DNA of 63,398 bases from a virus (IMGVR_UViG_3300032271_000550:1-63398), one strand, 5' to 3'. Positions 1-63,398 are shown, counted from the first letter of the stretch. Numbers and translations are program-made. The notes: generated by a model from the sequence alone, not told the origin.

Positions 1-135
1 GAGCGTAAGCCCAATGGTGAGCCTACGCGTCTGCTATTATCATTACAGGCATGGGGCGCTTCTTCAAAAGCTGACGCTAAGAAAAAGGCAGCAGCTATGT
101 CTAAACGACTCGAAGCTAAAAAAGGAAAAAAATAA
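1..135 (+). CDS. C-terminal end of a lysine-rich protein (partial)
   Basis: An open frame enters from the left edge and stops with TAA at 133-135, giving the last 44 residues of a protein. The end is very basic (ADAKKKAAAMSKRLEAKKGKK). The stop overlaps the next start as TAATG, so it is translationally coupled to the run of small basic genes that follows. The function is unknown. Its place just upstream of tail genes and its charge are compatible with a virion or DNA-associated protein. Confidence 0.6.
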   Translation, partial: ERKPNGEPTRLLLSLQAWGASSKADAKKKAAAMSKRLEAKKGKK

Positions 136-287
136 TGGCTCGCAAAGACCCAGTTAAAGCAACTGTTGCCCAGATTAAAGGTGTAGGCGCTAAGCCATAC
201 ACTGGTCCAGGCGTAACAAAAACTTCTAGAAAAGCAAGTTCTAGAATCATTTCCGCTAATAATCAAGCTATGGGAAAGAAGAAGTAA
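135..287 (+). CDS. small basic protein, 50 aa
   Basis: The ATG overlaps the preceding stop and the stop abuts the next ATG, so it belongs to a tightly packed set of small Lys/Ala-rich genes. It begins MARKDPVKATVAQIKGVGAK and ends GKKK. I recognise no domain. Tight coupling and the shared basic character with its neighbours support a real gene. A role in head DNA condensation or as a minor virion protein is only a guess. Confidence 0.6.
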   Translation: MARKDPVKATVAQIKGVGAKPYTGPGVTKTSRKASSRIISANNQAMGKKK

Positions 288-488
288 ATGGCTGAAAAGA
301 AAAAGACTGCTAAAAAGCCACCACTAGGTCAGGGCGGACGCTTCAAGAAGATTGAAGAAGAGGCTAAAAAATCTGGTGCCAAGAATCCTGCAGCAGTTGC
401 TGCAGCTGCTGGTATTGCAAAGTACGGCAAAAAGAAAATGGTAAAGCTTGAACAAAAAGGCAAGCGCGACGCCAAGAGAGGCAAATAA
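288..488 (+). CDS. small lysine-rich protein, 66 aa
   Basis: Starts one base after the preceding stop. The sequence is Lys/Ala-rich, with an alanine run in the middle (AAVAAAAGIAKYGKKK) and a basic tail (KGKRDAKRGK). It resembles small histone-like or packaging-associated basic proteins in composition only; no family is recognised. It sits in the same operon as the genes at 135 and 491. Confidence 0.6.
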   Translation: MAEKKKTAKKPPLGQGGRFKKIEEEAKKSGAKNPAAVAAAAGIAKYGKKKMVKLEQKGKRDAKRGK

Positions 489-490
489 TA

Positions 491-745
491 ATGGCAATGA
501 AAAAGTGCGGTAAATGCGCTGGCTGCAAGAAGGGCACAATGTGCACCAAGCAGTGGGCAGACTCAAAGGCTGACAAAGCTGCTGACAAGAAGATTATGAA
601 GGGCATGACACCTGCCCAGAAGAAGGCTTTCGAGGCTGGCGACGAGAAGATGGACAAGAAGAAGCCATCTAAGAAGCAGGATGAGAAGATGGACAAGGCT
701 TTAGCCCGCAAGGTCAAAAAGTCTGTTCCGCCTAAAAAGAAGTAG
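491..745 (+). CDS. small Lys-rich protein with N-terminal Cys cluster, 84 aa
   Basis: The N-terminus carries four closely spaced cysteines (MAMKKCGKCAGCKKGTMC), a possible metal site. The rest is a highly charged, probably helical Lys/Asp/Ala-rich stretch. It is coupled to both neighbours with 2-nt gaps. Function unknown. Confidence 0.6.
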   Translation: MAMKKCGKCAGCKKGTMCTKQWADSKADKAADKKIMKGMTPAQKKAFEAGDEKMDKKKPSKKQDEKMDKALARKVKKSVPPKKK

Positions 746-747
746 TA

Positions 748-1101
748 ATGGCTAAAACCGACAAAGCGCTTAGAAAACTTAAAAAAGATGCTGCTACTGC
801 AGCCCGTGTGTTAAGGTCTGAAGTACCTCAGCAACCTGGGTATAAGGGAGTGGCTACTAAAAAAGAGCAAACTAAGCGCGTCGGTGCTGGGGCACTAAGG
901 GCAGAAAAACGTGACATAAATACGTTTGATGCCGTTAGCTCTAAAGGGTTTGATGCAACACCTCGCGAAAACCAAATGTTTAGAGCTATGCGTACTGGTA
1001 GAAGTCGCCAGTTTACTGCGGATGTTAAACGCAGTAAAGTTGGCGACTTAGTGCAAGGTGTCGACATGCCAAGAAAAGGCGTAGTCGGTAAAAATAAGTA
1101 A
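748..1101 (+). CDS. hypothetical basic protein, 117 aa
   Basis: Last gene of the small-basic-protein run. It has a Lys/Arg-rich N-terminus (MAKTDKALRKLKKDAATAAR) and ends GVVGKNK. A strong hairpin plus T-run follows, so transcription of this subgroup probably ends here. No family recognised. Confidence 0.6.
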   Translation: MAKTDKALRKLKKDAATAARVLRSEVPQQPGYKGVATKKEQTKRVGAGALRAEKRDINTFDAVSSKGFDATPRENQMFRAMRTGRSRQFTADVKRSKVGDLVQGVDMPRKGVVGKNK

Positions 1102-1111
1102 ATAAAAGTTT

Positions 1112-1137
1112 AGCCCCCTTTATGGGGGCTTTTCTTT
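1112..1137 (+). terminator. rho-independent terminator
   Basis: AGCCCCC (1112-1118) pairs perfectly with GGGGGCT (1124-1130) around a 5-nt loop and is followed by TTTTCTTTT. It separates the small basic genes from the tail gene cluster. A second small inverted repeat, AGCCTC/GAGGCT (1150-1166), follows and may fold in the leader of the next unit. Confidence 0.85.
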
Positions 1138-1211
1138 TAACCTAGAAGTAGCCTCATGCGGAGGCTAGATTTAAATTGCGCTGTATTTTGCTTACTCCAA
1201 TGGAGACTGAC

Positions 1212-1358
1212 ATGTCAACTATTGACAAGGACAAAAAATCCAAGGTTGTTAAACCTACGGATAAAAAGTTCTTTTTAGGTGTCTCAGACGGCTACCTAGG
1301 GCGCGATAAACACATGATGGTCACTCTTGTAGCAGCAATTTTACGGCGGCGTAAATGA
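1212..1358 (+). CDS. hypothetical protein, 48 aa
   Basis: The frame is open from a TTG at 1176, but the ATG at 1212 is preceded by GGAG (1202-1205) at six-base spacing, so I choose it. The product is MSTIDKDKKSKVV... ending ILRRRK. Its stop overlaps the next start (ATGA), linking it to the connector gene. The function is unknown. Confidence 0.5.
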   Translation: MSTIDKDKKSKVVKPTDKKFFLGVSDGYLGRDKHMMVTLVAAILRRRK

Positions 1359-1675
1359 CAGTAGATATTAGCGTTTCTACAGATTTAGATGTTCTTGCGG
1401 CTGACTTAACTGCCATGCTTCAAAAAGACGCTATTAATATGGGGTGGCCTAGACAGTATGCTTCTGCGCTAACTGTTAGTGCTGAAGGTACTCAAATTGT
1501 GGTTGGTTACCCAGAAGAGTACGAAGAACAAATAAACGACCTTGAGTATGGTGCAGAAGACACTACACCTATTCCAGTGCTTAGGCGTTTTTTAGACAAA
1601 AACCAAGAGTATGTCTCTAACCATTTAGCAGAAGCATCTTTAAACTATTTATTTGACTTTGGGATTTTGCCATGA
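1355..1675 (+). CDS. putative head-tail connector/neck protein, 106 aa
   Basis: Lies between head-side and tail genes and overlaps both neighbours by 4 bp. The motif LEYGAEDTTPIPVLRRFL resembles the 'LEYGT..PPRPFLRP' signature of HK97 gp10-type minor tail/connector proteins. That weak resemblance and the position upstream of a tail-completion-like gene and the sheath suggest a neck component. Family membership is not certain. Confidence 0.45.
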   Translation: MTVDISVSTDLDVLAADLTAMLQKDAINMGWPRQYASALTVSAEGTQIVVGYPEEYEEQINDLEYGAEDTTPIPVLRRFLDKNQEYVSNHLAEASLNYLFDFGILP

Positions 1676-2289
1676 GTTTTATATTAAGTGAAGACCTTGC
1701 TCTCAAAACTCTTATTAGCGGGATTACCGTTACCGATGAAAAAAATAACTCACGCACAGTTGGCGTATGGTTTGCCTACCCTGACGTAGAATCTCGTAAC
1801 CAGTCATACCCTTACATGACTATTGAATTACTCGACTTTCAGCCTGCCGCCTATCGTCAGCACTCTGGTCTTTACGTAGATAGCGATTTGCAGGGTACTA
1901 TTGCACCAGTTTCTGGAACTGAATATCAGTATGAGATTCCTGTGCCTTGGGACTTAGTTTACCAAATTACTACGTATTCTCGTCACCCGCGCCACGACCG
2001 AACTATTATTTCTTACTTGCTAAACAATGTGTTTATTGGTCGTCGCGGCTATCTTCCTGTTCCCAATGATTTAGGAACTGAAACAGCTTATAGACATTTA
2101 ACGCTAGATGAGTTTGTTAAGCGTGATACCATTGAAGATAACCGACGTTTATACAAAAATGTGTTCACACTTACAGTTACTAGCGAAGGAACTGCGGCTA
2201 CGTTCTCTAAGACTACCACCGCAATTGCAAGTGTAAAAATTAATAAAGCCACAACAGCCGACATCCCATCTGGACAACAACCCGTTTAA
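1672..2289 (+). CDS. putative tail completion/terminator protein, 205 aa
   Basis: Immediately upstream of the sheath gene, where contractile phages place the tail terminator or sheath-capping protein. Mixed alpha/beta composition with several aromatic patches (WFAYPDVESRNQSYPYMTIELLDF, then YQITTYSRHPRHDR) recalls phage proteins of the tail-completion fold. The C-terminus is low complexity (Thr/Ala/Ser). The assignment rests mainly on gene order. Confidence 0.5.
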   Translation: MSFILSEDLALKTLISGITVTDEKNNSRTVGVWFAYPDVESRNQSYPYMTIELLDFQPAAYRQHSGLYVDSDLQGTIAPVSGTEYQYEIPVPWDLVYQITTYSRHPRHDRTIISYLLNNVFIGRRGYLPVPNDLGTETAYRHLTLDEFVKRDTIEDNRRLYKNVFTLTVTSEGTAATFSKTTTAIASVKINKATTADIPSGQQPV

Positions 2290-2328
2290 TATACGTCTAA
2301 TCTCAACTAAACCCAAGGAGAAAATCTC

Positions 2329-4623
2329 ATGGCGACATACAACCGCCCAGGAGTATATCTAGAAGAAGTATCATCTTCTTTTCCAGTATCTGCTTCGCCT
2401 ACAGCTACTATTGCCACGTTTACAGGTCCTGCCCTACGTGGACCAGTTACCCCTACCCTAGTGTCGTCATGGAGTCAGTTTACTTCTTTGTACGGTGACA
2501 TTGGAGCTAACTCTGCAGACGCTGACCTACCTACCGCAGTTTATTTATTCTTTGCCAACGGTGGAAGCCAGTGCTACATTCAGCGCACTATGGTTACCGT
2601 TCCAGTAATTGCTTCTGCAGCCAGCAGCGGAACCAGCCTTTCAGTTATTTCTGTTAGCAGCCTACTTAGTAGCGATGGTTCTACTTCAATTACCCTTACC
2701 ACAGCTAACGCTAAGGGCGCTCTAATTACAGGTAGCGGTATTGCTGCAGGTACTTATGTAGTGTCTATTTCCAGCACTACTCTTACCCTAAGCCAGTCAG
2801 CGTCAGTTCCTTCAGGTGCTACTTTGGCTATTGCAACGCCTTTGCTTTCATCCGCTAGCATTTACGGAAACAGCACTGTTCCAGTCCCAACTGGCGCGGT
2901 AACCCAGTCAGGTACCAGCGTTACGCTGACTACTACTGGTAGTCACAACTTAAAAGTTGGTCAGTCAGTAGTTATTGCTGGAACAGCCTCATCTACGTTT
3001 ACTACTAACACTAGTGTTTACAATGGTACTTTTACAGTTACTGCTGTTCCTAGCGCAACCACTTTTACGGTTACAAACCCATTCTCGCCTTCAACTAACA
3101 TCTCTACTGCTGGTACTGTTACTTCTCAGTCTAGCCAAGTAGAACTTACACTTACCGCTAAGTCGCCAGGTGCTTGGGGTAACAGTCTTTACTACGAAAT
3201 TTCTAACTCAACTGCTAGCACAGGATACCCAGGTAAGTACTTTAACCTGGCTATTTACTCTGGCGGTACTGCTACTGGAAACATTGTTGAGCGTTTTAGC
3301 GACCTTACGATGCTATCAACAGATTCATCTTACGCAATCAACGTCATTAACGCAGGTTCCAACTACGTTGTTGCTAGTGACTCTAACGCCGCTAACCACA
3401 CTAACGCTACCTTCTCAACCAGCGGAGCCAACACGCCATTAACTACTAACCTAGTAGTATTAAATGCTACTGGTGGTACAGCTGGTTCATCAAGCACTAG
3501 CTTGACTTTAACCTCAACTGCTCCAGCAATTAGTGTGGGTATGTATGTTTACGGAAATGGTATTACTAACGGAACTACCGTATCCTCATACAACACGGGT
3601 ACTTACGTAGTTGGTCTTAGCTCAGCTATGACAGTTAACAATGGTACTGCAATTACTTTTGTAAACTCCCCATTTACTGGTGGAGCTGACGGAACTACAG
3701 TAAACAATACTGCTATTGCTGCTACTACTGCTCTAGCTAAGTTAGACTCTGTTTCTCAGCCGTTGCTTCTTAATGCCCCTGGTGTTACTGAACTGACAAA
3801 CGTAAACAACTTGCTTAACTATGCGTACAACCGCGGTGATGTGTTTGTAATCATCGACCCTACGCAAACTACTCTAGATGTTACAAGCCAGCTTGCTTTG
3901 ACCAATACATACACTGGTGGTTCTGGTGGTTCTGCGGCTCTTGGTTTTGGTGCTGTTTACTATCCCAACTTAACAATTCCAACCCCAAACTCTAGCACCC
4001 CTGGCTCTACTGTTACCGCCTACCCTGGTGGTGCAATTGCAGCTAAGTACGTGACCACCGACGCATCACGTGGTGTGTTTAAGTCACCTGCTGGTCTTGA
4101 AGCTCGTTTGTCAGGTGTTGTAGCAGTAGCTAGCCTAACTAACACAGAACTAGACTACCTAAACAACGGAACTGTTAATCCTAACACGTTCAGTAACGCC
4201 ACCCCAGTTAATGCTATTCGCTACATTCCAGGCGCTGGAATTGTAGTTATGGGTGCTCGTACCTTGAACAGTTCGTACGCAACACGTTACGTGTCTGTCC
4301 GCAGAAGCTTGATTTACTTACGTAAGGTACTTTCAGACTCAACTGCGTTTGCTCTGTTTGAAACAAACGACCAGCGTCTGTGGAACCGTTTACAGACAAC
4401 CTGTGAGGCTATCCTAATTAGCTTCTGGCAGTCTGGCGGTCTTAAGGGAAACACCGCTCTGGACGCTTTCTATGTTAAGAGCGACAGCAGCATCAACACC
4501 GCACAAACAATCGCCCTTGGCGAAGTCCACCTAGAAATCGGTGTGGCGCTACAGCGTCCTGCTGAATTTGTAGTTATCCGTATTAGCCAGTACGACAGTG
4601 GCTCTGTTGTAACAGTCCTGTAG
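2329..4623 (+). CDS. contractile tail sheath protein, 764 aa
   Basis: The N-terminus, MATYNRPGVYLEEVSSS, is the classic start of phage sheath proteins, and the C-terminal 150 residues (RRSLIYLRKVL...WNRLQTTCEAILISFWQSGGLKG...LQRPAEFVVIRISQY) match the conserved sheath core that mediates interlocking. The middle carries beta-rich Ser/Thr/Gly insertions at about residues 95-170, 190-265 and 380-450, making it longer than a minimal sheath. These probably protrude from the contracted tail; one resembles modules found in two other tail proteins of this phage. SD AAGGAG at 2314-2319 is well placed. The tube gene follows directly. Confidence 0.93.
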   Translation: MATYNRPGVYLEEVSSSFPVSASPTATIATFTGPALRGPVTPTLVSSWSQFTSLYGDIGANSADADLPTAVYLFFANGGSQCYIQRTMVTVPVIASAASSGTSLSVISVSSLLSSDGSTSITLTTANAKGALITGSGIAAGTYVVSISSTTLTLSQSASVPSGATLAIATPLLSSASIYGNSTVPVPTGAVTQSGTSVTLTTTGSHNLKVGQSVVIAGTASSTFTTNTSVYNGTFTVTAVPSATTFTVTNPFSPSTNISTAGTVTSQSSQVELTLTAKSPGAWGNSLYYEISNSTASTGYPGKYFNLAIYSGGTATGNIVERFSDLTMLSTDSSYAINVINAGSNYVVASDSNAANHTNATFSTSGANTPLTTNLVVLNATGGTAGSSSTSLTLTSTAPAISVGMYVYGNGITNGTTVSSYNTGTYVVGLSSAMTVNNGTAITFVNSPFTGGADGTTVNNTAIAATTALAKLDSVSQPLLLNAPGVTELTNVNNLLNYAYNRGDVFVIIDPTQTTLDVTSQLALTNTYTGGSGGSAALGFGAVYYPNLTIPTPNSSTPGSTVTAYPGGAIAAKYVTTDASRGVFKSPAGLEARLSGVVAVASLTNTELDYLNNGTVNPNTFSNATPVNAIRYIPGAGIVVMGARTLNSSYATRYVSVRRSLIYLRKVLSDSTAFALFETNDQRLWNRLQTTCEAILISFWQSGGLKGNTALDAFYVKSDSSINTAQTIALGEVHLEIGVALQRPAEFVVIRISQYDSGSVVTVL

Positions 4624-4635
4624 GAGGAAAATTAA

Positions 4636-5271
4636 ATGGCACAAAGCTCAATCTCTCGTTACTCTAAGCTGGCGACTGACCCTTTAAGAAATTTTAGGTT
4701 CCTTGTCAACTTCCGTGTAACTGGTGACACTGGTGTTCCTGGGTCAGCGGCTGCTGGTCAGAACTCGTTTCTTAAGTTTAGCGGCGGATTTACTTCTGTA
4801 GATGGCCTAAGCATGAACGTGAGCGGTATTAGCTACCGTGAAGGTGGCATGAATACCACTCTACACCAGCTTCCTGGAATGGTTACATACCAGCCACTTA
4901 CACTGTCTCGTGGAGTAATTCTAGGTCAGAGTGAAGCAATCAACTGGTTTAAGCAGTTGTTTGCTGCTTCTTCTGGTGAAGGTGTTTCTGGTGCTGATGG
5001 TTCGTCATTCCGTTGCGACCTAGACATTTATGTTCTAGACCACCCAGCTACTGGCTCGCCAAACATTAGCGTTTCTGACATTATCAGTAGCGCCTCGTAC
5101 AAAATGAAGTTCATTGTGCACAACGCTTGGATTTCTGGACTTAACTTTTCGTCGCTAAACGCCTCAGACAACGCCCTAATGTATGAGACTATGACCCTAA
5201 TTCACGAAGGTCTTTCAGTCCAGCTGGCAAACTTTGGGTCTAACGTACCTGCGACACTAACAGGAAATTAA
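4636..5271 (+). CDS. tail tube protein, 211 aa (T4 gp19-like)
   Basis: Starts MAQSSISRYSKLATDPLRNFRFLVNF, typical of gp19-type tube proteins, with the expected pattern FTSVDGLSMNVSGISYREGG..., GMVTYQPLTLSRGV and a C-terminal strand-rich half (YKMKFIVHNAWISGLNFSSLNASDN). The order sheath-tube-chaperone-tape measure supports the call. SD GGAGGAAAATTAA lies just before the start. Confidence 0.93.
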   Translation: MAQSSISRYSKLATDPLRNFRFLVNFRVTGDTGVPGSAAAGQNSFLKFSGGFTSVDGLSMNVSGISYREGGMNTTLHQLPGMVTYQPLTLSRGVILGQSEAINWFKQLFAASSGEGVSGADGSSFRCDLDIYVLDHPATGSPNISVSDIISSASYKMKFIVHNAWISGLNFSSLNASDNALMYETMTLIHEGLSVQLANFGSNVPATLTGN

Positions 5272-5317
5272 TATTTAAAACCTGTTAAACTATAAATAAC
5301 TTAATTAGGAGTACTAT

Positions 5318-6115
5318 ATGGACAACAATATTATCAGTGACCCTTCAACATTCGCGCAGCTTGCTGAAGAAGTTACTAACCCACAAGTTGAAGTTAAAAC
5401 CGTTGCACCATCAAACTCGGATGTTATTCTTCCTGGTGGCTTTATTGCTAAAGATGGTTCTTTAATTAAATACGCCGAAGTTCGTGAGCTAACTGGCATA
5501 GACGAAGAGGCTGTATCTAAGGCAGGAACTCCTGGCAAAGCTTTAGCCGCGATGTTGCAACGAGGCGTTGTTTCAATTGGAACTAACGCAGTTGATAAGT
5601 CAGACCTTGACCAGCTATTAAGTGGCGACCGCGATGCTCTTTTGATTGGTATTCGCAGAGTTACTTTTGGTGATGAGATTGAGTTTGGCGTAACTTGCCC
5701 TCACTGCAGGTCAGACTTGGAAATAGTAGTTAACTTAATTGATGATGTGCCAACCAAAACGTTGGATGACCCAATCAATGACCGAACTTTTACTTACGTG
5801 TCAAAAAAGAATGGTGCAATTGTAGTAGGTCTTCCTACTGGCGCAATTCAGAAAAAACTTATTGAGAATAACGATAAGAACGGTTCTGAGCTAAACACTA
5901 TTCTTTTGGCTGGATGTATTAAGTCTGTAAATGGTGAGCCTGCTATTGGTGCTACAACAGCGCTTAACCTAGGCATGGCTGACCGTGAGGCTATTATTAA
6001 TGAACTTCTTGCACGTACCCCAGGCCCACGCCTCGGGGAGGTGAAGACGACTTGCGAGGCTTGTGGAGAAGATGTTGCTACTCCACTGTCGTTAGCCGAC
6101 TTGTTTCGTCTATAA
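5318..6115 (+). CDS. tail assembly chaperone / T4 gp26-like baseplate protein, 265 aa
   Basis: Lies between the tube and tape measure genes, the canonical chaperone position. The sequence (PSNSDVILPGGF..., YAEVRELTGIDEEAVSK) and two Cys pairs (CPHC near residue 128, CEAC near 247) fit the T4-type baseplate/chaperone family, which often has a zinc ribbon. It ends ...LADLFRL-stop, and a second open frame without a start codon continues directly (see 6096-6254), so a longer frameshift product is likely. SD TTAGGAG at 5303-5309. Confidence 0.75.
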   Translation: MDNNIISDPSTFAQLAEEVTNPQVEVKTVAPSNSDVILPGGFIAKDGSLIKYAEVRELTGIDEEAVSKAGTPGKALAAMLQRGVVSIGTNAVDKSDLDQLLSGDRDALLIGIRRVTFGDEIEFGVTCPHCRSDLEIVVNLIDDVPTKTLDDPINDRTFTYVSKKNGAIVVGLPTGAIQKKLIENNDKNGSELNTILLAGCIKSVNGEPAIGATTALNLGMADREAIINELLARTPGPRLGEVKTTCEACGEDVATPLSLADLFRL

Positions 6116-6254
6116 AGAAAAAGAATACGAACAACTACTCGACCAATACGAAGCATTATCTAGAACATTTCCTGGCTGGACGCTGTCTGACATCAGAAGT
6201 TTGTCCGTAAGAGAACGTGAAAATTGGCTGTCTAGAGCGGCTAGGAATCGGTAG
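6096..6254 (+). CDS. frameshift extension of the tail assembly chaperone
   Basis: This frame has no upstream start. It is open from just after a TAG at 6093-6095 to the TAG at 6252-6254, and reads YKEKEYEQLLDQYEALSRTFPGWTLSDIRSLSVRERENWLSRAARNR (shown here as segments YKEKEYEQ, GWTLSDIRSLSVRERENW and LSRAARNR). The segment 'DIRSLSVRERENWL' is typical of the C-terminal part of T4-like tail chaperones. Relative to the 5318 frame it is +1 (equivalently -2). The shift must occur between 6096 and 6113: candidate sites are TTT-C at 6104-6107, where Phe-tRNA can re-pair in +1, or the CTA-TAA stop context at 6110-6115. Confidence 0.7.
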   Translation, partial: PTCFVYKEKEYEQLLDQYEALSRTFPGWTLSDIRSLSVRERENWLSRAARNR

Positions 6255-6256
6255 AT

Positions 6257-8131
6257 ATGTCTTTACCTAATATTGGTCCAAGTAAGACCCGTCTGGTCAC
6301 TGACCTGGACGACGCGTACAAGCGTTTAAATACTACGCTTGCCACTACCGCTAAGCTATCTGACCAAATTGCTAATGGCTTAAATGGTGGCGGTGGCGGA
6401 AACAACGCTGCCAATTCAATGGCTAACATGACGCCACCTCCCCCACCTCCTGGTATGGGTAACGGTCCTGGTGGTTCACCAGGACCTGGCGGACCTTATG
6501 GACCAAATAATAACGCCTACACCAATAATGCTAATCAAGGCACTTCGTCTTCAAGAATAGCTAGCATGGCTGGTACTGCTTTTGCTGCAATTAACACTGC
6601 AGTAAATACTGATGACATTATTGCTAATCAAAGAAGTAGAACTAGGTTTGGCTTTTTTAATGGTCAAGGCGGTGTTAATTCAGGCGCTACAGCATTTCAA
6701 AACCTACAAAACATGGGAACAGCTAACAGTTCTTTAGATGCTGCTGCCGCTTCTATGGCTGGAAACAGCGTAGGCTTAATGGCTGGGTTAAGTAACTATG
6801 GAACTATTCAAAAAAGCACAGCTGGTATTTCAAACCTTTTGCCTGGAATTGGTCTTGAAGCTTCTATGGGTGCAACTGCTGCATTAAACCAGGGTTCTAG
6901 CGTAAACAAGCTTCGCATGATTGGTATTAACGTCCGTGACCAGAATGGTTACATGCGTGACGTAGAAGCTATTGCTCGCGACCTTTGGAAAATGATTAAT
7001 GGCTCTAAAACTGGTGGGTCAAGAAAAATTAGTGTACAGGACCTATCGTTTTCTTTGCAGTCTGGTAACTCCCTTGATATGCTTCTTAATCAATATTTTG
7101 GTACTGACCAAGTTTTGCGTCAAGCAATTATTTCTTACTTATATCAATTTGCTCAAGAAAGTGGCGCTCCTGTAGGCGGGTATAGTAGCGAAGCTGGTAA
7201 AAATGCCCTTAGTGCTACAGGTGCTAGCAATGAACTTACTAGAAGCTATTCTAAACGATACGCTGCTGAGTATGGTTTAACAAATGCCATTACAACTGCT
7301 GGTGCTTCTGGAATTGAGCAGGGAAATACTATCATAGCTAAAGCTACTAACTATATGATTAGTAAACAATTGAACGTTGTTAATGGGCTAGTTGAAACTA
7401 TGACTACTGCTGAAACTCTTGCTGGTGCTCTTAACGGCGCTTTTGGAATGCTTTTGGGTGGGGCTGCTGAAGTTAGCTCTTTTATTAAAAAAGGACTTCA
7501 AGTAGCGGGGCTTATCGGTTTGGCTACAAATGTGTACAAAAATGTATTTGGTAGTAGTTCTTCTGGTTCTTCTGGCTCTTCTAATTCTTCTGGGCCAGTC
7601 AAACTAACCCCTACTTCTTCAACCCCATCTATAAAGGGAATTAACGCTGACGCTACTCCTTACTATACTGATTTTGCCGTAGCGATGCTGCATCAATTAG
7701 GAGATAAGGTTACTAATAATAACGTAAGCTCTTTAGTTTCTTGGATGCAACATGAATCTACGCAAGCAAAACTTAATCCACTTGGTTCTACATACACAAT
7801 TGGTAACGCACCACGAGATAATTTTAACTCGACGGGAGTTCAAAATTACTATTCTGCCTCTGAAGCAGTTACCTCAACTGTTGCTAACTTAACAAATAAA
7901 AGAGGCGTTGGGTACGAAAAAATCTTAACTGATTTACAAAATAATGCCGCTCCATCGCAAACACTTAAGGACGTAGCTAACTCGGCTTGGTCTGGTAGCG
8001 GGCATTACGGTCATGCGTTTGTTACTTTTAATTTGCCTAATGTTACAAACCTAGACCACCCTGATGTGCAAAAAGCATTAACTGACTGGTGGAATTCTCA
8101 CATGTCTAACAAAGTTACGAAAGGCACATAA
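6257..8131 (+). CDS. tape measure protein with C-terminal lysozyme-like domain, 624 aa
   Basis: Placed directly after the chaperone, as tape measures are. The N-terminal 65 residues look helical, followed by a Pro/Gly linker (a run of six prolines near residue 61). The middle is Ala/Gly/Ser-rich and helical with a hydrophobic stretch (around residues 390-425). After a Ser/Gly linker, the last ~150 residues (FAVAMLHQLGDK...LVSWMQHES...NPLGSTY...NFNSTGVQNYYSASEAV) resemble the transglycosylase/lysozyme-like modules of actinophage tape measures, which open the wall during DNA entry. It is short for a tape measure, implying a short tail. Confidence 0.75.
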   Translation: MSLPNIGPSKTRLVTDLDDAYKRLNTTLATTAKLSDQIANGLNGGGGGNNAANSMANMTPPPPPPGMGNGPGGSPGPGGPYGPNNNAYTNNANQGTSSSRIASMAGTAFAAINTAVNTDDIIANQRSRTRFGFFNGQGGVNSGATAFQNLQNMGTANSSLDAAAASMAGNSVGLMAGLSNYGTIQKSTAGISNLLPGIGLEASMGATAALNQGSSVNKLRMIGINVRDQNGYMRDVEAIARDLWKMINGSKTGGSRKISVQDLSFSLQSGNSLDMLLNQYFGTDQVLRQAIISYLYQFAQESGAPVGGYSSEAGKNALSATGASNELTRSYSKRYAAEYGLTNAITTAGASGIEQGNTIIAKATNYMISKQLNVVNGLVETMTTAETLAGALNGAFGMLLGGAAEVSSFIKKGLQVAGLIGLATNVYKNVFGSSSSGSSGSSNSSGPVKLTPTSSTPSIKGINADATPYYTDFAVAMLHQLGDKVTNNNVSSLVSWMQHESTQAKLNPLGSTYTIGNAPRDNFNSTGVQNYYSASEAVTSTVANLTNKRGVGYEKILTDLQNNAAPSQTLKDVANSAWSGSGHYGHAFVTFNLPNVTNLDHPDVQKALTDWWNSHMSNKVTKGT

Positions 8132-9474
8132 TGGCTGGAAATACTAGCAGCGTACCTAGCGGTCGTTCACTTGGTTATATTGCAGCAGTTGGAACTGACG
8201 GTGTTACCCCTATTCCTACTGTGGTAAATGTTTATGTAGATGGTAGTTCTAACGCCGCCTACAGCCCTATTAGCTCTACCCAGCCTGCTTCTACAAATTT
8301 TGAACAAAGCCCTGGAATTACAAGCTCATTTAAAAAATCATACCAATATGTTCCACTTGTGCCAACAGTTACTGGTAAATATACATTTGATTCCTTGACT
8401 CCTAGCGCGGCATCTACCAGCACGGCTGTGCAAAAAGTGGGTTCACCCATTAAATTGCCTAATGATAACTCAGTATCACCAACTACAGTTAAATATCTAG
8501 ATTTTCCATTTGCTCCAGCCACTTTTACAAGCAATCCAGCAATTACTTCTAAAAATAAAAATCAGACTATTGTTCCAGCGGCACCTCAAAATCCTGGAGA
8601 ATACCAGTGGAATTTGCCCCCTCATAAATGGAGCCTTCCTCGTACTGCCATGAGCGACCCTGTTAACATGCCTGATGGTTCTAAGAAACAACCTTCTGAT
8701 GACCGTTATCGTCGTGGTCGTATTTGGTGGAAAGCTACAGACCCTACAATTAGCACAGTTGATTCATCTGGAAATACTAGCGCCGTAGACAACTCTGACC
8801 GTAAATATGGTTTTCAATTTTTGTGGAACCCTGCTTCATTTTCTACAGCTGTATCTGTACAAATGGATGCGACACCTAACTCTAATGACCGTTTTATTGG
8901 AACTGTCGGTGCGTTCCCTGCTACAGAAACCATTTCATTCACGCTAGAAATAAACCGTATTAATGACTTTGCTTGTGCTAATGCGTTGTTTAAACGACCA
9001 ACTAATATTGGAAATTCTTTAGGTAATGGTGCTACAAATAACTTTATTACAACTGGTGATGTAGCTAAACTTGTCCCTTATTACCAAAACAATGGAAGTT
9101 TTACCGCCTCCCTTGTTAGAAATGGTAAAAGAAAAAAAGTAGAAGATAAACTAGTTGATTTATTTCAACGTGGAACTATTGCCGATATTGAGTATTTATA
9201 CACAGCCATTAACGGCCCTGGTCCAGGCACCACTTCGTCAGGCGGAGACTACTGGAAAAACGGTCGTGGTATAATTACTGCAGACATTGGATTCTTAATG
9301 CCTACCCTTTTAAATATTGATGTTGGTCCATTATCTTATATGGGTTATGTAACTAGCATGCAAGTTACACATTCAATGTTTACACAAGATATGATTCCAA
9401 TCCAAAGTGAAGTGCAAATTTCATTAAACCTACTCGCCACCGCTGGTGTCGCTACCACAACTACTGGAGGATAA
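8131..9474 (+). CDS. tube-initiator/hub-proximal tail protein (CIS tube-like), 447 aa
   Basis: The start overlaps the tape measure stop (TAATG). The pattern KYGFQFLWNPASFSTAVSVQMDATPN is reminiscent of contractile injection system tube-initiator proteins ('F.FNPE.l' region), and the following gene encodes the small LysM/gpX-like protein that pairs with them. A basic cluster (NGKRKKVEDKLV) lies in the C-terminal third. The assignment comes from motif plus context. Confidence 0.6.
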   Translation: MAGNTSSVPSGRSLGYIAAVGTDGVTPIPTVVNVYVDGSSNAAYSPISSTQPASTNFEQSPGITSSFKKSYQYVPLVPTVTGKYTFDSLTPSAASTSTAVQKVGSPIKLPNDNSVSPTTVKYLDFPFAPATFTSNPAITSKNKNQTIVPAAPQNPGEYQWNLPPHKWSLPRTAMSDPVNMPDGSKKQPSDDRYRRGRIWWKATDPTISTVDSSGNTSAVDNSDRKYGFQFLWNPASFSTAVSVQMDATPNSNDRFIGTVGAFPATETISFTLEINRINDFACANALFKRPTNIGNSLGNGATNNFITTGDVAKLVPYYQNNGSFTASLVRNGKRKKVEDKLVDLFQRGTIADIEYLYTAINGPGPGTTSSGGDYWKNGRGIITADIGFLMPTLLNIDVGPLSYMGYVTSMQVTHSMFTQDMIPIQSEVQISLNLLATAGVATTTTGG

Positions 9475-9476
9475 CT

Positions 9477-9761
9477 ATGGCAGCCCCGTCAAACGACTCT
9501 AGATATTATGATTCAGTAATTGATTACTTTAGCACAACCGCTACAGGCGACAATGCTCCAGTAGTGTTTTACGAGTTTAGTAGTTTAGGAAAGGTAAACT
9601 ACATTGACTATTCATGGAAATATGGCGACCGTATTGATAATTTAGCATCTACTTTCTTTTTGTTTCCTAACCGTTGGTGGATTATTGCGGAATTTAATCC
9701 TAAAATTTCTGACTGGCTTAACGTAGCCCCTGGTACAAACATTAGGATTCCTCGTGTCTAA
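9477..9761 (+). CDS. LysM/gpX-like baseplate protein, 94 aa
   Basis: A small protein with the pattern YGDRIDNLASTFFLFPNRWWIIAEFNP...PGTNIRIPRV, very close to the LysM-like tail protein X family (P2 gpX, T4 gp53 N-terminal type). It usually links hub and tube. It is followed by the gpD/gp27-like hub gene with overlapping coding sequence. Confidence 0.8.
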   Translation: MAAPSNDSRYYDSVIDYFSTTATGDNAPVVFYEFSSLGKVNYIDYSWKYGDRIDNLASTFFLFPNRWWIIAEFNPKISDWLNVAPGTNIRIPRV

Positions 9762-11064
9762 TTACGTATCTGTTTCTTTTCCTAATAGCCCTACACAGCC
9801 TAAGCGCGTACACAGGGTTACTTTGGAGCAGGAAATTTATATGCACGACTACGCTACCGTGGAGTTTAGGGACTGGAACATCGACCCGTTAAACATTAAA
9901 CCTGGTTCATTAATGGTCATTACTATTAAAGACAAATCTTACTATGGATACGTTCACCAGTTAAATAATGAGCAAAGTTCTGCAAAAAACTTTACTAAAG
10001 TTGGGTTTATTGGTGCATCTTATGTAATGAAACAATCTAGTCAAAAGATTTATCGCAACATGTCTGCTGACCAAATTATTGCTGCTATTGCTACCAAATA
10101 TAACTTTGCCTACAAAGTTACCCCACACCCACGCGTTTACCCCCAAGTTGCTCAAGCTGGTCTTACTGACTGGCAATTAATGGTAAATCTAGCCCAAGAG
10201 TGCGGTTATTTTTTGCGAGCCGAAAATTCTGAGATTTACTTTCAACCTTATACTGAGGACTTTAATAACCTTATTACTGAAGCAGTTAGCTTTAATAAAG
10301 GCGATGCTGGATTTAAAACTACTAACCACATTTACAAGTTTAAACCTGTTATCAGTGAAACTTTGGAAAACTATGGTTTTATGAAATCGGCTGTATCGGT
10401 TGCTGGCGTTAACCCAGTTAACGGCAACTCGTTTAAAGTTACTCAGCAAAAATCATTTAATCCTAGTCGTCAATACTCTAACGTAGAATTTTTTGACTCT
10501 CACGCCACTACAACTGTGGCTAACTCTTATGAAGTTGCTGGTTATTTAGCCAAAGCTGCCGATGAAAAAAGTCGTTTTCCTTACGCTGCAAGTGTAGAAA
10601 CTATTGGTGTTTCATCGGTCAGACCCTGTCTACCAGTTTATCTTTCCAACGTCGGTTCTGAATACTCAGGCTATTGGACAGTGCTAAAAGTAACTCACGT
10701 AGTTTATGAAGAAAATCTTAATCAACAACATTATACGTGTTCTATGGATGTTGCCTCTGACTCTCTAGGTACTAACGCAAACGCTAATCAGCCTTCTGCT
10801 CCTGCTGTTACTCCTAGGCGTAAAATCATACCTAATGAAAAAAATAAAAACATTAAGCCAAAAACTATTGTTTATAAACCAGCAATTACGGCTAAACGTA
10901 CTCAACAAAAACAACTAGTAGATAGAATCAATAGGGCTACTCAAACTGGTCCATTTGTTGCAACTTCTCGTTGGGGGTCTACTCACCGTGATTTAAATTA
11001 CAAAATTATTGATGAACGAATGCCTTTAGCAGTTTTACAAAAATTGAGGGCTGATGATAAATAA
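9754..11064 (+). CDS. baseplate hub protein (gpD/gp27-like), 436 aa
   Basis: GTG start overlapping the previous gene by 8 bp. Features such as HRVTLEQEIYMHDYATVEFRDW, AGLTDWQLMVNLAQECGYFLRAENSEIYFQP and a late strand region (SVETIGVSSVRPCLPVYLSNVG) match hub proteins of the late-control D family, which form the trimeric ring above the spike. The last ~80 residues are basic and probably flexible. Next gene is the OB-fold spike. Confidence 0.8.
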   Translation: MSNYVSVSFPNSPTQPKRVHRVTLEQEIYMHDYATVEFRDWNIDPLNIKPGSLMVITIKDKSYYGYVHQLNNEQSSAKNFTKVGFIGASYVMKQSSQKIYRNMSADQIIAAIATKYNFAYKVTPHPRVYPQVAQAGLTDWQLMVNLAQECGYFLRAENSEIYFQPYTEDFNNLITEAVSFNKGDAGFKTTNHIYKFKPVISETLENYGFMKSAVSVAGVNPVNGNSFKVTQQKSFNPSRQYSNVEFFDSHATTTVANSYEVAGYLAKAADEKSRFPYAASVETIGVSSVRPCLPVYLSNVGSEYSGYWTVLKVTHVVYEENLNQQHYTCSMDVASDSLGTNANANQPSAPAVTPRRKIIPNEKNKNIKPKTIVYKPAITAKRTQQKQLVDRINRATQTGPFVATSRWGSTHRDLNYKIIDERMPLAVLQKLRADDK

Positions 11065-11824
11065 TCTTAATGGAATGTACACGGGAATATATCGCGGCAC
11101 AGTTATAAATACAAAAGACCCTTTAAATAAAAATAGAATTATTTTAAAAGTTCCGCAAATATTTGGTAATGAAATTACTAACTGGGCTTACCCTATTATT
11201 GGTTTGCCAGTTAGTACTAAACCTATTTATGCTTCTTTTGTAAGTTTGGCTACTCAAACTATTTCCGATAGCACTAAAAACTATGTAGTTGCTATGGAAA
11301 CTGTAGAAAACTCTTATGGTATTAATCTTGTTAACCCTTCTTCCACTGTAACTGCTCTTACTGGAACAACTAGCTCTGTAGTGCCATCAGAAACTTCTGC
11401 CATGCAATTTTTGTACGCGGGAACTTACAACATTCAAATATCTGCTCAAATTTATACAACAATTGGTGGAAACTCTTTTCTAACTGTTGACCTGTGGGCT
11501 TTGCAAAACGGTTTGCCTATTCCAGCTTCTACAGGTCAAATTTCGGTAGGCGCTAAAAACCCATACATTGTTTCTTCCTGGAATTATATTTTGACTGTGG
11601 CTGCTGGTGATACCGTGCAATTTGCGTGGAACGTAAACACTTCTACAGCAACGTCTTTGTATGCTATTGCTGAACAAGCAGGGCCTCCGTATCAACCTTC
11701 AGTCCCGTCATTTACTGTATCCGCAAATTTAATAGGAAACTACACTCCAAAAAATAATGACAATGTATGGGTCATGTTTGAAGGCGGAGACCCCAATTAT
11801 CCACTCTGGTTAGGAACATTCTAA
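11054..11824 (+). CDS. baseplate spike OB-fold protein with inserted jelly-roll-like domain, 256 aa
   Basis: Residues 8-50 (GMYTGIYRGTVINTKDPLNK then NRIILKVPQIFGNE) are the first half of a gp5/VgrG OB fold. The second half appears only at residues 227-256 (PKNNDNVWVMFEGGDPNYPL). Between them is a ~165-residue beta-rich insert (FLYAGTYNIQISAQI, then WNYILTVAAGDTVQFAW) that resembles C1q/TNF-like or BclA-like jelly rolls. The spike gene overlaps the hub gene, as expected for a hub-spike pair. The insert may decorate the spike or bind host glycans; that part is inference. Confidence 0.7.
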   Translation: MINNLNGMYTGIYRGTVINTKDPLNKNRIILKVPQIFGNEITNWAYPIIGLPVSTKPIYASFVSLATQTISDSTKNYVVAMETVENSYGINLVNPSSTVTALTGTTSSVVPSETSAMQFLYAGTYNIQISAQIYTTIGGNSFLTVDLWALQNGLPIPASTGQISVGAKNPYIVSSWNYILTVAAGDTVQFAWNVNTSTATSLYAIAEQAGPPYQPSVPSFTVSANLIGNYTPKNNDNVWVMFEGGDPNYPLWLGTF

Positions 11825-12249
11825 TGACAAGTAAAGCAATTGATTACCCATTTACTTATGGTAAATCTTTTGATGGTAAAAACATTACTGGTTTAGCCGC
11901 CACTACTGACTTTAAAAAACTTTGGCAAAACCGTATCTTGCTAGTTCTTGGTACTAGACCTGGTGAACGTGTTATGCGACCTGATTTTGGCAGCAACCTT
12001 TATACGGCTCTTTACGAATCAGAAAGCGTGGCTGAACAAATTATTAACACTAGTATTAATGAGGCGTTTAACAAATGGCTTCCAGACTTGTCACTTAAAC
12101 AAATTAGCCCAACGTTTGACCAAACCACTAACGTCATAGTTATAAATATTTTATATGGTCTGCCAAATGGTGAAGTAGATAGTGTTACAATTAATAGTGG
12201 AATATTTAACCGCTCAGGTGAGCTCATTCAGGAGATTGTAAATGGCTAG
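11824..12249 (+). CDS. baseplate wedge protein, gp25/gpW-like, 141 aa
   Basis: Contains the family hallmark LVLGTRPGERVMRPDFGSNL (GPW/gp25 signature) followed by a helix and a beta strand-rich C-terminus (VIVINILYGLPNGEVDSVTI). In contractile phages it joins the wedge and sheath initiation. It is followed, with overlap, by the gpJ-like gene. Confidence 0.93.
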   Translation: MTSKAIDYPFTYGKSFDGKNITGLAATTDFKKLWQNRILLVLGTRPGERVMRPDFGSNLYTALYESESVAEQIINTSINEAFNKWLPDLSLKQISPTFDQTTNVIVINILYGLPNGEVDSVTINSGIFNRSGELIQEIVNG

Positions 12250-14479
12250 TTCCGTTACTAAAAATTATATTCCGCAAATTGACTACGTTTCTCGTGACTA
12301 TACGGCAATTTTAGCGGATTTGACCGCTATTGCTAAACAGTTTAACCCTACCTGGGCTGTGTCAGACCCGTCAGATATTGGTGTAGCTCTTTTAGAAACC
12401 TTTGCTTACATGGGTGATATTTTAAGCTTTTACACTGACCGTATGGCTTCTGAAGGCTTCTTAGGTACTGCCAGCCAGCGTGCCAGCGTACTTCAAATTG
12501 CCGCAATGTTTGGTTACACCATTACACCAAGCAGCGCAGCAGTAGTTACTTTAACTTTTACTAATGGTGATACTTCTAACTCTGTAACTATAGCGGCTGG
12601 TACACAAGTAGCTTCAACTACCACGGTTAATGGTCAATCTACTCAAGTTGTTTTTGAAACTGATTCTGCGGTAACTATTGCAGCCAATGGCACTGGAAGC
12701 GTAACTGCTACTCAAGGAATTACTACCAGCCTAGAAGCAGTTGGTACATCTAATGGAACTCCTAGCCAGTCTTTTAAACTTTCTCAAACTGGTGTAATTA
12801 TTAACAGCACTGGTAGCAATATTAAAGTTTATGTAGGCGGTATCCAGTACAATTACACCTCGTCTCTTGTAGACAACAGCCCTTACGATTCTGTGTTTAC
12901 TACAGCTATGGATGCTGATGGCTACACCTATGTTGTTTTTGGTGACGGCGTTGGTGGTCGTATCCCGCCCGCTACTTACTCTGTAACCGTAACATACCGT
13001 GTAGGCGTTGGCTCACAAGGTAACGTAGCGGCTGGTTCTATTCAAGGTTCTACATTAACAGGAAACTACAACGTAACCGTATCCCAGCCTTCTGCTGCTA
13101 GCGGTGGCGCTGATGATGAATCCACAGACTCTATTAGATACAACGTCCCCCGTGCTCTTCGTACCTTACGTCGTGCTGTGTCGCTTAAAGACTATGCTTA
13201 CCTAGCTCTTCAAGTTTCTGGTGTGTCAAAAGCTAGCGCAGATTCTTCTGTGTGGTCTAACGTAAATCTTTACATTGCCCCATTTGGCTCTAGCGCGGTA
13301 AACAATTATTCTTTTACTGGGTCTAGTATTACCGCTGTTACTCAAACAGCAACAGACGGAACTTCTGGTACTGAAGGACTTACTTACACAGCCGCAGCTG
13401 GAACATTTACATCAATTTACGGATTAACTGCCAATAGCCTGTATGTAACAGTTTCAGGACTAGCTCCAGCAGACTACAATATTACAGTTCCAGTATTAAT
13501 TACTAACGTAAAAAGCGATGGAAGCGCATTTACTGTGGCAACGTCTTACAGCACATTTCCGACGTATGTCCCATCACTTTCATCTAATGCGGCCGTAAGT
13601 GTTACTGGACCAGCTACCGCAGCATTTACTACATTAAAGTCAAGCGTAATTAATTATTTTACGGATAAAGTTGCCCCTAACGTAACACTGAACGTTGTTC
13701 CACCAACTTATGTTCCTGTAAATTTAGAAATGACTTTACACGTTTTGCCTCAATATAGCCAAGCAAACGTAACCACTCAGGTTCAAAATGCGTTATCTAA
13801 CCTTGTGTCATATAACAATTCATTTTTTGCTGACCGCATTCCACCGCACTTTATTCTTAACTCAATTACAAATATTGATGGCGTTGACTACGCAACAGTA
13901 GAGCATTTACGCAGAGCGTCTAATGAACAACTATATTCAATTGCTACTTGGACTAGGCCTACAACCACAACTGCTACATTGACATTCTCAAATAACCACA
14001 CAATTACTGCTGGTCAAAACATTCGTGTGTATAACAGCGGTGGTGTTGATGGCACGTACGTGGTTAACTCTGTCACTAGCACTTCAGTAACAATTACAAC
14101 TACAGCAGCAACGGCTACCCCTACAAGCGTTAACGTTACTAGTTATGGTATTGGTCAAAAAACTGTTCTTGCCAGTTCTATTGCTGGAATTACAGTTGGT
14201 ATGCAAATAACAGCAACCAATATTTCTAGCCCAGCTATTGTTACATCTATTTCTGGTTCAACTATAGGAATTAGCACATACACTACTGCCGTAACTAACC
14301 CGACTACAGCGGCGGCTACTTTTGCTCTGCTTCCTACAGACGCCTCTAATACTGTAAAAGTTTTTGGAGTAGATTCATCTACGTCTGCTGGTGTTTCTAC
14401 ATATGGAATTGTGTGTGGAGCAAATGAAATTCCTTCTAAGGGAACGTTTATAATTACCGCTACTGGCGGATTGACATAA
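12242..14479 (+). CDS. baseplate J-like (gp6-type) wedge protein, 745 aa
   Basis: The N-terminus (IDYVSRDYTAILADLTAIAKQFNP, MGDILSFYTDRMASEGFLGTA) and the central block (GGADDESTDSIRYNVPRALRTLRRAVSLKDYAYLAL) match gpJ/gp6-type baseplate proteins. The C-terminus is extended. From about residue 575 it has a beta module (TATLTFSNNHTITAGQNIRV...DGTYVVNSV) that resembles modules in the sheath and the I-like protein. Confidence 0.9.
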   Translation: MASSVTKNYIPQIDYVSRDYTAILADLTAIAKQFNPTWAVSDPSDIGVALLETFAYMGDILSFYTDRMASEGFLGTASQRASVLQIAAMFGYTITPSSAAVVTLTFTNGDTSNSVTIAAGTQVASTTTVNGQSTQVVFETDSAVTIAANGTGSVTATQGITTSLEAVGTSNGTPSQSFKLSQTGVIINSTGSNIKVYVGGIQYNYTSSLVDNSPYDSVFTTAMDADGYTYVVFGDGVGGRIPPATYSVTVTYRVGVGSQGNVAAGSIQGSTLTGNYNVTVSQPSAASGGADDESTDSIRYNVPRALRTLRRAVSLKDYAYLALQVSGVSKASADSSVWSNVNLYIAPFGSSAVNNYSFTGSSITAVTQTATDGTSGTEGLTYTAAAGTFTSIYGLTANSLYVTVSGLAPADYNITVPVLITNVKSDGSAFTVATSYSTFPTYVPSLSSNAAVSVTGPATAAFTTLKSSVINYFTDKVAPNVTLNVVPPTYVPVNLEMTLHVLPQYSQANVTTQVQNALSNLVSYNNSFFADRIPPHFILNSITNIDGVDYATVEHLRRASNEQLYSIATWTRPTTTTATLTFSNNHTITAGQNIRVYNSGGVDGTYVVNSVTSTSVTITTTAATATPTSVNVTSYGIGQKTVLASSIAGITVGMQITATNISSPAIVTSISGSTIGISTYTTAVTNPTTAAATFALLPTDASNTVKVFGVDSSTSAGVSTYGIVCGANEIPSKGTFIITATGGLT

Positions 14480-14489
14480 GGAGAAATAA

Positions 14490-15188
14490 ATGGCAACAGC
14501 ATCTTACCCTGGAGTAGTTAAAACTTACACCGATAAAACAGACGGCATTGATTATGTAAAAGCCGCTGACATGAACAGCGTTCAATCTGAAATTCAAGCT
14601 ATTGAAACTGCCCTTGGCGCTACTCCAGCTACCTCATCGCTACCCAGCGCAGGTACCTATAACTCTAACGGTGTTTCTACTTCTGTTACTGCACGTATTA
14701 CAAACCTAGAGGCAGGGCTTACTGCTGGTGCTACTGATGGCTCCCGTGTAGGTTACACGCAGTTGGCTACTGGTAGCTTTGCTTCTGCCCCTGGAGCTAT
14801 TTCAGTAACTACTACTAATTACCAAAAGCTTGTTGTGGTTATTGCAATTACTACTCTTGGTTCTGGTACTGCAATTAGCTTGCAGGTCAACAGCGCATCT
14901 GCATCTAAAATAGTTTACACAAGCTATGCAGGCACAACTACTGGTAACACTTCAGCTGGTGGTGTGGCATTAATTACTAACAACGCTGCCCCAGCAACTA
15001 ACGATATTATTACCGCAGAAATTTTTAACCCAGGAGCTACTGGATTTAAAACAATTAGCTGGACTAATGGCACTGGATTTGGTTTTGGTCAATTTACTAC
15101 TGGCGCTACTGGTGCAGTAACTTCAGTTACCATCAGCGCTAGCACGTACCCTACTGCAGCTACATACACAATCTACGGTGTTAAGTAA
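14490..15188 (+). CDS. putative tail fibre/appendage protein, 232 aa
   Basis: Starts with a pattern common in phage appendage proteins (YPGVVKTYTDKTDGIDYVKA, then AADMNSVQSEIQAIETALGA), probably a short coiled-coil attachment segment, followed by a Gly/Thr/Ser-rich beta domain. Preceded by SD AGGAG at 14479-14483. It lies between the J-like and I-like genes. Whether it is a fibre or a surface decoration cannot be told from the sequence. Confidence 0.55.
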   Translation: MATASYPGVVKTYTDKTDGIDYVKAADMNSVQSEIQAIETALGATPATSSLPSAGTYNSNGVSTSVTARITNLEAGLTAGATDGSRVGYTQLATGSFASAPGAISVTTTNYQKLVVVIAITTLGSGTAISLQVNSASASKIVYTSYAGTTTGNTSAGGVALITNNAAPATNDIITAEIFNPGATGFKTISWTNGTGFGFGQFTTGATGAVTSVTISASTYPTAATYTIYGVK

Positions 15189-15198
15189 TAGGTAACTT

Positions 15199-18100
15199 AT
15201 GACAGCCTACGGTTTTAAAACATACGGTACATTTAAATACGGTGTTGCTCCCTCAACTGATATTAGCGTTTACCCATTTACAACTCAGTCTTTGGATTAC
15301 GGGTCAATAAAACTATCTTGGGTGTACCCGCTTGTTACTGGTTCTTTTACAACATTTACTATTCTTAGAAATCCAACTGGATTTCCAATTACGGCTGACA
15401 ACGGCGACCTTATTTACACCGCTACAAAAACCTCACTAAGCAACAGTAATCTTTTGGGAAAAACTGCCACACTTACAGACACTGGTGGTTTTTACGACCC
15501 TATTAGCGGAAACTTTACAACAACATACAGCGGAATTATTTCTGGAAATATTGTAAATTCTAAAACTGTAAACTTAACAACGGTTAATTCTAACATTGCG
15601 GCAGGACAAATAGTTTCTTACACGCCTTCAGGTAATTTAACTGGTGCAAATTCTGGTAGCGGGGTTATTGGTGGAACTACTGTTACTGCAGTTACTACTG
15701 ATTCTACTGGAACTTACACAATTATAACTTTAAGTGACTATGCCACAATACCTGATAAAACAACTTTAACGTTTTCTCCTACTGGTTTAACTTTAGGTAA
15801 AACTTACTATTATTCAGCTTTTGTATTAAGTAATGGAACTTGGCAAAGAGTGGGTACTGCTATTGGTACCTCAATTAAAAATTATAAAACTGCTGATACT
15901 ATGTATGATTCTTTGCCCGAAGTCTATAGGGCAGCATTACCAACATCTTCATCTACTAACGCAAATAAAAATGTAGACCTTTACAATTTTTTGCGCGTAT
16001 TTGGTGTTCAACATGACTTTATTAAAACTAAAGTAGAAAATGCTAAAAACCGTTATGATACCGCTAACTTAGATGGTCGTTTAATCCCCGCTCTTATGGG
16101 TCAAATGGGGTTTACGTACGAAAGCGGTATGGGCCTTCAGCAAGCACGACGTCTTCTTAAAAATGCTAACTATATTTATCTTAATAAAGGAACTGGTCAA
16201 GGAATAAAGCAATTTATTTCTTCTTTTTCTGGGTATACAGCATCAATTGCTTCATTTAAAAATTTATTTTTAACTTTAGACTGTTCTTCATTTGAATATG
16301 GGGACGGATTTTGGTCAACTACTGGAAGTCGTAACGTTACAACTTTTACCACTGCTGCTCTTGAAGGCGGTAGTCCGTTACCTGTTTCTATTTCAACCTC
16401 TCCTAACGGTTATCCTAACTCTCAACTAGGTTATTTAAAAAGCACGTCTTTATCTTCTTCTGGTGGTGCTTTTAGCACGTATGAATTTTCTTACGGTGTT
16501 TCACAAGATGCTTACACTATTTCTACAGTTCAAACTGGTCCTTCTGTGGGATATAACTATGTAACTATAACTGCGGATTCAGAACATTCGTTTAAAGTTG
16601 GGCAATATGTAGTTATATCAAATATGAACCCTACTTATTTAAACGGTATTCAACAAATTACTGCTGTACCAGACTCTAAAAGTTTTACTTTTTATTCTGC
16701 TAACGCTACTTCCAGTATGACTATACAACCTTACGGTAGTGCCGTTATTCCAACTGGAACTATTACTGGTGGAACTTTATCTGCAACCATAACTACTTCT
16801 GCTCTTCATTACATTATTCCTGGACAGTCAGTTACTATTTCTGGAGTTGTTCCTGCTTTATTTAACGGTACTACTACCCCAATTAACGGCACTTATGTGG
16901 CTGCGGCAGGTACTCAAAATACTACGTTAGTGTTAACTTTACCTACATCACCTAGCAACACTACAGTTACTGCTGCTGGTTCTACGTTTGTATCCCCTGG
17001 AACAGTAAGTCTTTATGATGTTAAAAACGCCAGCATTCCAGTAACTGCTGGTGGTAGTTATTTTTTCAGCATTTACACTCAAGCTAAAACTGTAGGTCGT
17101 GGTATTACTACTGGTGTCCGTTGGTATGACCAATATGGTACATATTTAACTTCAGCCGCTACTGGAACTAATAGCAATGTTACTGGTTCTTGGACTCGCG
17201 TATCTTCTTCGTTTCCATCAGTAGCCCCACCATCTGCAGCTTATGCAGCTCCATATGTTTCTTACAGCACTACTGGTTTTAATGAAGTTCATTACTTTGA
17301 TTGTGCTCAGTTTGAGTTAGTTCCTGGAAGCCTAACCACTCCTTATGTGGATTCTAGGCGTGTAGATATTTACTTAGGCGCTAGCCGAATTAATAACATT
17401 ATTAATCCAGGTTTTGAAAGCTCTACTTCTTACGTAGTTCCAACTCAAACCCCTACGTACTCAGCCCCCAACATTACTTTAAGCACATCAACCGCTCATG
17501 CTATTTCGGTTGGTTCAACTGTAACTTTATCTGGTTTTACTCCAAGCGGATACAACGGTACATGGACTGCTCAAACTGGAACTACTGGCTCTACTTTAGT
17601 GTTAAACATTGGCTCTAACCCTGGAGCAATTACTGTAGCTGGTACGGCTACGTGTAGCGTCATTAACTGGACTGCTACTAATACTACGGCATTTACTACT
17701 GATGCGGCTAACGTGTATCCTACCGCGTCTGTAGGTCTTGGTACAGCAGTTAGCGCGGCATCTGCCAAACTTACTCTTAGTGCAGGTACCAGCACTCTTG
17801 CTCCAACAAACACAATTGCTGTTACTGGTGGTAACCCTTATGCGCTTAGTGCTTACTTTAAAGCAGCTAATGCTAACGTTACGCCTAGCGTAGTTTGGAA
17901 AAATGTTAGCGGTTCTACTTTAAGGACAGATACTGCAACAGCAGCAATTAGTTTAAATGGAACTACGTTTACAAGAGTTTCTATGATACCTGCATCGGGT
18001 TCTTCAGCTATGATTGCTCCAGCAACAGCAACTACGGCCACAATTACTTTTACATTTTCTTCAGCTGGTACAACTGCGTATGTTGATTCTGTACTATTTG

Positions 18101-18330
18101 AGTCAAGTTACACAGCTAATAATTATTTTGACGGTAGCACTGGCTACAATGTTTCTGATGATATTACTTGGGAACAAAATGCCGCTGGTACTGCTGGAAC
18201 ATCTACTACTGGTAGAAGCGTTTATTATCCAAACAGGCAATTAGTTCAATCGCGTTTAAACACTGTTCTTTCTGATTACGTACCGATTGGAACTAACTAC
18301 GCTTTGTTCTTTGGTCAAACCGCTACTTGA
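15199..18330 (+). CDS. large gpI-like baseplate/tail protein with beta modules, 1043 aa
   Basis: Around residues 235-340 is a P2 gpI-like region (YDSLPEVYRAALPTSSS, FLRVFGVQHDFIKTKVENAK, GRLIPALMGQMGFTYESGMG) that usually connects baseplate and fibres. The N-terminal 230 residues look like fibronectin/Ig-type strands. The C-terminal 650 residues hold repeated beta modules at about 450-515, 523-595 and 754-820, and two segments resembling carbohydrate-binding jelly rolls (VRWYDQYGTYL and VVWKNVSGSTLR surroundings). A host-recognition role is likely. Confidence 0.7.
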   Translation: MTAYGFKTYGTFKYGVAPSTDISVYPFTTQSLDYGSIKLSWVYPLVTGSFTTFTILRNPTGFPITADNGDLIYTATKTSLSNSNLLGKTATLTDTGGFYDPISGNFTTTYSGIISGNIVNSKTVNLTTVNSNIAAGQIVSYTPSGNLTGANSGSGVIGGTTVTAVTTDSTGTYTIITLSDYATIPDKTTLTFSPTGLTLGKTYYYSAFVLSNGTWQRVGTAIGTSIKNYKTADTMYDSLPEVYRAALPTSSSTNANKNVDLYNFLRVFGVQHDFIKTKVENAKNRYDTANLDGRLIPALMGQMGFTYESGMGLQQARRLLKNANYIYLNKGTGQGIKQFISSFSGYTASIASFKNLFLTLDCSSFEYGDGFWSTTGSRNVTTFTTAALEGGSPLPVSISTSPNGYPNSQLGYLKSTSLSSSGGAFSTYEFSYGVSQDAYTISTVQTGPSVGYNYVTITADSEHSFKVGQYVVISNMNPTYLNGIQQITAVPDSKSFTFYSANATSSMTIQPYGSAVIPTGTITGGTLSATITTSALHYIIPGQSVTISGVVPALFNGTTTPINGTYVAAAGTQNTTLVLTLPTSPSNTTVTAAGSTFVSPGTVSLYDVKNASIPVTAGGSYFFSIYTQAKTVGRGITTGVRWYDQYGTYLTSAATGTNSNVTGSWTRVSSSFPSVAPPSAAYAAPYVSYSTTGFNEVHYFDCAQFELVPGSLTTPYVDSRRVDIYLGASRINNIINPGFESSTSYVVPTQTPTYSAPNITLSTSTAHAISVGSTVTLSGFTPSGYNGTWTAQTGTTGSTLVLNIGSNPGAITVAGTATCSVINWTATNTTAFTTDAANVYPTASVGLGTAVSAASAKLTLSAGTSTLAPTNTIAVTGGNPYALSAYFKAANANVTPSVVWKNVSGSTLRTDTATAAISLNGTTFTRVSMIPASGSSAMIAPATATTATITFTFSSAGTTAYVDSVLFESSYTANNYFDGSTGYNVSDDITWEQNAAGTAGTSTTGRSVYYPNRQLVQSRLNTVLSDYVPIGTNYALFFGQTAT

Positions 18331-18354
18331 CAATAGTAAGTTCTAACCTATAAA
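18327..18354 (+). promoter_or_regulatory. strong sigma70-type promoter
   Basis: TTGACA (18327-18332) and TATAAA (18349-18354) are separated by 16 bp, near-consensus. The -35 overlaps the end of the preceding tail gene. The expected start is near 18361, which begins the SD-pairing leader described in the next entry. It would drive the replication operon. Confidence 0.8.
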
Positions 18355-18360
18355 CTCTAA

Positions 18361-18378
18361 TCTCCGTCACTAAGGAGA
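18361..18378 (+). promoter_or_regulatory. leader hairpin covering the ribosome binding site
   Basis: TCTCC (18361-18365) can pair with GGAGA (18374-18378), which contains the SD of the gene at 18384. The predicted transcript start coincides with the first base of the stem. The structure could restrain translation of the operon's first gene. Confidence 0.45.
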
Positions 18379-18383
18379 TAAAC

Positions 18384-18989
18384 ATGAGACGAGTAACCAT
18401 CGCGGTTATAGGTAACGCAAAAACAACCCGTGCCAATGTAGAGGCACTTATCGGTGATGTTGTTGATTCAGTAGATGAAGCAGCAATCGCTACGGTCTAT
18501 GACCAAGCCCAATCTGATGGGCAAGTCTGGGCAGAACAGTACGCACAGGACAAAGAATTACCTGTTTTCCAATACGCGCACAACGCCTACGAAGAACTGA
18601 TTGCCGAAAACAAAGTTGAAGACATTAAGTTTTTTATGCTGTGGGATGACGAAGACCCAGCATGCCAACTAGCCGCATCAATAGCGCAAGAGCACACGAT
18701 TCTTGCTTATGATTTGACTGACGGTTTGATTATGATTCCGCTAAACTCTGAGCCAATTTTACGACCAGTACAAACTGAAATTCCAGTGGCTGAAGAAGTT
18801 TCTGAAGAAGTTCCCGTAGTTGAGGTAATCCTAGTCCCAGAAGAATCAGAAGACCTCTACGAGGACGAGGAAGACGAAAACGAACTTGAGTACGACTTGG
18901 GCGAATTGATGACTCTAGCAATCGAACAGGCTGGCAAGATTTTCGCTCGGTCATTTGCAGAAGAGTTCATAAAGCTGCTAAAAAAGTAG
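18384..18989 (+). CDS. hypothetical protein with Rossmann-like N-terminus and acidic tail, 201 aa
   Basis: The first ~120 residues alternate strands and helices (RRVTIAVIGNAKTTRANVEAL, IKFFMLWDDEDPACQLAASI, TILAYDLTDGLIMIP), as in small nucleotide-binding or SLOG-like folds, but no catalytic motif is clear. Residues ~130-175 are strongly acidic (EVSEEVPVVEVILVPEESED, then EDEEDENELE), followed by a helix and a basic end. It is the first gene of the replication operon. Confidence 0.55.
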   Translation: MRRVTIAVIGNAKTTRANVEALIGDVVDSVDEAAIATVYDQAQSDGQVWAEQYAQDKELPVFQYAHNAYEELIAENKVEDIKFFMLWDDEDPACQLAASIAQEHTILAYDLTDGLIMIPLNSEPILRPVQTEIPVAEEVSEEVPVVEVILVPEESEDLYEDEEDENELEYDLGELMTLAIEQAGKIFARSFAEEFIKLLKK

Positions 18990-18990
18990 C

Positions 18991-19845
18991 ATGGAAACTA
19001 TCAGCACGCAGGCACGTGGTTGCCTTAACTTTTTTGTATCCAATCCGCATTTGCGGATAAATTACCGCACCCTTATGACTGAGCATGGCGTCAGCAAACG
19101 TCGAAGCCTTGCCATTCTTAAGGAGTTGCGAGAAGCAAACTACTTGAAAATTGTTAAACTTGCAGGTGGCGGTACTAACGTTAAACTGGTCACGTCCGAC
19201 GTGCCCACTGTGGGAACGTCTGGTAACAGCTATACAGCTAGTAGTGCTATTTCCAATAGCTATACAGCTAGTAAAGTTAATAAAGCAACAAATAAATTCC
19301 TCGACGAGGTCGAGGGTGAGGAGAATGACGTGGGTTACGACTTTTGGGAAAAGAGGACGTCTAGTGAAAAAGATGAAATCGCTAGAGAACGCGAAAAGCA
19401 CGTGGCTTACAAGAAAGCCGAGTACGCAGAAGCTCGCGAATTAAAAGCGCAGCGACGTAAAGACTTGCACCGTTCTAACCTTGACCCTGTGCACTGGACT
19501 TGCAAAGACGTTGCTTACGAGTTTGCTGACCATATGGCAAACATCTGGACTATTGCTCCGTTTAGCGTGACGCAATCTCGGTTTGTTCAAGCTTTGGCAG
19601 TGTTCCGTAAGCAGCACGACACCAATGGCGCAATTGAGATGAAGATTGTTGAACTTTTCTTTGCTACACTGAAGCAAGACAAGTACACCGACGGTAATCA
19701 CCTTTGGCGTGCGTTTCTGTATAAGGCTCCGTCACTTATTCAGGTTGCTCGTGAGAGCATCGTCTCGACGGAAGAGCGCGAGAACAACGTCATTCGTGAC
19801 CAAGAGCTCGCAGAACGTAAACTATCTATGTTTGATGAGGACTAA
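18991..19845 (+). CDS. winged-helix replication protein (putative initiator), 284 aa
   Basis: The N-terminal ~65 residues form a probable winged helix (LTHs read INYRTLMTEHGVSKRRSLAI, then LKELREANYLKIVK). A charged linker follows, then a helical domain (VHWTCKDVAYEFADHMANIW...FVQALAVFRKQH) resembling phage replication proteins that precede a DnaC-like loader. The next gene is exactly such a loader, overlapping by 1 bp. An initiator or helicase-loading partner is likely; origin binding is inferred. Confidence 0.6.
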   Translation: METISTQARGCLNFFVSNPHLRINYRTLMTEHGVSKRRSLAILKELREANYLKIVKLAGGGTNVKLVTSDVPTVGTSGNSYTASSAISNSYTASKVNKATNKFLDEVEGEENDVGYDFWEKRTSSEKDEIAREREKHVAYKKAEYAEARELKAQRRKDLHRSNLDPVHWTCKDVAYEFADHMANIWTIAPFSVTQSRFVQALAVFRKQHDTNGAIEMKIVELFFATLKQDKYTDGNHLWRAFLYKAPSLIQVARESIVSTEERENNVIRDQELAERKLSMFDED

Positions 19846-20531
19846 TGTACAAGCCAGATGAACTACCAGCACGTCGCCGTACGTGGGTAAAAATTGCCAG
19901 CATTCCGCCAGCCAAACTTGGTTGGACTTTGGAAGACTGCGTTGATGTTCCAGCAGACAATATGAAGATTCTAACCAAGTGGACTTCAGCAATTTACGAT
20001 GACAAAGTCATTCGTGCTGAGGGTAAGCAGACTTGCGGCATTGGACTTATGTTATATGGGCTTCCAGGGCGCGGAAAAACTACTGTCGCAAGCACGTTGA
20101 TTCAGGAAGTGCTACGCAAGTCACCGCCAGAGATTCTAGGAATGACCCCAGGCAAGATTGTTTCTCGACCTTGCTATTTCATTACCTACAACGGATTGCT
20201 AGACCTTAAGGGCGCTATCATGGATGACCATGAGCCAGAGGACGAGTTGCTTTACAACGGCATTCTAGGCGAGGCTATTGATGACGCTTATAATGTTCGC
20301 GTGCTAGTCCTAGATGACGTAGGCAAGGAGCATGCAAGCGCATCGGGGTGGCAGAAGAACATGCTTCACCACGTGCTTCGTACCCGTTTTAATAATGGTC
20401 TTCCAACCATTGTCACCACCAATATCAAAATTGATGACTGGGAAGCCCATTACGGTTCTGCCACTCAATCTTTTGTACACGAAGCGTTTATCTATGTGAA
20501 CATGGACTCTGCTTCAGATTTGAGGAAGTAA
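19845..20531 (+). CDS. DnaC-like AAA+ helicase loader, 228 aa
   Basis: Walker A GLPGRGKTT (about residues 71-79), Walker B VLVLDDVGKE (about 159-168) and sensor region TIVTTNIKIDDW match the DnaC/IstB AAA+ family. It would load the DnaB-like helicase encoded at 21234. Start and stop overlap both neighbours (TAATG, TAATG). Confidence 0.88.
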   Translation: MYKPDELPARRRTWVKIASIPPAKLGWTLEDCVDVPADNMKILTKWTSAIYDDKVIRAEGKQTCGIGLMLYGLPGRGKTTVASTLIQEVLRKSPPEILGMTPGKIVSRPCYFITYNGLLDLKGAIMDDHEPEDELLYNGILGEAIDDAYNVRVLVLDDVGKEHASASGWQKNMLHHVLRTRFNNGLPTIVTTNIKIDDWEAHYGSATQSFVHEAFIYVNMDSASDLRK

Positions 20532-20830
20532 TGTCTAACAGACGACTACTTCAAGTCTTTATTAGCGGTAAGTCAGACAACCCAGGTCCAGGAATTTTTG
20601 AAGTCAACACGGACCCTGACAGAAACCTGTCATGTACTTGCCCAGGTTTTAAATCCAAAGCTACTTGCAAGCACACAGAACTTGTGGAACGCAAAATTGA
20701 GATTAGTGGCGGTGTTTATCCTTTTGAGTTTTCAGAAAAAGTAACCGCTGATGAACTTAAAAAAGCTATGGAAAGCGAAGAGGCATTTCGCGAACTGGTC
20801 ATCATGCACGGCAAGGTAGAGGTTTATTGA
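20531..20830 (+). CDS. SWIM zinc-finger protein, 99 aa
   Basis: Contains CTCPGFKSKATCKHTELV, the CxCx(n)CxH SWIM signature, at about residues 36-53. SWIM domains bind DNA or proteins and occur in recombination mediators. Position between the loader and the helicase suggests a replication or recombination accessory role. Confidence 0.7.
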   Translation: MSNRRLLQVFISGKSDNPGPGIFEVNTDPDRNLSCTCPGFKSKATCKHTELVERKIEISGGVYPFEFSEKVTADELKKAMESEEAFRELVIMHGKVEVY

Positions 20831-21237
20831 TGCAGGGCAACGACATTAGCAATGCTATGCCACAGCGTGTTATAGTTACTGCAGATGTCATCACGGACAC
20901 GTATGAAGACAAGAGCAAGGTTCTTGGCGTAATACCTGTGAGCAAGCGGCGTAAAGAGTACAACAGGCTGGTATTAAGCCACCTATACATGACTACGCTA
21001 AAACGCGGCATCACAATGGAGCTGGTAAGCTTTACTCATTCGGAGGACGAGATGGTAAAGTTAATGCTTCATCTAGACAAGATTGGAACGAATCCTTTTC
21101 GTTACGGCTCGTCTTACAGGTCGGTCGATAAGTTGGTTGAAGAACTGCCTTATCGCCCAGAGGTTATCGGTGTAATAGATATCCCGTCGCGACTACTACG
21201 GTACGGTCGATGGGGAATGGACTTTCCTTCATTATGA
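20830..21237 (+). CDS. hypothetical protein, 135 aa
   Basis: The ATG at 20830 overlaps the preceding TGA (TGATG); an upstream TTG at 20827 is in frame but unneeded. The sequence (VIVTADVITDTYEDKSKVLGV, KEYNRLVLSHLYMTTLKRGI) looks globular. No family recognised. Embedded in the replication operon with overlaps on both sides. Confidence 0.6.
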   Translation: MQGNDISNAMPQRVIVTADVITDTYEDKSKVLGVIPVSKRRKEYNRLVLSHLYMTTLKRGITMELVSFTHSEDEMVKLMLHLDKIGTNPFRYGSSYRSVDKLVEELPYRPEVIGVIDIPSRLLRYGRWGMDFPSL

Positions 21238-22460
21238 GTACAGAAGCAAAACTATTAAGCGCGGCTATTCAAATCCGCGACCTATCCCCGCTATTTGAGC
21301 GCGGTGTGTCAGACCATTGGTTTTCCAACGATGATGACAAGCGTGTATGGACTTACCTACGCACGCACTTTTCCAAGTATGGCGAATGCCCTAGCGAAGA
21401 AGTTGTCACCGCGAACTTTCCTACGTATCGGATTGCGGAACTAAGCGACTCAATTGACTTCCTGCTAGACGACCTAGTAGACCGACGTCGCAAACTTTCT
21501 ATCAGCAACACTTTGCGCCTTGCGGTAGAAGAAATCCAGAACAATAAGGACCACGAATCCGCTTTGCTTTTAATGCAGAGCGGTATCGTAAAGCTCGAAG
21601 AAGAGGGCCTTAACCAGACCTCAGACGTCAACCTTATTACGACTACCGAGTCACGCTGGGATGACTATGTATTTCGCAAGAATAATCCAGGTTTGCTTGG
21701 TGTTGCCACTGGATTCCCAACGATTGACGCGGTAACCAATGGTTTGCAAAAGGGTCAGTTAATTGTCGTGGTTGCCACGCCTAAAACTGGTAAGTCAACT
21801 CTGGCATTGCAAATTGCAAACAACATTCACAAGCAGGGTCTATCACCAATGTTTCAGTCGTTTGAGATGACAAACCGTGAACAGCAAGACCGATACGATT
21901 CAATGCGTGCTCAGGTTTCTCACAACCGTCTCATAACAGGTAAGCTGACTGCCGAAGAAGAAAAGCGCTACAAAGACTCGCTGGAACTTATGGCTGATGA
22001 CCCGACCAGCTTTTGGCTGGTGGACTCGGCTCACGGAATTACTACCTCAGCGATTCACAGCAAAGTTCAAACACTACAGCCTGACGTAATCTTTATTGAC
22101 GGCGTCTACCTGATGCTTGACGAAAACACGGGAGAGTCCAACACCCCACAGGCTTTGACTGGTATTACCCGTTCACTAAAGCGGCTTGCTCAAAAGACCA
22201 ATAAGCCAGTAGTAATTACCACGCAGGCGCTTAACTGGAAGTCTAAAAAGGGTAAGGTGACTACTGACTCAATTGGTTACTCATCATCGTTCCTACAGGA
22301 CGCAGACGTCGTGTTCGGCCTTGAGCGTGAAGATGAGAATGTAGATGACACCAGAACCCTAAAGGTTATGGCATCGCGCCAGAGCGGTAACGTGGAGGCT
22401 TCGCTAATGTGGGATTGGTCAACAGGTCTATTCCGTGAAATGAGCAGTGACGACGTATGA
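21234..22460 (+). CDS. replicative DNA helicase (DnaB/RecA-fold), 408 aa
   Basis: The ATG at 21234 overlaps the preceding stop (ATGA) and is preferred to an in-frame ATG at 21210. Residues 1-100 form a DnaB-like N-terminal helical domain (MSTEAKLLSAAIQ...FERGVSDHWFSND). The C-terminal RecA fold has Walker A ATPKTGKST (about 181-189), Walker B VIFIDGVYL and the DnaB-type RQ-SGN end motif (ASRQSGNVEASLMWDW). It would act as the fork helicase. Confidence 0.9.
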   Translation: MSTEAKLLSAAIQIRDLSPLFERGVSDHWFSNDDDKRVWTYLRTHFSKYGECPSEEVVTANFPTYRIAELSDSIDFLLDDLVDRRRKLSISNTLRLAVEEIQNNKDHESALLLMQSGIVKLEEEGLNQTSDVNLITTTESRWDDYVFRKNNPGLLGVATGFPTIDAVTNGLQKGQLIVVVATPKTGKSTLALQIANNIHKQGLSPMFQSFEMTNREQQDRYDSMRAQVSHNRLITGKLTAEEEKRYKDSLELMADDPTSFWLVDSAHGITTSAIHSKVQTLQPDVIFIDGVYLMLDENTGESNTPQALTGITRSLKRLAQKTNKPVVITTQALNWKSKKGKVTTDSIGYSSSFLQDADVVFGLEREDENVDDTRTLKVMASRQSGNVEASLMWDWSTGLFREMSSDDV

Positions 22461-23398
22461 GACTAGAAGAGATGGAGCGCGTGCTAGAGCGCTTAAACAT
22501 TGATGTAATTAACGTGCGAGGTAATGAGATTCTTGCACTATGCCCAGGTCACAAAGAGATTACTGGCAAAGAGGACCGTAACCCATCATGGTGGATTAAC
22601 GCCGAGACTGGTGCTCACATTTGTTTTTCTTGCGGGTTTAAAGGCAGCCTATGGTCGCTTATTGCAACTGCCCAAAACCTCAAAGACGCTAATGGTTTTC
22701 TAGACTACGCAGATGCTAAAGACTGGCTGTACCTGTCATTTGACAACATTCAGCTAGGCGTACCTGATGAAGAAATAGAGCAAGAATCCATATTTAAGGA
22801 AGTAACTCAGATTACTGAGTCACGTTTGGCTTTGTTTACTTACCCGCCAGAGCACGCACTTAAAGCCCGCGGGTTTACTTTGCAGGCCGCAGAGAAGCAC
22901 CAGCTGTTGTGGGATACTGCACATTCTAATTGGATTTCAGTAATTCGTGACCCCTATTCAAATAAATTGCTGGGTTGGCAGGAGAAAGGTTTTTCTCGCC
23001 GTTATTTCCGTAATTACCCAACTGGAGTCGAAAAATCAACCACTTTGTTTGGATTAAACCGTTACAAGGGCGGACGCATGATAGTTGTAGAGTCTCCGCT
23101 TGACGTAGTAAGATTGGAGTCTATTGGAGTTACTGGTGGCGTGTCCACTTACGGCTCCATGATTTCTAACGCACAAATTGAGTTAATCAAAGATGCAGAA
23201 GAAATTGTGTTTGCTTTGGACAATGACGAGTCAGGTATCAACGCATCTAAAAAAATGCTAGAGCAAAACTTTGAAGCTTGGTTCTTTAGCTATGCCCACA
23301 CAGACATGAAAGACATTGGAGCCATGAGCAGACTCGAAATCCTTACAGGATTGGATAACGCCAAGCACTCCGTACATGGACTAGGGGCTATCGAATGA
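22457..23398 (+). CDS. DNA primase (CHC2 zinc finger + TOPRIM), 313 aa
   Basis: A CHC2-type zinc finger (CPGH at residue ~31, CFSC at ~57) is followed by a TOPRIM domain with the glutamate VVESPLDVVRL and the DxD ALDNDESG. It is shorter than bacterial DnaG and lacks an obvious helicase-binding domain; it overlaps the helicase gene by 4 bp, so the two probably act together. Confidence 0.87.
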   Translation: MRLEEMERVLERLNIDVINVRGNEILALCPGHKEITGKEDRNPSWWINAETGAHICFSCGFKGSLWSLIATAQNLKDANGFLDYADAKDWLYLSFDNIQLGVPDEEIEQESIFKEVTQITESRLALFTYPPEHALKARGFTLQAAEKHQLLWDTAHSNWISVIRDPYSNKLLGWQEKGFSRRYFRNYPTGVEKSTTLFGLNRYKGGRMIVVESPLDVVRLESIGVTGGVSTYGSMISNAQIELIKDAEEIVFALDNDESGINASKKMLEQNFEAWFFSYAHTDMKDIGAMSRLEILTGLDNAKHSVHGLGAIE

Positions 23399-24978
23399 GC
23401 TTTGTAGGTAAACTGCTTCCTTATCAGCCAGAGGCTGTAGAGAAAATGTGCAACCGTGGCAAGATGCTGGTTGCTTATGACCTTGGCCTTGGTAAAACTG
23501 TTCTTACTATTGCTGCGATTGAGCAACTTATGGATGAGCGCAAAGTTACTGAGCCAGGTTTAGTTATTTGCTTGTCTAGCCTTAAATACCAGTGGGCAGA
23601 GTCTATTAAGAAGTTTACTAACGGCTCTAAACCGCTTGTCATTGATGGAACAGCAGAGCAACGTAAAAAGCAGTATGACCGAGCATTTAAGTGGCGCTCT
23701 ACTGGTATTGACTACGTAATCATGAACTATGAGCAAGTCGTTAATGACTGGGATTACGTCAACAAATTACCTCGCGGCTTCATTGTTCTTGATGAGGCTA
23801 CCGCTATTAAGTCGTTTAAATCAAAGCGTGCTAAGGCTACTAAGAAGTTGGCAACCTGCGAGTACAGGTTTGCTTTGACAGGAACACCCGTCGAGAACGG
23901 TAAGCCCGAAGAACTTTACAGCATTATGCAGTTTGTTGACGATAGCGTTCTTGGACGCTTTGACAAGTTTGATGCTACGTTTATTGTGCGTAACGCATGG
24001 GGTGGCGTAGACCGCTACCGCAACCTGCCTACTTTGCACGAAAAGATGAAAGAGGCATCTGTGCGTAAAGCACAGAAAGACCCAGACGTTGCACCTTTCT
24101 TGCCCTCTACAATCCACAAAGACCCAATCCTTGTATCGCTAGACCGTAAGACCGCGCAGTTGTATAAGCGCATTGTTGATGACCTTATGCTAGACCTTGA
24201 CAACGCTCAAGAGATGTTTGGCGGGTCGTTTAACATCATGGCTCACTATGGCTATGAGAAGTCCTGGGGAGGTCGTGGAGACGAGTTGCAGGGTCAAGTT
24301 ATGTCTAAGGTAGGCGCACTTAAAATGCTCGCCTGCTCGCCTCAGTTGCTAAAGACTAGCGCCCAGAAGTTTAAAGCTGGAAACGGTGAAGGGTCTGCAT
24401 ACGCAGCCGAGCTAGATGACGAAGAACTACTTGACGGTTTGGCTAATACCAAACTAGATAAGTTTGTCGCCTACGTTAAAGACTTCCTAGAGCAAGACGA
24501 AAAGAACAAGTTAGTAGTGTTCTGCTCTTACGTGGACATGGTAGACCTTATCGCTGACCGCCTTGGTCAAGATATCTCAGTAACTTACACAGGTCAACTA
24601 GACGCTAAGACTAAGGAGAAACACAAGAATGCTCTCAATAATGACCCTAATGTTCGTGTATTCGTTAGCTCTGACGCTGGTGGTTACGGTGTCGACCTCC
24701 CAGCGGCAAACATGCTTATTAATTATGATTTGCCTTGGAGCAGTGGCCTTGCTACTCAACGTAATGGGCGAATTCGTCGTGCCTCTTCTGAATGGAAAAC
24801 TATTGTAATCCAAGACTTCCTAATCTCAGGTTCTATCGAGGTTCGCCAGTTTGATGCCTTACAGCAGAAGAACGCTGTAGCTTCAGCCGTTATTGACGGT
24901 GAGGGCATTAATGATAAAGGCGGAGTAGACTTGACAATAGGCACACTTCGTGGTTTTCTATTAGATACGTCTGTATAG
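23395..24978 (+). CDS. SNF2/SF2-type DNA helicase, 527 aa
   Basis: Motif I DLGLGKT (residues ~29-35), motif II LDEATAIKSF (a DEAT variant of DEAH/DEGH), motif III LTGTPVENG, and C-terminal helicase motifs IV-VI (VFCSYVDMVDLI, VSSDAGGYGVDLPAA, RNGRIRRASS). This matches phage SNF2-like helicases used in replication or recombination. It overlaps the primase by 4 bp. Confidence 0.9.
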   Translation: MSFVGKLLPYQPEAVEKMCNRGKMLVAYDLGLGKTVLTIAAIEQLMDERKVTEPGLVICLSSLKYQWAESIKKFTNGSKPLVIDGTAEQRKKQYDRAFKWRSTGIDYVIMNYEQVVNDWDYVNKLPRGFIVLDEATAIKSFKSKRAKATKKLATCEYRFALTGTPVENGKPEELYSIMQFVDDSVLGRFDKFDATFIVRNAWGGVDRYRNLPTLHEKMKEASVRKAQKDPDVAPFLPSTIHKDPILVSLDRKTAQLYKRIVDDLMLDLDNAQEMFGGSFNIMAHYGYEKSWGGRGDELQGQVMSKVGALKMLACSPQLLKTSAQKFKAGNGEGSAYAAELDDEELLDGLANTKLDKFVAYVKDFLEQDEKNKLVVFCSYVDMVDLIADRLGQDISVTYTGQLDAKTKEKHKNALNNDPNVRVFVSSDAGGYGVDLPAANMLINYDLPWSSGLATQRNGRIRRASSEWKTIVIQDFLISGSIEVRQFDALQQKNAVASAVIDGEGINDKGGVDLTIGTLRGFLLDTSV

Positions 24979-24986
24979 GAGACACG

Positions 24987-25157
24987 ATGCCCACGTATGA
25001 ATACAAATGCCCAAAGTGCCAAAAGGTTTTTGAGATTAACCACTCAATGACTGAACATCCAAAGCCAGCATGTTTGGATTGTGTAGTACCATTAAACCGA
25101 GTATTTAAATTAGCAGGCGTTACTTTTAAAGGTGGCGGCTGGGGAAGCAGTAGATAA
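24987..25157 (+). CDS. FmdB-family zinc-ribbon miniprotein, 56 aa
   Basis: MPTYEYKCPKCQKVFEI, a second Cys pair (CLDC) and the ending FKGGGWGSSR are diagnostic of the FmdB family of putative regulators. SD GGAGA precedes it. The stop overlaps the next start. In the family the C-terminal 'FKGxG' tail is conserved; the role is unknown. Confidence 0.8.
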   Translation: MPTYEYKCPKCQKVFEINHSMTEHPKPACLDCVVPLNRVFKLAGVTFKGGGWGSSR

Positions 25158-25405
25158 TGCCAGAACAAATGACGTTTGACGAGTGGCTGCAGTACGGTCT
25201 TGACCAGAAATGGTGCGGTCCTGCCGTTTGTGTAACTCATGACGGTCTTCCAATGACCGCAGATGAAGAGCAAGAGATGTATGAACTTGACCCTTGCATT
25301 CATGCGATTAGACTTTATGAGGATGAAGACACTAAGATTAAAGTTGAAGAAAATCATTCACCATCTATCTGGCGTGCAACTAACGCTGGTTACACTGTAG
25401 AATAG
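25157..25405 (+). CDS. hypothetical acidic protein, 82 aa
   Basis: Begins MPEQMTFDEWLQYGLDQKWC, has two Cys near residues 20 and 25 and one near 47, and an acidic C-terminal half. Coupled to the FmdB gene by TAATG. No family recognised. Confidence 0.6.
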   Translation: MPEQMTFDEWLQYGLDQKWCGPAVCVTHDGLPMTADEEQEMYELDPCIHAIRLYEDEDTKIKVEENHSPSIWRATNAGYTVE

Positions 25406-25411
25406 GAAATC

Positions 25412-25543
25412 ATGGCAGTAAAGAAGGGCGGAGGCCCAAAGCCACCTGTTAAGGGAGGCAACTCAGACCGAAAAAACGGCAAGGCAAACAAGAAGCACCC
25501 AAAGGTATTTGACGCAGTAAAGCGTCGTCTTGTAACTAAATAG
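25412..25543 (+). CDS. small basic Gly/Lys-rich protein, 43 aa
   Basis: MAVKKGGGPKPPVKGGNSDR followed by a basic stretch ending RRLVTK. It begins 6 nt after the preceding stop, with a weak AGGAAA SD. Similar in style to the small basic proteins at the left end. Function unknown. Confidence 0.5.
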   Translation: MAVKKGGGPKPPVKGGNSDRKNGKANKKHPKVFDAVKRRLVTK

Positions 25544-25549
25544 TTACTT

Positions 25550-25621
25550 TGACCATTAGCTCAACGGCAGAGCAGAGAGCTGTTAACTCTAAGGTTCCTG
25601 GTTCGAATCCAGGATGGTCAG
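25550..25621 (+). tRNA. tRNA-Asn (GTT)
   Basis: The acceptor arms TGACCAT (25550-25556) and ATGGTCA (25614-25620) pair, the T-arm is CCTGG-TTCGAAT-CCAGG, and the anticodon loop CTGTTAA gives GTT at 25582-25584. No CCA is encoded. It lies 6 nt after a protein gene on the same strand. Confidence 0.92.
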
Positions 25622-25631
25622 CGGACCTTGA

Positions 25632-25647
25632 CTAGCTGAGAAGCTAG
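25632..25647 (+). other. GNRA-loop hairpin after tRNA-Asn
   Basis: CTAGCT (25632-25637), loop GAGA, AGCTAG (25642-25647). It has no T-run, so it may be a processing or stability element between the tRNA and the terminator. Confidence 0.45.
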
Positions 25648-25681
25648 CGACATCCAAAATATATTATTATGGCTAAAGAAA

Positions 25682-25709
25682 AACCCCCAGCATTAATTTG
25701 CTGGGGGTT
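25682..25709. terminator. bidirectional terminator
   Basis: An 11-bp perfect stem AACCCCCAGCA/TGCTGGGGGTT with loop ttaatt. It has an A-rich 5' flank and T-rich 3' side, so it serves the plus-strand replication operon and the convergent minus-strand lysis genes. Confidence 0.9.
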
Positions 25710-25721
25710 TCTCGTTTAATG

Positions 25722-26003
25722 TTACTTTTTCTCCTGGTCGCTAAGCGCCTTTTGGACAGCCTGCGAGAAGGCACTGTTAACATCAAGGTCGGTCACTTTA
25801 CCTGTAGTAGCAATCGCAACTCCGAGTACTGTAGCAACAATAGCCACGGTGCTCGCCCATGCGATTACACCACCCATAACCCAGTTACCGCCAGGGATAG
25901 CGGAGCCAACGCCCATACCGCCTGGAACTGTAACTAGACCGAGACCAACGCTACGCCAAATGATTTGCCAAATGAGAGTCAATGTGGTTTTCACTGGGGA
26001 CAT
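25722..26003 (-). CDS. holin-like membrane protein, 93 aa
   Basis: The start at 26003 (MSPVKTTLTLIWQIIW) has SD AAAAGGAAAA. A longer frame to 26117 would overlap the endolysin and is not needed. Two hydrophobic segments (about residues 6-30 and 36-62, with GNWVMGGVIAWASTVAIVAT) and a charged C-terminus fit a class II holin or a small membrane lysis protein. It lies just downstream of the endolysin in the same operon. Confidence 0.6.
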   Translation of the reverse strand: MSPVKTTLTLIWQIIWRSVGLGLVTVPGGMGVGSAIPGGNWVMGGVIAWASTVAIVATVLGVAIATTGKVTDLDVNSAFSQAVQKALSDQEKK

Positions 26004-26043
26004 AGCTTTTCCTTTTTTAATTTCCTGCGATTGCCGCAGAAAT

Positions 26044-26775
26044 TTAGATGGCTGAAGGCGCACCTGGGGTGACAGGGTGGCTTTCAGTGTGAGCGGGTAC
26101 AACTGGAGCAGGTGCAACAGCTGTGTGTGCAGGTTCGCTGGGAGTTACTGCAGGAGCAGCAGGGGCTGGAGCAGCGTTAGCAGCAGCTAGTGTGTGCAAT
26201 GGCTGAACATCTGCAGGAGCAGATGCAACAGCAGGAGCACCAGTAGCCGAGTGAACCTCACGCTGACCTGGGTGAACGTCTGGAACAACCGAAGCTGGAA
26301 CACCAAACTCGACTAGACGAGCAAAACCAGCAACCCACTTAAGCGAAACAGTGTTAACTGTAACGATACCTGGGATTACAGGTCCAGTATCAGCCGAAAC
26401 ATAGGTGACGGTGTTCTTGTGGGTGTCGACCGACATAACCATACCGATGTGGTCTGTGTTGTTGTTCTTGCCAATCCATGCACCAGTTTCCCAGTCAAAC
26501 AAGACTGCGTCTCCTGGCTTTGCCTTCTTGATGTCAAGGTTCCAAACGCCATTAGCCTGTGCAAGGTGCTTTACAGCTGTGCACGAAACCTGAATTGGGC
26601 GTAGACCCGAAATGTAAGAAAAGCCAAGAGCACAGTCATAGAAGCCATGAACGCGGTTAGGGAAGCCGTGAGTTGTACCATTTAGCCAAGGCAGCTCTTC
26701 ACGCTTCTTGCCCATGAAGGACATGAAGTGGTGAATAATTGCCTGAGCTTCGTGCGAGTTCTGCTGAATAGCCAT
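26044..26775 (-). CDS. CHAP-domain endolysin, 243 aa
   Basis: The CHAP-type amidase/peptidase domain covers about residues 1-155: nucleophile Cys48 (FYDCALGFSYIS), the structural motif KPGDAVLFDW, and His109 (DHIGMVMSV). Residues 170-243 are Ala/Pro/Val-rich and look like a flexible tail instead of a known wall-binding domain. There is no signal peptide, consistent with holin-dependent release. Next downstream is the holin-like gene. Confidence 0.82.
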   Translation of the reverse strand: MAIQQNSHEAQAIIHHFMSFMGKKREELPWLNGTTHGFPNRVHGFYDCALGFSYISGLRPIQVSCTAVKHLAQANGVWNLDIKKAKPGDAVLFDWETGAWIGKNNNTDHIGMVMSVDTHKNTVTYVSADTGPVIPGIVTVNTVSLKWVAGFARLVEFGVPASVVPDVHPGQREVHSATGAPAVASAPADVQPLHTLAAANAAPAPAAPAVTPSEPAHTAVAPAPVVPAHTESHPVTPGAPSAI

Positions 26776-26777
26776 TT

Positions 26778-27356
26778 TTACTCTGCGTCTTCCTCGTCGT
26801 CAGAGAAATCAATGTCTTCATTGCCAGCAAACAGCTCCTCTAGGAAGTCAATTTCCTCAGACAGAAGTTCTTCAACCTCTTCAAGCTCTGCTTCAACAGT
26901 CTCGATTTCTGGGGTAACTTCAACGGCAGGGGCAACTGGCTCGTCAACTACTGGGACCTCTGGAGTACCAGTCTCAACAGGAACCTCTGGGGTGCCAGTC
27001 TCGACAGGTGCCTCAACTACAGGCTCAGCAACAGGTTCAGCAACTGGCTCAGCAACTGGCTCAACGACTGGTGCCTCTTCGACAACTGGAGCAGCCTCAA
27101 CTGGGGCTTCTGCAGGGGTCTCTTCGACTACTGGGGCTTCAACAGGGGCTTCAGCAGGGGTCTCTACTACTGGGGCAGCATCAGCAACAGGTGCCTCAAC
27201 TGGAGCAGCATCTACTGCTGGTGTTTCTACAGGAGCATCAACAACAGGGGCGTCAACAGGGGCAGCCTCAACTGGTGCCTCAACTGTTTCGTCTACTGTG
27301 GCGTCAACTACTGGCGCAACCTCTGGGGTTACGTCTGGAGTGATGTCATCGGACAT
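26778..27356 (-). CDS. acidic Pro/Val/Glu/Ala repeat protein, 192 aa
   Basis: Residues 5-150 are built from degenerate repeats of the type (A/V)P-V-E-(A/T)-P-V-V-(D/E). The C-terminal ~45 residues are strongly acidic (VEAELEEVEELLSEEIDFLE). No Cys and few aromatics. It may be an extended linker or structural protein, or a DNA-mimic-like acidic protein. It lies directly upstream of the endolysin (2-nt gap). Confidence 0.65.
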   Translation of the reverse strand: MSDDITPDVTPEVAPVVDATVDETVEAPVEAAPVDAPVVDAPVETPAVDAAPVEAPVADAAPVVETPAEAPVEAPVVEETPAEAPVEAAPVVEEAPVVEPVAEPVAEPVAEPVVEAPVETGTPEVPVETGTPEVPVVDEPVAPAVEVTPEIETVEAELEEVEELLSEEIDFLEELFAGNEDIDFSDDEEDAE

Positions 27357-27430
27357 GGTGTACCTTTCGCGAAAAGGGGGAGGGTGTACACTTCTATTGT
27401 CCGCTATTTAATTACTTTTTTCAGTAGTAA

Positions 27431-28825
27431 CTAGAACGTTGTGTTTGTGGGGGTTATTGAAGCAGTGTTATAGGTTCCATTAGTTATATTTCGAGTACCA
27501 CCAGCTGTATTAAATGTTTGAGATGTAGCGGCTCCCGTACTTTTTGTAACTCCAGCAGATACTGTTGATACAGCATTTGCCGTGTAGTTAAATGTTACGC
27601 CACTAACAACAATTCCAGAAGAAGGAACAGCACCACTTGTAGGAATTTTAATAATAAGTGGGTCTCTAGTAGTAAATTGATATGCGGCTAAAATGTAAAC
27701 ATAAGCAGTATTATTTCCAGAAATGGTAATGTTAGGTCTAGGAGTTCCATTAAGGTCGTTGTTTGATATAAAGTTTCCAGTAGCTGGAACAAAAGAGTTA
27801 TTCCAATTTTGTGTAGCAGTGCTGCCATTATCTGTGTATTTAGCTACTAATAAACCAGTTCCAGTTTTTCCAGAAATGTAAACGCTAGTTACAGTAGAAA
27901 CTGTTTCAGCATAAACTGATACGTTACTTGATGCTTCAGCAGAAGAAAAACCTGTAATTTTGTAGGACCAAACCACAGCACCATTATTATCTAGTTTGAT
28001 AATTAAAAAATCACCAGTTGGACTTCTACCTGCAACATAAGTATTATTGCTTAATGTAAAAGATGTAGAAGAATATAAAGAAACAGATAAAAGTGAATCC
28101 CAAATTATTGTTGGAAAAGAGGCGTTACTTATTTTAATTACTTCAGTATTTTCAGTTGCAAATGTTCCTTGAACAATAATTGGATTATAAGAAGAATCAT
28201 AAGTAACAGAACAAAAAGTTTTGTCAACACTCGTGGGGCCAAAACTATAAGTATTAACAAAATTTCCTGATGAGTCTGTTTTTCCTACAATTGTCCTATA
28301 AAAAGAACCTGTACCATCATCACCAATAATCCACATAACATTGTCAGGAGTTTGTAGCATACCCATTACGTCAGTATAAACATTTGCATTCCAGGCCCAG
28401 TTACCAGCACTTGGAGTAATAGTGGTTACGTCGGTTGCTGAAAATGATTGAGTTCTATGATTAATAGCACTATCAGAAACAAAAGCTATTAAATTTCCAT
28501 CACTTCTTTTTTGAAGTACTTGCCTAGTCTCAGCACTTCCAGCACCACTTCTAGCTACTACTGTAGGTGTACTAGTGTCAATTCCAGCAAGTTTAACAAT
28601 ATAAGAAGAACTACCTGTAATAGTAGTTTGACTCCCATACACATAAGCAGATGTACCAATTACTGTTAATTGACCTAAAACAGGAACAGCTGTACCAGTA
28701 ATTTGTGCAACAAATCCGCCAATAGTTGCTCCACCACCGCCACCACCTGCTGGGATATAAATTCGCCCAATGTTAATTGTAGGCTTAAAGTTAATCTGCG
28801 TAGTACTTTGTCTAATTTTAGACAT
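27431..28825 (-). CDS. beta-propeller-like tail fibre protein, 464 aa
   Basis: After an N-terminal glycine run (PAGGGGGGATIGG) the protein repeats a ~50-residue pattern, for example SSYIVKLAGIDTSTPTVVAR, TGDFLIIKLDNNGAVVWSYK and TGLLVAKYTDNGSTATQNW, like SBBP-type or other propeller blades. This suggests a receptor-binding or appendage protein. It is encoded apart from the tail cluster, next to the lysis genes. Confidence 0.6.
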   Translation of the reverse strand: MSKIRQSTTQINFKPTINIGRIYIPAGGGGGGATIGGFVAQITGTAVPVLGQLTVIGTSAYVYGSQTTITGSSSYIVKLAGIDTSTPTVVARSGAGSAETRQVLQKRSDGNLIAFVSDSAINHRTQSFSATDVTTITPSAGNWAWNANVYTDVMGMLQTPDNVMWIIGDDGTGSFYRTIVGKTDSSGNFVNTYSFGPTSVDKTFCSVTYDSSYNPIIVQGTFATENTEVIKISNASFPTIIWDSLLSVSLYSSTSFTLSNNTYVAGRSPTGDFLIIKLDNNGAVVWSYKITGFSSAEASSNVSVYAETVSTVTSVYISGKTGTGLLVAKYTDNGSTATQNWNNSFVPATGNFISNNDLNGTPRPNITISGNNTAYVYILAAYQFTTRDPLIIKIPTSGAVPSSGIVVSGVTFNYTANAVSTVSAGVTKSTGAATSQTFNTAGGTRNITNGTYNTASITPTNTTF

Positions 28826-28828
28826 AAG

Positions 28829-29110
28829 TTATCGAGCGATAGTTAGTGTTTGAATAACTGAAGAGGCAGCACTAGAAATACCGTAAATAGTTTCACCAGC
28901 TACTAGGTTATCTAGTGAAATAGAGGAACCAGCGGCAATCTTAATTCCATTAGAGGTGCTTACTGCTGAAGTTCCACCAATGTAAATAATGTCAGAAGCA
29001 GTGTTGTTCTGAATAATTACAGTAAAAATTGAATAAGGTGAAGCAAAGCTTGTTGTAAGAATCTGGGTAGCAGAGCTAGTTACTGTTACGTTTTGCTGTG
29101 ATAAAGCCAT
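28829..29110 (-). CDS. hypothetical beta-rich protein, 93 aa
   Basis: MALSQQNVTVTSSATQILTT... is Ser/Thr/Ile-rich with predicted strands, like capsid or fibre accessory proteins. It is separated by 3 nt from the propeller-like gene downstream and has SD AAGGAG at 29117-29122 on the complement. It may be a fibre-attached or decoration protein. Confidence 0.55.
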   Translation of the reverse strand: MALSQQNVTVTSSATQILTTSFASPYSIFTVIIQNNTASDIIYIGGTSAVSTSNGIKIAAGSSISLDNLVAGETIYGISSAASSVIQTLTIAR

Positions 29111-29143
29111 TAGAAACTCCTTAAGTTCAACTACTATTGTCTC

Positions 29144-29311
29144 TTATTCATCGTGGTTTCGCAGTGGGAACGTAATGACCCACAAAGCAATAGCACCTAC
29201 GATGCACCAGCCAACTACTTGCTTAGCTGAGCCTTCTAGCACAATCCAAGCAACAAACATACCTAGCAGCGTCCAAAGCTGGCTTAGCATATCTTTAATA
29301 AATTTTTTCAT
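29144..29311 (-). CDS. small two-helix membrane protein, 55 aa
   Basis: MKKFIKDMLSQLWTLLGMFV followed by a second hydrophobic segment (VVGWCIVGAIALWVITF) and a charged end. Two transmembrane segments, small size and the location in the lysis region fit a second holin or antiholin. The start overlaps the upstream stop (TAATG). Confidence 0.6.
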   Translation of the reverse strand: MKKFIKDMLSQLWTLLGMFVAWIVLEGSAKQVVGWCIVGAIALWVITFPLRNHDE

Positions 29312-30660
29312 TATTTCTCTTTTCTTCGGATAGATGAGGTGGATGAAGAACTTGTGGCTCCTGCAGCACCAGCAGCGCCAGTAACTGCATTAACAGCAGC
29401 TCCTGTAGCCACAACAGCGGCTACGACTTCTTTTTTAGCCTTGGCGCGGTGAGCGGGGCTCATGTCCGAACCTAGATTTCCAAGAGCATTAATAGCGTTA
29501 GTAACTCCAGTTGCTACAGCGCCAAGAACAGGCACAGCCGCTAACTGTGGGTCTACCTGAATGTCATCTGCTTTAGCAGCTACCATAAGGGCATCAAGGG
29601 CTTGTTGATATTGAGGTGAATCTTCTGCCGCATTTGCAAGCGTAGTGTTAGCAGCTTCAGTTAATTGAGTTACTTGGTCAGATGTTAGTTCTTGTGGAGA
29701 AACAGCAGTTAAATTTTCTATGGTTGTAGCGGCGGCTTGGACTTGCTCTGCAATTGTTGGCGGGATGGGCTGCGTTTGTATTGGGACTTGAGTAGGTTCC
29801 TTGCTAATCGGAGGTGCAGGTGTTGGGACTTTCGCAGGTGGAACGGGGTCAACTACTGGCTCCTTTACTGGTGGGGTAACTACAGGGGGAGTAACCACAG
29901 GCGGGTCTACCACAGGCGGAACAACTACGGGCGGGTCTACCACAGGTGGTTCAATAACAGGGGGGTCAACTACAGGAGGCTCGACAATAGGTGGGTCAAT
30001 TACAGGAGGAACCACTACAGGTGGCTCTACCACTGGAGGAACTATTACTGGCGCAAAGCCATCAGTGGTAAAAAATTCTGGGGGAACAGTACTCCAGGTA
30101 TTTCCGTTGTCTGTTGAGTAAGTAAGGGTTGCATTAGCACCTCCACCATATTCGTAATACCAAGCATCTAAAGCATAAGTGTGACCACCGACAATTTGTA
30201 TGTCAGGATAGATACCACCCCAACGACCTTTGTCATACCAGTCATTAGTAATTATTGGGGTTTCGTCTAGCGATAAATAAAAACCATCATCGGCAAGTGC
30301 CTCAAACGTATAAGTACCAGAGTCTGGAAACGTCACAAAACCTGTGTAGTGCACAAGGACAAAATTATCTTGACAACCTGCCACAATACCGCCGTTGTTG
30401 TCGTCATACATTTGGTCAATGTTATCGACGTGAGTCCAAGCTCCGTCACATAAGGTATAGGGGACTCTATCAGGTCTAATCGACGGGTCGTAAGTATAAA
30501 CAGTTAAGTTAAGTCCGCTGACAGAGTCAGCAGAAGCTGATGTTGTAAATAGTAGCGAAGATGAGGCTACGAATATTACTCCGATTGATGCTGCGATTTT
30601 ACGCAGATTTGGCAATCGTATCCTTTGCAAATTAAAGCGAACATTATTATTGTCGCTCAT
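29311..30660 (-). CDS. secreted PA14-domain protein with Pro-rich stalk, 449 aa
   Basis: A Sec-type signal peptide (basic region, hydrophobic core ASIGVIFVASSSLLFTT, likely cleavage after SASA at residue 44) precedes a PA14 domain at about 46-205 (VHYTGFVTFPDSGTYTFEAL, DDGFYLSLDETPIITNDWYD). Residues ~207-300 form a PPVV(E/D)PP repeat stalk. The C-terminal 150 residues are Ala-rich and helical, without a clear sorting signal. PA14 domains bind glycans. Export from the infected cell is inferred. Its promoter region abuts the tRNA at 30683, on the opposite strand. Confidence 0.75.
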   Translation of the reverse strand: MSDNNNVRFNLQRIRLPNLRKIAASIGVIFVASSSLLFTTSASADSVSGLNLTVYTYDPSIRPDRVPYTLCDGAWTHVDNIDQMYDDNNGGIVAGCQDNFVLVHYTGFVTFPDSGTYTFEALADDGFYLSLDETPIITNDWYDKGRWGGIYPDIQIVGGHTYALDAWYYEYGGGANATLTYSTDNGNTWSTVPPEFFTTDGFAPVIVPPVVEPPVVVPPVIDPPIVEPPVVDPPVIEPPVVDPPVVVPPVVDPPVVTPPVVTPPVKEPVVDPVPPAKVPTPAPPISKEPTQVPIQTQPIPPTIAEQVQAAATTIENLTAVSPQELTSDQVTQLTEAANTTLANAAEDSPQYQQALDALMVAAKADDIQVDPQLAAVPVLGAVATGVTNAINALGNLGSDMSPAHRAKAKKEVVAAVVATGAAVNAVTGAAGAAGATSSSSTSSIRRKEK

Positions 30661-30682
30661 ATGATAGAGTTTTACAGCATAA

Positions 30683-30755
30683 GCGCCTATAGCCCAATGG
30701 CAGAGGCAGATGACTTAAAATCGTCACAGTGTGGGTTCGAGTCCCACTAGGCGTA
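30683..30755 (+). tRNA. tRNA with UAA anticodon (tRNA-Leu by anticodon), class I shape
   Basis: The acceptor is GCGCCTA/TAGGCGT (first pair G-U), anticodon stem GATGA/TCGTC, loop CTTAAAA with anticodon TAA at 30716-30718, T-arm GTGGG-TTCGAGT-CCCAC, discriminator A. The variable loop is only 5 nt (ACAGT), whereas bacterial leucine tRNAs have a long variable arm. No CCA is encoded. Confidence 0.85.
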
Positions 30756-30845
30756 CTTTATGTGTTAAAGTTTTACCCATAACTGAATAGTGTCACTTTG
30801 ACAATAAACGACCGATTACTAACGCAAGGAAAGGTAGGTCGCTAA

Positions 30846-31394
30846 ATGAAGAAGTTCATTGCAACCGCAGCCCTGCTATTGACATTAGCAGGTTGCTCTG
30901 CTAGTTCAGCAGCTGCTGCAACAAACATGGAGAAAGTCTCCAAAGCCGTCGTATTTAAGGCGGGACAGGGATTGTGGAATCCCTTGAGTGTTAAAGGTCT
31001 CGTGGCTTTTACATACACTCAACGTGTAACATCCGTTACTAAAAAGCTAAAGACATACGTGGGTAAAACTTGGTACGTCTTTTCAGGCAACACCCCACAA
31101 GGGTGGGACTGCTCGGGCTTAGTTATGTGGTATTACGAGCAAGTAGGAATCACGCTGCACCACAGCGCCTATGCCGAAAAGTACAGTGGAAAACCCCACA
31201 AGTATTTTCAGGCAAAAGCAAAAGTTGGTGACATCATTGGTTTCCCAGGGCACGTAGGTATTTACATTGGCAACGGATATATGATTCACGCACCACATCC
31301 TGGAGTTCGCACCCAGCGAATCAAGGTTATGGATTGGGCCAAGCAAAATTGGACTACCGACGTAACGTACACTAGAATTGTTCAGACAAATTAG
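30846..31394 (+). CDS. NlpC/P60 cell-wall peptidase lipoprotein, 182 aa
   Basis: Signal peptide with lipobox LAGC (Cys17) predicts a membrane-anchored lipoprotein. The NlpC/P60 domain has catalytic Cys89 (GWDCSGLVMWYY), His136 (PGHVGIYIG) and His148 (GYMIHAP). The enzyme would cut peptide stems of peptidoglycan from outside the membrane. SD AAGGAAAGGTAGG lies upstream. Phage-encoded lipoproteins often act in superinfection exclusion, and wall hydrolases act in lysis; which applies here is unknown. Confidence 0.82.
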   Translation: MKKFIATAALLLTLAGCSASSAAAATNMEKVSKAVVFKAGQGLWNPLSVKGLVAFTYTQRVTSVTKKLKTYVGKTWYVFSGNTPQGWDCSGLVMWYYEQVGITLHHSAYAEKYSGKPHKYFQAKAKVGDIIGFPGHVGIYIGNGYMIHAPHPGVRTQRIKVMDWAKQNWTTDVTYTRIVQTN

Positions 31395-31395
31395 G

Positions 31396-31440
31396 TATAC
31401 TAATTAAACGACGCCCAGGGGTTAGAAATAGCTCCTGGGC
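31396..31440 (+). promoter_or_regulatory. TATACT -10-like element followed by a GC-rich hairpin
   Basis: TATACT (31396-31401) just after the lipoprotein stop is followed by GCCCAGG (31413-31419) pairing with CCTGGGC (31434-31440). No T-run follows. The hairpin lies immediately upstream of tRNA-Thr and may be the 5' leader removed during tRNA maturation. Confidence 0.45.
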
Positions 31441-31444
31441 ATTC

Positions 31445-31517
31445 GCCTCAATAGCTCATCTGGTAGAGCATCTCACTTGTAATGAGAAGGTGACGGGTTC
31501 AAGTCCTGTTTGAGGCT
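31445..31517 (+). tRNA. tRNA-Thr (TGT)
   Basis: Acceptor GCCTCAA/TTGAGGC, D-arm GCTC-ATCTGGTA-GAGC, anticodon stem TCTCA/TGAGA with loop CTTGTAA (anticodon TGT), T-arm ACGGG-TTCAAGT-CCTGT. No CCA is encoded. Its 3' end is one base from the ATG of the thioredoxin gene. Confidence 0.93.
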
Positions 31518-31518
31518 C

Positions 31519-31821
31519 ATGAAAGATATAAACAACTGGCAAGAGGATGTCCTTGCCCAGCCACTGGTACTGGTGGATTTTTGGGCATCCTGGTGCGCCC
31601 CGTGCAAGAAAATGATTCCTGTCTTTGAACGACTCGAACAGGAATACCCGCAACTTCAGGTTGTAAAGGTAGATGCAGACGCTAGACCAGATTTGGTAGA
31701 AGAGTTTGAGATTAATAGCATTCCTACCATGATGCTTTACAAGAATGGTGAGCATGTCTGGACTTTTACAGGCGCTAAGCCAGACCCGTTTTTTAAAGAA
31801 AAATTAACCCCATATCTTTAA
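31519..31821 (+). CDS. thioredoxin, 100 aa
   Basis: VDFWASWCAPCKKMIPVFERL carries the redox active site as WCAPC (canonical WCGPC), and INSIPTMMLYKNGEHVWTFTGA has the cis-proline and glycine typical of thioredoxins. The start at 31519 is preferred over a TTG at 31510 that lies inside the tRNA. It would reduce the C-terminal cysteines of the B12-dependent ribonucleotide reductase at 50878. The only SD-like bases (TGAGG, 31511-31515) lie in the tRNA acceptor arm. Confidence 0.92.
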   Translation: MKDINNWQEDVLAQPLVLVDFWASWCAPCKKMIPVFERLEQEYPQLQVVKVDADARPDLVEEFEINSIPTMMLYKNGEHVWTFTGAKPDPFFKEKLTPYL

Positions 31822-31826
31822 ACTTT

Positions 31827-31860
31827 TGCTATACTAAATAAAGACACGCCAATCGGGTGT
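31827..31860 (+). promoter_or_regulatory. extended -10 promoter with hairpin at the transcript start
   Basis: TGCTATACT (31827-31835) is an extended -10 element. AGACAC (31841-31846 region) pairs with GTGTCT (31856-31861 region) at the expected 5' end. It would drive the Hsp20 gene with a leader of about 130 nt. Confidence 0.55.
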
Positions 31861-31953
31861 CTATAAAACCCTTACTGTGCTACGGGCAGTAAAAAACCAC
31901 ACGAGTGGGTCTAGGACAGATTCCTAAAAATGCTCGTGAGGTGCCCCAACACA

Positions 31954-31974
31954 GTTGTCGTCTAAGGAGACAAC
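31954..31974 (+). promoter_or_regulatory. hairpin exposing/occluding the Hsp20 ribosome binding site
   Basis: GTTG (31954-31957) and TCT (31961-31963) can pair with CAAC (31971-31974) and AGA (31968-31970) with a 3-nt bulge, placing AAGG of the SD in the loop and GAG in the stem, directly before the ATG at 31975. A heat-labile structure here would resemble an RNA thermometer. Confidence 0.4.
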
Positions 31975-32490
31975 ATGAATTACAACAATAACTGGGATAA
32001 GCCATATCCAAACCCTTATGAGGGCAACGACCCTCACGGCATTTGGAACAAAAAACTCCCACCAATCCCTAAGCCAGTAACAATTACTGACTTGTTCCCA
32101 CGCATCGACCGTTGGGGCATTGGCTATATGCCACTTCTTGAAGACCTTATGCAAATTGCTAAGGAAAAGCCTTCGTATCCCCCCTATGACATTATCGACC
32201 ACAAGGATGAGACTACATCCATCTCGATTGCTGTCGCTGGGTTTGCCAAAAAGGAAATTGACGTAACCGTTCACGAAGGTACGCTCAAGATTGAGGGCAA
32301 GAAGGCGGAAAAAAAGGAAGACGGAGAAGTCGTTTATCAGGGTATTGCTGCTCGCGATTTCACATTAACTTTTGCGTTAGCTGAGTACTACGAGGTTAAG
32401 AGTGCCACTCTTGCAGATGGCATGCTTACCGTGGTGCTGTTTAAAAATGTGCCTGATGAAAAGAAACCAAAGGTAATTGACATCAAGTAG
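31975..32490 (+). CDS. Hsp20/alpha-crystallin small heat shock protein, 171 aa
   Basis: A variable N-terminus (~60 residues, Asn/Pro-rich) precedes the alpha-crystallin domain (ISIAVAGFAKKEIDVTVHEG, LKIEGKKAEKKEDGEVVYQG, IAARDFTLTFALAEYYEVKS, ATLADGMLTVVLFKNVPDEK). The C-terminal IxI-like motif is VIDI. It is a chaperone that holds unfolded proteins, seen in several aquatic phages. SD AAGGAG at 31964-31969. Confidence 0.9.
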   Translation: MNYNNNWDKPYPNPYEGNDPHGIWNKKLPPIPKPVTITDLFPRIDRWGIGYMPLLEDLMQIAKEKPSYPPYDIIDHKDETTSISIAVAGFAKKEIDVTVHEGTLKIEGKKAEKKEDGEVVYQGIAARDFTLTFALAEYYEVKSATLADGMLTVVLFKNVPDEKKPKVIDIK

Positions 32491-32512
32491 TATTTCTGAT
32501 ACTATTTAAAAG

Positions 32513-32549
32513 AAGCCCGAGATGCACAGATGATGTGTCTCGGGTTTTT
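32513..32549 (+). terminator. rho-independent terminator after Hsp20
   Basis: CCCGAGA (32516-32522) and CACA (32525-32528) pair with TGTG (32534-32537) and TCTCGGG (32538-32544), followed by TTTTT. A GATACT -10-like hexamer (32498-32503) lies just upstream, so a very short terminated transcript is also possible. Confidence 0.85.
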
Positions 32550-32552
32550 CTT

Positions 32553-32561
32553 TGCTACAAT
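32553..32561 (+). promoter_or_regulatory. extended -10 promoter for a probably leaderless gene
   Basis: TGCTACAAT (32553-32561): TG extension plus TACAAT. The expected transcription start, about 7 nt downstream, coincides with the ATG at 32568, and no SD is present between them. Confidence 0.65.
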
Positions 32562-32567
32562 GTATAT

Positions 32568-32732
32568 ATGCCTAACGCACCTAAGACACCAACTCGCACA
32601 ATCCGAGTACCCGACGACCTTTGGCTTGCCGCACAAAAGAAAGCTGCGGAAAATAAAATCACCGTCACTTCAGTACTTATCGCCGCTTTAGCATTTTTTG
32701 TAGATTCGGAACTTGACAAACCTACCGACTAG
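32568..32732 (+). CDS. ribbon-helix-helix-like DNA-binding miniprotein, 54 aa
   Basis: MPNAPKTPTRTIRVPDDLWL followed by AAQKKAAENKITVTSVLIAA: one basic strand (TRTIRV) and two helices in the pattern of ribbon-helix-helix regulators. I start it at 32568 because the longer frame from 32535 runs through the preceding terminator. Probably a transcriptional regulator. Confidence 0.7.
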   Translation: MPNAPKTPTRTIRVPDDLWLAAQKKAAENKITVTSVLIAALAFFVDSELDKPTD

Positions 32733-32794
32733 GGTTTAGATTTGTACTGCTAAGACATAGCATCCCCCACGGGGGTTAGACTACGAAGGTACAT

Positions 32795-33232
32795 ATGCCA
32801 GTTCAAAATGACGGAATTCCAGCAGAAAACTTGGAACCAATCCGTAAAGAAGTTCAACAGTACGTCTTTCTAAAAGACGAAGTCTCTAACCTTGAGACCC
32901 GCGTTAATGAAATCAAAAAGCGCATTATCAGTTCAGTAGAACAGCTTGGTACCCCAAACGACAAGGGCAGCCTTGTCTTGTCAATTGAGGATGAGAAGTC
33001 TGGTACTGCTAACGTGGTTAAGCAGCGTCGTGTATCAAAGCAGTTTGACGAGGACACCGCCAACAAGATTCTGGCTGACAAGGGCCTATTTGAGTCTTGC
33101 ACCGAAACCATCACCGTACTTGACCAAGACGCTGTCATGGCTGCATACTACAATGGTCTTCTAACTGACGAAGACATCGAAGCAATGTTCCCAGAGAAAG
33201 TTAGCTGGGCACTAATTTTGGAGAAAAAGTAA
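32795..33232 (+). CDS. hypothetical coiled-coil protein, 145 aa
   Basis: The N-terminal half is a likely coiled coil (IRKEVQQYVFLKDEVSNLET, RVNEIKKRIISSVEQLG); the C-terminal half is globular (FDEDTANKILADKGLFESCT). A CCCC/GGGG mini-inverted repeat (32764-32776) lies upstream. It resembles early-region phage proteins of unknown role. The stop overlaps the next start by TAATG. Confidence 0.6.
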   Translation: MPVQNDGIPAENLEPIRKEVQQYVFLKDEVSNLETRVNEIKKRIISSVEQLGTPNDKGSLVLSIEDEKSGTANVVKQRRVSKQFDEDTANKILADKGLFESCTETITVLDQDAVMAAYYNGLLTDEDIEAMFPEKVSWALILEKK

Positions 33233-33420
33233 TGGCTAAAATGGCAGACCTTAACGCTGAGGGTGTTAATGATTTGGTTTCTTACAGCATTGGTATCCAG
33301 CACGGTATCGACATGGCTGTAAAAATTATCAAGGACGAGCTTGCTGACTCTGAGGCACCCATGCAGGGAACCAAAGGTGGTTGGCGTGAATACTTTGTCA
33401 GACTCATTAAGGGTGCCTAA
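33232..33420 (+). CDS. hypothetical protein, 62 aa
   Basis: MAKMADLNAEGVNDLVSYSI then GIQHGIDMAVKIIKDELADS; probably helical. Coupled to both neighbours by stop/start overlaps. It shows weak similarity in style to the following 51-aa gene (both contain 'G...DMAVKII/DGKAEAIQQVL'-type helices). Confidence 0.55.
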   Translation: MAKMADLNAEGVNDLVSYSIGIQHGIDMAVKIIKDELADSEAPMQGTKGGWREYFVRLIKGA

Positions 33421-33575
33421 TGAGTATCATTGCTTATGATGCAGGAGTAGCTGATGGTAAAGCTGAGGCTATTCAGCAAGTTTTAGACTTGCTTGAAGAA
33501 ATGTTTAAAAACCCACCGATGCGCGGCGACGTTGCGCTTAGTGACCTTCGTAGACTTATTAAGGCAATTAACTAA
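33420..33575 (+). CDS. hypothetical small helical protein, 51 aa
   Basis: MSIIAYDAGVADGKAEAIQQ followed by VLDLLEEMFKNPPM and a second helix. TAATG coupling to the upstream gene and 0-nt spacing to the downstream regulator support a real gene. Function unknown. Confidence 0.55.
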   Translation: MSIIAYDAGVADGKAEAIQQVLDLLEEMFKNPPMRGDVALSDLRRLIKAIN

Positions 33576-34046
33576 ATGAGCGATAACGACTTTATTGATG
33601 ACATGTTTGGCGAACTTGACGTTTACTATCCAGGGAGTAAACGTAAGCGTCGCGAGCCTGTGCCTAAAGTCGAAGTTGACACCAGTTGGCAAAAAGATGC
33701 TTTTAAAAAAACTTTGCCAAATGGTAAAGAACTTGAGTTTTATACGCTAGGCTCTTTAGCTAAGGCGTTAAATCGTCCAACCGCTACTTTACGTCAGTGG
33801 ATGGATAGAGATAAACTTCCTTCTTCCCCTTACAAATTGCCTGATAAACCCGGCAAACATGGTAAAATGGTAGGAGGACGTCGGCTTTACAGCAAAGCGA
33901 TGGTAGAAATTACTGTCGAATTGTTTGCAAAAGCTGGACTTTTAGGTTCAGACCGTATAGACTGGACCGTACACCAGAGTCTTAGTGATAAGATATCTGA
34001 GGCGTGGGAAACAATCCGCGCAGAAGAAAATAAAACAATTAACTAA
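33576..34046 (+). CDS. MerR-like helix-turn-helix protein, 156 aa
   Basis: Residues ~50-115 (YTLGSLAKALNRPTATLRQW, MDRDKLPSSPYKLP, GGRRLYSKAMVEITVELFAK) form a MerR/excisionase-type winged HTH. The N-terminus is acidic then basic (KRKRREPVPK). It may regulate the downstream ssDNA-binding-like and polymerase genes. Confidence 0.7.
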   Translation: MSDNDFIDDMFGELDVYYPGSKRKRREPVPKVEVDTSWQKDAFKKTLPNGKELEFYTLGSLAKALNRPTATLRQWMDRDKLPSSPYKLPDKPGKHGKMVGGRRLYSKAMVEITVELFAKAGLLGSDRIDWTVHQSLSDKISEAWETIRAEENKTIN

Positions 34047-34053
34047 GGAAAAC

Positions 34054-34713
34054 ATGCCAATTACCCCCGATGCCCCAAATGCCACCGACTACGTTGCCGA
34101 CGACATTGATGCACGTCCATCACAGGCTACTGCCTCATCTTCTTCAGTCCAATCGGGCTGGGATGCCGCAGAAAGCCTAACCGTTTCAAGCGACTTCCCT
34201 ACAGAAGTCAAGTTTGAGGACGGTAAGCACCAGGTTTTTAAGTTCCTGGACGAAAGTGGCCCATTCGCCATTTACAAGCAGCACTTCCTGAAGCAGAAGA
34301 CAAGCGGTAAGCGCTCGTACGTCTGCATCGGTGCAAACTGCCCACTCTGCATTAAGCTGCAAGAACGCGCCGAAAATAAGCGTGCATTTACTGTTGTATC
34401 CCTTAACTCACCAGAGGGCATGCTTCGTCAAATGCTAATTTCAGGTGCTCGTCTTTATCAAGCACTTCATGCCGCACACTACTCCCCACAGGGCCCACTT
34501 ACTAAGGGCTATTGGGCTATTGTGCGTTTGGGTAAAGGCCCACAAACTAATTACACCGTAACTCCTATTAAGGAGCGCGACCTCGAAGAAGACTGGAACA
34601 TTAGTCAGGACAAGGCCTCAGCCGTTGTCGAAGCTTCAGAGGTTTATACTCGCGGTCTCATCAAGGAACACTCGTTTGAGGAACTTGACGAGATTGCAAA
34701 CTCGCTGCTCTAA
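34054..34713 (+). CDS. putative ssDNA-binding protein, 219 aa
   Basis: The ATG at 34054 has SD AAGGAA; an ORF from 33985 would overlap the HTH gene. The core (KHQVFKFLDESGPFAIYKQH, KRSYVCIGANCPLCIKLQER, AFTVVSLNSPEGMLRQMLIS) with a Cys triad and an acidic end resembles actinophage ssDNA-binding proteins that have a gp32-like zinc site. Located just upstream of DNA polymerase and followed by a strong terminator, fitting high-level independent expression. Confidence 0.6.
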   Translation: MPITPDAPNATDYVADDIDARPSQATASSSSVQSGWDAAESLTVSSDFPTEVKFEDGKHQVFKFLDESGPFAIYKQHFLKQKTSGKRSYVCIGANCPLCIKLQERAENKRAFTVVSLNSPEGMLRQMLISGARLYQALHAAHYSPQGPLTKGYWAIVRLGKGPQTNYTVTPIKERDLEEDWNISQDKASAVVEASEVYTRGLIKEHSFEELDEIANSLL

Positions 34714-34727
34714 AGCCAATAGCATTA

Positions 34728-34754
34728 GGCGGGGATTTGACATCCCCGCCTTTT
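34728..34754 (+). terminator. rho-independent terminator
   Basis: GGCGGGGAT (34728-34736), loop TTGAC, ATCCCCGCC (34742-34750), then TTTT. Separates the ssDNA-binding-like gene from the polymerase operon. Confidence 0.92.
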
Positions 34755-34773
34755 GCGCTATTGTGGAGATACT

Positions 34774-36756
34774 ATGAACATTATTACGACTGCCGAACAA
34801 CTTTCCGAGATGGTAGATTACTACCTAACTCAAGATGCCTTTGCCTTTGACGTTGAAACCGTAGGTCCACGCCGCGGTATGACACCTGTAAATGAAGTCT
34901 TATGGATTACGCTTGCAACCCACGGACGCTGTGACGTTATCCCTATGGGGCATCCACACGGTTCGTTTATCGAAGAGATTTACCCTTTGACTGGTCAGGG
35001 CGAAGTCCGCAAAGAAAAGGGTTTGACACTACGCCCTAGCGACTATAGTCGTGACGCCAAAAAAGCCACCAAAGTATTTGGACCTGCACCTGAGCAGCTT
35101 TACCCAGCTGAGGTGTTTAAGGCGCTTGAGCCTATTATGTTTAATGACCAGATTCTTACTATCGGTCACAACCTTGTGTTTGACTTAACTTCAGTCGCTA
35201 AGTACTACGGGGGTCGTGTTCCATCTGCCCCATACTTTGACACAATGATTGCATCATTCATTTCAGATAACCGCAATAAAAATAAGTGCGGCCTTGCTGA
35301 CTGTCTTAAGCGCGAGTTTGGCTACGAAATGGTCAAGGGTGTGGGTAAAGAAGTAGAAGTCTACGACTTTGACACAGTTGCCAAGTACGCATACCTCGAT
35401 TCCAAGTACACGTTTCTATTGTGGAAGTCGCTAGTGCCAAAGCTAGAGGCTGGAGAACTCGACCGAGTGTTTGCGCTAGAGATGGATGTCTTAGCAGTTT
35501 TGTGCGACATGAAACTGACTGGTGCCTACATTGACACTGATTCGCTTGAGCAGTTGAAGATTGACCTTGAAGAAAAGGTAGAGGAGTCTCGCTCTAACAT
35601 TTACAAGGTCGCTGGTCGAGAGTTTAACATTAACTCCAATCAGGAAAAACAAGCTTTGCTATACGGACCTAAAGAGTCTGGCGGGCGTGGGCTAAAAGCT
35701 CAAGTATTAACTGTAAAGGGTAAGCAAAAAGATAAAACTAACGTCGAACTTACTGGTGCCGATTACTCGGTATCTGCTGAGGCGCTAGAGCCTTACCGTG
35801 ATAAAGACCCACTGGTTACAGCGTTGCTAGAGTATGCAGACTATAACAAGCTTCTTTCGACATACGTAATCCCGTATCTAGGCGGCGACATTGAGCGCAC
35901 CACGTCAGGTAAAACCCGTATCGAGACTAAAGAGACTTTGCTAATCAATGGTCGCCTACACGGTGACTTTGTGCAGCATGGCGCTGAGACTGGTCGTTTT
36001 TCTAGCCGTAACCCAAACCTGCAGAATGTACCTGCGCCACACACGCCACACGGCAAGGCTATCCGTAATCTGTTTGTGGCACCTCCAGGGCACAAACTAG
36101 TGGTTGCTGACTACTCACAGATTGAACCTCGCGTTATTGCTTCGTTTTCGGAAGACCCGATTATGATGGATAACTACCTAAACGGTAAGGACATCTATAC
36201 CACCGTCGGTGATACTATGGGCGTTGACCGCAAGGCAGGTAAGGTTCTTGTTCTTGCTATGGCTTATGGTGTAGGACCAGACAAGATTGCAAGTCAGATT
36301 GGCTGTACCAAGACTGAGGCTAAAGACTTGCTTGACCGCTTTGCTAATCAGTTTAGTTCGATTGCTAAGTATCGTGCCAAGGTTATTGGAGCAACACGTC
36401 AAGGCAAGCCTGTTCCATTTATCAAGACGCTGACTGGTCGCCGCCGTTACCTGCCTGAAATTATGTCACGAGAAAATGGTATCCGTGCGGGCGCTGAGCG
36501 TCAGGCGTTTAACACTAAGATTCAGGGCAGTGCTGCTGACATCATTAAGATTGCTATGGTACGAGCGCACAAGATGCTTCCACCAGAGGCTAAGATTATT
36601 CTTACAGTACATGACGAAATGGTACTTACTACGCCAGCAAATATGGCGGAGTCAACAGCAGAGATTCTGCGTGCAGCTATGGAAGGAATCAACGTGCTGA
36701 AAGTACCATTGATTGCAGACGTAAAGATTGTCGACAAGTGGGGAGAAGCCAAATGA
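34774..36756 (+). CDS. family A DNA polymerase with 3'-5' exonuclease, 660 aa
   Basis: The ATG at 34774 has SD GTGGAG; a TTG at 34753 overlaps the terminator. Exonuclease motifs: FAFDVETVG, GHNLVFDLTSVAKYYG, YAYLDSKYTFLLW. Polymerase motif A VVADYSQIEPR (Asp446), motif B RKAGKVLVLAMAYG (Arg486, Lys490, Tyr498) and motif C TVHDEMV (His613-Asp614-Glu615). The residue aligned with E. coli Phe762 is Leu494. No 5' nuclease domain. It is the replicative polymerase. Confidence 0.95.
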   Translation: MNIITTAEQLSEMVDYYLTQDAFAFDVETVGPRRGMTPVNEVLWITLATHGRCDVIPMGHPHGSFIEEIYPLTGQGEVRKEKGLTLRPSDYSRDAKKATKVFGPAPEQLYPAEVFKALEPIMFNDQILTIGHNLVFDLTSVAKYYGGRVPSAPYFDTMIASFISDNRNKNKCGLADCLKREFGYEMVKGVGKEVEVYDFDTVAKYAYLDSKYTFLLWKSLVPKLEAGELDRVFALEMDVLAVLCDMKLTGAYIDTDSLEQLKIDLEEKVEESRSNIYKVAGREFNINSNQEKQALLYGPKESGGRGLKAQVLTVKGKQKDKTNVELTGADYSVSAEALEPYRDKDPLVTALLEYADYNKLLSTYVIPYLGGDIERTTSGKTRIETKETLLINGRLHGDFVQHGAETGRFSSRNPNLQNVPAPHTPHGKAIRNLFVAPPGHKLVVADYSQIEPRVIASFSEDPIMMDNYLNGKDIYTTVGDTMGVDRKAGKVLVLAMAYGVGPDKIASQIGCTKTEAKDLLDRFANQFSSIAKYRAKVIGATRQGKPVPFIKTLTGRRRYLPEIMSRENGIRAGAERQAFNTKIQGSAADIIKIAMVRAHKMLPPEAKIILTVHDEMVLTTPANMAESTAEILRAAMEGINVLKVPLIADVKIVDKWGEAK

Positions 36757-37202
36757 GTTGGCCTATCTCTGGTGCAGAAGGGCAGGGAAAAATGCAAAAA
36801 GTTCCTGTTAATATGCTTTATCGTTGGTATTTATACGACATTGTTGGTGAAGATGCCAATAAAAATATTGAATTGTTTAATTTATCCCCAGTGAGCACTG
36901 AGGGTGATGAAAAAGAACTAGAAGACGCAGAAAAACGTTTAATTGAAATATCTTCGCTTATTCCATTTATTAAATTGTATTCTGATATGAACGCGCAGTA
37001 CACATTTGAAGTTCACAAGAGTGAATTAAAAAAAATTGGCGGAATATCAGATGAGGCAGTTAATTCAGGGGCTGCTGGACTAAAAGAGTTTTATAGCAGC
37101 ATGACGTTTAGTGGTATAGTTGCATTACTATCCGCCGCAGTCGAACTTGAAATCATTGAACTAAATGGTACGTTTACTGGAGTTAAAGAAGAGGAAAAAT
37201 GA
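36753..37202 (+). CDS. hypothetical protein, 149 aa
   Basis: Start overlaps the polymerase stop (ATGA). N-terminal strand-helix (VNMLYRWYLYDIVGED), an acidic charged helix (DEKELEDAEKRLIEISSLIP) and a hydrophobic C-terminal helix (SGIVALLSAAVELEIIEL). No family recognised; coupling suggests a polymerase or RecA accessory. Confidence 0.55.
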   Translation: MSWPISGAEGQGKMQKVPVNMLYRWYLYDIVGEDANKNIELFNLSPVSTEGDEKELEDAEKRLIEISSLIPFIKLYSDMNAQYTFEVHKSELKKIGGISDEAVNSGAAGLKEFYSSMTFSGIVALLSAAVELEIIELNGTFTGVKEEEK

Positions 37203-37621
37203 GTAACTCATGGTGGGCCGATAAGCTCGGCAACAATCAGCCACAGGCACCCCGCTACGCCCCTACGCAGCCTGTACAGCCCATACAGCCAGGTTATGTA
37301 CAGCCTTACCAGCCTGTAACCCCAAATCAGGCGTACCCGCCTGTAAGCCAACAGCCGTACATTGACCCGTCTTTGGCAGGTCACAGGCTACCAGCCAGTG
37401 CTACAGCCCCTAGCCGTTGTCCAAACTGTTCTAGCGGTAATTACGGAAAGATGACCGCTGAGACTGCGGCACGATGCTATGATTGTGGCTATCCTATTCA
37501 GCAGTCAGGCTCAGGCACCCCAGGTGTCCGTATTCCTAGCAACGGCACAGTAGAGGCTACCAAGCAGGTAAGCACATCAAATAACTTTAACCCAGGCACA
37601 TTTATCGGAAAGATTGAGTAA
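37199..37621 (+). CDS. zinc-ribbon protein with Pro/Gln/Tyr-rich N-terminus, 140 aa
   Basis: Residues 15-65 are low complexity (QPVQPIQPGYVQPYQPVTPN). A zinc ribbon follows (CPNCSSGNYGKM...CYDCGYPIQQ). It is coupled to both neighbours (ATGA; TAATG) and lies just before RecA. A flexible tail plus ribbon suggests a protein-interaction adaptor. Confidence 0.6.
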   Translation: MSNSWWADKLGNNQPQAPRYAPTQPVQPIQPGYVQPYQPVTPNQAYPPVSQQPYIDPSLAGHRLPASATAPSRCPNCSSGNYGKMTAETAARCYDCGYPIQQSGSGTPGVRIPSNGTVEATKQVSTSNNFNPGTFIGKIE

Positions 37622-38634
37622 TGTCACTCCAAAAAGTTTTAGCACAGATTAATAAGAAGTACGGCGAAAACACCGTCGTATTGGCATCAGACGTCGCAGC
37701 ACCAACTCGTTTCACATCAGGCTCACTATCGCTGGACATGATTCTTGGAGGAGGCTGGCCTACCAACCAGTGGCACGAAATTATTGGTGAGGCAAGCAAC
37801 GGTAAAACCGCACTTGCACTTAAGACAATTGCTGCCAATCAAAAGCGTGACCCTAACTTCACCACTATCTGGATTGCTGCCGAGCAGTGGGTTCCAGAGT
37901 ACGCAGAGATGTGTGGCGTGGACCAGACTCGTGTTCACGTATTTACCAGCAACGTCATGGAAACAGCCCTTACAGCCGTTCTAGAGTTCATTGAGACTAA
38001 AGAAGTAGACTGTGTGGTCATTGACTCGTTGCCTGCTCTTGTGCCTTCAGCAGAAGACGAGAAGGAAATGGACGAGTTTACTGTTGGTCGTGGAGCTATG
38101 CTTATGGGCAAGTTCTTCCGCAAGATGGAAAAAGCTGGCAAGCGTGACCTACTAGGTGGCGAGCGTCCGTTCATTGGTCTAATCATTAACCAGTTCCGTA
38201 TGAAAATTGGCGTCATGTACGGCGACCCACGCACCACCCCTGGTGGCGAAGCTAAGAACTACTTCTTCTTTACCCGCATTGACGTAAAGCGCGATGAGTG
38301 GATTGAAGTTGGTACTGGTCAGGAGAAGAAGAAGGTCGGTCAGACCATCAAGTTCCAGACTCGTAAAAACAAGTCAGCCCCTCCAGGACAGACCGCATTT
38401 GTAGATTTCTACTTTGATGACGGTGCTGGCATTGATAAGGGCGAATACGATTACGCTAAAGAGATTGTATCTCTGGCTATCATTAATAAGCTAGTTGTCC
38501 GAGCAGGTGCTTACTACCGTTACTCGGACCGCCAATGGCAGGGTGCAGACGCCTTGCTCAGTTCTATTCGTGAAGAGGTTGACCTGCAGGAGCAGTTGAC
38601 CAAGGACGTATTGGGGACACTACAATTAGCATAG
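37621..38634 (+). CDS. RecA-family recombinase, 337 aa
   Basis: Walker A GEASNGKTA (residues 56-64), Walker B VDCVVIDSLPAL, and a RecA-like tail (GLIINQFRMKIGVMYGDPRTTPGGEAKNY in part, with GGEAKNYFFFTRIDVKR matching the L2/KFYAS-R region). It would drive strand exchange in phage replication and repair. The N-terminal helix MSLQKVLAQINKKYG is RecA-like. Confidence 0.9.
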   Translation: MSLQKVLAQINKKYGENTVVLASDVAAPTRFTSGSLSLDMILGGGWPTNQWHEIIGEASNGKTALALKTIAANQKRDPNFTTIWIAAEQWVPEYAEMCGVDQTRVHVFTSNVMETALTAVLEFIETKEVDCVVIDSLPALVPSAEDEKEMDEFTVGRGAMLMGKFFRKMEKAGKRDLLGGERPFIGLIINQFRMKIGVMYGDPRTTPGGEAKNYFFFTRIDVKRDEWIEVGTGQEKKKVGQTIKFQTRKNKSAPPGQTAFVDFYFDDGAGIDKGEYDYAKEIVSLAIINKLVVRAGAYYRYSDRQWQGADALLSSIREEVDLQEQLTKDVLGTLQLA

Positions 38635-38831
38635 GTAGAGCGCCCAAGCGGGCACAGTCTGTTTGTACTTTGTGCGATAAACCATTTTACGCAAAGAAAA
38701 TGTGTAAGTCGCATTACATGTCTGAGTTTAGAGAAGACTTTAAAACAATCGTTAGTAAAAAGAAAACATACGCCCCAGAAGATTTAGTTGATTTTTGGAC
38801 ATTTGTTAAAAAGGAATTAAATATTGGCTAG
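38625..38831 (+). CDS. zinc-finger miniprotein, probable ATT start, 68 aa
   Basis: The frame encodes a clear zinc motif, CTLCDKPFYAKKMCKSHYMS (C-x2-C...C-x2-H), and a charged helix. No ATG, GTG or TTG is available upstream of the motif in this frame. ATT at 38625 has a possible SD (GGGGA, 38612-38616). It overlaps the end of recA by 10 bp and the next gene by 8 bp. Similar finger modules occur in actinophages. Confidence 0.5.
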   Translation: MSIGRAPKRAQSVCTLCDKPFYAKKMCKSHYMSEFREDFKTIVSKKKTYAPEDLVDFWTFVKKELNIG

Positions 38832-39168
38832 GTCAGAAGGTCAAAAGCAATCCCAGAAACACGAGAAAAGGTTAGCCAAACTAACTGGCGGGCAGAAAAA
38901 CGTTGCTTCTGGAGCTTTTTGGTTTCGTAAAGGCGATGTGCGGTCAGAAGATTTGTTGATTGAGCACAAGTGGACAGGTAAGAAATCATTTAGCCTTCAG
39001 TCATCTGTGCTAGAAAAAATTATGACTGAGGCACTAATTGATGGCCGTACTCCAGTTTTGGGCATCAGCATGAATGAGGTTAATTACGTAATACTCGACG
39101 AAAACGACTTCTTGACCATGCGCGAGTTTCTGATACAATGTATAGAGGAACACACGGAAGAGAAGTAA
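38824..39168 (+). CDS. Hjc/PD-(D/E)XK-type endonuclease, 114 aa
   Basis: TTG start with SD AAGGAA. The pattern RKGDVRSEDLLIEHKWTGKK contains the D...ExK catalytic core, preceded by a GGQKNVASGAFWF loop, as in archaeal Hjc-like and phage Holliday-junction nucleases. It follows RecA, consistent with a recombination role. Confidence 0.7.
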   Translation: MARSEGQKQSQKHEKRLAKLTGGQKNVASGAFWFRKGDVRSEDLLIEHKWTGKKSFSLQSSVLEKIMTEALIDGRTPVLGISMNEVNYVILDENDFLTMREFLIQCIEEHTEEK

Positions 39169-39187
39169 ATTATCATTTGGAGTTTAC

Positions 39188-39547
39188 TTGTCTTTACCAA
39201 TACCGTTTTTAGAACCAGAACCTTGGCAATTTGATTCCAAGTGTGGCGAACAGGTCTATGACCCCGCTACAAAAGATTACAAACCTGTTTATAACGCAGA
39301 CTTATGGTTTCCACCACGCGACAAAAAACTATACAAACCCATTGCTGACAAAGCTAAATCAATTTGCTACGGCAAAGACGGCAAGCCAGAATGCCCAGTT
39401 CGTATGCAGTGTTTATTGTTTGCAGATAAGAACGATGAAGTCCACGGTATCTGGGGCGGTATGAGTCACCGTGAGCGTAATGCGTTAAAACGAAAAGCAA
39501 ATAAATTAGGTACAACTTTAGAGGCGTTAGCTAAAAAAGGTAAGTAG
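39188..39547 (+). CDS. WhiB-family transcription regulator, 119 aa
   Basis: TTG start with SD GGAG. Four cysteines for a [4Fe-4S] cluster (Cys19, Cys60, Cys69, Cys75) and the WhiB turn GIWGGMSHRER (residues 87-97), then a basic C-terminal helix (RNALKRKANKL) for DNA binding. Spacing between the second and third Cys is eight residues (CYGKDGKPEC) where cellular WhiB has two. WhiB proteins are restricted to actinobacteria and their phages. Confidence 0.9.
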   Translation: MSLPIPFLEPEPWQFDSKCGEQVYDPATKDYKPVYNADLWFPPRDKKLYKPIADKAKSICYGKDGKPECPVRMQCLLFADKNDEVHGIWGGMSHRERNALKRKANKLGTTLEALAKKGK

Positions 39548-39579
39548 ACATTTCGGCAAATGTGTGATAGGTTCTACGT

Positions 39580-40455
39580 ATGCCAGAGAAGAAACTAAAA
39601 AAACTGCCCGCAGGTGCCCTTAAAAACTTTGTAGACGCAGGTAAATCAACCACCCGAGTCATTAGCAAGGTAGAACGATTTGTCTTATCCCAGCCAATAG
39701 ACAACCACCGTTCGTTTGACGGATTGCACCCATCGGCTATGGTTAGCCCGTATTGGTGTCACAGAGCTTCGTATTTTCACCTACAAGGAAACCACCCAAA
39801 CCCAGAGCCACGCCAGTTTAAGCGTGAGTTAATTTTTGCACAAGGTCACGGTATTCATGCTACTTGGCAAAACTGGTTTAGAGATATGGGTAAGTTGTAT
39901 GGCGTGTGGGAGTGCAAAACCTGTGCCGTACAAGAGTGGGCGCTAAGTCCAGAGGGCTGCAGCGCTTGTGGGGCGGCATGGTCAATGAGATACCGTGAAG
40001 TACCAGTAGAGCACGCACCACTAATGATTACAGGTCATTCAGATGGTTGGCTAAAAGGATTTGGCGATGACTTGATGCTAGAAATAAAGTCAGTGGGTGC
40101 TGGTACATTTATGTGGTACGACAGGTCAGCATGGTTTGCTGGAGACCAGAACTTTGATGAGGCGTGGAAGAACTTAAAGTCCCCGTTCTCAGCCCACATT
40201 GCCCAGGTGCAGTTGTACATGAAAGTGTTAGAGCTGTCTGGTCGTGAAGACGTGCCGCAGGAAGCCGTGCTGTTGTACGAGGCTAAGCCTACGCAGGAAG
40301 TCAAAGAGTTTATTGTCCGCAAAGATGACTGGGCTATCCAGCCGATTATTGATGGCGCACAACTTGTGGTAGACTCGTTAGCAAAGAACATAGCGCCAGA
40401 CTGCAACGTCGGTGGAGCGCATAAATGCAAGCAGTGTGGAGGATTTAATGAGTAA
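39580..40455 (+). CDS. Cas4/RecB-like PD-(D/E)XK nuclease, 291 aa
   Basis: Has the RecB/Cas4 sequence of motifs: a histidine in GHGIHATWQNWF, the core GHSDGWLKGFGDD...LMLEIKSVG (D and ExK), and the QVQLYMKVLEL motif. Cysteine clusters CKTC and CSAC (residues ~109-131) and CKQC at the end could hold zinc or Fe-S. Predicted exonuclease for recombination or host DNA degradation. Upstream motif TGTGATAGGT (39561-39570) may be its promoter. Confidence 0.78.
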   Translation: MPEKKLKKLPAGALKNFVDAGKSTTRVISKVERFVLSQPIDNHRSFDGLHPSAMVSPYWCHRASYFHLQGNHPNPEPRQFKRELIFAQGHGIHATWQNWFRDMGKLYGVWECKTCAVQEWALSPEGCSACGAAWSMRYREVPVEHAPLMITGHSDGWLKGFGDDLMLEIKSVGAGTFMWYDRSAWFAGDQNFDEAWKNLKSPFSAHIAQVQLYMKVLELSGREDVPQEAVLLYEAKPTQEVKEFIVRKDDWAIQPIIDGAQLVVDSLAKNIAPDCNVGGAHKCKQCGGFNE

Positions 40456-40945
40456 GCTAATCACCAGCGATACCAGCAAGTACGTGTTAGACACGTTGGA
40501 TGAGCAGGGTCTAAGTCTAGACCGAGAGATGCACATGCCTCGCCCGTCACTTCCTGCGGACATTACAGAAGTTGATGACGAAGAGCTAATGCGTTTGTAT
40601 ACCCATTTTTCGGCGTACAGCGACTTCGTTAATACCCAGCTTGCCTGTGCAGTTATTGATGAAAAAGAAGCGCAGCGTAACATTGATTACGCAGAGTCTG
40701 AGGCAATGCTACGTCACCAGAGCGCCAACGCCAAGACCACAGTTACAATTATTAAAGCGCTAGTTGATGGCGACCCTACGCTGGGTGAGTTGCGACAGGA
40801 TTCGCTAAACAAGTATTCGTACCGCAAGATGCTAGAAACTATGGCAAACAACCTAGAGCGTAGCAGTTCTGTTTGCAGCCGTGAGTTGACCCGCCGAACT
40901 TCAGGTGACAACTTTAAGACACGTAGCCGTAAGTTTACTGTCTAA
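40448..40945 (+). CDS. hypothetical helical protein, 165 aa
   Basis: The ATG at 40448 is chosen (8-bp overlap with the nuclease). The middle is a long charged helix region (ACAVIDEKEAQRNIDYAESE) and the C-terminus is basic (RRTSGDNFKTRSRKFTV). Sandwiched between two nucleases, it may be a recombination accessory. No family recognised. Confidence 0.6.
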   Translation: MSKLITSDTSKYVLDTLDEQGLSLDREMHMPRPSLPADITEVDDEELMRLYTHFSAYSDFVNTQLACAVIDEKEAQRNIDYAESEAMLRHQSANAKTTVTIIKALVDGDPTLGELRQDSLNKYSYRKMLETMANNLERSSSVCSRELTRRTSGDNFKTRSRKFTV

Positions 40946-41532
40946 TGGCTGCCAAAAAGGGTCCAAAAGTATTTGGTAAACCGTTACCACTTAAAGTAAA
41001 CCGTTTAGCGATTGGTATTGACCAATCATACTCAGGTTTTGGTGTGACCCTTATGGACATGGATTCAGACGCTTACTACACCACCGTGTTTAAGGGAGAA
41101 GGTATCGGCATTGACCGATTGCTAGATATCCAAGAAAAGTTGTGGGCAATTATTGAAGATGCAACACCAGCATCATCAGAAGTAATTGTGGGCATGGAAG
41201 GATACGCGTTTGGCTCGCAGATGGCAAACATGGCAGGCGAATTGGGTGCGGTTGTAAAACTAACTTTGCATGACCTATTGCACAAATACCACGGTAAGTA
41301 CCCATACATCATTCCACCGACAGTATTAAAGAAGTATGTTACTGGTAAAGGTAATGGCGTACAAAAAAACCAAATACTGTTGAGTGTGTACAAAAAGTGG
41401 GGGGTAGAGTTTACCGACGACAATGCCGCAGATTCGTACGCATTAGCGCACATGGTAGCTGGTAAGTGTGACCTAGCGTACGAACGTGAGATTTACCACA
41501 ATATTCAAGACCCTAAGTATCGGGAGAAATAA
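40945..41532 (+). CDS. RuvC-like Holliday junction resolvase, 195 aa
   Basis: RNase H-fold motifs: LAIGIDQSYSGFGV (first Asp), VGMEGYAFG (Glu), and DDNAADSYALAHM (paired Asp). Length is typical of RuvC. It would resolve branched DNA before packaging. TAATG coupling to the upstream gene. Confidence 0.85.
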   Translation: MAAKKGPKVFGKPLPLKVNRLAIGIDQSYSGFGVTLMDMDSDAYYTTVFKGEGIGIDRLLDIQEKLWAIIEDATPASSEVIVGMEGYAFGSQMANMAGELGAVVKLTLHDLLHKYHGKYPYIIPPTVLKKYVTGKGNGVQKNQILLSVYKKWGVEFTDDNAADSYALAHMVAGKCDLAYEREIYHNIQDPKYREK

Positions 41533-41664
41533 ATGTTTTTGGTATTGCTAATTGTTTTAAGTATAATAGTATTTGTCGGAACTGCAATTGCCCTTTCAGC
41601 ACTTATGTCAGTTTTTACTATAGACGTATCACCACTTGACTTTGGTAACGAAGAGGATGTATAA
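41533..41664 (+). CDS. single-pass membrane miniprotein, 43 aa
   Basis: MFLVLLIVLSIIVFVGTAIA and onward forms one transmembrane helix, followed by an acidic cytoplasmic or external tail (DFGNEEDV). It starts right after the RuvC gene and stops 0 nt before the next. Function unknown. Confidence 0.55.
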   Translation: MFLVLLIVLSIIVFVGTAIALSALMSVFTIDVSPLDFGNEEDV

Positions 41665-41871
41665 ATGTACGGTACCGAATTTTCACGCAAACCACCTAAA
41701 AGGAAAAACAAAATGTCTGACGCAAGATTCCTAGTACTAGCCATCGCCCTCGGTTTAGTGTTTATCGGGCTATCCTACATGCTTATCGAGTCAACCCCAG
41801 CTTCGCCTATTTTAATTGGCGTTGGACTGACCCTAGCAATTGCTAGCCAAGTCCGAGTTAATGGGAACTAA
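41665..41871 (+). CDS. two-helix membrane protein, 68 aa
   Basis: A basic N-terminus (FSRKPPKRKNK) precedes two transmembrane helices (RFLVLAIALGLVFIGLSYML; SPILIGVGLTLAIASQV). An internal ATG at 41713 with SD AGGAAA could be the start of a shorter form. Possibly a membrane-acting early protein. Confidence 0.55.
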   Translation: MYGTEFSRKPPKRKNKMSDARFLVLAIALGLVFIGLSYMLIESTPASPILIGVGLTLAIASQVRVNGN

Positions 41872-42019
41872 TAAATCAGGTTGGTGCATAACTAACCACC
41901 ACACAGAATGCCCACAAGCATTCCCCACGCACATTTGCTCGTGTATATGCCACGGCGGAGTCGAAGAATCAGTCAAAGAACCAGAGGTAAAGAAAAATGT
42001 TAGACAGCGAAAAGTTTAA
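41861..42019 (+). CDS. Cys/His-rich miniprotein, 52 aa
   Basis: CITNHHTECPQA...HICSCICHGG has seven Cys/His residues suited to zinc binding; the C-terminus is basic. It overlaps both neighbours, which is common in this gene block. No family recognised. Confidence 0.5.
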   Translation: MGTNKSGWCITNHHTECPQAFPTHICSCICHGGVEESVKEPEVKKNVRQRKV

Positions 42020-42326
42020 GCAAGAGTTCATCAACTCGGCGTTTGAGGCTGCTTTGGCTAAAAAGTTTAAAGAAGCCCAAGACATGTTGATTAAAAAGCA
42101 CCGTGACTACGGACCAAAGAACATTAGCCAGTCTCCTGGCGGACCGTTGAACGGTTTGCGTGTTCGTATCTGGGATAAGCAAGCACGGATTAATAACTTG
42201 CTAGAGTCAGGCGCAAACCCAGAGAATGAAAGCCTGCGCGACAGTTTCCTAGATATGGCTAACTATGCCATCATCGGAATGATGGTTATAGATGGCGACT
42301 GGGAAAAAGACTACCACGCAAATTAA
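41997..42326 (+). CDS. DUF1599/Nmad1-like (nucleotide modification associated) protein, 109 aa
   Basis: The motifs LIKKHRDYGPKNISQSPGGP, VRIWDKQARINNLLESG and LRDSFLDMANYAIIGMMV match DUF1599 ('nucleotide modification associated domain 1'), an all-helical fold related to MazG/dUTPase-type enzymes. Phage members are found near base-modification genes. No modification enzyme is evident in this window. Confidence 0.75.
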   Translation: MLDSEKFKQEFINSAFEAALAKKFKEAQDMLIKKHRDYGPKNISQSPGGPLNGLRVRIWDKQARINNLLESGANPENESLRDSFLDMANYAIIGMMVIDGDWEKDYHAN

Positions 42327-42352
42327 TAAAGATTAAAAACAATTTGCCGCCA

Positions 42353-42401
42353 ATTACCTTTATAGTATTAATGCGGGAGCATTAATCAAACAAAAGGTAA
42401 T
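42353..42401 (+). promoter_or_regulatory. nested inverted repeats over the spoVS-like leader
   Basis: The outer arms ATTACCTTT (42353-42361) and AAAGGTAAT (42393-42401) pair perfectly, and the inner arms ATTAATGC (42367-42374) and GCATTAAT (42379-42386) pair around loop GGGA. The outer 3' arm contains the SD (AAAGG) of the gene at 42404. TATAGT (42361-42366) lies between the arms as a -10 element. It could be an operator and/or an SD-sequestering RNA. Confidence 0.65.
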
Positions 42402-42403
42402 AT

Positions 42404-42688
42404 ATGTCTGAACTACAAAACGATGAAGATATCCTGCGCGTAAGCGCATCCAGCAACCCACAGTCGGTAGCGTCTGCAATTGCACACGCCATATACGAAA
42501 AGGGTACGTGCAAGATTCGCGCCGTAGGTGCGGGTCCAGTTAACCAAGCTGTGAAGGCAATTGCCATCGCCAGCGGTTACACAGCCCCAAGAGGAATTAG
42601 CCTAATCTGTATCCCAGGTTTCCAGTCAGTGGAAATTAATGGCGAAAAGATTAGCGCAATCCTATTTAAAGTAAATTCAGTTAACTAA
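42404..42688 (+). CDS. SpoVS-family protein (Alba-like), 94 aa
   Basis: ILRVSASSNPQSVASAIAHA, KIRAVGAGPVNQAVKAIAIA and TAPRGISLICIPGFQSVEIN align over nearly the whole length with stage V sporulation protein S. SpoVS has an Alba-like fold that can bind nucleic acid. The gene stands alone behind a nested palindrome, suggesting tight or autogenous control. Confidence 0.9.
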   Translation: MSELQNDEDILRVSASSNPQSVASAIAHAIYEKGTCKIRAVGAGPVNQAVKAIAIASGYTAPRGISLICIPGFQSVEINGEKISAILFKVNSVN

Positions 42689-42752
42689 GCGTATTTAGTT
42701 AAATAGCGGTACTGTTGTAGTATCAACCATCTTAGGCCAAAGAGGTAAAATT

Positions 42753-43064
42753 ATGGACAAATCAAACAGCAAGTTTAATACTATGGGCACCAGCGCATCG
42801 CGCGGCGTAGACAACGCATCAGGTAAGCCTGAACGTGGCAAGCTAATGAAAAAGGGCAACACTGCCGCTGGAACTTTAGACGGCAAAAAAGGCGTTCAAA
42901 CAATGAAGCACGTAACGTCTAAGAAGGCTTATGGAATTAAGACCAGGATGCCTTCGTACGTTGACCCACAGATTGGTCCTACCCAGGGTAACGGTCGCCT
43001 ATTCAATTCAGCAATCAACCGCACCTCGATTGATTTTGCAGATGGCATGACTGACCACAACTAA
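42753..43064 (+). CDS. hypothetical basic protein, 103 aa
   Basis: Lys/Gly/Ser/Asn-rich, likely extended (FNTMGTSASRGVDNASGKPE, KLMKKGNTAAGTLDGKKGV). SD AGAGGTAAAATT precedes it and a strong terminator follows. Possibly a virion or nucleoid-like protein; no family recognised. Confidence 0.55.
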   Translation: MDKSNSKFNTMGTSASRGVDNASGKPERGKLMKKGNTAAGTLDGKKGVQTMKHVTSKKAYGIKTRMPSYVDPQIGPTQGNGRLFNSAINRTSIDFADGMTDHN

Positions 43065-43074
43065 GCTAAACAGA

Positions 43075-43101
43075 AAAGCCCGCCGAAAGGCGGGTTTTTT
43101 T
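43075..43101 (+). terminator. rho-independent terminator
   Basis: CCCGCC (43079-43084), GAAA loop, GGCGGG (43089-43094) and TTTTTTT, with an A-rich 5' side. Confidence 0.93.
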
Positions 43102-43107
43102 GTGCCC

Positions 43108-43136
43108 TTGACAAGTCAATAATTATCGGCAATAAT
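43108..43136 (+). promoter_or_regulatory. sigma70-type promoter
   Basis: TTGACA (43108-43113), 17-bp spacer, AATAAT (43131-43136; five of six match TATAAT). A second TANNNT element, TAGAGT (43162-43167), lies closer to the start at 43195. Drives the 43195 gene and the metallophosphoesterase. Confidence 0.72.
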
Positions 43137-43194
43137 CATGATGTACCGCGAAATGTTGTGGTAGAGTACTAATTAGCAAACCGAGAGAAGGAAC

Positions 43195-43437
43195 ATGCTA
43201 CTAGACGAGTTAAAAGCTATTGCAGCTAAAGCATCCATCGAAGGATGTGTAGTTGGAGTTTGGGTAAAAGAGCAAGACAAAGAATTTCAAGAAGTATTTG
43301 AACTTCTACGTAGTAAACCAAACCTACCACTACTTGAAACACAGCGTTTAATCCAATCGCACTATCCAAACTTACCCTTTAAGCGTACGTCATTTGCGTA
43401 CCATATGAGAGGAACATGCACGTGTCCGAAAGCTTAG
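43195..43437 (+). CDS. hypothetical HTH-like protein, 80 aa
   Basis: LLDELKAIAAKASIEGCVVGV, ETQRLIQSHYPNLPFKRTSF and a Cys-containing end (MRGTCTCPKA). The middle could be a small helix-turn-helix. SD GAAGGAAC. It overlaps the phosphoesterase gene by 22 bp. Confidence 0.55.
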   Translation: MLLDELKAIAAKASIEGCVVGVWVKEQDKEFQEVFELLRSKPNLPLLETQRLIQSHYPNLPFKRTSFAYHMRGTCTCPKA

Positions 43438-44429
43438 CCCGCGAATTAGCCAAGTTACTTGGCGAAGACCCTATCAAGCAGTTCCCCGTTAGCCAAGCGC
43501 AGAAGATGACAATTAAGCCATCAACCGCAAAGCCAAGCAAGAGCAAGAACGGCTGGAAGTTGGCAGCATTGTTGCCCGACACCCAAATTGGTTATCGTGT
43601 TTACGAAGATGGCTCGGTTGTAGAGTTTCATTCTGAGGCTGCCATCGACATTGCCTTGCAAATCGTAAACTATGCCAACACAGAGTTTGGCGTGGACACG
43701 ATTGTCAATCTTGGCGACACCTTAGACCTACCACAGCAAAGCCGTCACCACCAAGAGATTGCGTTCCAAAACTCAACCAACCTTGCTATCCAGCGAGCAT
43801 ACGAATATTTGGCAGCCCAGCGTGCAACAGCGCCAGATGCGGAAATTGTATTTTTAGAGGGAAACCACGATTGCCGTATATATAAGTATCTGGCAGAGAA
43901 CGCACCAGCTGTAGCAAACATGCGTCAGGCTGGAACTACGCCTAACGACTGGCCTGTAAATAGCTTGCCACATCTGCTACGCATGGACGAATTAAACGTC
44001 AAGTACGCCAGCGGTTACCCAGCAGGCGAGTACTGGCTAAACAAGAACCTTCGGTGCATCCACGGCGACCGTGTTAATTCCAGCGGTAGCACCGCCATGA
44101 AATACATTAACTCGAACCACCACGTTTCTGTTATTTACGGTCACATCCACCGTATTGAAATGCTATACCACACAAACCATACAAGCACAGGACCCGCTAG
44201 AAACGCCGCGTTCAGCCCTGGATGCCTGTGTAGAGTAGATGGTTCAGTTCCGTCCGTTAAGGGCGGTATTACCCCTAATGAGAAACCAGTTAAGTACTGG
44301 GAAAACTGGCAGCAGGGTGTTGGATTTGCGTGGTACAAAGACACTGGCGAATTCACCCTGCTGTCTGTCCCAATTATTGATGAGTGGGCAGTATTTATGG
44401 GCAAAGAGTTTAGAACACAAATTAATTAA
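43416..44429 (+). CDS. calcineurin-like metallophosphoesterase, 337 aa
   Basis: Metal-binding motifs in order: LLPDTQIG (D-x-H site as D-T-Q), NLGDTLDLP (GD), LEGNHDCRIY (GNHD), CIHGDRV (H) and VIYGHIHRIE (GHxH). The first motif has Gln where many enzymes have His. N-terminal ~40 residues form a helix and a basic linker. It could be a nuclease, phosphodiesterase or DNA 3' phosphatase; substrate unknown. Confidence 0.85.
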   Translation: MHVSESLARELAKLLGEDPIKQFPVSQAQKMTIKPSTAKPSKSKNGWKLAALLPDTQIGYRVYEDGSVVEFHSEAAIDIALQIVNYANTEFGVDTIVNLGDTLDLPQQSRHHQEIAFQNSTNLAIQRAYEYLAAQRATAPDAEIVFLEGNHDCRIYKYLAENAPAVANMRQAGTTPNDWPVNSLPHLLRMDELNVKYASGYPAGEYWLNKNLRCIHGDRVNSSGSTAMKYINSNHHVSVIYGHIHRIEMLYHTNHTSTGPARNAAFSPGCLCRVDGSVPSVKGGITPNEKPVKYWENWQQGVGFAWYKDTGEFTLLSVPIIDEWAVFMGKEFRTQIN

Positions 44430-44449
44430 TTAGTGTCTAAACTGATTAC

Positions 44450-44974
44450 ATGGCTGCTAATCAGAACATTCAAAGCTTAGGTGCTGGTGGATTATACGGC
44501 ACTTACACCAACTATGGTGGTGGTGGCGTTGCTGTCGCCCGCTCTGAAATGGATTACCTACGCATGGGCGTGGGTCGTGAACCTTCAGCCGAGTACCCAG
44601 ATGGTTATTTAGGTACAATCAGAACTCGCCGCGATGACCGCGGACGCCCTAATAGCGTATCTGAGCAAGTCCTTCAAGGACTAAAAGTACGCCAAACACA
44701 ACGTGGATATCAGCGTGGTGTGCATCGCGGCGAGCGAATTGACCCAGGTGATTACTATTATCCTGATAACTTTAAAGCAGACCGAGGTATTGCCAGACAA
44801 ATGGCAGCCGCTCGCAAGGGCGCACCTAGCCCACGTTTTGCCCCAGCTTTTTCATTAGCCCCAGCCCCTCACTTGGTAAACGACGGCAAGGCTAACACAC
44901 GTTCTAGTTCCCCGCTAGAAATGAACAATGTCCGCAAGTCACAACTTCGCGGTTTAAGCCCACAGTGGAGTTAG
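44450..44974 (+). CDS. hypothetical Gly/Arg-rich protein, 174 aa
   Basis: Starts MAANQNIQSLGAGGLYGTYT with a Gly run, then a charged Arg-rich region (IRTRRDDRGRPNSVSEQVLQ, GYQRGVHRGERIDPG). The start is ~20 nt after the phosphoesterase stop, with a TAAACT -10-like element and no clear SD. It is first in a run of possible minor virion proteins (44450-46887). Confidence 0.5.
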   Translation: MAANQNIQSLGAGGLYGTYTNYGGGGVAVARSEMDYLRMGVGREPSAEYPDGYLGTIRTRRDDRGRPNSVSEQVLQGLKVRQTQRGYQRGVHRGERIDPGDYYYPDNFKADRGIARQMAAARKGAPSPRFAPAFSLAPAPHLVNDGKANTRSSSPLEMNNVRKSQLRGLSPQWS

Positions 44975-44982
44975 AATAAATA

Positions 44983-45702
44983 ATGCCTAGCACAAAACCT
45001 ACCCCTAATCCTATGCCTGGTCCAGCACCTAAGCCAAATACTGGAGCACACAAAGACAATGGACCTGACTGGGGTGCAATTGGTTCAACAGTAGCAGGCG
45101 CAGGTCTTTTAGCCGCAGGTGTGCTTGGAACCCCATTTACTGGCGGGCTTAGTGACGTACTAGACGCTCCAGGAGCAGCCCTGTTAGCGGGAGGAACAGC
45201 AGCAGAATTAGGTGGCGCAGAAGCCGCCGTAGGCGCAGCCGCAAATGGTTCTAGAACTGGTGAATTTTTATCTGGTGCAGCCGATAAAATAGGTAAATTT
45301 GGGGATAAAGTATTTAGAGGCGGAAAGACTGTAGGAGCAGCAAAAACTGCAAAAACTACAAGTGAAATGCCTGGCTGGACTTCTGGGCTAAAATCACCTG
45401 AAGCCCCATCAGTAATCAAGGCTTCTAACAAGGCTGATGTAGAAGCAGCTAAAGCATCTAACCGAGCAGCAGCTGGAGTACTTGGGCAAGCACCTGCATA
45501 TAAAGATTTAACTACTCCTCAAAAAGTTAAAAGAGTTGTCACAGGAACTGGAAAAGCAGCATTAAGTCTAGGTGGTCACGCAGTTGGTGGTTTAATTGGT
45601 GACGCTGCAGGCAGTGTTGGTAGTTCAGCAAACAACAATGCTCAGTATAACCCTGACATCAGTCGTTCAGCTAACTTTGAATTTGGAAGTAGCAACCACT
45701 AA
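44983..45702 (+). CDS. hypothetical Ala/Gly-rich protein with hydrophobic segments, 239 aa
   Basis: A Pro-rich N-terminus (NPMPGPAPKPNTG) is followed by hydrophobic helices (AIGSTVAGAGLLAAGVLGTP, AALLAGGTAAELGGAEAAV) and another in the C-terminal third (LSLGGHAVGGLIGDAAGSVG). The composition resembles ejected or membrane-inserting virion proteins. Function unknown. Confidence 0.5.
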   Translation: MPSTKPTPNPMPGPAPKPNTGAHKDNGPDWGAIGSTVAGAGLLAAGVLGTPFTGGLSDVLDAPGAALLAGGTAAELGGAEAAVGAAANGSRTGEFLSGAADKIGKFGDKVFRGGKTVGAAKTAKTTSEMPGWTSGLKSPEAPSVIKASNKADVEAAKASNRAAAGVLGQAPAYKDLTTPQKVKRVVTGTGKAALSLGGHAVGGLIGDAAGSVGSSANNNAQYNPDISRSANFEFGSSNH

Positions 45703-45788
45703 TGATTCCAGAGTCTCGTAACGAGGCGTTCAAAGTTGGTATGGGTAACAGCGAGTACAATACTGGAATGGGTACAGGAGAATATTAA
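45702..45788 (+). CDS. peptide-size ORF, 28 aa
   Basis: MIPESRNEAFKVGMGNSEYN and GMGTGEY. The start overlaps the previous stop (TAATG) and the stop is directly followed by the next ATG, so it fills the gap without waste. Low confidence that a stable protein is made. Confidence 0.4.
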   Translation: MIPESRNEAFKVGMGNSEYNTGMGTGEY

Positions 45789-46145
45789 ATGCCTAATACC
45801 CCAAACGGTAAATACGGATTTAGAGCGTGGGATAAGCCAGTAGGCGTACCAAACCAGGCAGCTATGCCGCCACAAGCGTACATCGGCCCTTTTGCGTCTA
45901 ATCAAGAGCGCCTATTAACCCAAGCCCTACAAATTGGCAACATGACTGGTCAAGAGATACACGACTATGTTCGTCCGCCGATGCCACAGATTAATTTATT
46001 TCCGCAAAAGTTTGGTTATGAGACTAGCGAGTACGGCATTAAAGATATTGTAGAATTATCTGGTCGCCCGCAGCAGCGAGTTGATTTCAGCCAGCAGGCT
46101 ACAACCACAGAGTCCACCAGCCGAAACGCATTAGGAGACACATAA
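45789..46145 (+). CDS. hypothetical protein, 118 aa
   Basis: Pro/Gln-rich and likely extended (DKPVGVPNQAAMPPQAYIGP, HDYVRPPMPQINLFPQKFGY, GRPQQRVDFSQQATT). No family recognised. SD AGGAG (45777-45781). Confidence 0.5.
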   Translation: MPNTPNGKYGFRAWDKPVGVPNQAAMPPQAYIGPFASNQERLLTQALQIGNMTGQEIHDYVRPPMPQINLFPQKFGYETSEYGIKDIVELSGRPQQRVDFSQQATTTESTSRNALGDT

Positions 46146-46146
46146 A

Positions 46147-46362
46147 ATGGATTTATCCTCAATTGACCCAACGGGTGACGGCACAGCATTTCCTACACCT
46201 TACCCTAAAAATGTTAATGGTACCGTGTACAATGGTAGCAAAGGCTGTGAAGCCTGCGGAATACTGCTAAACCCAGTACAAGCACTTAATTCAGACATGT
46301 GCCCTTCGTGCAATAAGCGTCAGGCAGTAAACCGAGTATCCAACAAAATGGTAGGACAATAA
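46147..46362 (+). CDS. zinc-ribbon miniprotein, 71 aa
   Basis: Two Cys pairs, CEACGILLNPVQALNSDMCP then PSCNKRQA, make a treble-clef-like ribbon. The N-terminal 35 residues are extended. TAATG coupling to the next zinc protein. Confidence 0.6.
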   Translation: MDLSSIDPTGDGTAFPTPYPKNVNGTVYNGSKGCEACGILLNPVQALNSDMCPSCNKRQAVNRVSNKMVGQ

Positions 46363-46673
46363 TGGCAAAGTGCAATGGTTGCGGAATGGAAGCCCCGCGT
46401 ATTGTTGATGAGCACTACTCCACTGGCGCTTGCGCTATGTACAGGGACATGAAAGCACGCAACGGAGATGCCCCGTCAGGCAAGGGCAAGTCAAGACCAG
46501 CTGATAATGCGTCGCTCGTAGTAGGCGGAAAGCACTGCGAAGACTGCGACACAGTAGGTAAGGGCAAGAAGTTTGACGTTACCCACACAGGTCACGTTGT
46601 AAAGCGCCAGACAATTGGCCAGAAGTACAAAGATGGCCGTCTAACTCAAGACTTTCACAAGCTAGAGAAGTAG
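46362..46673 (+). CDS. Cys-rich basic protein, 103 aa
   Basis: CNGCGMEAPRIVDEHYSTGACAM in parts (CNGCG, then TGACAMYRDMKA) and a second Cys pair, HCEDCDTVGKGKKFD. Basic C-terminal half. Probably zinc-binding; role unknown. Confidence 0.6.
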   Translation: MAKCNGCGMEAPRIVDEHYSTGACAMYRDMKARNGDAPSGKGKSRPADNASLVVGGKHCEDCDTVGKGKKFDVTHTGHVVKRQTIGQKYKDGRLTQDFHKLEK

Positions 46674-46680
46674 GAAAACA

Positions 46681-46887
46681 ATGACAGTTAACAAGTCACG
46701 CTCAGAAAACAAGAGCATGCTAGAAGGCGCTACAGACGGCAAGTACCGCAAGCGTCGCCCAAACACAGAGGTTGCCCCAGGAATGGGAGACGAAAAGGTT
46801 ACACAAGACCGCGCTGCGCTGCACCCTTACATGAACTATGGTTTCATTAACAGCGAAGACCCAAACAAGCGTAACCCAGGGGCGTAA
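46681..46887 (+). CDS. small basic protein, 68 aa
   Basis: MTVNKSRSENKSMLEGATDG then KYRKRRPNTEVAPGMGDEK; polar and probably disordered. Last gene before a promoter-like/hairpin region. No family recognised. Confidence 0.5.
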   Translation: MTVNKSRSENKSMLEGATDGKYRKRRPNTEVAPGMGDEKVTQDRAALHPYMNYGFINSEDPNKRNPGA

Positions 46888-46908
46888 TAGCACTACAACT
46901 TAGATTCA

Positions 46909-46930
46909 TGTGATAGGCTAAACACCTATC
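46909..46930 (+). promoter_or_regulatory. TGTGATAGG element within a hairpin
   Basis: GATAGG (46912-46917) pairs with CCTATC (46925-46930) around ctaaaca. The string ATGTGATAGG(C/T)T recurs upstream of the Cas4-like gene (39559-39571), each time 10-35 nt before a start codon, so it may be a shared promoter -10 region. Confidence 0.4.
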
Positions 46931-46945
46931 TATTAGGAGCACAAT

Positions 46946-47443
46946 ATGGCAGAAAAAGAAGAACAAGAACCCTATTTCCGTTTACTTGTCTGTAAGACTT
47001 GTCGTACCATCGACGAATTGCCGCCTGCGGAAGAAGACCCAGACGACACCCTTTTAACCATTACAGCAGACCGCCACGGCGACCTGCACTATGGTCGTTT
47101 GTGGAATGTTCCCAAAGCTATTTGGATGACCAAGGAACTAAAAGAAGACGTCATCAAGCAGTTGTCTGGCGAAGAGGGCGCTGGTCTAGGTCTGCCTTTC
47201 TATAACACTCGCATGCAATTTGCTGAGGACGCCATGACGTGTTACAGTTTACATGGTCGCCCACAAGGTCAATGTTACGATTACAAGACGGACAAAAAGA
47301 AGTTGTCGGCGGGTACTGAGAAGATGCGTAAAGCTGAAAAGCTAGACGCATACTCAGGTCCAACTATTTATTTATGTGATTTCTGCCCAGTTAAATCATT
47401 TAACATGCAGAAGTTCCACGACGAGAAGGGCATTTCTAAATGA
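46946..47443 (+). CDS. zinc-binding protein of unknown function, 165 aa
   Basis: N-terminal CKTCRTIDELPPAEEDPDD and C-terminal CYDYKTDKK/LCDFCPVKSF Cys clusters bracket a central domain (MTKELKEDVIKQLSGEEGAG, MQFAEDAMTCYSLHGRPQGQ). The layout is seen in conserved actinophage early proteins whose role is unknown. SD TTAGGAGCAC. Confidence 0.6.
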   Translation: MAEKEEQEPYFRLLVCKTCRTIDELPPAEEDPDDTLLTITADRHGDLHYGRLWNVPKAIWMTKELKEDVIKQLSGEEGAGLGLPFYNTRMQFAEDAMTCYSLHGRPQGQCYDYKTDKKKLSAGTEKMRKAEKLDAYSGPTIYLCDFCPVKSFNMQKFHDEKGISK

Positions 47444-47685
47444 CCGAGCAAACACCCGAAGAAGAAATCCCTACCTTTGAGACTGGATTTATGCTATTAA
47501 AGGCTAAGTCTGGTAACTGGCATGTGCTAACCGACATTACTTCGCCGCTTAAACTAGAGCGTGAGGTAACTGTTAATGAGGTTCGTGTCGGTGCTACTGA
47601 GGCAGCCCATTCTATTAGCCAACAGCAGTTGGCTGCTTTGATTATAACCGCCCTATCTCCCCAGGACCCGAGTACAATAGAGTAA
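47440..47685 (+). CDS. hypothetical acidic protein, 81 aa
   Basis: MTEQTPEEEIPTFETGFMLL and a C-terminal helix (EAAHSISQQQLAALIITAL). ATGA coupling to the upstream gene. Function unknown. Confidence 0.55.
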   Translation: MTEQTPEEEIPTFETGFMLLKAKSGNWHVLTDITSPLKLEREVTVNEVRVGATEAAHSISQQQLAALIITALSPQDPSTIE

Positions 47686-47707
47686 TAAGCCTAATACAGG
47701 AGGACCA

Positions 47708-47917
47708 ATGTACATCGAAATGTCCTGCAAGTGCGGAGCCATAATTAATGTTGAAGGGTTCACCGAGGGTTTTACACAACTTACTACCAACCGATTCCTA
47801 GAAGCGCATATCAGTTGCGGTTTTGTGACACCGATTAAAAATGATGGCGCAGAACGCACTACGCGTAGGGACATTGACATACGAAAAATTGTCCAACTGG
47901 ACGATGACGAGGACTAG
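47708..47917 (+). CDS. hypothetical Cys-containing protein, 69 aa
   Basis: MYIEMSCKCGAIINVEGFTE resembles one half of a zinc ribbon (CKC), with a further Cys in HISCGFVTPI. Acidic end. SD AGGAGG. Possible promoter TACAAT at 47671-47676. Confidence 0.55.
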   Translation: MYIEMSCKCGAIINVEGFTEGFTQLTTNRFLEAHISCGFVTPIKNDGAERTTRRDIDIRKIVQLDDDED

Positions 47918-48811
47918 ATGTTAGAACCAAGTGAGACATCATACTTTAGCGAGCCTTCGGCTATCCTAGACCCACGCCTATTTAAAGGCGATAAGTTAGA
48001 TAGTTCTGTGCGTTCAGCCGTACTTCAACTGCTATTTAATCACCTTAATAGATTTTATACAGGCGGCGAGTCGTGGTCTTATGTATGGCTGGCTGGTTCT
48101 GGCGTGTCCTATCAATGGGCTGCTCACCGTGACCCAGGTGACTTAGACTGCCTGGTTGGAATTGACTATGTTAGATTTCGTCAATCAAATAACAGATTTA
48201 CTGGGTTAAGCGATAAAGAAATTGCTGACACTTTAAACGAAGGGTTTAGGGCAGAATTGCACCCTATTACTTCAAAGTTTTTAGGAGCCTTTGAGCTTAC
48301 CTTTTACGCTGTTACCACCAGCAAAATTACAGACATTAAACCTTACGCCGCTTACTCGCTAACTGATGATAGTTGGACTGTTGAGCCAGAACTAAAGTCG
48401 CTCGTCATCCCATCGTCGTGGAAGCAGGCCACTGAGGGCGACAGAATTATGGCTATTAATATTTTAACTAGCTACCAAAATGCTAAAGACAGATATGAAA
48501 CTGCTACTAATGATGCCATTAAAGCGACTGCTAGGTCAGAGATGCGCGTCGCTATGTCGCGGGCTTCAGCACTTTACGAAGGCGTTCACTCGGGTCGTTC
48601 TAATGCGTTTTCTCCTGAAGGAGAAGGTTACTCAGATTTTTACAACTATCGTTGGCAAGCAAATAAGCAATCTGGCGTAATTCAATCACTTCGTGCTATT
48701 AAAGAAGAGATGGATGCCCAAGACGAAGCACTAAATAAAAAAACATATGGCGTAGAACTGCCTAGCGCTGAAACATTAATCAGACGCGCAGCAACTCGGC
48801 GCACATATTAG
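47918..48811 (+). CDS. nucleotidyltransferase-superfamily protein, 297 aa
   Basis: The segment WLAGSGVSYQWAAHRDPGDLD contains the GS...DxD signature (here DPGDLDCLVGID) of polymerase-beta-type nucleotidyltransferases. The C-terminal half is helical. Targets could be RNA, protein or small molecules. Such genes occur in actinophages; the substrate is unknown. Confidence 0.6.
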   Translation: MLEPSETSYFSEPSAILDPRLFKGDKLDSSVRSAVLQLLFNHLNRFYTGGESWSYVWLAGSGVSYQWAAHRDPGDLDCLVGIDYVRFRQSNNRFTGLSDKEIADTLNEGFRAELHPITSKFLGAFELTFYAVTTSKITDIKPYAAYSLTDDSWTVEPELKSLVIPSSWKQATEGDRIMAINILTSYQNAKDRYETATNDAIKATARSEMRVAMSRASALYEGVHSGRSNAFSPEGEGYSDFYNYRWQANKQSGVIQSLRAIKEEMDAQDEALNKKTYGVELPSAETLIRRAATRRTY

Positions 48812-48823
48812 AAAGACTACATC

Positions 48824-49282
48824 GTGGCAATCGTCCTATTTTTGGATGGCGTTATGCGCTCCAAAACTAATAAAGTACCCATCTACGAGGGTGTTTCTCT
48901 GTATAAAGCCTTGAATGCCAATGGCTCTGTATTTCTTGCAGTTGATGACCAGGAAGAAGCCCTTCGCTGGTGCAAGGAACACAAACTTACCGATGTTGAT
49001 GGGTTTATTTCTAATAAAACCGTTGGTGAATACGAAGATAAAGACTATCTTAAGATTCAACACCAGCAGGCTTCAGGTCCGCTGCACATGGTAGTGTTAG
49101 CCGACGTAGATTTGGCTACTAAGTGTCTACAAAATGGTATTAAAGCCTTGCTATGGCTACACCCTGTATACCAAAGTGCTAAATTTAGACCTGATGGTAG
49201 GGTTGGGCGTAAGAGCTGGGGAGAGCTAGTCGGGGAGCTGGATAGACAAGTCGATATGATGCTGGAAGATGACAGACTATGA
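48824..49282 (+). CDS. HAD-like/Rossmann protein, 152 aa
   Basis: GTG start. Begins AIVLFLDGVMRSKTNKVPIY, where FLDG is a HAD-like nucleophile loop but lacks the second Asp (DxD), so phosphatase activity is doubtful. VVLADVDLATKCLQNGIKAL could be the later HAD Asp motif. ATGA coupling to the next gene. Confidence 0.5.
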   Translation: MAIVLFLDGVMRSKTNKVPIYEGVSLYKALNANGSVFLAVDDQEEALRWCKEHKLTDVDGFISNKTVGEYEDKDYLKIQHQQASGPLHMVVLADVDLATKCLQNGIKALLWLHPVYQSAKFRPDGRVGRKSWGELVGELDRQVDMMLEDDRL

Positions 49283-50727
49283 GTAAATTAGTATTTTTAG
49301 GTGCGGAAGTACCCAGTAATAAAACTATTTTAGGGTCAATGAACGCTAAGCGGGTAGGCTTCAGTTACTGGGGCGCAGTAAAGCGCGGGCTTCCTACAAC
49401 TAAAAAGTTTTTGCTGTCGGACAGATTTACTGATGAGGTAGAAATCTATGTGTTCCCAGGGATACCTGCGTCGGCGCAACTTACCGCAGAAGAACTTGAT
49501 GATTTTAGTGCGGATTATGAAAATTTTATTGCCGAAAACCTTGACCGAATTACTATTTTTACTGAGATTCAACACCCAAACATGTCTGAGGAAGCAGTAG
49601 TAGCTCAGCGGTTGGCTGCGTGGAACGACGTGGACGACGAAAAGTTTGGAGTTATTTATTCAAGTGGTGATTTAGAAGCATTAGCCACTAGGTATTTAAA
49701 TGTGTTTATATCGGGAGAGGCTGCGGAAGTGCTTGCGCCTATCTGTCGTAAGTTATCTTCACAGCACGGAACCAAGTTCCATGTTATGGGAATGGCAAAA
49801 CCTGATTTACTTCGTAATTCTCCATTTGAAACCGCCAGTACTATGTCTTGGTTGTCGCCTATGATGCGCGGTGAGACGATTGTCTGGTACGCTAACCAAC
49901 TACACCGCTATCCAAAGAGCATGAAGGACCAGGCTAGGTCCCGCTATAAAGCCGCGTACGAGGCTGCGGGATTGGACTTTGATAAAATACTAGCCGATGA
50001 TGCTATTGAAGTCTCTAAACTCGCCGTATGGTCGTTCCAGAGGCTTGAGGAGTGGCTGGCTAACACTTCACATATAGTAACTATAAGTGATGAAAAGTTA
50101 CCCCCAGAAAAACATCAAACTACCCCTGTTGATGTTAATATATCAACATCAGAATCAATCAAACTTAATACAAGAAATCCTTCCGAAATGACAACTTTAC
50201 CTGTCCTCGGCGTGGAAGTTTCCCGTGTCATTGAGACTGATGAAAATGGGCGTGATGTTCTTAAAGAAGTTCCAGTTATTCGTTCAAACAGCACCAGTTT
50301 AAGACAGTGTAATACCTGTTTTGTTAAAGATAACTGCCCTGCTTTTAAGCCCGACAACTCTTGTGCGTTTAGTCTGCCAGTAGAAGTCAAAACTAAGGAA
50401 CAACTTAAGGGCTTAATTAACTCACTCCTTGAAATACAAGGGCAGCGAGTAGCATTTGCCAAGTTTACTGAAGATTTGAACGGTGGTTATCCTGACCCGA
50501 ACGTCGGTCAAGAGATGGACAGATTCTTTAAAATGCTTAAAACTATTAAAGAATTAGACGAGTCAAAAGAGATGATGCGTGTCACTGTTGAGCGCAACGG
50601 CGCTGCTGGAGTTCTGTCATCTTTGTTCGGTGAAAGAGCCTCTAAATTAAATGAATTGCCTAATAATGGGCTTACTGAAGAGCAAACAAACGAGGTAATT
50701 AGAAAGATAAATCCGACTGACTTATAG
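49279..50727 (+). CDS. conserved-type phage protein with Cys cluster, 482 aa
   Basis: I do not recognise a catalytic family. The N-terminal ~250 residues form an alpha/beta domain (KLVFLGAEVPSNKTILGSMN, AKRVGFSYWGAVKRGLP). A probable zinc knuckle, CNTCFVKDNCPAF...C, lies near residues 345-365, and the end is helical. It sits between the nucleotidyltransferase/HAD-like pair and the reductase. Confidence 0.6.
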   Translation: MSKLVFLGAEVPSNKTILGSMNAKRVGFSYWGAVKRGLPTTKKFLLSDRFTDEVEIYVFPGIPASAQLTAEELDDFSADYENFIAENLDRITIFTEIQHPNMSEEAVVAQRLAAWNDVDDEKFGVIYSSGDLEALATRYLNVFISGEAAEVLAPICRKLSSQHGTKFHVMGMAKPDLLRNSPFETASTMSWLSPMMRGETIVWYANQLHRYPKSMKDQARSRYKAAYEAAGLDFDKILADDAIEVSKLAVWSFQRLEEWLANTSHIVTISDEKLPPEKHQTTPVDVNISTSESIKLNTRNPSEMTTLPVLGVEVSRVIETDENGRDVLKEVPVIRSNSTSLRQCNTCFVKDNCPAFKPDNSCAFSLPVEVKTKEQLKGLINSLLEIQGQRVAFAKFTEDLNGGYPDPNVGQEMDRFFKMLKTIKELDESKEMMRVTVERNGAAGVLSSLFGERASKLNELPNNGLTEEQTNEVIRKINPTDL

Positions 50728-50837
50728 TTACTATAAGTGCCATTTTTACCCTGAAATGGTATAGTCCTAAAATTGACTAAAAAGAACACACCCCATACGC
50801 AGCAACCGGCCATCAGCTTCGTCTGATGAGTTATACT
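50721..50837 (+). promoter_or_regulatory. structured leader/promoter region of the reductase gene
   Basis: CTTATAG-tta-CTATAAG (50721-50737) is a perfect inverted repeat over the preceding stop codon. CCATTT (50740-50745) and AAATGG (50754-50759) form a second, followed by TATAGT (50760-50765). CATCAG (50811-50816) and CTGATG (50823-50828) form a third just before TATACT (50832-50837). No B12 riboswitch core was recognised. Confidence 0.45.
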
Positions 50838-50877
50838 GGAACACCAACCCCCAAACAAATAGAAGAACAGGACAATT

Positions 50878-52914
50878 ATGTCGTTATCATTTAAATTAAC
50901 CGCCGATTTCGTAGAAGGATACCGCAGTAAGACTGTTCCTTGGGGGTACAAGGACGTTGCTGGTAACTCCGTTGGCGAGATTACTTTTCTCCGTACCTAT
51001 TCTCGTATGAAAGAAGATGGTACTAAAGAATCATGGACTGATGTTTGTGAGCGCGTTATTAACGGAATGTACTCACTTCAGAAAGACCATTGCAAAACTA
51101 ACCGCTTGCCTTGGAATGACGCTAAAGCGCAGGCTTCTGCTAAGGAAGCATTTGACCGTCTCTTTAACTTTAAGTGGACTCCGCCTGGTCGTGGCTTGTG
51201 GGTTATGGGTACGCCTCTCGTAAATGAGCAAAAGAACTCGGCTGCTTTACAAAACTGTGCTTTTGTCTCTACTAACGAGATGACCAAAAACAATCCTGCT
51301 AAGCCTTTTGGTTTCTTAATGGAAGCGTCGATGCTAGGCGTCGGTGTAGGCTTTGACAACAAGGGTGCTGACAAGGGTTTTAATATTTATGAACCAACCA
51401 CGCCGTCGGAATACATCATTCCAGACACGCGTGAAGGCTGGGCTGAATCAACGATGGCGCTCATCAACTCATTCCTGAAGCCTGACCAGCCTGCTTGGGA
51501 TTTTGATTACTCTCAGGTTCGCCCTGCTGGTTCTCCAATCTCTACTTTTGGTGGAACCGCGTCTGGTCCCGAGCCACTAATCTCACTTCACAACCACATT
51601 CGAAACCTGTTCATTGGTCGTGCTGGCGAACTGCTAACTGGTGTGGACATCGCCGACATCGGTAACTTGATTGGTGTCTGTGTTGTTTCAGGAAATGTGC
51701 GCCGTTCAGCAGAACTATTGTTGGGTCGGATTGATGATGAGGACTTTTTAAATCTTAAGAACTCTGACAAGTTTCCTGAACGCAACTCTTATGACGCTGA
51801 AGCCCCTGGTTGGGGTTGGATGTCTAACAATTCTGTTGAGGTTTCTGTTGGAACTGACTTCGCACCGATTGTTGATGGTATCGCACGCAACGGTGAACCA
51901 GGGGTAATCTGGATGGACACCACACGAAAGTATGGTCGTTTAGTAGATTCTCCTAATAATAAAGACTGGCGTGCTGCGGGATACAATCCGTGTGCCGAGC
52001 AGAGCCTCGAATCATTTGAGATGTGTACTCTTGTTGAGACTTATCTAAACCGTCATGATTCTTTGGAAGACTATAAGCGCACTCTCAAGTTTGCTTATCT
52101 CTACGCCAAGACTGTTACGCTTCTCCCTACGCATTGGGAAGAGACTAACGCAATCATGCAACGCAACCGCCGTATTGGAACTTCGATGTCGGGTGTTGCG
52201 AACTTTGCCGATTTGAATGGTTTACCTGTGCTTCAAGACTGGATGAATACGGGCTACGAAACTGTAATCTCTTATGATAAAACCTATTCTGAATGGCTAG
52301 GTATCCGTGAATCTATTAAAACAACCACGATTAAGCCTTCTGGTACTGTCTCTATTCTTGCTGGTGAATCTCCAGGCGTACATTGGACACCAGGCGGCGA
52401 GTACTTCTTGCGTGCCATCCGGTTTAGGAATGAAGACGCTATGGTTGCTCTCTTTAAAATGGCAAACTACCGTGTAGAACCCGCGTCTGAAGACCCTGTA
52501 AATACTTCAGTAGTGTTTTTCCCTATTAAATCTCTCGCAAAGCGCTCTGAAAAAGATGTCTCTATCTTTGAAAAAGCCTCTCTTGCTGCCACAGCTCAGA
52601 GGTACTGGTCAGACAACTCGGTTTCGGTAACTGTCTCTTTCGATTCTGATACTGAAAAAGACTACATTGGTACTGTTTTACATCTCTTTGACGGACAACT
52701 AAAGACTGTTTCCTTCTTGCCAATGGGTAACTTCACTTATCCGCAAATGCCTTACACTCAAATCTCTCAAGAAGAGTATGACAAATACGAATTAAGTCTC
52801 TTTCCTATTGACTTTATTGGTATCTATCAAGGTCTAGGGTCCGACGCTATCGGTGAAGCGTACTGTACCACCGACGCTTGCGAGATTAAGTTAATAGCGG
52901 AAAATAATAAATAA
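50878..52914 (+). CDS. class II (adenosylcobalamin-dependent) ribonucleotide reductase, 678 aa
   Basis: Single-chain RTPR-type enzyme. Redox Cys127 (QNCAFVS), the radical site NPCAEQS with Asn370, Cys372 and Glu374, the substrate-phosphate loop KPSGTVSILAG, and a C-terminal dithiol Cys663-x4-Cys668 that thioredoxin can reduce. It makes dNTPs aerobically or anaerobically provided the host supplies B12. The thioredoxin at 31519 is a plausible partner. Confidence 0.94.
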   Translation: MSLSFKLTADFVEGYRSKTVPWGYKDVAGNSVGEITFLRTYSRMKEDGTKESWTDVCERVINGMYSLQKDHCKTNRLPWNDAKAQASAKEAFDRLFNFKWTPPGRGLWVMGTPLVNEQKNSAALQNCAFVSTNEMTKNNPAKPFGFLMEASMLGVGVGFDNKGADKGFNIYEPTTPSEYIIPDTREGWAESTMALINSFLKPDQPAWDFDYSQVRPAGSPISTFGGTASGPEPLISLHNHIRNLFIGRAGELLTGVDIADIGNLIGVCVVSGNVRRSAELLLGRIDDEDFLNLKNSDKFPERNSYDAEAPGWGWMSNNSVEVSVGTDFAPIVDGIARNGEPGVIWMDTTRKYGRLVDSPNNKDWRAAGYNPCAEQSLESFEMCTLVETYLNRHDSLEDYKRTLKFAYLYAKTVTLLPTHWEETNAIMQRNRRIGTSMSGVANFADLNGLPVLQDWMNTGYETVISYDKTYSEWLGIRESIKTTTIKPSGTVSILAGESPGVHWTPGGEYFLRAIRFRNEDAMVALFKMANYRVEPASEDPVNTSVVFFPIKSLAKRSEKDVSIFEKASLAATAQRYWSDNSVSVTVSFDSDTEKDYIGTVLHLFDGQLKTVSFLPMGNFTYPQMPYTQISQEEYDKYELSLFPIDFIGIYQGLGSDAIGEAYCTTDACEIKLIAENNK

Positions 52915-52924
52915 GTAGATAGCA

Positions 52925-52956
52925 AAAAGCCCCTAGCAAATCTGCTAGGGGCTTTT
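52925..52956. terminator. bidirectional terminator
   Basis: A 14-bp perfect stem, AAAAGCCCCTAGCA (52925-52938) and TGCTAGGGGCTTTT (52943-52956), between the convergent reductase gene and the minus-strand early block. Confidence 0.93.
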
Positions 52957-52967
52957 GGCTTTGGTGA

Positions 52968-53195
52968 TTAACGGCTCTCTAACCAGTCTTCGTAAGCGCA
53001 GTCAAACTCGGCGTATTCATCTAGCCAGTCAATAGGCGTAACAAGACTGCGGTGTCTCTCAAAATCTGACATTGACCACTCTAAGAAGTCGTAGAAAACG
53101 CTCTCTGTAAGTCTGTGAAGAAAGACTACTTGATTAATCTCTCTGTGACCTGCGATTAGCAGGCTCATTTCTGTAAAGGTAATGCGCTGTTCCAT
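52968..53195 (-). CDS. hypothetical acidic protein, 75 aa
   Basis: MEQRITFTEMSLLIAGHREI, then an aromatic/acidic C-terminal half (DEYAEFDCAYEDWLESR). SD AAGGAAATAAA. Last gene of the long minus-strand operon. No family recognised. Confidence 0.6.
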   Translation of the reverse strand: MEQRITFTEMSLLIAGHREINQVVFLHRLTESVFYDFLEWSMSDFERHRSLVTPIDWLDEYAEFDCAYEDWLESR

Positions 53196-53215
53196 TTTAT
53201 TTCCTTTTTGTGGTA

Positions 53216-53446
53216 TTAGTCGAGTTCCTTTAGAATACGAAAGCCAATGTTCTCTTGGATTTCGTTGCCCTTAGCCAAGTCAAACTCGGCTTGGTCTTGG
53301 AAGTAGAAAAAAATACGAGAGTCAAACTCAAAGTTCTCGTCAAACTCGGTCTTGCCGTCTCCTATGACAACATAGACTTCTTGCTCGTTTTCGGGGTCGT
53401 CATACCAACTGATGACAACATCTTTGATTTCGTATTGCTGTTCCAT
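53216..53446 (-). CDS. hypothetical acidic protein, 76 aa
   Basis: Strand-rich and acidic (IKDVVISWYDDPENEQEVYV, FEFDSRIFFYFQDQAEFDLA). The start overlaps the upstream stop. Function unknown. Confidence 0.6.
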   Translation of the reverse strand: MEQQYEIKDVVISWYDDPENEQEVYVVIGDGKTEFDENFEFDSRIFFYFQDQAEFDLAKGNEIQENIGFRILKELD

Positions 53447-53637
53447 TAGTTTCTCTCCAGTTCTTTACAGGCGCAGGGCAACTTGTCGCAAGTTAAACAA
53501 GATAGTTCCTTACAGGCGCAGGGTGAATAGTTACAATCGTAGCAGTAATACTTGGCGCAACTCTCACACAGCAGTTCGCTGTTTAGTTCTTTGGTGTCAA
53601 AATCATCTTCGCAATAAGCGCAAGTGGTAGATTCCAT
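53446..53637 (-). CDS. Cys-rich multi-ribbon miniprotein, 63 aa
   Basis: Twelve cysteines in 63 residues: CAYC, LCESC, CYDC, CACKELSCLTCDKLPCACKE. The unit C-x-CKEL is repeated at the end, pointing to a recent internal duplication. Likely binds two or three zinc ions. Confidence 0.65.
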   Translation of the reverse strand: MESTTCAYCEDDFDTKELNSELLCESCAKYYCYDCNYSPCACKELSCLTCDKLPCACKELERN

Positions 53638-53819
53638 TAGTAGCGACCATACTTTCTCTCGTCATCTGGGTCTTGTCTAGGCAGGTCTATTGGTGTGTTT
53701 GTCAGGCTGTCAAGAAACTCGTCAAAACAATCTAAACAAACTCTTTTAGTTACGCCTTTGGCTACATCAAGGGTGATGTCGCTCTTTTCTTTTTGGCACA
53801 TTACACAAACGGTTTCCAT
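53637..53819 (-). CDS. zinc-ribbon miniprotein, 60 aa
   Basis: METVCVMCQKEKSDITLDVA with CLDCFDEFLDSL forms a C4 ribbon; the end is charged (DPDDERKYGRY). Coupled to both neighbours by stop/start overlaps. Confidence 0.65.
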   Translation of the reverse strand: METVCVMCQKEKSDITLDVAKGVTKRVCLDCFDEFLDSLTNTPIDLPRQDPDDERKYGRY

Positions 53820-53959
53820 TAGTCAGCCAACTTTCTTAGCACGCTGTCTAGCAAGTCTATTGCGTCAGGGAATAGAACATTCGTGCCACCTTCGGTAATA
53901 AACCAGTTAAGCCAGCCAGCAAGGTTCTCTTTTTCTAACTTAGTTAGTTCTATGTTCAT
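53819..53959 (-). CDS. hypothetical small helical protein, 46 aa
   Basis: MNIELTKLEKENLAGWLNWF, then ITEGGTNVLFPDAIDLLDSV. Not previously delimited because of its size; the stop overlaps the next start and the start is 1 nt from the upstream stop. Confidence 0.55.
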   Translation of the reverse strand: MNIELTKLEKENLAGWLNWFITEGGTNVLFPDAIDLLDSVLRKLAD

Positions 53960-53960
53960 G

Positions 53961-54146
53961 TTAGTTCTCTTCCTTGTTGTTTTTAAAGTGATTAGCAAAC
54001 GCCTGACCAGCGAGAGAGAACCCTGTGACTGGCGTAGCGTTTTCTTTAATCTCGGTTACTTCGCCAGCCTCGGCTAAAAGCCAAAGTAGTTTATCTGGTG
54101 TGACATCAGAGTCAGTTACTTTTATTGTGATTGAGTATTCACGCAT
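53961..54146 (-). CDS. hypothetical protein, 61 aa
   Basis: The start at 54146 (MREYSITIKVTDSDVTPDKL) has SD GGAAGAA; a longer frame overlaps the neighbour needlessly. One beta strand and a helix (DKLLWLLAEAGEV), loosely like the M(P/A)xY-strand-helix small proteins of this operon. Confidence 0.55.
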   Translation of the reverse strand: MREYSITIKVTDSDVTPDKLLWLLAEAGEVTEIKENATPVTGFSLAGQAFANHFKNNKEEN

Positions 54147-54147
54147 T

Positions 54148-54345
54148 TTAGTATTCTTCCTTATTGTCAAAACCACACTCTTCGCAAGTGTAGTGGTCTC
54201 CATTTTCGATTGGTGTAGCAAAGTCTGTGGCGCAAAAGTCGCACCAATACTGTAGCGGATAGCACCGCTTACAGGTGTCAAGACCACAGCCGTATGCGCT
54301 ACGGCTTTGCTCTAGTATGGTAACTTGTTCTGGCGATAATGGCAT
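54148..54345 (-). CDS. zinc-binding protein, 65 aa
   Basis: Start chosen at 54345 where it overlaps the upstream stop. Cys motifs CGLDTCKRC, CDFC and CEEC suggest two zinc sites. The end is acidic. Confidence 0.62.
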   Translation of the reverse strand: MPLSPEQVTILEQSRSAYGCGLDTCKRCYPLQYWCDFCATDFATPIENGDHYTCEECGFDNKEEY

Positions 54346-54542
54346 TAGAGTATCTCTTCTTCTTCCCACTCTTCAACATCAAAGTCTGCGCTTAGGGCTA
54401 CTTCGTTCTCACCGTGTATGAACATCTTTGTAACAGCCTTGTTTGTGATGTGTAAGGTCTGCGTCTCAAAGTTCTCTTCGGTAACTTTTTGGTCTGTCTC
54501 TACGGTTACACCGTAAGTAATAAATACTGTGTATTTAGGCAT
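54345..54542 (-). CDS. small acidic strand-rich protein, 65 aa
   Basis: MPKYTVFITYGVTVETDQKV begins with the M-P-x-Y-strand pattern shared by several small genes here and ends DFDVEEWEEEEIL. Function unknown. Confidence 0.6.
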   Translation of the reverse strand: MPKYTVFITYGVTVETDQKVTEENFETQTLHITNKAVTKMFIHGENEVALSADFDVEEWEEEEIL

Positions 54543-54728
54543 TTAAATCGTTGTCCATTCCATTACGGCGTTGCGTATGGCTAAATCAACTGTGTCTCCC
54601 CAGCCGTCAGCAAGCAGGTCTTCTTCGTCATAGACAGACGCTCTAAACTCCGAGCGTGGGTTGTTATCTGGCGACACATCATCTACGATAATGCGGATAG
54701 TGAAGTCAAGTAGAATGTCGTCTTTCAT
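54543..54728 (-). CDS. hypothetical acidic protein, 61 aa
   Basis: Start chosen at 54728 (MKDDILLDFTIRIIVDDVSP), overlapping the upstream stop, with SD GAAAGGAAAACTA. Acidic, alternating strands. No family recognised. Confidence 0.58.
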   Translation of the reverse strand: MKDDILLDFTIRIIVDDVSPDNNPRSEFRASVYDEEDLLADGWGDTVDLAIRNAVMEWTTI

Positions 54729-55021
54729 TAGTTTTCCTTTCTCAAACATTCGGGGCATAGCATAAACTTGCTACGGTCTTCGGTGTCGTAGTTTAGGTCT
54801 TCGGTAGGATAGTCGTCAAAGCACTTAGGGCAGGTGCTTTCAGGGCTGTTAAACAACTCTTCGTCAATGTAATGTTCAATGTCGCCAAGGTCGCACTCTG
54901 GTATTCCAAAGGTGGGAATGTCTGTGGCTATCTGGTCAATAATCTCTTGCGTGGTTAGCGGTCTGTCAGCACTCACGCTAAAGCCGAATGAGATTACGCC
55001 TGTGTAAGTGTGTTCAGCCAT
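54728..55021 (-). CDS. small protein with C-terminal zinc ribbon, 97 aa
   Basis: Strand-rich N-terminus (MAEHTYTGVISFGFSVSADR) and Cys pairs CPKCFDDYPTED and CPECLRKEN. The start overlaps the upstream stop. Confidence 0.62.
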   Translation of the reverse strand: MAEHTYTGVISFGFSVSADRPLTTQEIIDQIATDIPTFGIPECDLGDIEHYIDEELFNSPESTCPKCFDDYPTEDLNYDTEDRSKFMLCPECLRKEN

Positions 55022-55209
55022 TACTCTTCCCAATGCCCTTCTTCGACTTCGACTACTAGCGTCTCTAGCAGTTCGTCAAGGTAGTTATTCACTCTGCCGT
55101 CAATCTCGTCAGCGAGATTTTCCCATTGAGCGTCGGTGAGCGTCTCACCCAGCAACTCTTCGAATGTAACTTTGCTAATACCAAAGTTCTCTAGTGCGTT
55201 CTTATCCAT
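55021..55209 (-). CDS. hypothetical acidic helical protein, 62 aa
   Basis: MDKNALENFGISKVTFEELL then TLTDAQWENLADEIDGRVNN, mostly helical and strongly acidic. SD GGAAAACAAA. Confidence 0.58.
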   Translation of the reverse strand: MDKNALENFGISKVTFEELLGETLTDAQWENLADEIDGRVNNYLDELLETLVVEVEEGHWEE

Positions 55210-55222
55210 TTTGTTTTCCTAT

Positions 55223-55435
55223 CTAATCTAACTGGTTACAGTAGCAGGGTTCATTTTCTGACAGACAAGTGGCGCAACGAATGTCGCCCATGTCGTCTTC
55301 ATTGACCTTAAGTATGTCTTCCATAATGACTATCCATGTCAGGCAGTAATCACAATGTGTTCTAAGCATAGGCTTAGGGCAGTCTGCCGTCAAGTCTTCA
55401 AGCGTGTCTAGCACTTCGTCTAACGGATTTATCAT
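55223..55435 (-). CDS. zinc-ribbon protein, 70 aa
   Basis: Start chosen at 55435 (MINPLDEVLDTLEDLTADCP). Cys motifs HCDYC and CATC...CYC. It overlaps the upstream stop by ATGA. Confidence 0.6.
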   Translation of the reverse strand: MINPLDEVLDTLEDLTADCPKPMLRTHCDYCLTWIVIMEDILKVNEDDMGDIRCATCLSENEPCYCNQLD

Positions 55436-55596
55436 GAGTTCAACATCATTCCGCACTCGGCTACAAACATCTCGCACTCCAAGCACTCATTCACAGCGCA
55501 CTCAGCAAGCCCGCATAAGTTACTCTCATGCCAATACTCAAATACCGAGATGTGTTCGCAAATAGGATTTTCGGGCATAACTAGGTTGTGTGACAT
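55432..55596 (-). CDS. Cys-rich small protein, 54 aa
   Basis: MSHNLVMPENPICEHISVFE, then CGLAECAVNECLECEMFVAE: seven Cys, like the zinc miniproteins around it. ATGA and TAATG couplings at the two ends support it. Confidence 0.55.
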   Translation of the reverse strand: MSHNLVMPENPICEHISVFEYWHESNLCGLAECAVNECLECEMFVAECGMMLNS

Positions 55597-55808
55597 TACG
55601 CTGTCCTTTCAGGTAGTTCTTCCAACTCGCCTTGGTAGAGTTCTACATTGATACTAGAGTTGCGCCACTTAGCGTTAGGCAACTCGTCAATGTTGATTTC
55701 GTCATCTTCGACCTGCGCTAGTAGATACTGTGCGTGTTCTAGGCTGTCTGCCGTGAATACGCCTTTCCAGCACTCCACCACATCATACCTAATAAAATAC
55801 TCTGGCAT
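55596..55808 (-). CDS. member of a small 'EADSLEHAQ' protein family, 70 aa
   Basis: The start at 55808, MPEYFIRYDVVECWKGVFTA, is followed by DSLEHAQYLLAQVEDDEINI. The strand + (T/E)AD(S/D)LE(H/D)AQ helix pattern recurs in the genes at 61433 and 61597. Acidic; function unknown. Confidence 0.62.
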   Translation of the reverse strand: MPEYFIRYDVVECWKGVFTADSLEHAQYLLAQVEDDEINIDELPNAKWRNSSINVELYQGELEELPERTA

Positions 55809-55809
55809 T

Positions 55810-55995
55810 TTAGTCTTCGCTTTCTTCGATTGTGTCTTCGCCGTCAAGATACTCAAAGTCTTCGTCTTCCATGACAAGCGGAATAGGCTCTTCAAGGTTG
55901 TTGTGGAAGTGGTGAAAGTGGTTTAGGACTGTGCGTGGGTCTTGGTCGCTTTCGACTTCGTAACGCTCAACCTTGGTGATAATGTATTTAGCCAT
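55810..55995 (-). CDS. small acidic protein, 61 aa
   Basis: MAKYIITKVERYEVESDQDP starts with the same strand pattern, then a His-rich helix (TVLNHFHHFHNNLEEPI) and an acidic end. SD AAAGGAAAACTAAA. Confidence 0.6.
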   Translation of the reverse strand: MAKYIITKVERYEVESDQDPRTVLNHFHHFHNNLEEPIPLVMEDEDFEYLDGEDTIEESED

Positions 55996-55996
55996 T

Positions 55997-56203
55997 TTAG
56001 TTTTCCTTTGATAGTGCGATTTGATAGGCGATTTCAATACGCTCGTTCTCGCCTGCGTTGGATACCTGCTCTAGTTCTGCGTCAGTCCAGTTTGTAGTGT
56101 CAATGATTAGCACTTCGCCTGAACCGTATGAGCCGTCTTCCGTGACCCACATGACATGGGTTTCGTATGGATAGACAATGAATGTTTTGTGTTCTGCTGG
56201 CAT
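55997..56203 (-). CDS. hypothetical protein, 68 aa
   Basis: MPAEHKTFIVYPYETHVMWV then a helix (WTDAELEQVSNAGENERIEI). Overlaps the upstream stop. No family recognised. Confidence 0.58.
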   Translation of the reverse strand: MPAEHKTFIVYPYETHVMWVTEDGSYGSGEVLIIDTTNWTDAELEQVSNAGENERIEIAYQIALSKEN

Positions 56204-56541
56204 TAGTTCTGTTCCTTTGTTGCGTTGGATTGTGTTGCGTATGTGTTAGCCCACGCTACCACATTTTTTGCGTCAAGGATACCGCCCTGCCCGCAAAACT
56301 CTGATAAGGCTGTTAGGACATCATCAACGCCACCGTCATAGCCTTTTGAGAACCACTCCCACTCAAACTTAGGCAAGTCAAGTTTATTAGGCTCATGCCA
56401 GTCTGCGAAGTTGCTGGCGTTCTCGTTGTCAAAGTAAAACTTGAGCAAGCACTCGTCACAGTTGCGAACGGTTGCGTCAGTAGCGTTACAGCCACAGGCA
56501 GGGCATACCCATTCGGTAGCCCACAGTTTTCCAAATACCAT
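56203..56541 (-). CDS. zinc-ribbon protein, 112 aa
   Basis: CPACGCNATDATVRNCDECL near the N-terminus is a C4 ribbon; the rest is aromatic and acidic (LDLPKFEWEWFSKGYDGGVD). Function unknown. Confidence 0.62.
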   Translation of the reverse strand: MVFGKLWATEWVCPACGCNATDATVRNCDECLLKFYFDNENASNFADWHEPNKLDLPKFEWEWFSKGYDGGVDDVLTALSEFCGQGGILDAKNVVAWANTYATQSNATKEQN

Positions 56542-56545
56542 TTTC

Positions 56546-56725
56546 TTATTTACCTTTCTCTGATAAATCTATTTCGTTTAGCATGAACAACGCTACTTCG
56601 TAAGCGTCTGTGACACCGCAATAATAGGCGTAGTCGCTGTTGCCGTCTGATTCTGCGCTTTTCTTGTCTTTGGTGTATTTGGCTAACAGTTTAGTTATGT
56701 CAGCCTTTACCTGCTCAACGGTCAT
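56546..56725 (-). CDS. hypothetical helical protein, 59 aa
   Basis: MTVEQVKADITKLLAKYTKD, then SDYAYYCGVTDAYEVALFML. One Cys. It starts 2 nt after the VWA gene stops and looks like a small phage early protein. Confidence 0.57.
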   Translation of the reverse strand: MTVEQVKADITKLLAKYTKDKKSAESDGNSDYAYYCGVTDAYEVALFMLNEIDLSEKGK

Positions 56726-56726
56726 G

Positions 56727-58766
56727 TTATCTACCTGCCTTAATCGTGTGTTTGACTACATCTTTAGCGACCTTAACTAAATCGCTAGGTTGTGTGATTG
56801 TTCGGAAGTTCTTAGCACCGTGACTAGCCTTTTTAACGCCGTCTGGGTCAGCCAATAGTCTCTGCGTGTATTCGTCAGTCCCAAGAAAGATGACGCTGGT
56901 GAAGACACCGCTTTGACCCATTTCGCTAATGAGTGGGTCGCTAGTAGTGCTAAAGCCACCGTCAGTCAGTAAGAATAATAGTTTTGTTTTAGCCTTGGAC
57001 TGCTGAAAGATACGCTGGCTTTCTAGTAGCGAGTAGTATGGGTCAGTTCCACCAGTTGCGTGCGCTATAAGAGCCTTGCTAGGGCTTGCTTTTTGGTCAG
57101 CCGAGTAGAGCATACGGCTGTCGGCGTTATAGGTCATGACTGACACCCTGCCGTTGATTTTCTCAATGGCTCGCTTGATTACCCACGCCGAACGGCTGGC
57201 AGAGCCAATCTCGTTCCACATAGAGCCTGAACGGTCAAGCGCAATACAGCACTCAATGTCGTAGTCTTCGTTGCCTAATGTCCAACGGTCAAACAACTTG
57301 CCTATCTCATTGACATCGGCGTTCATGGCACGCCTGACATTCAGTTTGCCAGTTGGTCGCTCAAGTTCCCACGCTGGGTCACACTCAATACGGATACGCT
57401 CTAGTTCTTGACCGAATAGGCGACTAGCCGTAATCTCGGCTTGCGTAGGTTCGTCAGCCGTTCCCTGTCCCTTGCCCAAAATAGACTTGGTAGATGAATC
57501 CTTGTTAATAGCCTTGATAGTCTCTCGGACTTTAGTTTTGAGAGACTCGTCATTCTTGGCACTCTGGACTGCTTGCTCAACGCTTTCGGCTAGGGCTTGG
57601 TCTTTATCGGTATTAAAGTCTTTGGTGTCTTTATTAAACTCGCCGTCACCGTCACCAGTAATCGAATAGCCTGCGCTGTTCTTATCTAAGTTCAGTTCGT
57701 CTGGTTCGCCGTCATCGGCAATAATAGCGTCTAGTTCTTTTTCACCAAGTGGCTTGCCGTTACGCATGACAGGGCGACCATCGCAACCGCTAGGTGTGTG
57801 TAGCGTCTCTGGAATGATAGCGATAAACTGCTCAATGAGTTCTTGACCCCGATTGTAGTCCCTTGGATAGACCAAAGAGCGATACTCTGAACAAATAGAA
57901 TAAACTTGTTTAGCCTGTTCTTCGCCGTATTGTTTGGCGTATGCCATAGCCGAATACTGTCGTGCTGGTAGCGAGAAGTATTTGCGACCTGCTAACAAAA
58001 CAAAGTTGTCAGAGAAGTCTTCTTGGTGTTTGGCGATGTATTCGCCTAGCAAGGCTGTGAAGAATGGGCGTGTGCTTGGATACTTGGTTGTCATGTAGTA
58101 TTCGGCTCGGCAGTCTTCCAAGATGTTAAACGCTCTAGCCCTAGCAGGGCTGACCAACTCTATGCTTTCAGCGGTAGTGGTGTGTTCGTTGCCTTGATAG
58201 TCTTTCCACTTGTTTTCGTGCGTAATGGTTTTCTTTTCCATGACCCACTTGCCTAGAGCCGTTCCCTGCCTTGGTGTGAATAGCAGGTGAGCGAGTTCGT
58301 GATAGTTCAAGCCGTGTAGCGAGATGACGGTTTCGTCTGTAAGAGCCTTGATGTGCTTGGCGTTAAAGGTGACATTCTTACCGTCATTCCACGCTGGGGC
58401 ATACTGTAAAGGGTCATCGTTCAGAAATACATCTACTGACAAGTTAGATAGGATACGGTCAGCCTTTTGGAATACTGAACAGAAACTGTCAAGCAAGTTG
58501 TTTCTTAATAGGATTGTCTGTTCCCTGTCTGCCGTCATGGTGCGAATGTGGTATTCAAAGTCAAGGCTGACTTGCTGGTATTCTTCCCAACGCTGTTGGA
58601 ATACAGTTTCGTATTCTTGACCAGTTAGTTTTGCGTGTTCTTCAGCCCACCTGACAATGCCGTTAGGGTTTTCTAGGTATTCTTTGTCCTGCGTTTTTAG
58701 AAAGTCAGTCCAATCCTTGAATGAGTGACCCCTGTTGGTTGCGATGTTGCGAATGTGCTTAGCCAT
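56727..58766 (-). CDS. HEXXH metallopeptidase-like + VWA protein, 679 aa
   Basis: Residues 156-160 are HELAH, a HEXXH zinc motif, followed ~55 residues on by NILEDCRAEYYM, a plausible third ligand. A charged Asp/Glu/Lys-rich middle leads to a C-terminal VWA domain with MIDAS CIALDRSGSM (Asp511) and LFLLTDGGFS. The architecture resembles the DUF2201-type metallopeptidase/VWA and CobT-like partners of MoxR AAA+ ATPases, encoded just upstream. Target unknown. Confidence 0.8.
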   Translation of the reverse strand: MAKHIRNIATNRGHSFKDWTDFLKTQDKEYLENPNGIVRWAEEHAKLTGQEYETVFQQRWEEYQQVSLDFEYHIRTMTADREQTILLRNNLLDSFCSVFQKADRILSNLSVDVFLNDDPLQYAPAWNDGKNVTFNAKHIKALTDETVISLHGLNYHELAHLLFTPRQGTALGKWVMEKKTITHENKWKDYQGNEHTTTAESIELVSPARARAFNILEDCRAEYYMTTKYPSTRPFFTALLGEYIAKHQEDFSDNFVLLAGRKYFSLPARQYSAMAYAKQYGEEQAKQVYSICSEYRSLVYPRDYNRGQELIEQFIAIIPETLHTPSGCDGRPVMRNGKPLGEKELDAIIADDGEPDELNLDKNSAGYSITGDGDGEFNKDTKDFNTDKDQALAESVEQAVQSAKNDESLKTKVRETIKAINKDSSTKSILGKGQGTADEPTQAEITASRLFGQELERIRIECDPAWELERPTGKLNVRRAMNADVNEIGKLFDRWTLGNEDYDIECCIALDRSGSMWNEIGSASRSAWVIKRAIEKINGRVSVMTYNADSRMLYSADQKASPSKALIAHATGGTDPYYSLLESQRIFQQSKAKTKLLFLLTDGGFSTTSDPLISEMGQSGVFTSVIFLGTDEYTQRLLADPDGVKKASHGAKNFRTITQPSDLVKVAKDVVKHTIKAGR

Positions 58767-60157
58767 TAGTTGTTACCTACTTCGTCTGCTTGAATCTTAC
58801 CAGTAGCGACAGAGATACCAAAGTCTTTGCCGATGTTTGACTTAGCCGTGTCGAACGCCAACTTCACAGCGTCACGCTCGTCATCTAGGAATCCGTTGAT
58901 GTAGGACATAACAGCATAGTCAAGCCCAAGGTTCTCAACATTCTTAACAAAACTGATTAGACCGCGAGTAGAGATAGGCGTGTCAATCTCGCCTTTGTCT
59001 GCTTGCTGGCGTAGTTTGCCTGCCAACTCCAAGAGAGCAGGTGACTTAATCAACTTCTTCTCAATAGCCTTGTCATAGTCAAACTCTAGTTTGTGAGCGA
59101 AACGGTCTTTCCACGCTTGGTTCATCGGGCGAGAGCCACGATAGTTCGGGTTGTGGTCGCCAATCACAACTAGGTCTGGGTGCGCCTTGATAACTTCGCC
59201 ACCGTTCTCTAGCAACTGTATTTCACGGCGGTCATCTAGCAGACCAAACAAAACTGTTGTGATACGCTCTGGCATAAAGTCAATCTCGTTGAGCAACAGC
59301 ACGCCACCGTGTCTTACCAAGTCTGTTACAGGTCCGTCTTGCCAACGGAATACGCCTGCCTGCTCGGTTGGTGTCCATGCGCCGAATAGGTGACTAGGCT
59401 CAAGCCCGACATTCGCCGAGATGTTGTAGTAGCGGTAGTTGTTTGTGCTTGCCCACGCCAAGACACACATAGTCTTACCCGAGCCTGCGCCACCACGAAT
59501 AATGACATTCTGCTTTTCGGCTTTGGCTGTGTCCAAGACATCGAAGTCGGTGATGTTCTTGTTGATAACATAACGGTTTAGATAGGTCTCTGCCCATTTC
59601 TTGTCTGGCACGCTGGCTAGTTCCGTAGGTGCGTATGAAGATGAACGAGTGACTACTGGCTGGTCTGTAACAGGCTGGTCAAGTGTCGTGCTGATTGGAT
59701 AGAACGCTGATTCAAGGACAGGCTCAACAGACTTGATAGGCTTGAGCGCAACAGGGCTGGTGCGTCTGCCGTCTCGGACATAATCGTTTAGGTGAGTGTC
59801 GCCGTTTTCCAACATCTCAATAAAGTGGGTTACAGCGTCATCGTGGTTCATCTCAACGGCTGGGTCAGTTGGTGCGACAGCGAGAGCCTTAGTTGCGAGA
59901 GCCGTAACAATACCCATTTTGGCTTGGGCTACATCTCGCTCGCTGATGATGACAGCGACAGGCTGGGCGGTTACAGGGATAGATTCAAAACCGAACGATA
60001 CTCTTGACCAACGAGAGCCACGACCACGCTGACCATTGGTTCGGCGTGAGAAGATTAGGACTTCGCTCTCGGTAGGAACGAGTAGCGTTTCGACAAAGAT
60101 AGCCCAACCGTCTTGTTGCTGTTCGGTCTGGCTCTTCAATAGGACTGCTAGTGACAT
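58766..60157 (-). CDS. MoxR/CbbQ-type AAA+ ATPase, 463 aa
   Basis: The N-terminal ~190 residues are variable. The AAA+ core has Walker A GGAGSGKT (about residues 222-229), Walker B LLLNEIDFMPE, sensor 1 VVIGDHNPNYRGSRPMNQAW and a lid (STRGLISFVKNVENLG). This fits the MoxR/CbbQ/CobS clade, which works with VWA proteins as chaperone or metal-insertion machinery. The VWA partner overlaps its stop. A long leader with two promoter modules precedes it. Confidence 0.87.
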   Translation of the reverse strand: MSLAVLLKSQTEQQQDGWAIFVETLLVPTESEVLIFSRRTNGQRGRGSRWSRVSFGFESIPVTAQPVAVIISERDVAQAKMGIVTALATKALAVAPTDPAVEMNHDDAVTHFIEMLENGDTHLNDYVRDGRRTSPVALKPIKSVEPVLESAFYPISTTLDQPVTDQPVVTRSSSYAPTELASVPDKKWAETYLNRYVINKNITDFDVLDTAKAEKQNVIIRGGAGSGKTMCVLAWASTNNYRYYNISANVGLEPSHLFGAWTPTEQAGVFRWQDGPVTDLVRHGGVLLLNEIDFMPERITTVLFGLLDDRREIQLLENGGEVIKAHPDLVVIGDHNPNYRGSRPMNQAWKDRFAHKLEFDYDKAIEKKLIKSPALLELAGKLRQQADKGEIDTPISTRGLISFVKNVENLGLDYAVMSYINGFLDDERDAVKLAFDTAKSNIGKDFGISVATGKIQADEVGNN

Positions 60158-60553
60158 GGGGGTTAGTTCTCTTTCGTGTATGTGCCTTGAGCGTTTCTCT
60201 CGGCTACAAAGAACAGACTACGCTATCGGGGTGACATAACCAAGGCACTTAGGTATTTATTTACCAAATGTTCATCTAACTGTGACCTGCCGTAACCTTC
60301 GGCAAAAAATCGGGGGCTTTGCTATTTCTTTGTATTCACCTATTAGAGAGAGACATTTAGATAGAGAGATAGGGATTGAGTGTAGCGTATGCGAATAATC
60401 CCACAGACATTTATTTCTCTCACGCTCTCTCTCTCCTTATAGCAACTACAACAAGCCCAGTAAGCCTTGCTCATCTGGGCTTATCCCTGCTTGCTTGTCA
60501 GGCTTGTTAGGCAGTAGCCTTTTTCGGCTCAAATCACATAGCATACTTCTCTC
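60158..60553 (-). other. long untranslated leader of the AAA+/VWA operon
   Basis: No convincing gene. In the transcript sense it contains an AAGCCCAG...CTGGGCTT hairpin (around 60445-60485), GA/TC-rich tracts (60340-60440), a 17-codon ORF at 60357-60410 (MSVGLFAYATLNPYLSI) without a well-placed SD, and a second promoter-like array (60260-60297). Confidence 0.5.
60226..60297 (-). promoter_or_regulatory. fourth hexamer array with -10-like element, no inverted repeat
   Basis: In the minus sense: GGTTAC, GTCACA, ATGAAC, GTAAAT at 11-bp steps, then TAGCGT 33 bp after the last hexamer, as in the three modules upstream of other units. The matches are weaker. The leader to the AAA+ start would be about 60 nt. 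Confidence 0.45.
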
Positions 60554-60631
60554 TCTATAGCAATAACCGTAACCAAATCGTTATAGCCAAAGATTTACCC
60601 GCCGTTTACTCTCTGTTAACTCTCCGTTCAC
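60554..60631 (-). promoter_or_regulatory. module 1 activator-array promoter (AAA+/VWA operon)
   Basis: In the minus sense: GTGAAC (60631-60626), GTTAAC, GTAAAC, GTAAAT (60598-60593), each 11 bp apart. TATAGA (60559-60554), with TG extension, begins 33 bp after the array. No -35 consensus is present, which fits activator dependence. Confidence 0.68.
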
Positions 60632-60661
60632 CTAAATATGGTAGGGCAAAGCTTAGCAGGC

Positions 60662-60750
60662 TTGTTGAGTTGGAGCCTTTTAGCCATTTCAGCTTAATAG
60701 AGGATTCCGTCCGTCCGGCCGGCTATGGCTAAAAGGCTCCAACTCAACAA
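60662..60750. repeat. module 1 long inverted repeat (26 bp perfect)
   Basis: Arms 60662-60687 and 60725-60750 are perfectly complementary around a 37-nt loop that contains CCGGCCGG. The outer 12 bp are TTGTTGAGTTGG/CCAACTCAACAA, shared with 62435 and 63293; the inner 14 bp (AGCCTTTTAGCCAT) are specific to this copy. Confidence 0.95.
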
Positions 60751-60778
60751 ACTTGCGTAGTTTGGCGCAGAAAAGGGA

Positions 60779-60811
60779 AAACCCCCAGCCAAATAGCGTT
60801 GGCTAGGGGTT
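60779..60811 (-). terminator. terminator of the upstream minus-strand unit
   Basis: AACCCC-C-AGCCAA pairs with TTGGCT-A-GGGGTT (one mismatch). In the minus sense it ends GGGGGTTTTCCC. It closes the unit 60869-62322 before module 1. Confidence 0.75.
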
Positions 60812-60812
60812 C

Positions 60813-60846
60813 TAGGCAGGCACAGAAAGGGGAAGAAGCCTGCCTA
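60813..60846 (-). ncRNA. hairpin with pyrimidine-rich loop
   Basis: TAGGCAGGC/GCCTGCCTA (9 bp). In the minus-sense transcript the 16-nt loop is TTCTTCCCCTTTCTGT, rich in CU and complementary to purine-rich SDs. Lies between the last gene and the terminator. Confidence 0.5.
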
Positions 60847-60847
60847 T

Positions 60848-60875
60848 CGTGTAGGAAGAAAGATAGACCTACACG
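60848..60875 (-). ncRNA. second hairpin with pyrimidine-rich loop, over a stop codon
   Basis: CGTGTAGG/CCTACACG (8 bp), loop TCTATCTTTCTT in the minus sense. It overlaps the stop codon of the gene at 60869. Confidence 0.45.
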
Positions 60876-61219
60876 CCGTCTTTGTAGTTAGTGCGACAGT
60901 TTTCGCACCACCATTCGTTACCTGCTTTGGTTTCTATGCGTTCGGTTGCTAGACCATTTCCGCAGAACTCGCAGGTGTAAGTGTGTTCGCCGTGTTCTGT
61001 GCCGTGTGCGCCCATACATACTTCACAGTCTTCGTTGAAGTCTAGTAAGCCTGTTTCGCCTACTTGTAGGGCTACGACAAGCATTTCGGCTTGTTCGCGT
61101 GTAATAAGCCCATCGTGGTCCCAGTTTAGTAGCAGATTGCGGATACGCTCTCGTTCCATAGAGATTCCGAATAGCATAATCTCTATGCGGTTTGCGTCGA
61201 ACTCTGGTTTTTCGTTCAT
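60869..61219 (-). CDS. zinc-binding protein, 116 aa
   Basis: Start chosen at 61219 (MNEKPEFDANRIEIMLFGIS). Helical N-terminal half, then three Cys pairs (CEVC, CEFC, CENC) with His residues, suggesting two ribbons. A TGTGATACACT promoter-like element with an inverted repeat (TGATAC/GTATCA, about 61296-61313) lies upstream. Confidence 0.62.
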   Translation of the reverse strand: MNEKPEFDANRIEIMLFGISMERERIRNLLLNWDHDGLITREQAEMLVVALQVGETGLLDFNEDCEVCMGAHGTEHGEHTYTCEFCGNGLATERIETKAGNEWWCENCRTNYKDGV

Positions 61220-61294
61220 CTTAGTTTTCTTCCCTGTAACAAGATAAGTTTGCTTTGTATTGTGAGTAGAACACGGATTAGTGTCCCGATTGCG

Positions 61295-61313
61295 TTGATA
61301 CCTAAGTGTATCA
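61295..61313 (-). promoter_or_regulatory. promoter-like element with TGATAC/GTATCA inverted repeat
   Basis: In the minus sense TGTGATACACTTAGGTATCA: a TG-extended GATACT-like -10 overlapping a 6-bp inverted repeat. It lies between the genes at 61341 and 60869 and could start transcription of the latter. Confidence 0.4.
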
Positions 61314-61340
61314 CATTTTGCGGTTGGCGATGACGACCCA

Positions 61341-61433
61341 TTAGTCTTCATCTTTTGTGTGGCAGTCGCAGTTGATACCAAAGTAACTGAACTGAACTCC
61401 GCAGGTGTCGCAGTATTCGGGTTCGTCAGCCAT
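61341..61433 (-). CDS. Cys-rich micro-protein, 30 aa
   Basis: MADEPEYCDTCGVQFSYFGI, then NCDCHTKDED: C-x2-C and C-x-C-H residues could bind one zinc. Overlaps the upstream stop (TAATG). Confidence 0.48.
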   Translation of the reverse strand: MADEPEYCDTCGVQFSYFGINCDCHTKDED

Positions 61434-61597
61434 TAGTAATCTTCTTCTGGTAGTTCGACTTCGACTTCTGTGTCACCGAACATACAGTTGCCTTCGGCAA
61501 ATGCTATTTCGGCTAGGTCTTGGGCGTCTTCTAACGAGTCTGCTTCAAAAATACCTGAAACAAGTTGGATTATTCTGCCGTTGATTTCGTATTCCAT
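61433..61597 (-). CDS. member of the 'EADSLEHAQ' family, 54 aa
   Basis: Start chosen at 61597 (MEYEINGRIIQLVSGIFEAD), then SLEDAQDLAEIAFAEG. It shares strand + FEADSLEDAQ helix with the products of 61597 and 55596. Acidic tail. Confidence 0.6.
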   Translation of the reverse strand: MEYEINGRIIQLVSGIFEADSLEDAQDLAEIAFAEGNCMFGDTEVEVELPEEDY

Positions 61598-61782
61598 TAG
61601 AAAGTCACTTTCTGTGGGTCGTCCCAGTCGGTGTCGCCGTTTTTGTAAAAGCGTTCTGAGTTTGGTAAGTCTTCCCAAGAGAGAACTTCGTCCATAAGTA
61701 TCTGGGCGTGTTCTAGGTCATCAGCCTCAAAGGTGATGATTGCGATTGTGTTTTCGATTTCTCTAAACTGGAACTTAGGCAT
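61597..61782 (-). CDS. member of the 'EADSLEHAQ' family, 61 aa
   Basis: MPKFQFREIENTIAIITFEA, then DDLEHAQILMDEVLSWEDLP. Close in pattern to 55596 (TADSLEHAQYLLAQVEDDE...ELPN). Overlaps both neighbours. Confidence 0.62.
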   Translation of the reverse strand: MPKFQFREIENTIAIITFEADDLEHAQILMDEVLSWEDLPNSERFYKNGDTDWDDPQKVTF

Positions 61783-61972
61783 TTTGGATACCTGCTTTCA
61801 GGATTTCGGTGGCGTGGGCGATTTGCCCGATTGTGATTTCACTTTCCCACTCTTCCGATTGGGTGTCCCAGACTGTTCCTTCTGGGAAACGAGCGACAAG
61901 GGTGCTGTCGTCAAAACTAACTTGTTTGGTTTCTGTATCAACACAGATGACAAAATAGACTTGCTTAGACAT
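61775..61972 (-). CDS. hypothetical acidic protein, 65 aa
   Basis: Start chosen at 61972 (MSKQVYFVICVDTETKQVSF), overlapping the upstream stop. Strands then a C-terminal helix (IGQIAHATEILKAGI). It may be a distant relative of the strand-helix family. Confidence 0.57.
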   Translation of the reverse strand: MSKQVYFVICVDTETKQVSFDDSTLVARFPEGTVWDTQSEEWESEITIGQIAHATEILKAGIQNA

Positions 61973-62144
61973 TCTCTTCTTCGCTTTCTTCTGGTTCTCC
62001 AACTTCAACACCGCTGTCGCCGTATTGTTCTAGGATTTCGCTAATAGGGCTGGATAGGTAAGTCATGGCTTGATGCCAAGCCGTAAATGCGTCTTTGGCT
62101 TCGATTTCCACCCAAGCCTCAATGGGGATAATGTATTTAGGCAT
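61965..62144 (-). CDS. small acidic protein, 59 aa
   Basis: MPKYIIPIEAWVEIEAKDAF, then TAWHQAMTYLSSPISEI: again M-P-K-Y, a strand and an A(K/D)-A-F...A helix. It ends EESEEENV. Overlaps both neighbours by 8 bp. Confidence 0.57.
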   Translation of the reverse strand: MPKYIIPIEAWVEIEAKDAFTAWHQAMTYLSSPISEILEQYGDSGVEVGEPEESEEENV

Positions 62145-62322
62145 TCTCTTCTTCCTGTTCTACTAGGGTTAGCCAAACATTCCAGTTATCAGGATTGTTT
62201 GCTAGGTTTATTAGGCACTTAGCACAAAGCGGGGTTTTTGTGCCAATGTATACTCCAAGAATAACTTGGGCGATTGCTGGTTTCTCATAACAGCCTTCGC
62301 AAGTGGGGGCAACTTTTGCCAT
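62137..62322 (-). CDS. zinc-ribbon protein, 61 aa
   Basis: The start at 62322 (MAKVAPTCEGCYEKPAIAQV) has SD GGGTGAGAG. Cys pairs CEGC and CAKC. First gene after the module 2 promoter; a longer frame would begin upstream of the predicted transcript start. Confidence 0.62.
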   Translation of the reverse strand: MAKVAPTCEGCYEKPAIAQVILGVYIGTKTPLCAKCLINLANNPDNWNVWLTLVEQEEENA

Positions 62323-62353
62323 AACTCTCACCCTTTCTATCTGGTGTAATACC

Positions 62354-62420
62354 ATACTAGTCTCTCCCACTGACATTGTGCGCCACTTTCAGGTAAATGG
62401 TTTATGAACATTAGGTAAAC
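62354..62420 (-). promoter_or_regulatory. module 2 activator-array promoter
   Basis: In the minus sense: GTTTAC (62420-62415), GTTCAT (62409-62404), ATTTAC (62398-62393), 11 bp apart, then TAGTAT (62359-62354) 33 bp further on. The TAGTATGGnAnTACA context is shared with module 3. Confidence 0.68.
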
Positions 62421-62434
62421 AACTCTTCGCAAAC

Positions 62435-62516
62435 TTGTTGAGTTGGAAGCCTATTAGCCTATAAAGACCGACGGGCACAAACAGCTACTTAGGCTAATAG
62501 GCTTCCAACTCAACAA
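62435..62516. repeat. module 2 long inverted repeat (27 bp perfect)
   Basis: Arms 62435-62461 and 62490-62516 are perfectly complementary around a 28-nt loop. The outer 12 bp are identical to modules 1 and 3; the inner 15 bp are AAGCCTATTAGCCTA, itself two tandem copies of AGCCTA(TT). Confidence 0.95.
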
Positions 62517-62521
62517 AATAG

Positions 62522-62560
62522 TCAAGCCCCGAGGCTGGGGAAACCTCGGGGCTTGATTTT
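62522..62560. terminator. terminator before module 2
   Basis: A 13-bp perfect stem TCAAGCCCCGAGG/CCTCGGGGCTTGA with a 9-nt loop. T-rich on both sides (TTTT on the plus side, CTATTTTG on the minus side). Confidence 0.85.
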
Positions 62561-62562
62561 GG

Positions 62563-62632
62563 TTGATAGCGGGGTCAAGGCAGGCGACACCTATGGCAAG
62601 CCAACTCGGTCTAAGCGTCGCCCCGCTATCAA
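62563..62632 (-). ncRNA. 70-nt structured element
   Basis: TTGATAGCGGGG (62563-62574) pairs with CCCCGCTATCAA (62621-62632); inside, CGAC (62585-62588) pairs with GTCG (62617-62620), and GGC-AA-GCC can form a small hairpin. Not followed by a T-run, so it may be a stable 3' RNA or processing element. Confidence 0.5.
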
Positions 62633-62639
62633 GGGGAGT

Positions 62640-62679
62640 GGTAGGGCTAGGGGAAAAGAAAGGAAAGCCTAGCCCTACC
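62640..62679 (-). ncRNA. hairpin with pyrimidine-rich loop
   Basis: A 12-bp perfect stem GGTAGGGCTAGG/CCTAGCCCTACC. In the minus-sense transcript the loop is CTTTCCTTTCTTTTCC, complementary to the SD region GGAAAG/GAAAGGAAA found before several genes of this block. Confidence 0.6.
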
Positions 62680-62687
62680 AAATCTAT

Positions 62688-63167
62688 TTAGTTTTCTTCG
62701 CAGTCCGTGACTTCGTGGTCTTCGACAGACACATCATCAAGGTCGCCACGATTGTAACCGTAACCAACACTAGCCGAGATGTCTAGGTCAATCTCTGAAC
62801 CGTCAAAGTTGTCCCAGTCGTAAGCAGGGCTGTTAGCAGTTACTTCGACATCGACATTTACAGTCAAGCGGAATGTCTTGGTGGTGGTCACATCAAGGTC
62901 AAAGATTTCTGAGATTTCTGTGGCGTGTTCGTCAAGGTCTTCCCAGTTCTCTTTGACATACTCCGCTAACTTGTCACGCTGTCCGACAAGTTTGGCGTGG
63001 TTTGTTTTGTGAGTGTTAGCCGAAAACTCCAATGAGTTCTTCTCACGAGTCACCTGTGCGAGTTGGGCTTCCAACGCTTCGTATGACGGTTTTTCTGATT
63101 CTGCCTGAATGTCTGCCATAACGCTGTCAGATAGTTCGGCTGGTTGATTCTCTTGGTTCTCCCACAT
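62688..63167 (-). CDS. hypothetical acidic coiled-coil protein, 159 aa
   Basis: The start at 63167 (MWENQENQPAELSDSVMADI) is chosen because a longer frame to 63212 begins upstream of the predicted transcript start. A coiled-coil segment (YEALEAQLAQVTREKNSLEF) is followed by a strand-rich C-terminus (TTKTFRLTVNVDVEVTANSP). Only gene of its unit; function unknown. Confidence 0.62.
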   Translation of the reverse strand: MWENQENQPAELSDSVMADIQAESEKPSYEALEAQLAQVTREKNSLEFSANTHKTNHAKLVGQRDKLAEYVKENWEDLDEHATEISEIFDLDVTTTKTFRLTVNVDVEVTANSPAYDWDNFDGSEIDLDISASVGYGYNRGDLDDVSVEDHEVTDCEEN

Positions 63168-63210
63168 GGTAATCTCTCTTTCTGTTAGGTGTGTATTTCC
63201 ATGTAGTTCC

Positions 63211-63276
63211 ATACTATACCCTGCCCTACTCTCTACCTACTCTTTTTGGCAAACGGCAAGTGAACAGTAGGTGAAC
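63211..63276 (-). promoter_or_regulatory. module 3 activator-array promoter
   Basis: In the minus sense: GTTCAC (63276-63271), GTTCAC (63265-63260), GTTTGC (63254-63249), 11 bp apart, then TAGTAT (63216-63211) 32 bp further on, overlapped by TATAGT (63218-63213). SD-led gene follows at 63167. Confidence 0.7.
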
Positions 63277-63292
63277 GATTTCTGTGACAAAC

Positions 63293-63376
63293 TTGTTGAG
63301 TTGGTTGCTTATTTGCTTATAAAAGCTGTTTAGACTTCCTCCGTCTGTCTAAGCAAATAAGCAACCAACTCAACAA
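63293..63376. repeat. module 3 long inverted repeat (27 bp perfect)
   Basis: Arms 63293-63319 and 63350-63376, 30-nt loop. Outer 12 bp as in modules 1 and 2; inner 15 bp TTGCTTATTTGCTTA, two tandem copies of TTGCTTA(T). An alternative inner hairpin TTAGAC/GTCTAA is possible. The last 22 bases of the window (63377-63398) end AAAAGCCCGCC, probably the first arm of another terminator. Confidence 0.95.
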
Positions 63377-63398
63377 ACTTGGTAGGCAAAAGCCCGCC

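Follow-up and report, generated by a model that had tools for sequence, protein, structure and literature searches.

The 63,398-bp stretch of DNA analysed here, hereafter the window, is a virus contig and was found to contain phage genes encoding a tail-sheath-like protein, PolA, RecA, and a class II ribonucleotide reductase. Judged by the AAA-ATPase, the nearest named phages were Gordonia phages (Bendigovirus) and the Brevibacterium phage Cantare, with 38-47% identity, which makes a host among the Actinobacteria likely. The right end of the window contained the following features.

56727..58766, minus strand: VWA-type partner gene (c6), in a position homologous to GMA6 orf62
58766..60157, minus strand: AAA_5 ATPase gene (c3), downstream of element 1
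60597..60633, plus strand: the same 11-bp-period repeats as below in reversed orientation, near element 1
60662..60750, no strand assigned: element 1 (class A), arms 60662-60687/60725-60750, 26-bp perfect stem, 37-nt loop, boundary element in front of the AAA-ATPase/VWA operon
60662..60673, plus strand: TTGTTGAGTTGG, the clamp 12-mer of element 1, paired with 60739-60750
60780..60813, minus strand: putative terminator of the upstream unit (GC hairpin and T run), read from anatomy, just before element 1
62390..62420, minus strand: 11-bp-period direct repeats GTTTACCTAAT GTTCATAAACC ATTTACC, downstream of element 2
62435..62516, no strand assigned: element 2 (class A), arms 62435-62461/62490-62516, 27-bp perfect stem, 28-nt loop
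62435..62446, plus strand: clamp 12-mer of element 2, paired with 62505-62516
62522..62557, minus strand: terminator-like hairpin, likewise read from anatomy, just before element 2
62688..63212, minus strand: c1, a gene conserved in the family and located downstream of element 3
63247..63276, minus strand: 11-bp-period direct repeats GTTCACCTACT GTTCACTTGCC GTTTGCC, probably activator sites, lying between element 3 and the promoter
63293..63376, no strand assigned: element 3 (class A), arms 63293-63319/63350-63376, 27-bp perfect stem, 30-nt loop
63293..63304, plus strand: clamp 12-mer of element 3, paired with 63365-63376
63381..63398, minus strand: first part of the terminator preceding element 3, truncated where the contig stops and complete in contig L080

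The VWA-type partner had no Pfam match, and no relatives were found when the protein was used as a single-protein query. The window ended 22 nt past element 3; 36 nt were common to its end and to the start of L080, which may be its continuation.

The three perfect inverted repeats (arms of 26, 27, and 27 bp; loops of 37, 28, and 30 nt) and their common outer stem TTGTTGAGTTGG/CCAACTCAACAA around differing interiors had been described in the initial annotation, and both descriptions were confirmed. Inverted repeats of at least 20 bp were found in the window only at elements 1-3; the next-longest were 18 bp, and two of these were terminator-like. The sequence TTGTTGAGTTGG occurred exactly six times in the window record, every time within the arms of the three elements. 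When folded as single-stranded DNA, none of the 200 dinucleotide shuffles matched element 1, 2, or 3, and the z-scores of the three elements against these shuffles were -10.7, -11.7, and -12.0. The loops had been regarded as unrelated; the comparison of the same locus among relatives showed clearly homologous loops, and the loop AGCCGGCCGGACGGACGGA before the AAA-ATPase gene was common to the window, L007, L009, and L141. The location between a terminator and a promoter was found to be correct from the sequence anatomy of the window. In the gene direction (minus strand), a stop codon was followed by an intrinsic terminator, the element, 11-bp direct repeats of the GTTCACCTAAT type, a -10-like sequence, and a start codon, and a small 5' UTR hairpin (GTAGCC...GGCTAC) was often present between the -10-like sequence and the start codon. 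The promoters and operators named around the elements are putative assignments based on this anatomy.

In our study, scans of IMG/VR with the exact and the relaxed clamp revealed about 80 distinct elements in some 20 related uncultured phage contigs of freshwater type. The clamp 12-mers alone, used as bait, recovered 82 distinct elements, 73 of which were single hairpins; the pairing counts given below were based on this clamp-only detection, which avoids a bias from stem detection. One scan of 84,980 bacterial and archaeal genomes gave no copy of the family, and the ten matches of a relaxed genome scan were judged to be chance and rejected. The matches listed for a single-arm scan with ARRCTTGTTGAGTTGG were mostly chance, as were those of a relaxed 9-mer scan. 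Isolated phages gave no nucleotide matches to the right end of the window or to the class C region. Such elements were also missing from isolated actinophages whose AAA-ATPase or DUF932 genes are related, single 18-bp repeats aside: the AAA-ATPase-bearing Gray and Cantare were devoid of long inverted repeats, GMA6 contained one 18-bp repeat, and the Streptomyces phage Evy, which has a similar small leftward-gene array, largely lacked long inverted repeats and contained one of 18 bp.

The outer 12-mer was found to be a conserved clamp, TTGTTNNGTTGG, in which the NN part was largely genome-specific. The NN nucleotides were mainly GA, AG, GG, or AC, and the allele was largely uniform inside one genome and differed among genomes; L160 contained AC in all six class A copies. 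In class A, to which the window elements belong, the clamp faced inward, with TTGTTNNGTTGG on the 5' arm, and in class B it faced outward, with CCAACNNAACAA on the 5' arm. Class C was branched: a class-B clamp closed two hairpins in seven elements, giving a three-way junction, whereas L205:2181 contained three hairpins and thus a four-way junction. The right-hand hairpins of class C contained a common bulged A before GGC; the right arms were taken from the folds, the automatic count having picked wrong stretches in three of the eight elements. From the divergent promoter to the AAA/VWA operon, the order C, B, A was found in L139, L097, L149, L011/G001, and G005, and L160 contained classes C and A only. 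The stems of the family ranged from 20 to 64 bp and the loops from 13 to 46 nt.

The perfect pairing despite divergence noticed in the window held across the roughly 80 elements, and no unpaired or degenerate inner arms were found in the family, even with a one-arm bait. A total of 871 of the 876 inner pairs were Watson-Crick pairs and none was a G-T pair, whereas G-T pairs made up 6.8% in the terminator folds of the same spacers, which serve as a rough control. The Watson-Crick pairs numbered 524/528 in class A and 347/348 in class B, against shuffled means of 287 and 139 and shuffled maxima of 312 and 161, with 40 and 46 pair types, respectively. The inner arms varied among copies at a mean of 5.6 of 12 positions in class A and 7.5 of 12 in class B; the class A clamp differed at 1.24 positions per 12 nt on average, compared with 5.63 for the interior. 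The inner arms were largely built from a direct repeat with a unit of 7 or 8 bp, these being the best periods in 58/72, with a mean run of 5.0 compared with 2.4 in shuffled arms.

Upstream of each element lay a separate GC hairpin with a T run, and 70 of the 74 upstream 60-nt stretches folded below -12 kcal/mol. The next start was a median of 123 bp away from the element and the previous stop a median of 88 bp; for the AAA-ATPase gene, the distance from element to start was 471-559 bp. Class B elements stopped short of the first operator repeat by an almost constant 7-8 bp, whereas the spacing was loose in class A. One element was found per tandem unit or boundary, and none lay inside any gene model, short ORFs overlapping an element having been excluded from this count at gene picking. 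In four of four genomes (G005, G001, L199, and L205), the divergent promoter of the first unit contained operator repeats and no element; thus, the element marks tandem boundaries rather than promoters.

The identity of the arms is best explained, from comparison of orthologous copies, by DNA-level template switching during replication, loop flipping included. The orthologous elements L008:100-181 and L011:9009-9090 were found to have colinear terminator and operator flanks and an inverted loop, and AGCCC was changed to AGCCA in both direct repeats and on both arms. A second loop inversion was found between L160:2854 and L160:4164. In L007, arms of 39 and 64 bp had grown into the adjacent operator repeats, as had arms of 36 bp in L205/L206. 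Template switching has been described as homogenising the arms of inverted repeats and inverting the spacer (PMC8604942), and it can preserve stems (PMC8794818). The short inverted repeats of these studies share the signature of perfect arms and inverted spacers with the phage elements; they are scattered in coding or RNA genes, whereas the phage elements are repeated, fixed in position, and provided with a conserved clamp. The initial annotation had offered palindrome correction and selection on the folded form as alternatives. The former is directly supported by the loop inversion between orthologues and by the concerted change of the direct repeats. The branched class C lends separate support to the latter. 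Selection of the stem at the RNA level is disfavoured because G-T pairs were absent from the inner arms and present in the neighbouring terminators. The conserved clamp, the fixed position, and the branched class C are not explained by template switching and require selection.

Among 43 distinct family contig ends, 19 lay within elements and 10 started at a single clamp nucleotide, CCAA^CNNAACAA. These ten came from several samples and carried four NN alleles. All ten were on the CNNAACAA side, which is possibly an ascertainment effect. This pile-up is the most interesting loose end of the analysis; it could have arisen in assembly or could mark a sequence-specific break.

As to function, we tentatively favour, with somewhat less than even confidence, a DNA-level boundary and exchange joint between tandem early transcription units. 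Relatives differed in gene content by entire units (c8 and c37 were present or absent), and near-identical elements were found before non-homologous genes (L011:11952 before c7 and L139:5288 before c1); these two observations argue for such a joint. The genes c2 and c45 occupied different places among relatives, and the presence of an element with the repeats of tandem boundaries and not at the first divergent promoter also counts for the joint. The reading as a whole further draws on the Watson-Crick pairing of the inner arms, the loop inversions, the arms grown over operator repeats, the largely genome-specific clamp alleles, and the contig ends located in elements. We infer that the folded DNA, as a single-strand hairpin or an extruded cruciform, would present the clamp duplex to a phage protein, and that the element would be the joint where single-unit gene cassettes are delimited and exchanged; the differing interiors would stop neighbouring joints from recombining through general homology. 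Several results count against the joint. Tyrosine recombinases, serine recombinases, and Y1 transposase were not found in eight genome records, some of which are incomplete; PF00589 was found in 0/8 of these and in all 14 control genomes, and PF01797 in 0/8 with positive controls. A search for endonuclease VII was silent in the records and in the controls alike and is uninformative. The large loops disfavour cruciform extrusion. No exchange event was caught with a breakpoint inside an element, nor any dated breakpoint, and a recent single-gene replacement (window ~61606-61783 compared with L144, 98% identity) lay inside a unit, away from the elements. A more specific version, in which a phage protein would bind the 12-bp clamp of DNA folded as a hairpin or as a three- or four-way junction, cut or cross over at CCAA^CNNAACAA, and shuffle co-directional early cassettes as in integron arrays without a known recombinase, is improbable.

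Two other readings, transcriptional insulation and RNA processing, compete seriously with the exchange joint. A role at the RNA level, although unlikely, would have terminator read-through fold into a long duplex that either is cleaved by a nuclease such as RNase III or blocks RNA polymerase, and would separate tandem early mRNAs. Two-turn perfect duplexes suit RNase III. The elements lie right behind terminators and between tandem units only, and the strand-specific bulged A of class C before GGCARC/GGCAGC is a feature common at RNA-protein sites. The missing G-T pairs among the 876 inner pairs, set against the 6.8% of the same-spacer terminators, nevertheless oppose it; three of the four class A clamp mismatches at position 6 gave A-C and not G-U on the gene-sense strand, loop inversion was tolerated, and a promoter-like sequence lies downstream of the element, which would place the element outside the main transcripts.

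It is unlikely that the element is an insulator or promoter accessory, in which a clamp-bound protein on folded or duplex DNA would block interference between units with no role in recombination. The near-constant distance of class B elements from the first operator repeat, the single element of each tandem unit, and the genome-specific clamp alleles, which suggest co-evolution with a binding protein, are consistent with it. However, the first promoter has no element, so the element is unneeded for promoter activity; a duplex-binding protein has no need of a self-complementary interior, and the class A spacing is loose.

A selfish palindromic mobile element of the REP or MITE type, spreading among intergenic sites, would account for the many copies per genome and for similar copies at non-orthologous sites, but it is quite improbable: the placement beside terminator and operators is stereotyped rather than scattered, target duplication was not seen, no copies were found in host genomes, and the absence of Y1 (HUH) transposase and recombinase from the eight records (PF01797, 0/8) also led us to reject REP/RAYT or IS200/IS605 hairpins. 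A pure mutational by-product, in which template switching at an ancestral palindrome keeps the arms perfect with no selected function, agrees with homogenisation and loop inversion as template-switch signatures (PMC8604942) and is very improbable and already hard to hold, given a clamp far more conserved than the interior in class A, a single element at every tandem boundary, and the same clamp retained in branched class C.

The element was also compared with known systems and belongs to none of the tested families. In Rfam 15, only tRNAs reached the gathering score, and sub-threshold matches to eukaryotic miRNA were discarded as noise. Hairpin promoters of the phage N4 type have a 5-7 bp stem and a 3-nt loop and overlap the promoter; they were rejected on the stems of 20-64 bp, the loops of 13-46 nt, and the distance of about 120 bp from the gene. 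The integron attC is a palindromic site that bounds each co-directional gene unit; its outer boxes are constant, whereas its interior varies, pairs with itself, and may be branched. The elements share with it the co-directional units, the constant outer boxes, the variable self-paired interior with occasional branching, and, in class C, bulged bases; they differ in that no integrase was found in the eight records, the cassettes have their own promoters, and the outer box of class A is inside out. The class B alleles GA, AG, and GG fit the attC boxes RYYYAAC ... GTTRRRY, whereas AC, GT, and GC do not.

The working of the element may be most comparable to that of the PeSL cassettes (promoter early stem-loop modules) of T4-like phages (Arbiol 2010; Comeau 2014; both as described in PMC4503421), in role and not in build. 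Both are repeated promoter-plus-stem-loop modules at gene boundaries of a variable early region with module shuffling, and the gene-boundary position in a region of intense module shuffling, characteristic of PeSLs, was also found for the elements. The T4 stem-loop is the terminator or part of it, whereas a separate intrinsic terminator precedes the elements, which further differ in the perfect 20-64 bp stem, the copy-specific interior behind a constant clamp, the branched forms, and the occurrence in phages that are not T4-like. The extended start-associated sequences (ESAS) of cluster K mycobacteriophages are inverted repeats upstream of some non-structural genes, with imperfect 17-bp arms of one consensus, spacers mostly of 4-13 bp, and a position at the start codon with the 13-bp SAS; hairpins have little support there (PMC3203893). 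This actinobacteriophage system resembles the elements in its placement upstream of a subset of genes and in a group-specific consensus, whereas the elements have perfect arms (20-64 bp) that vary from copy to copy and are located about 120 bp ahead of the start. The earlier statement that no phage element of this design has been described therefore stands insofar as nothing matching was found in the databases and literature searched, and is qualified by T4 PeSLs and ESAS as partial precedents.

The elements form a densely repeated and structurally extreme family in environmental phages, which has been overlooked by annotation and breaks assemblies. They provide about 80 natural cases for studying the upkeep of long palindromes by template switching amid complete sequence change. 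If the clamp is a recognition site, it would point to an unknown protein with a part in organising or exchanging the early genes of these phages.

In 19 of the 43 contig ends of the element family, the terminus was found inside an element, and the exact end point CCAA^CNNAACAA, where the caret marks the position within the clamp, was present in 10 of the 43. The ends at CCAA^CNNAACAA differed in their clamp alleles and represented several samples.

Contig termini of the element family (examples from uncultured phage contigs)
L199, start
L008, end
L275, start
L277, start

The last 36 nucleotides of the window (63363-63398), spanning the end of element 3, were identical to nucleotides 1-36 of contig L080, so that L080 may carry on the genome of the window phage past a break at this element.

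A small 5' UTR hairpin, GTAGCC-AAAAG-GGCTAC, was seen repeatedly ahead of start codons (L139:6510-6620 and similar); it contains the word TAGCC/GGCTA, which is also used in the element arms. The AAA-ATPase gene leader, of roughly 500 nucleotides, contained low-complexity GA/CT-rich tracts and several promoter-like repeats.

GA/CT-rich tracts and promoter-like repeats before the AAA-ATPase gene
window 60340-60640
contig L265, 17-45

The divergent promoter contained arrays of 11-bp direct repeats (L253:6985-7070 and L256:3307-3384), whose unit varied by genome (GTTCACCTAAT or CGTTATCAAAT); an activator encoded by the phage probably binds at these repeats. The protein encoded at window 29311-30660, with a proline-rich stretch and a PA14 domain, is probably structural.

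A small gene (window about 61606-61783) showed 98% identity to L144:1265-1442, the two genomes being 72-76% alike elsewhere; this is a recent single-gene replacement within a unit.
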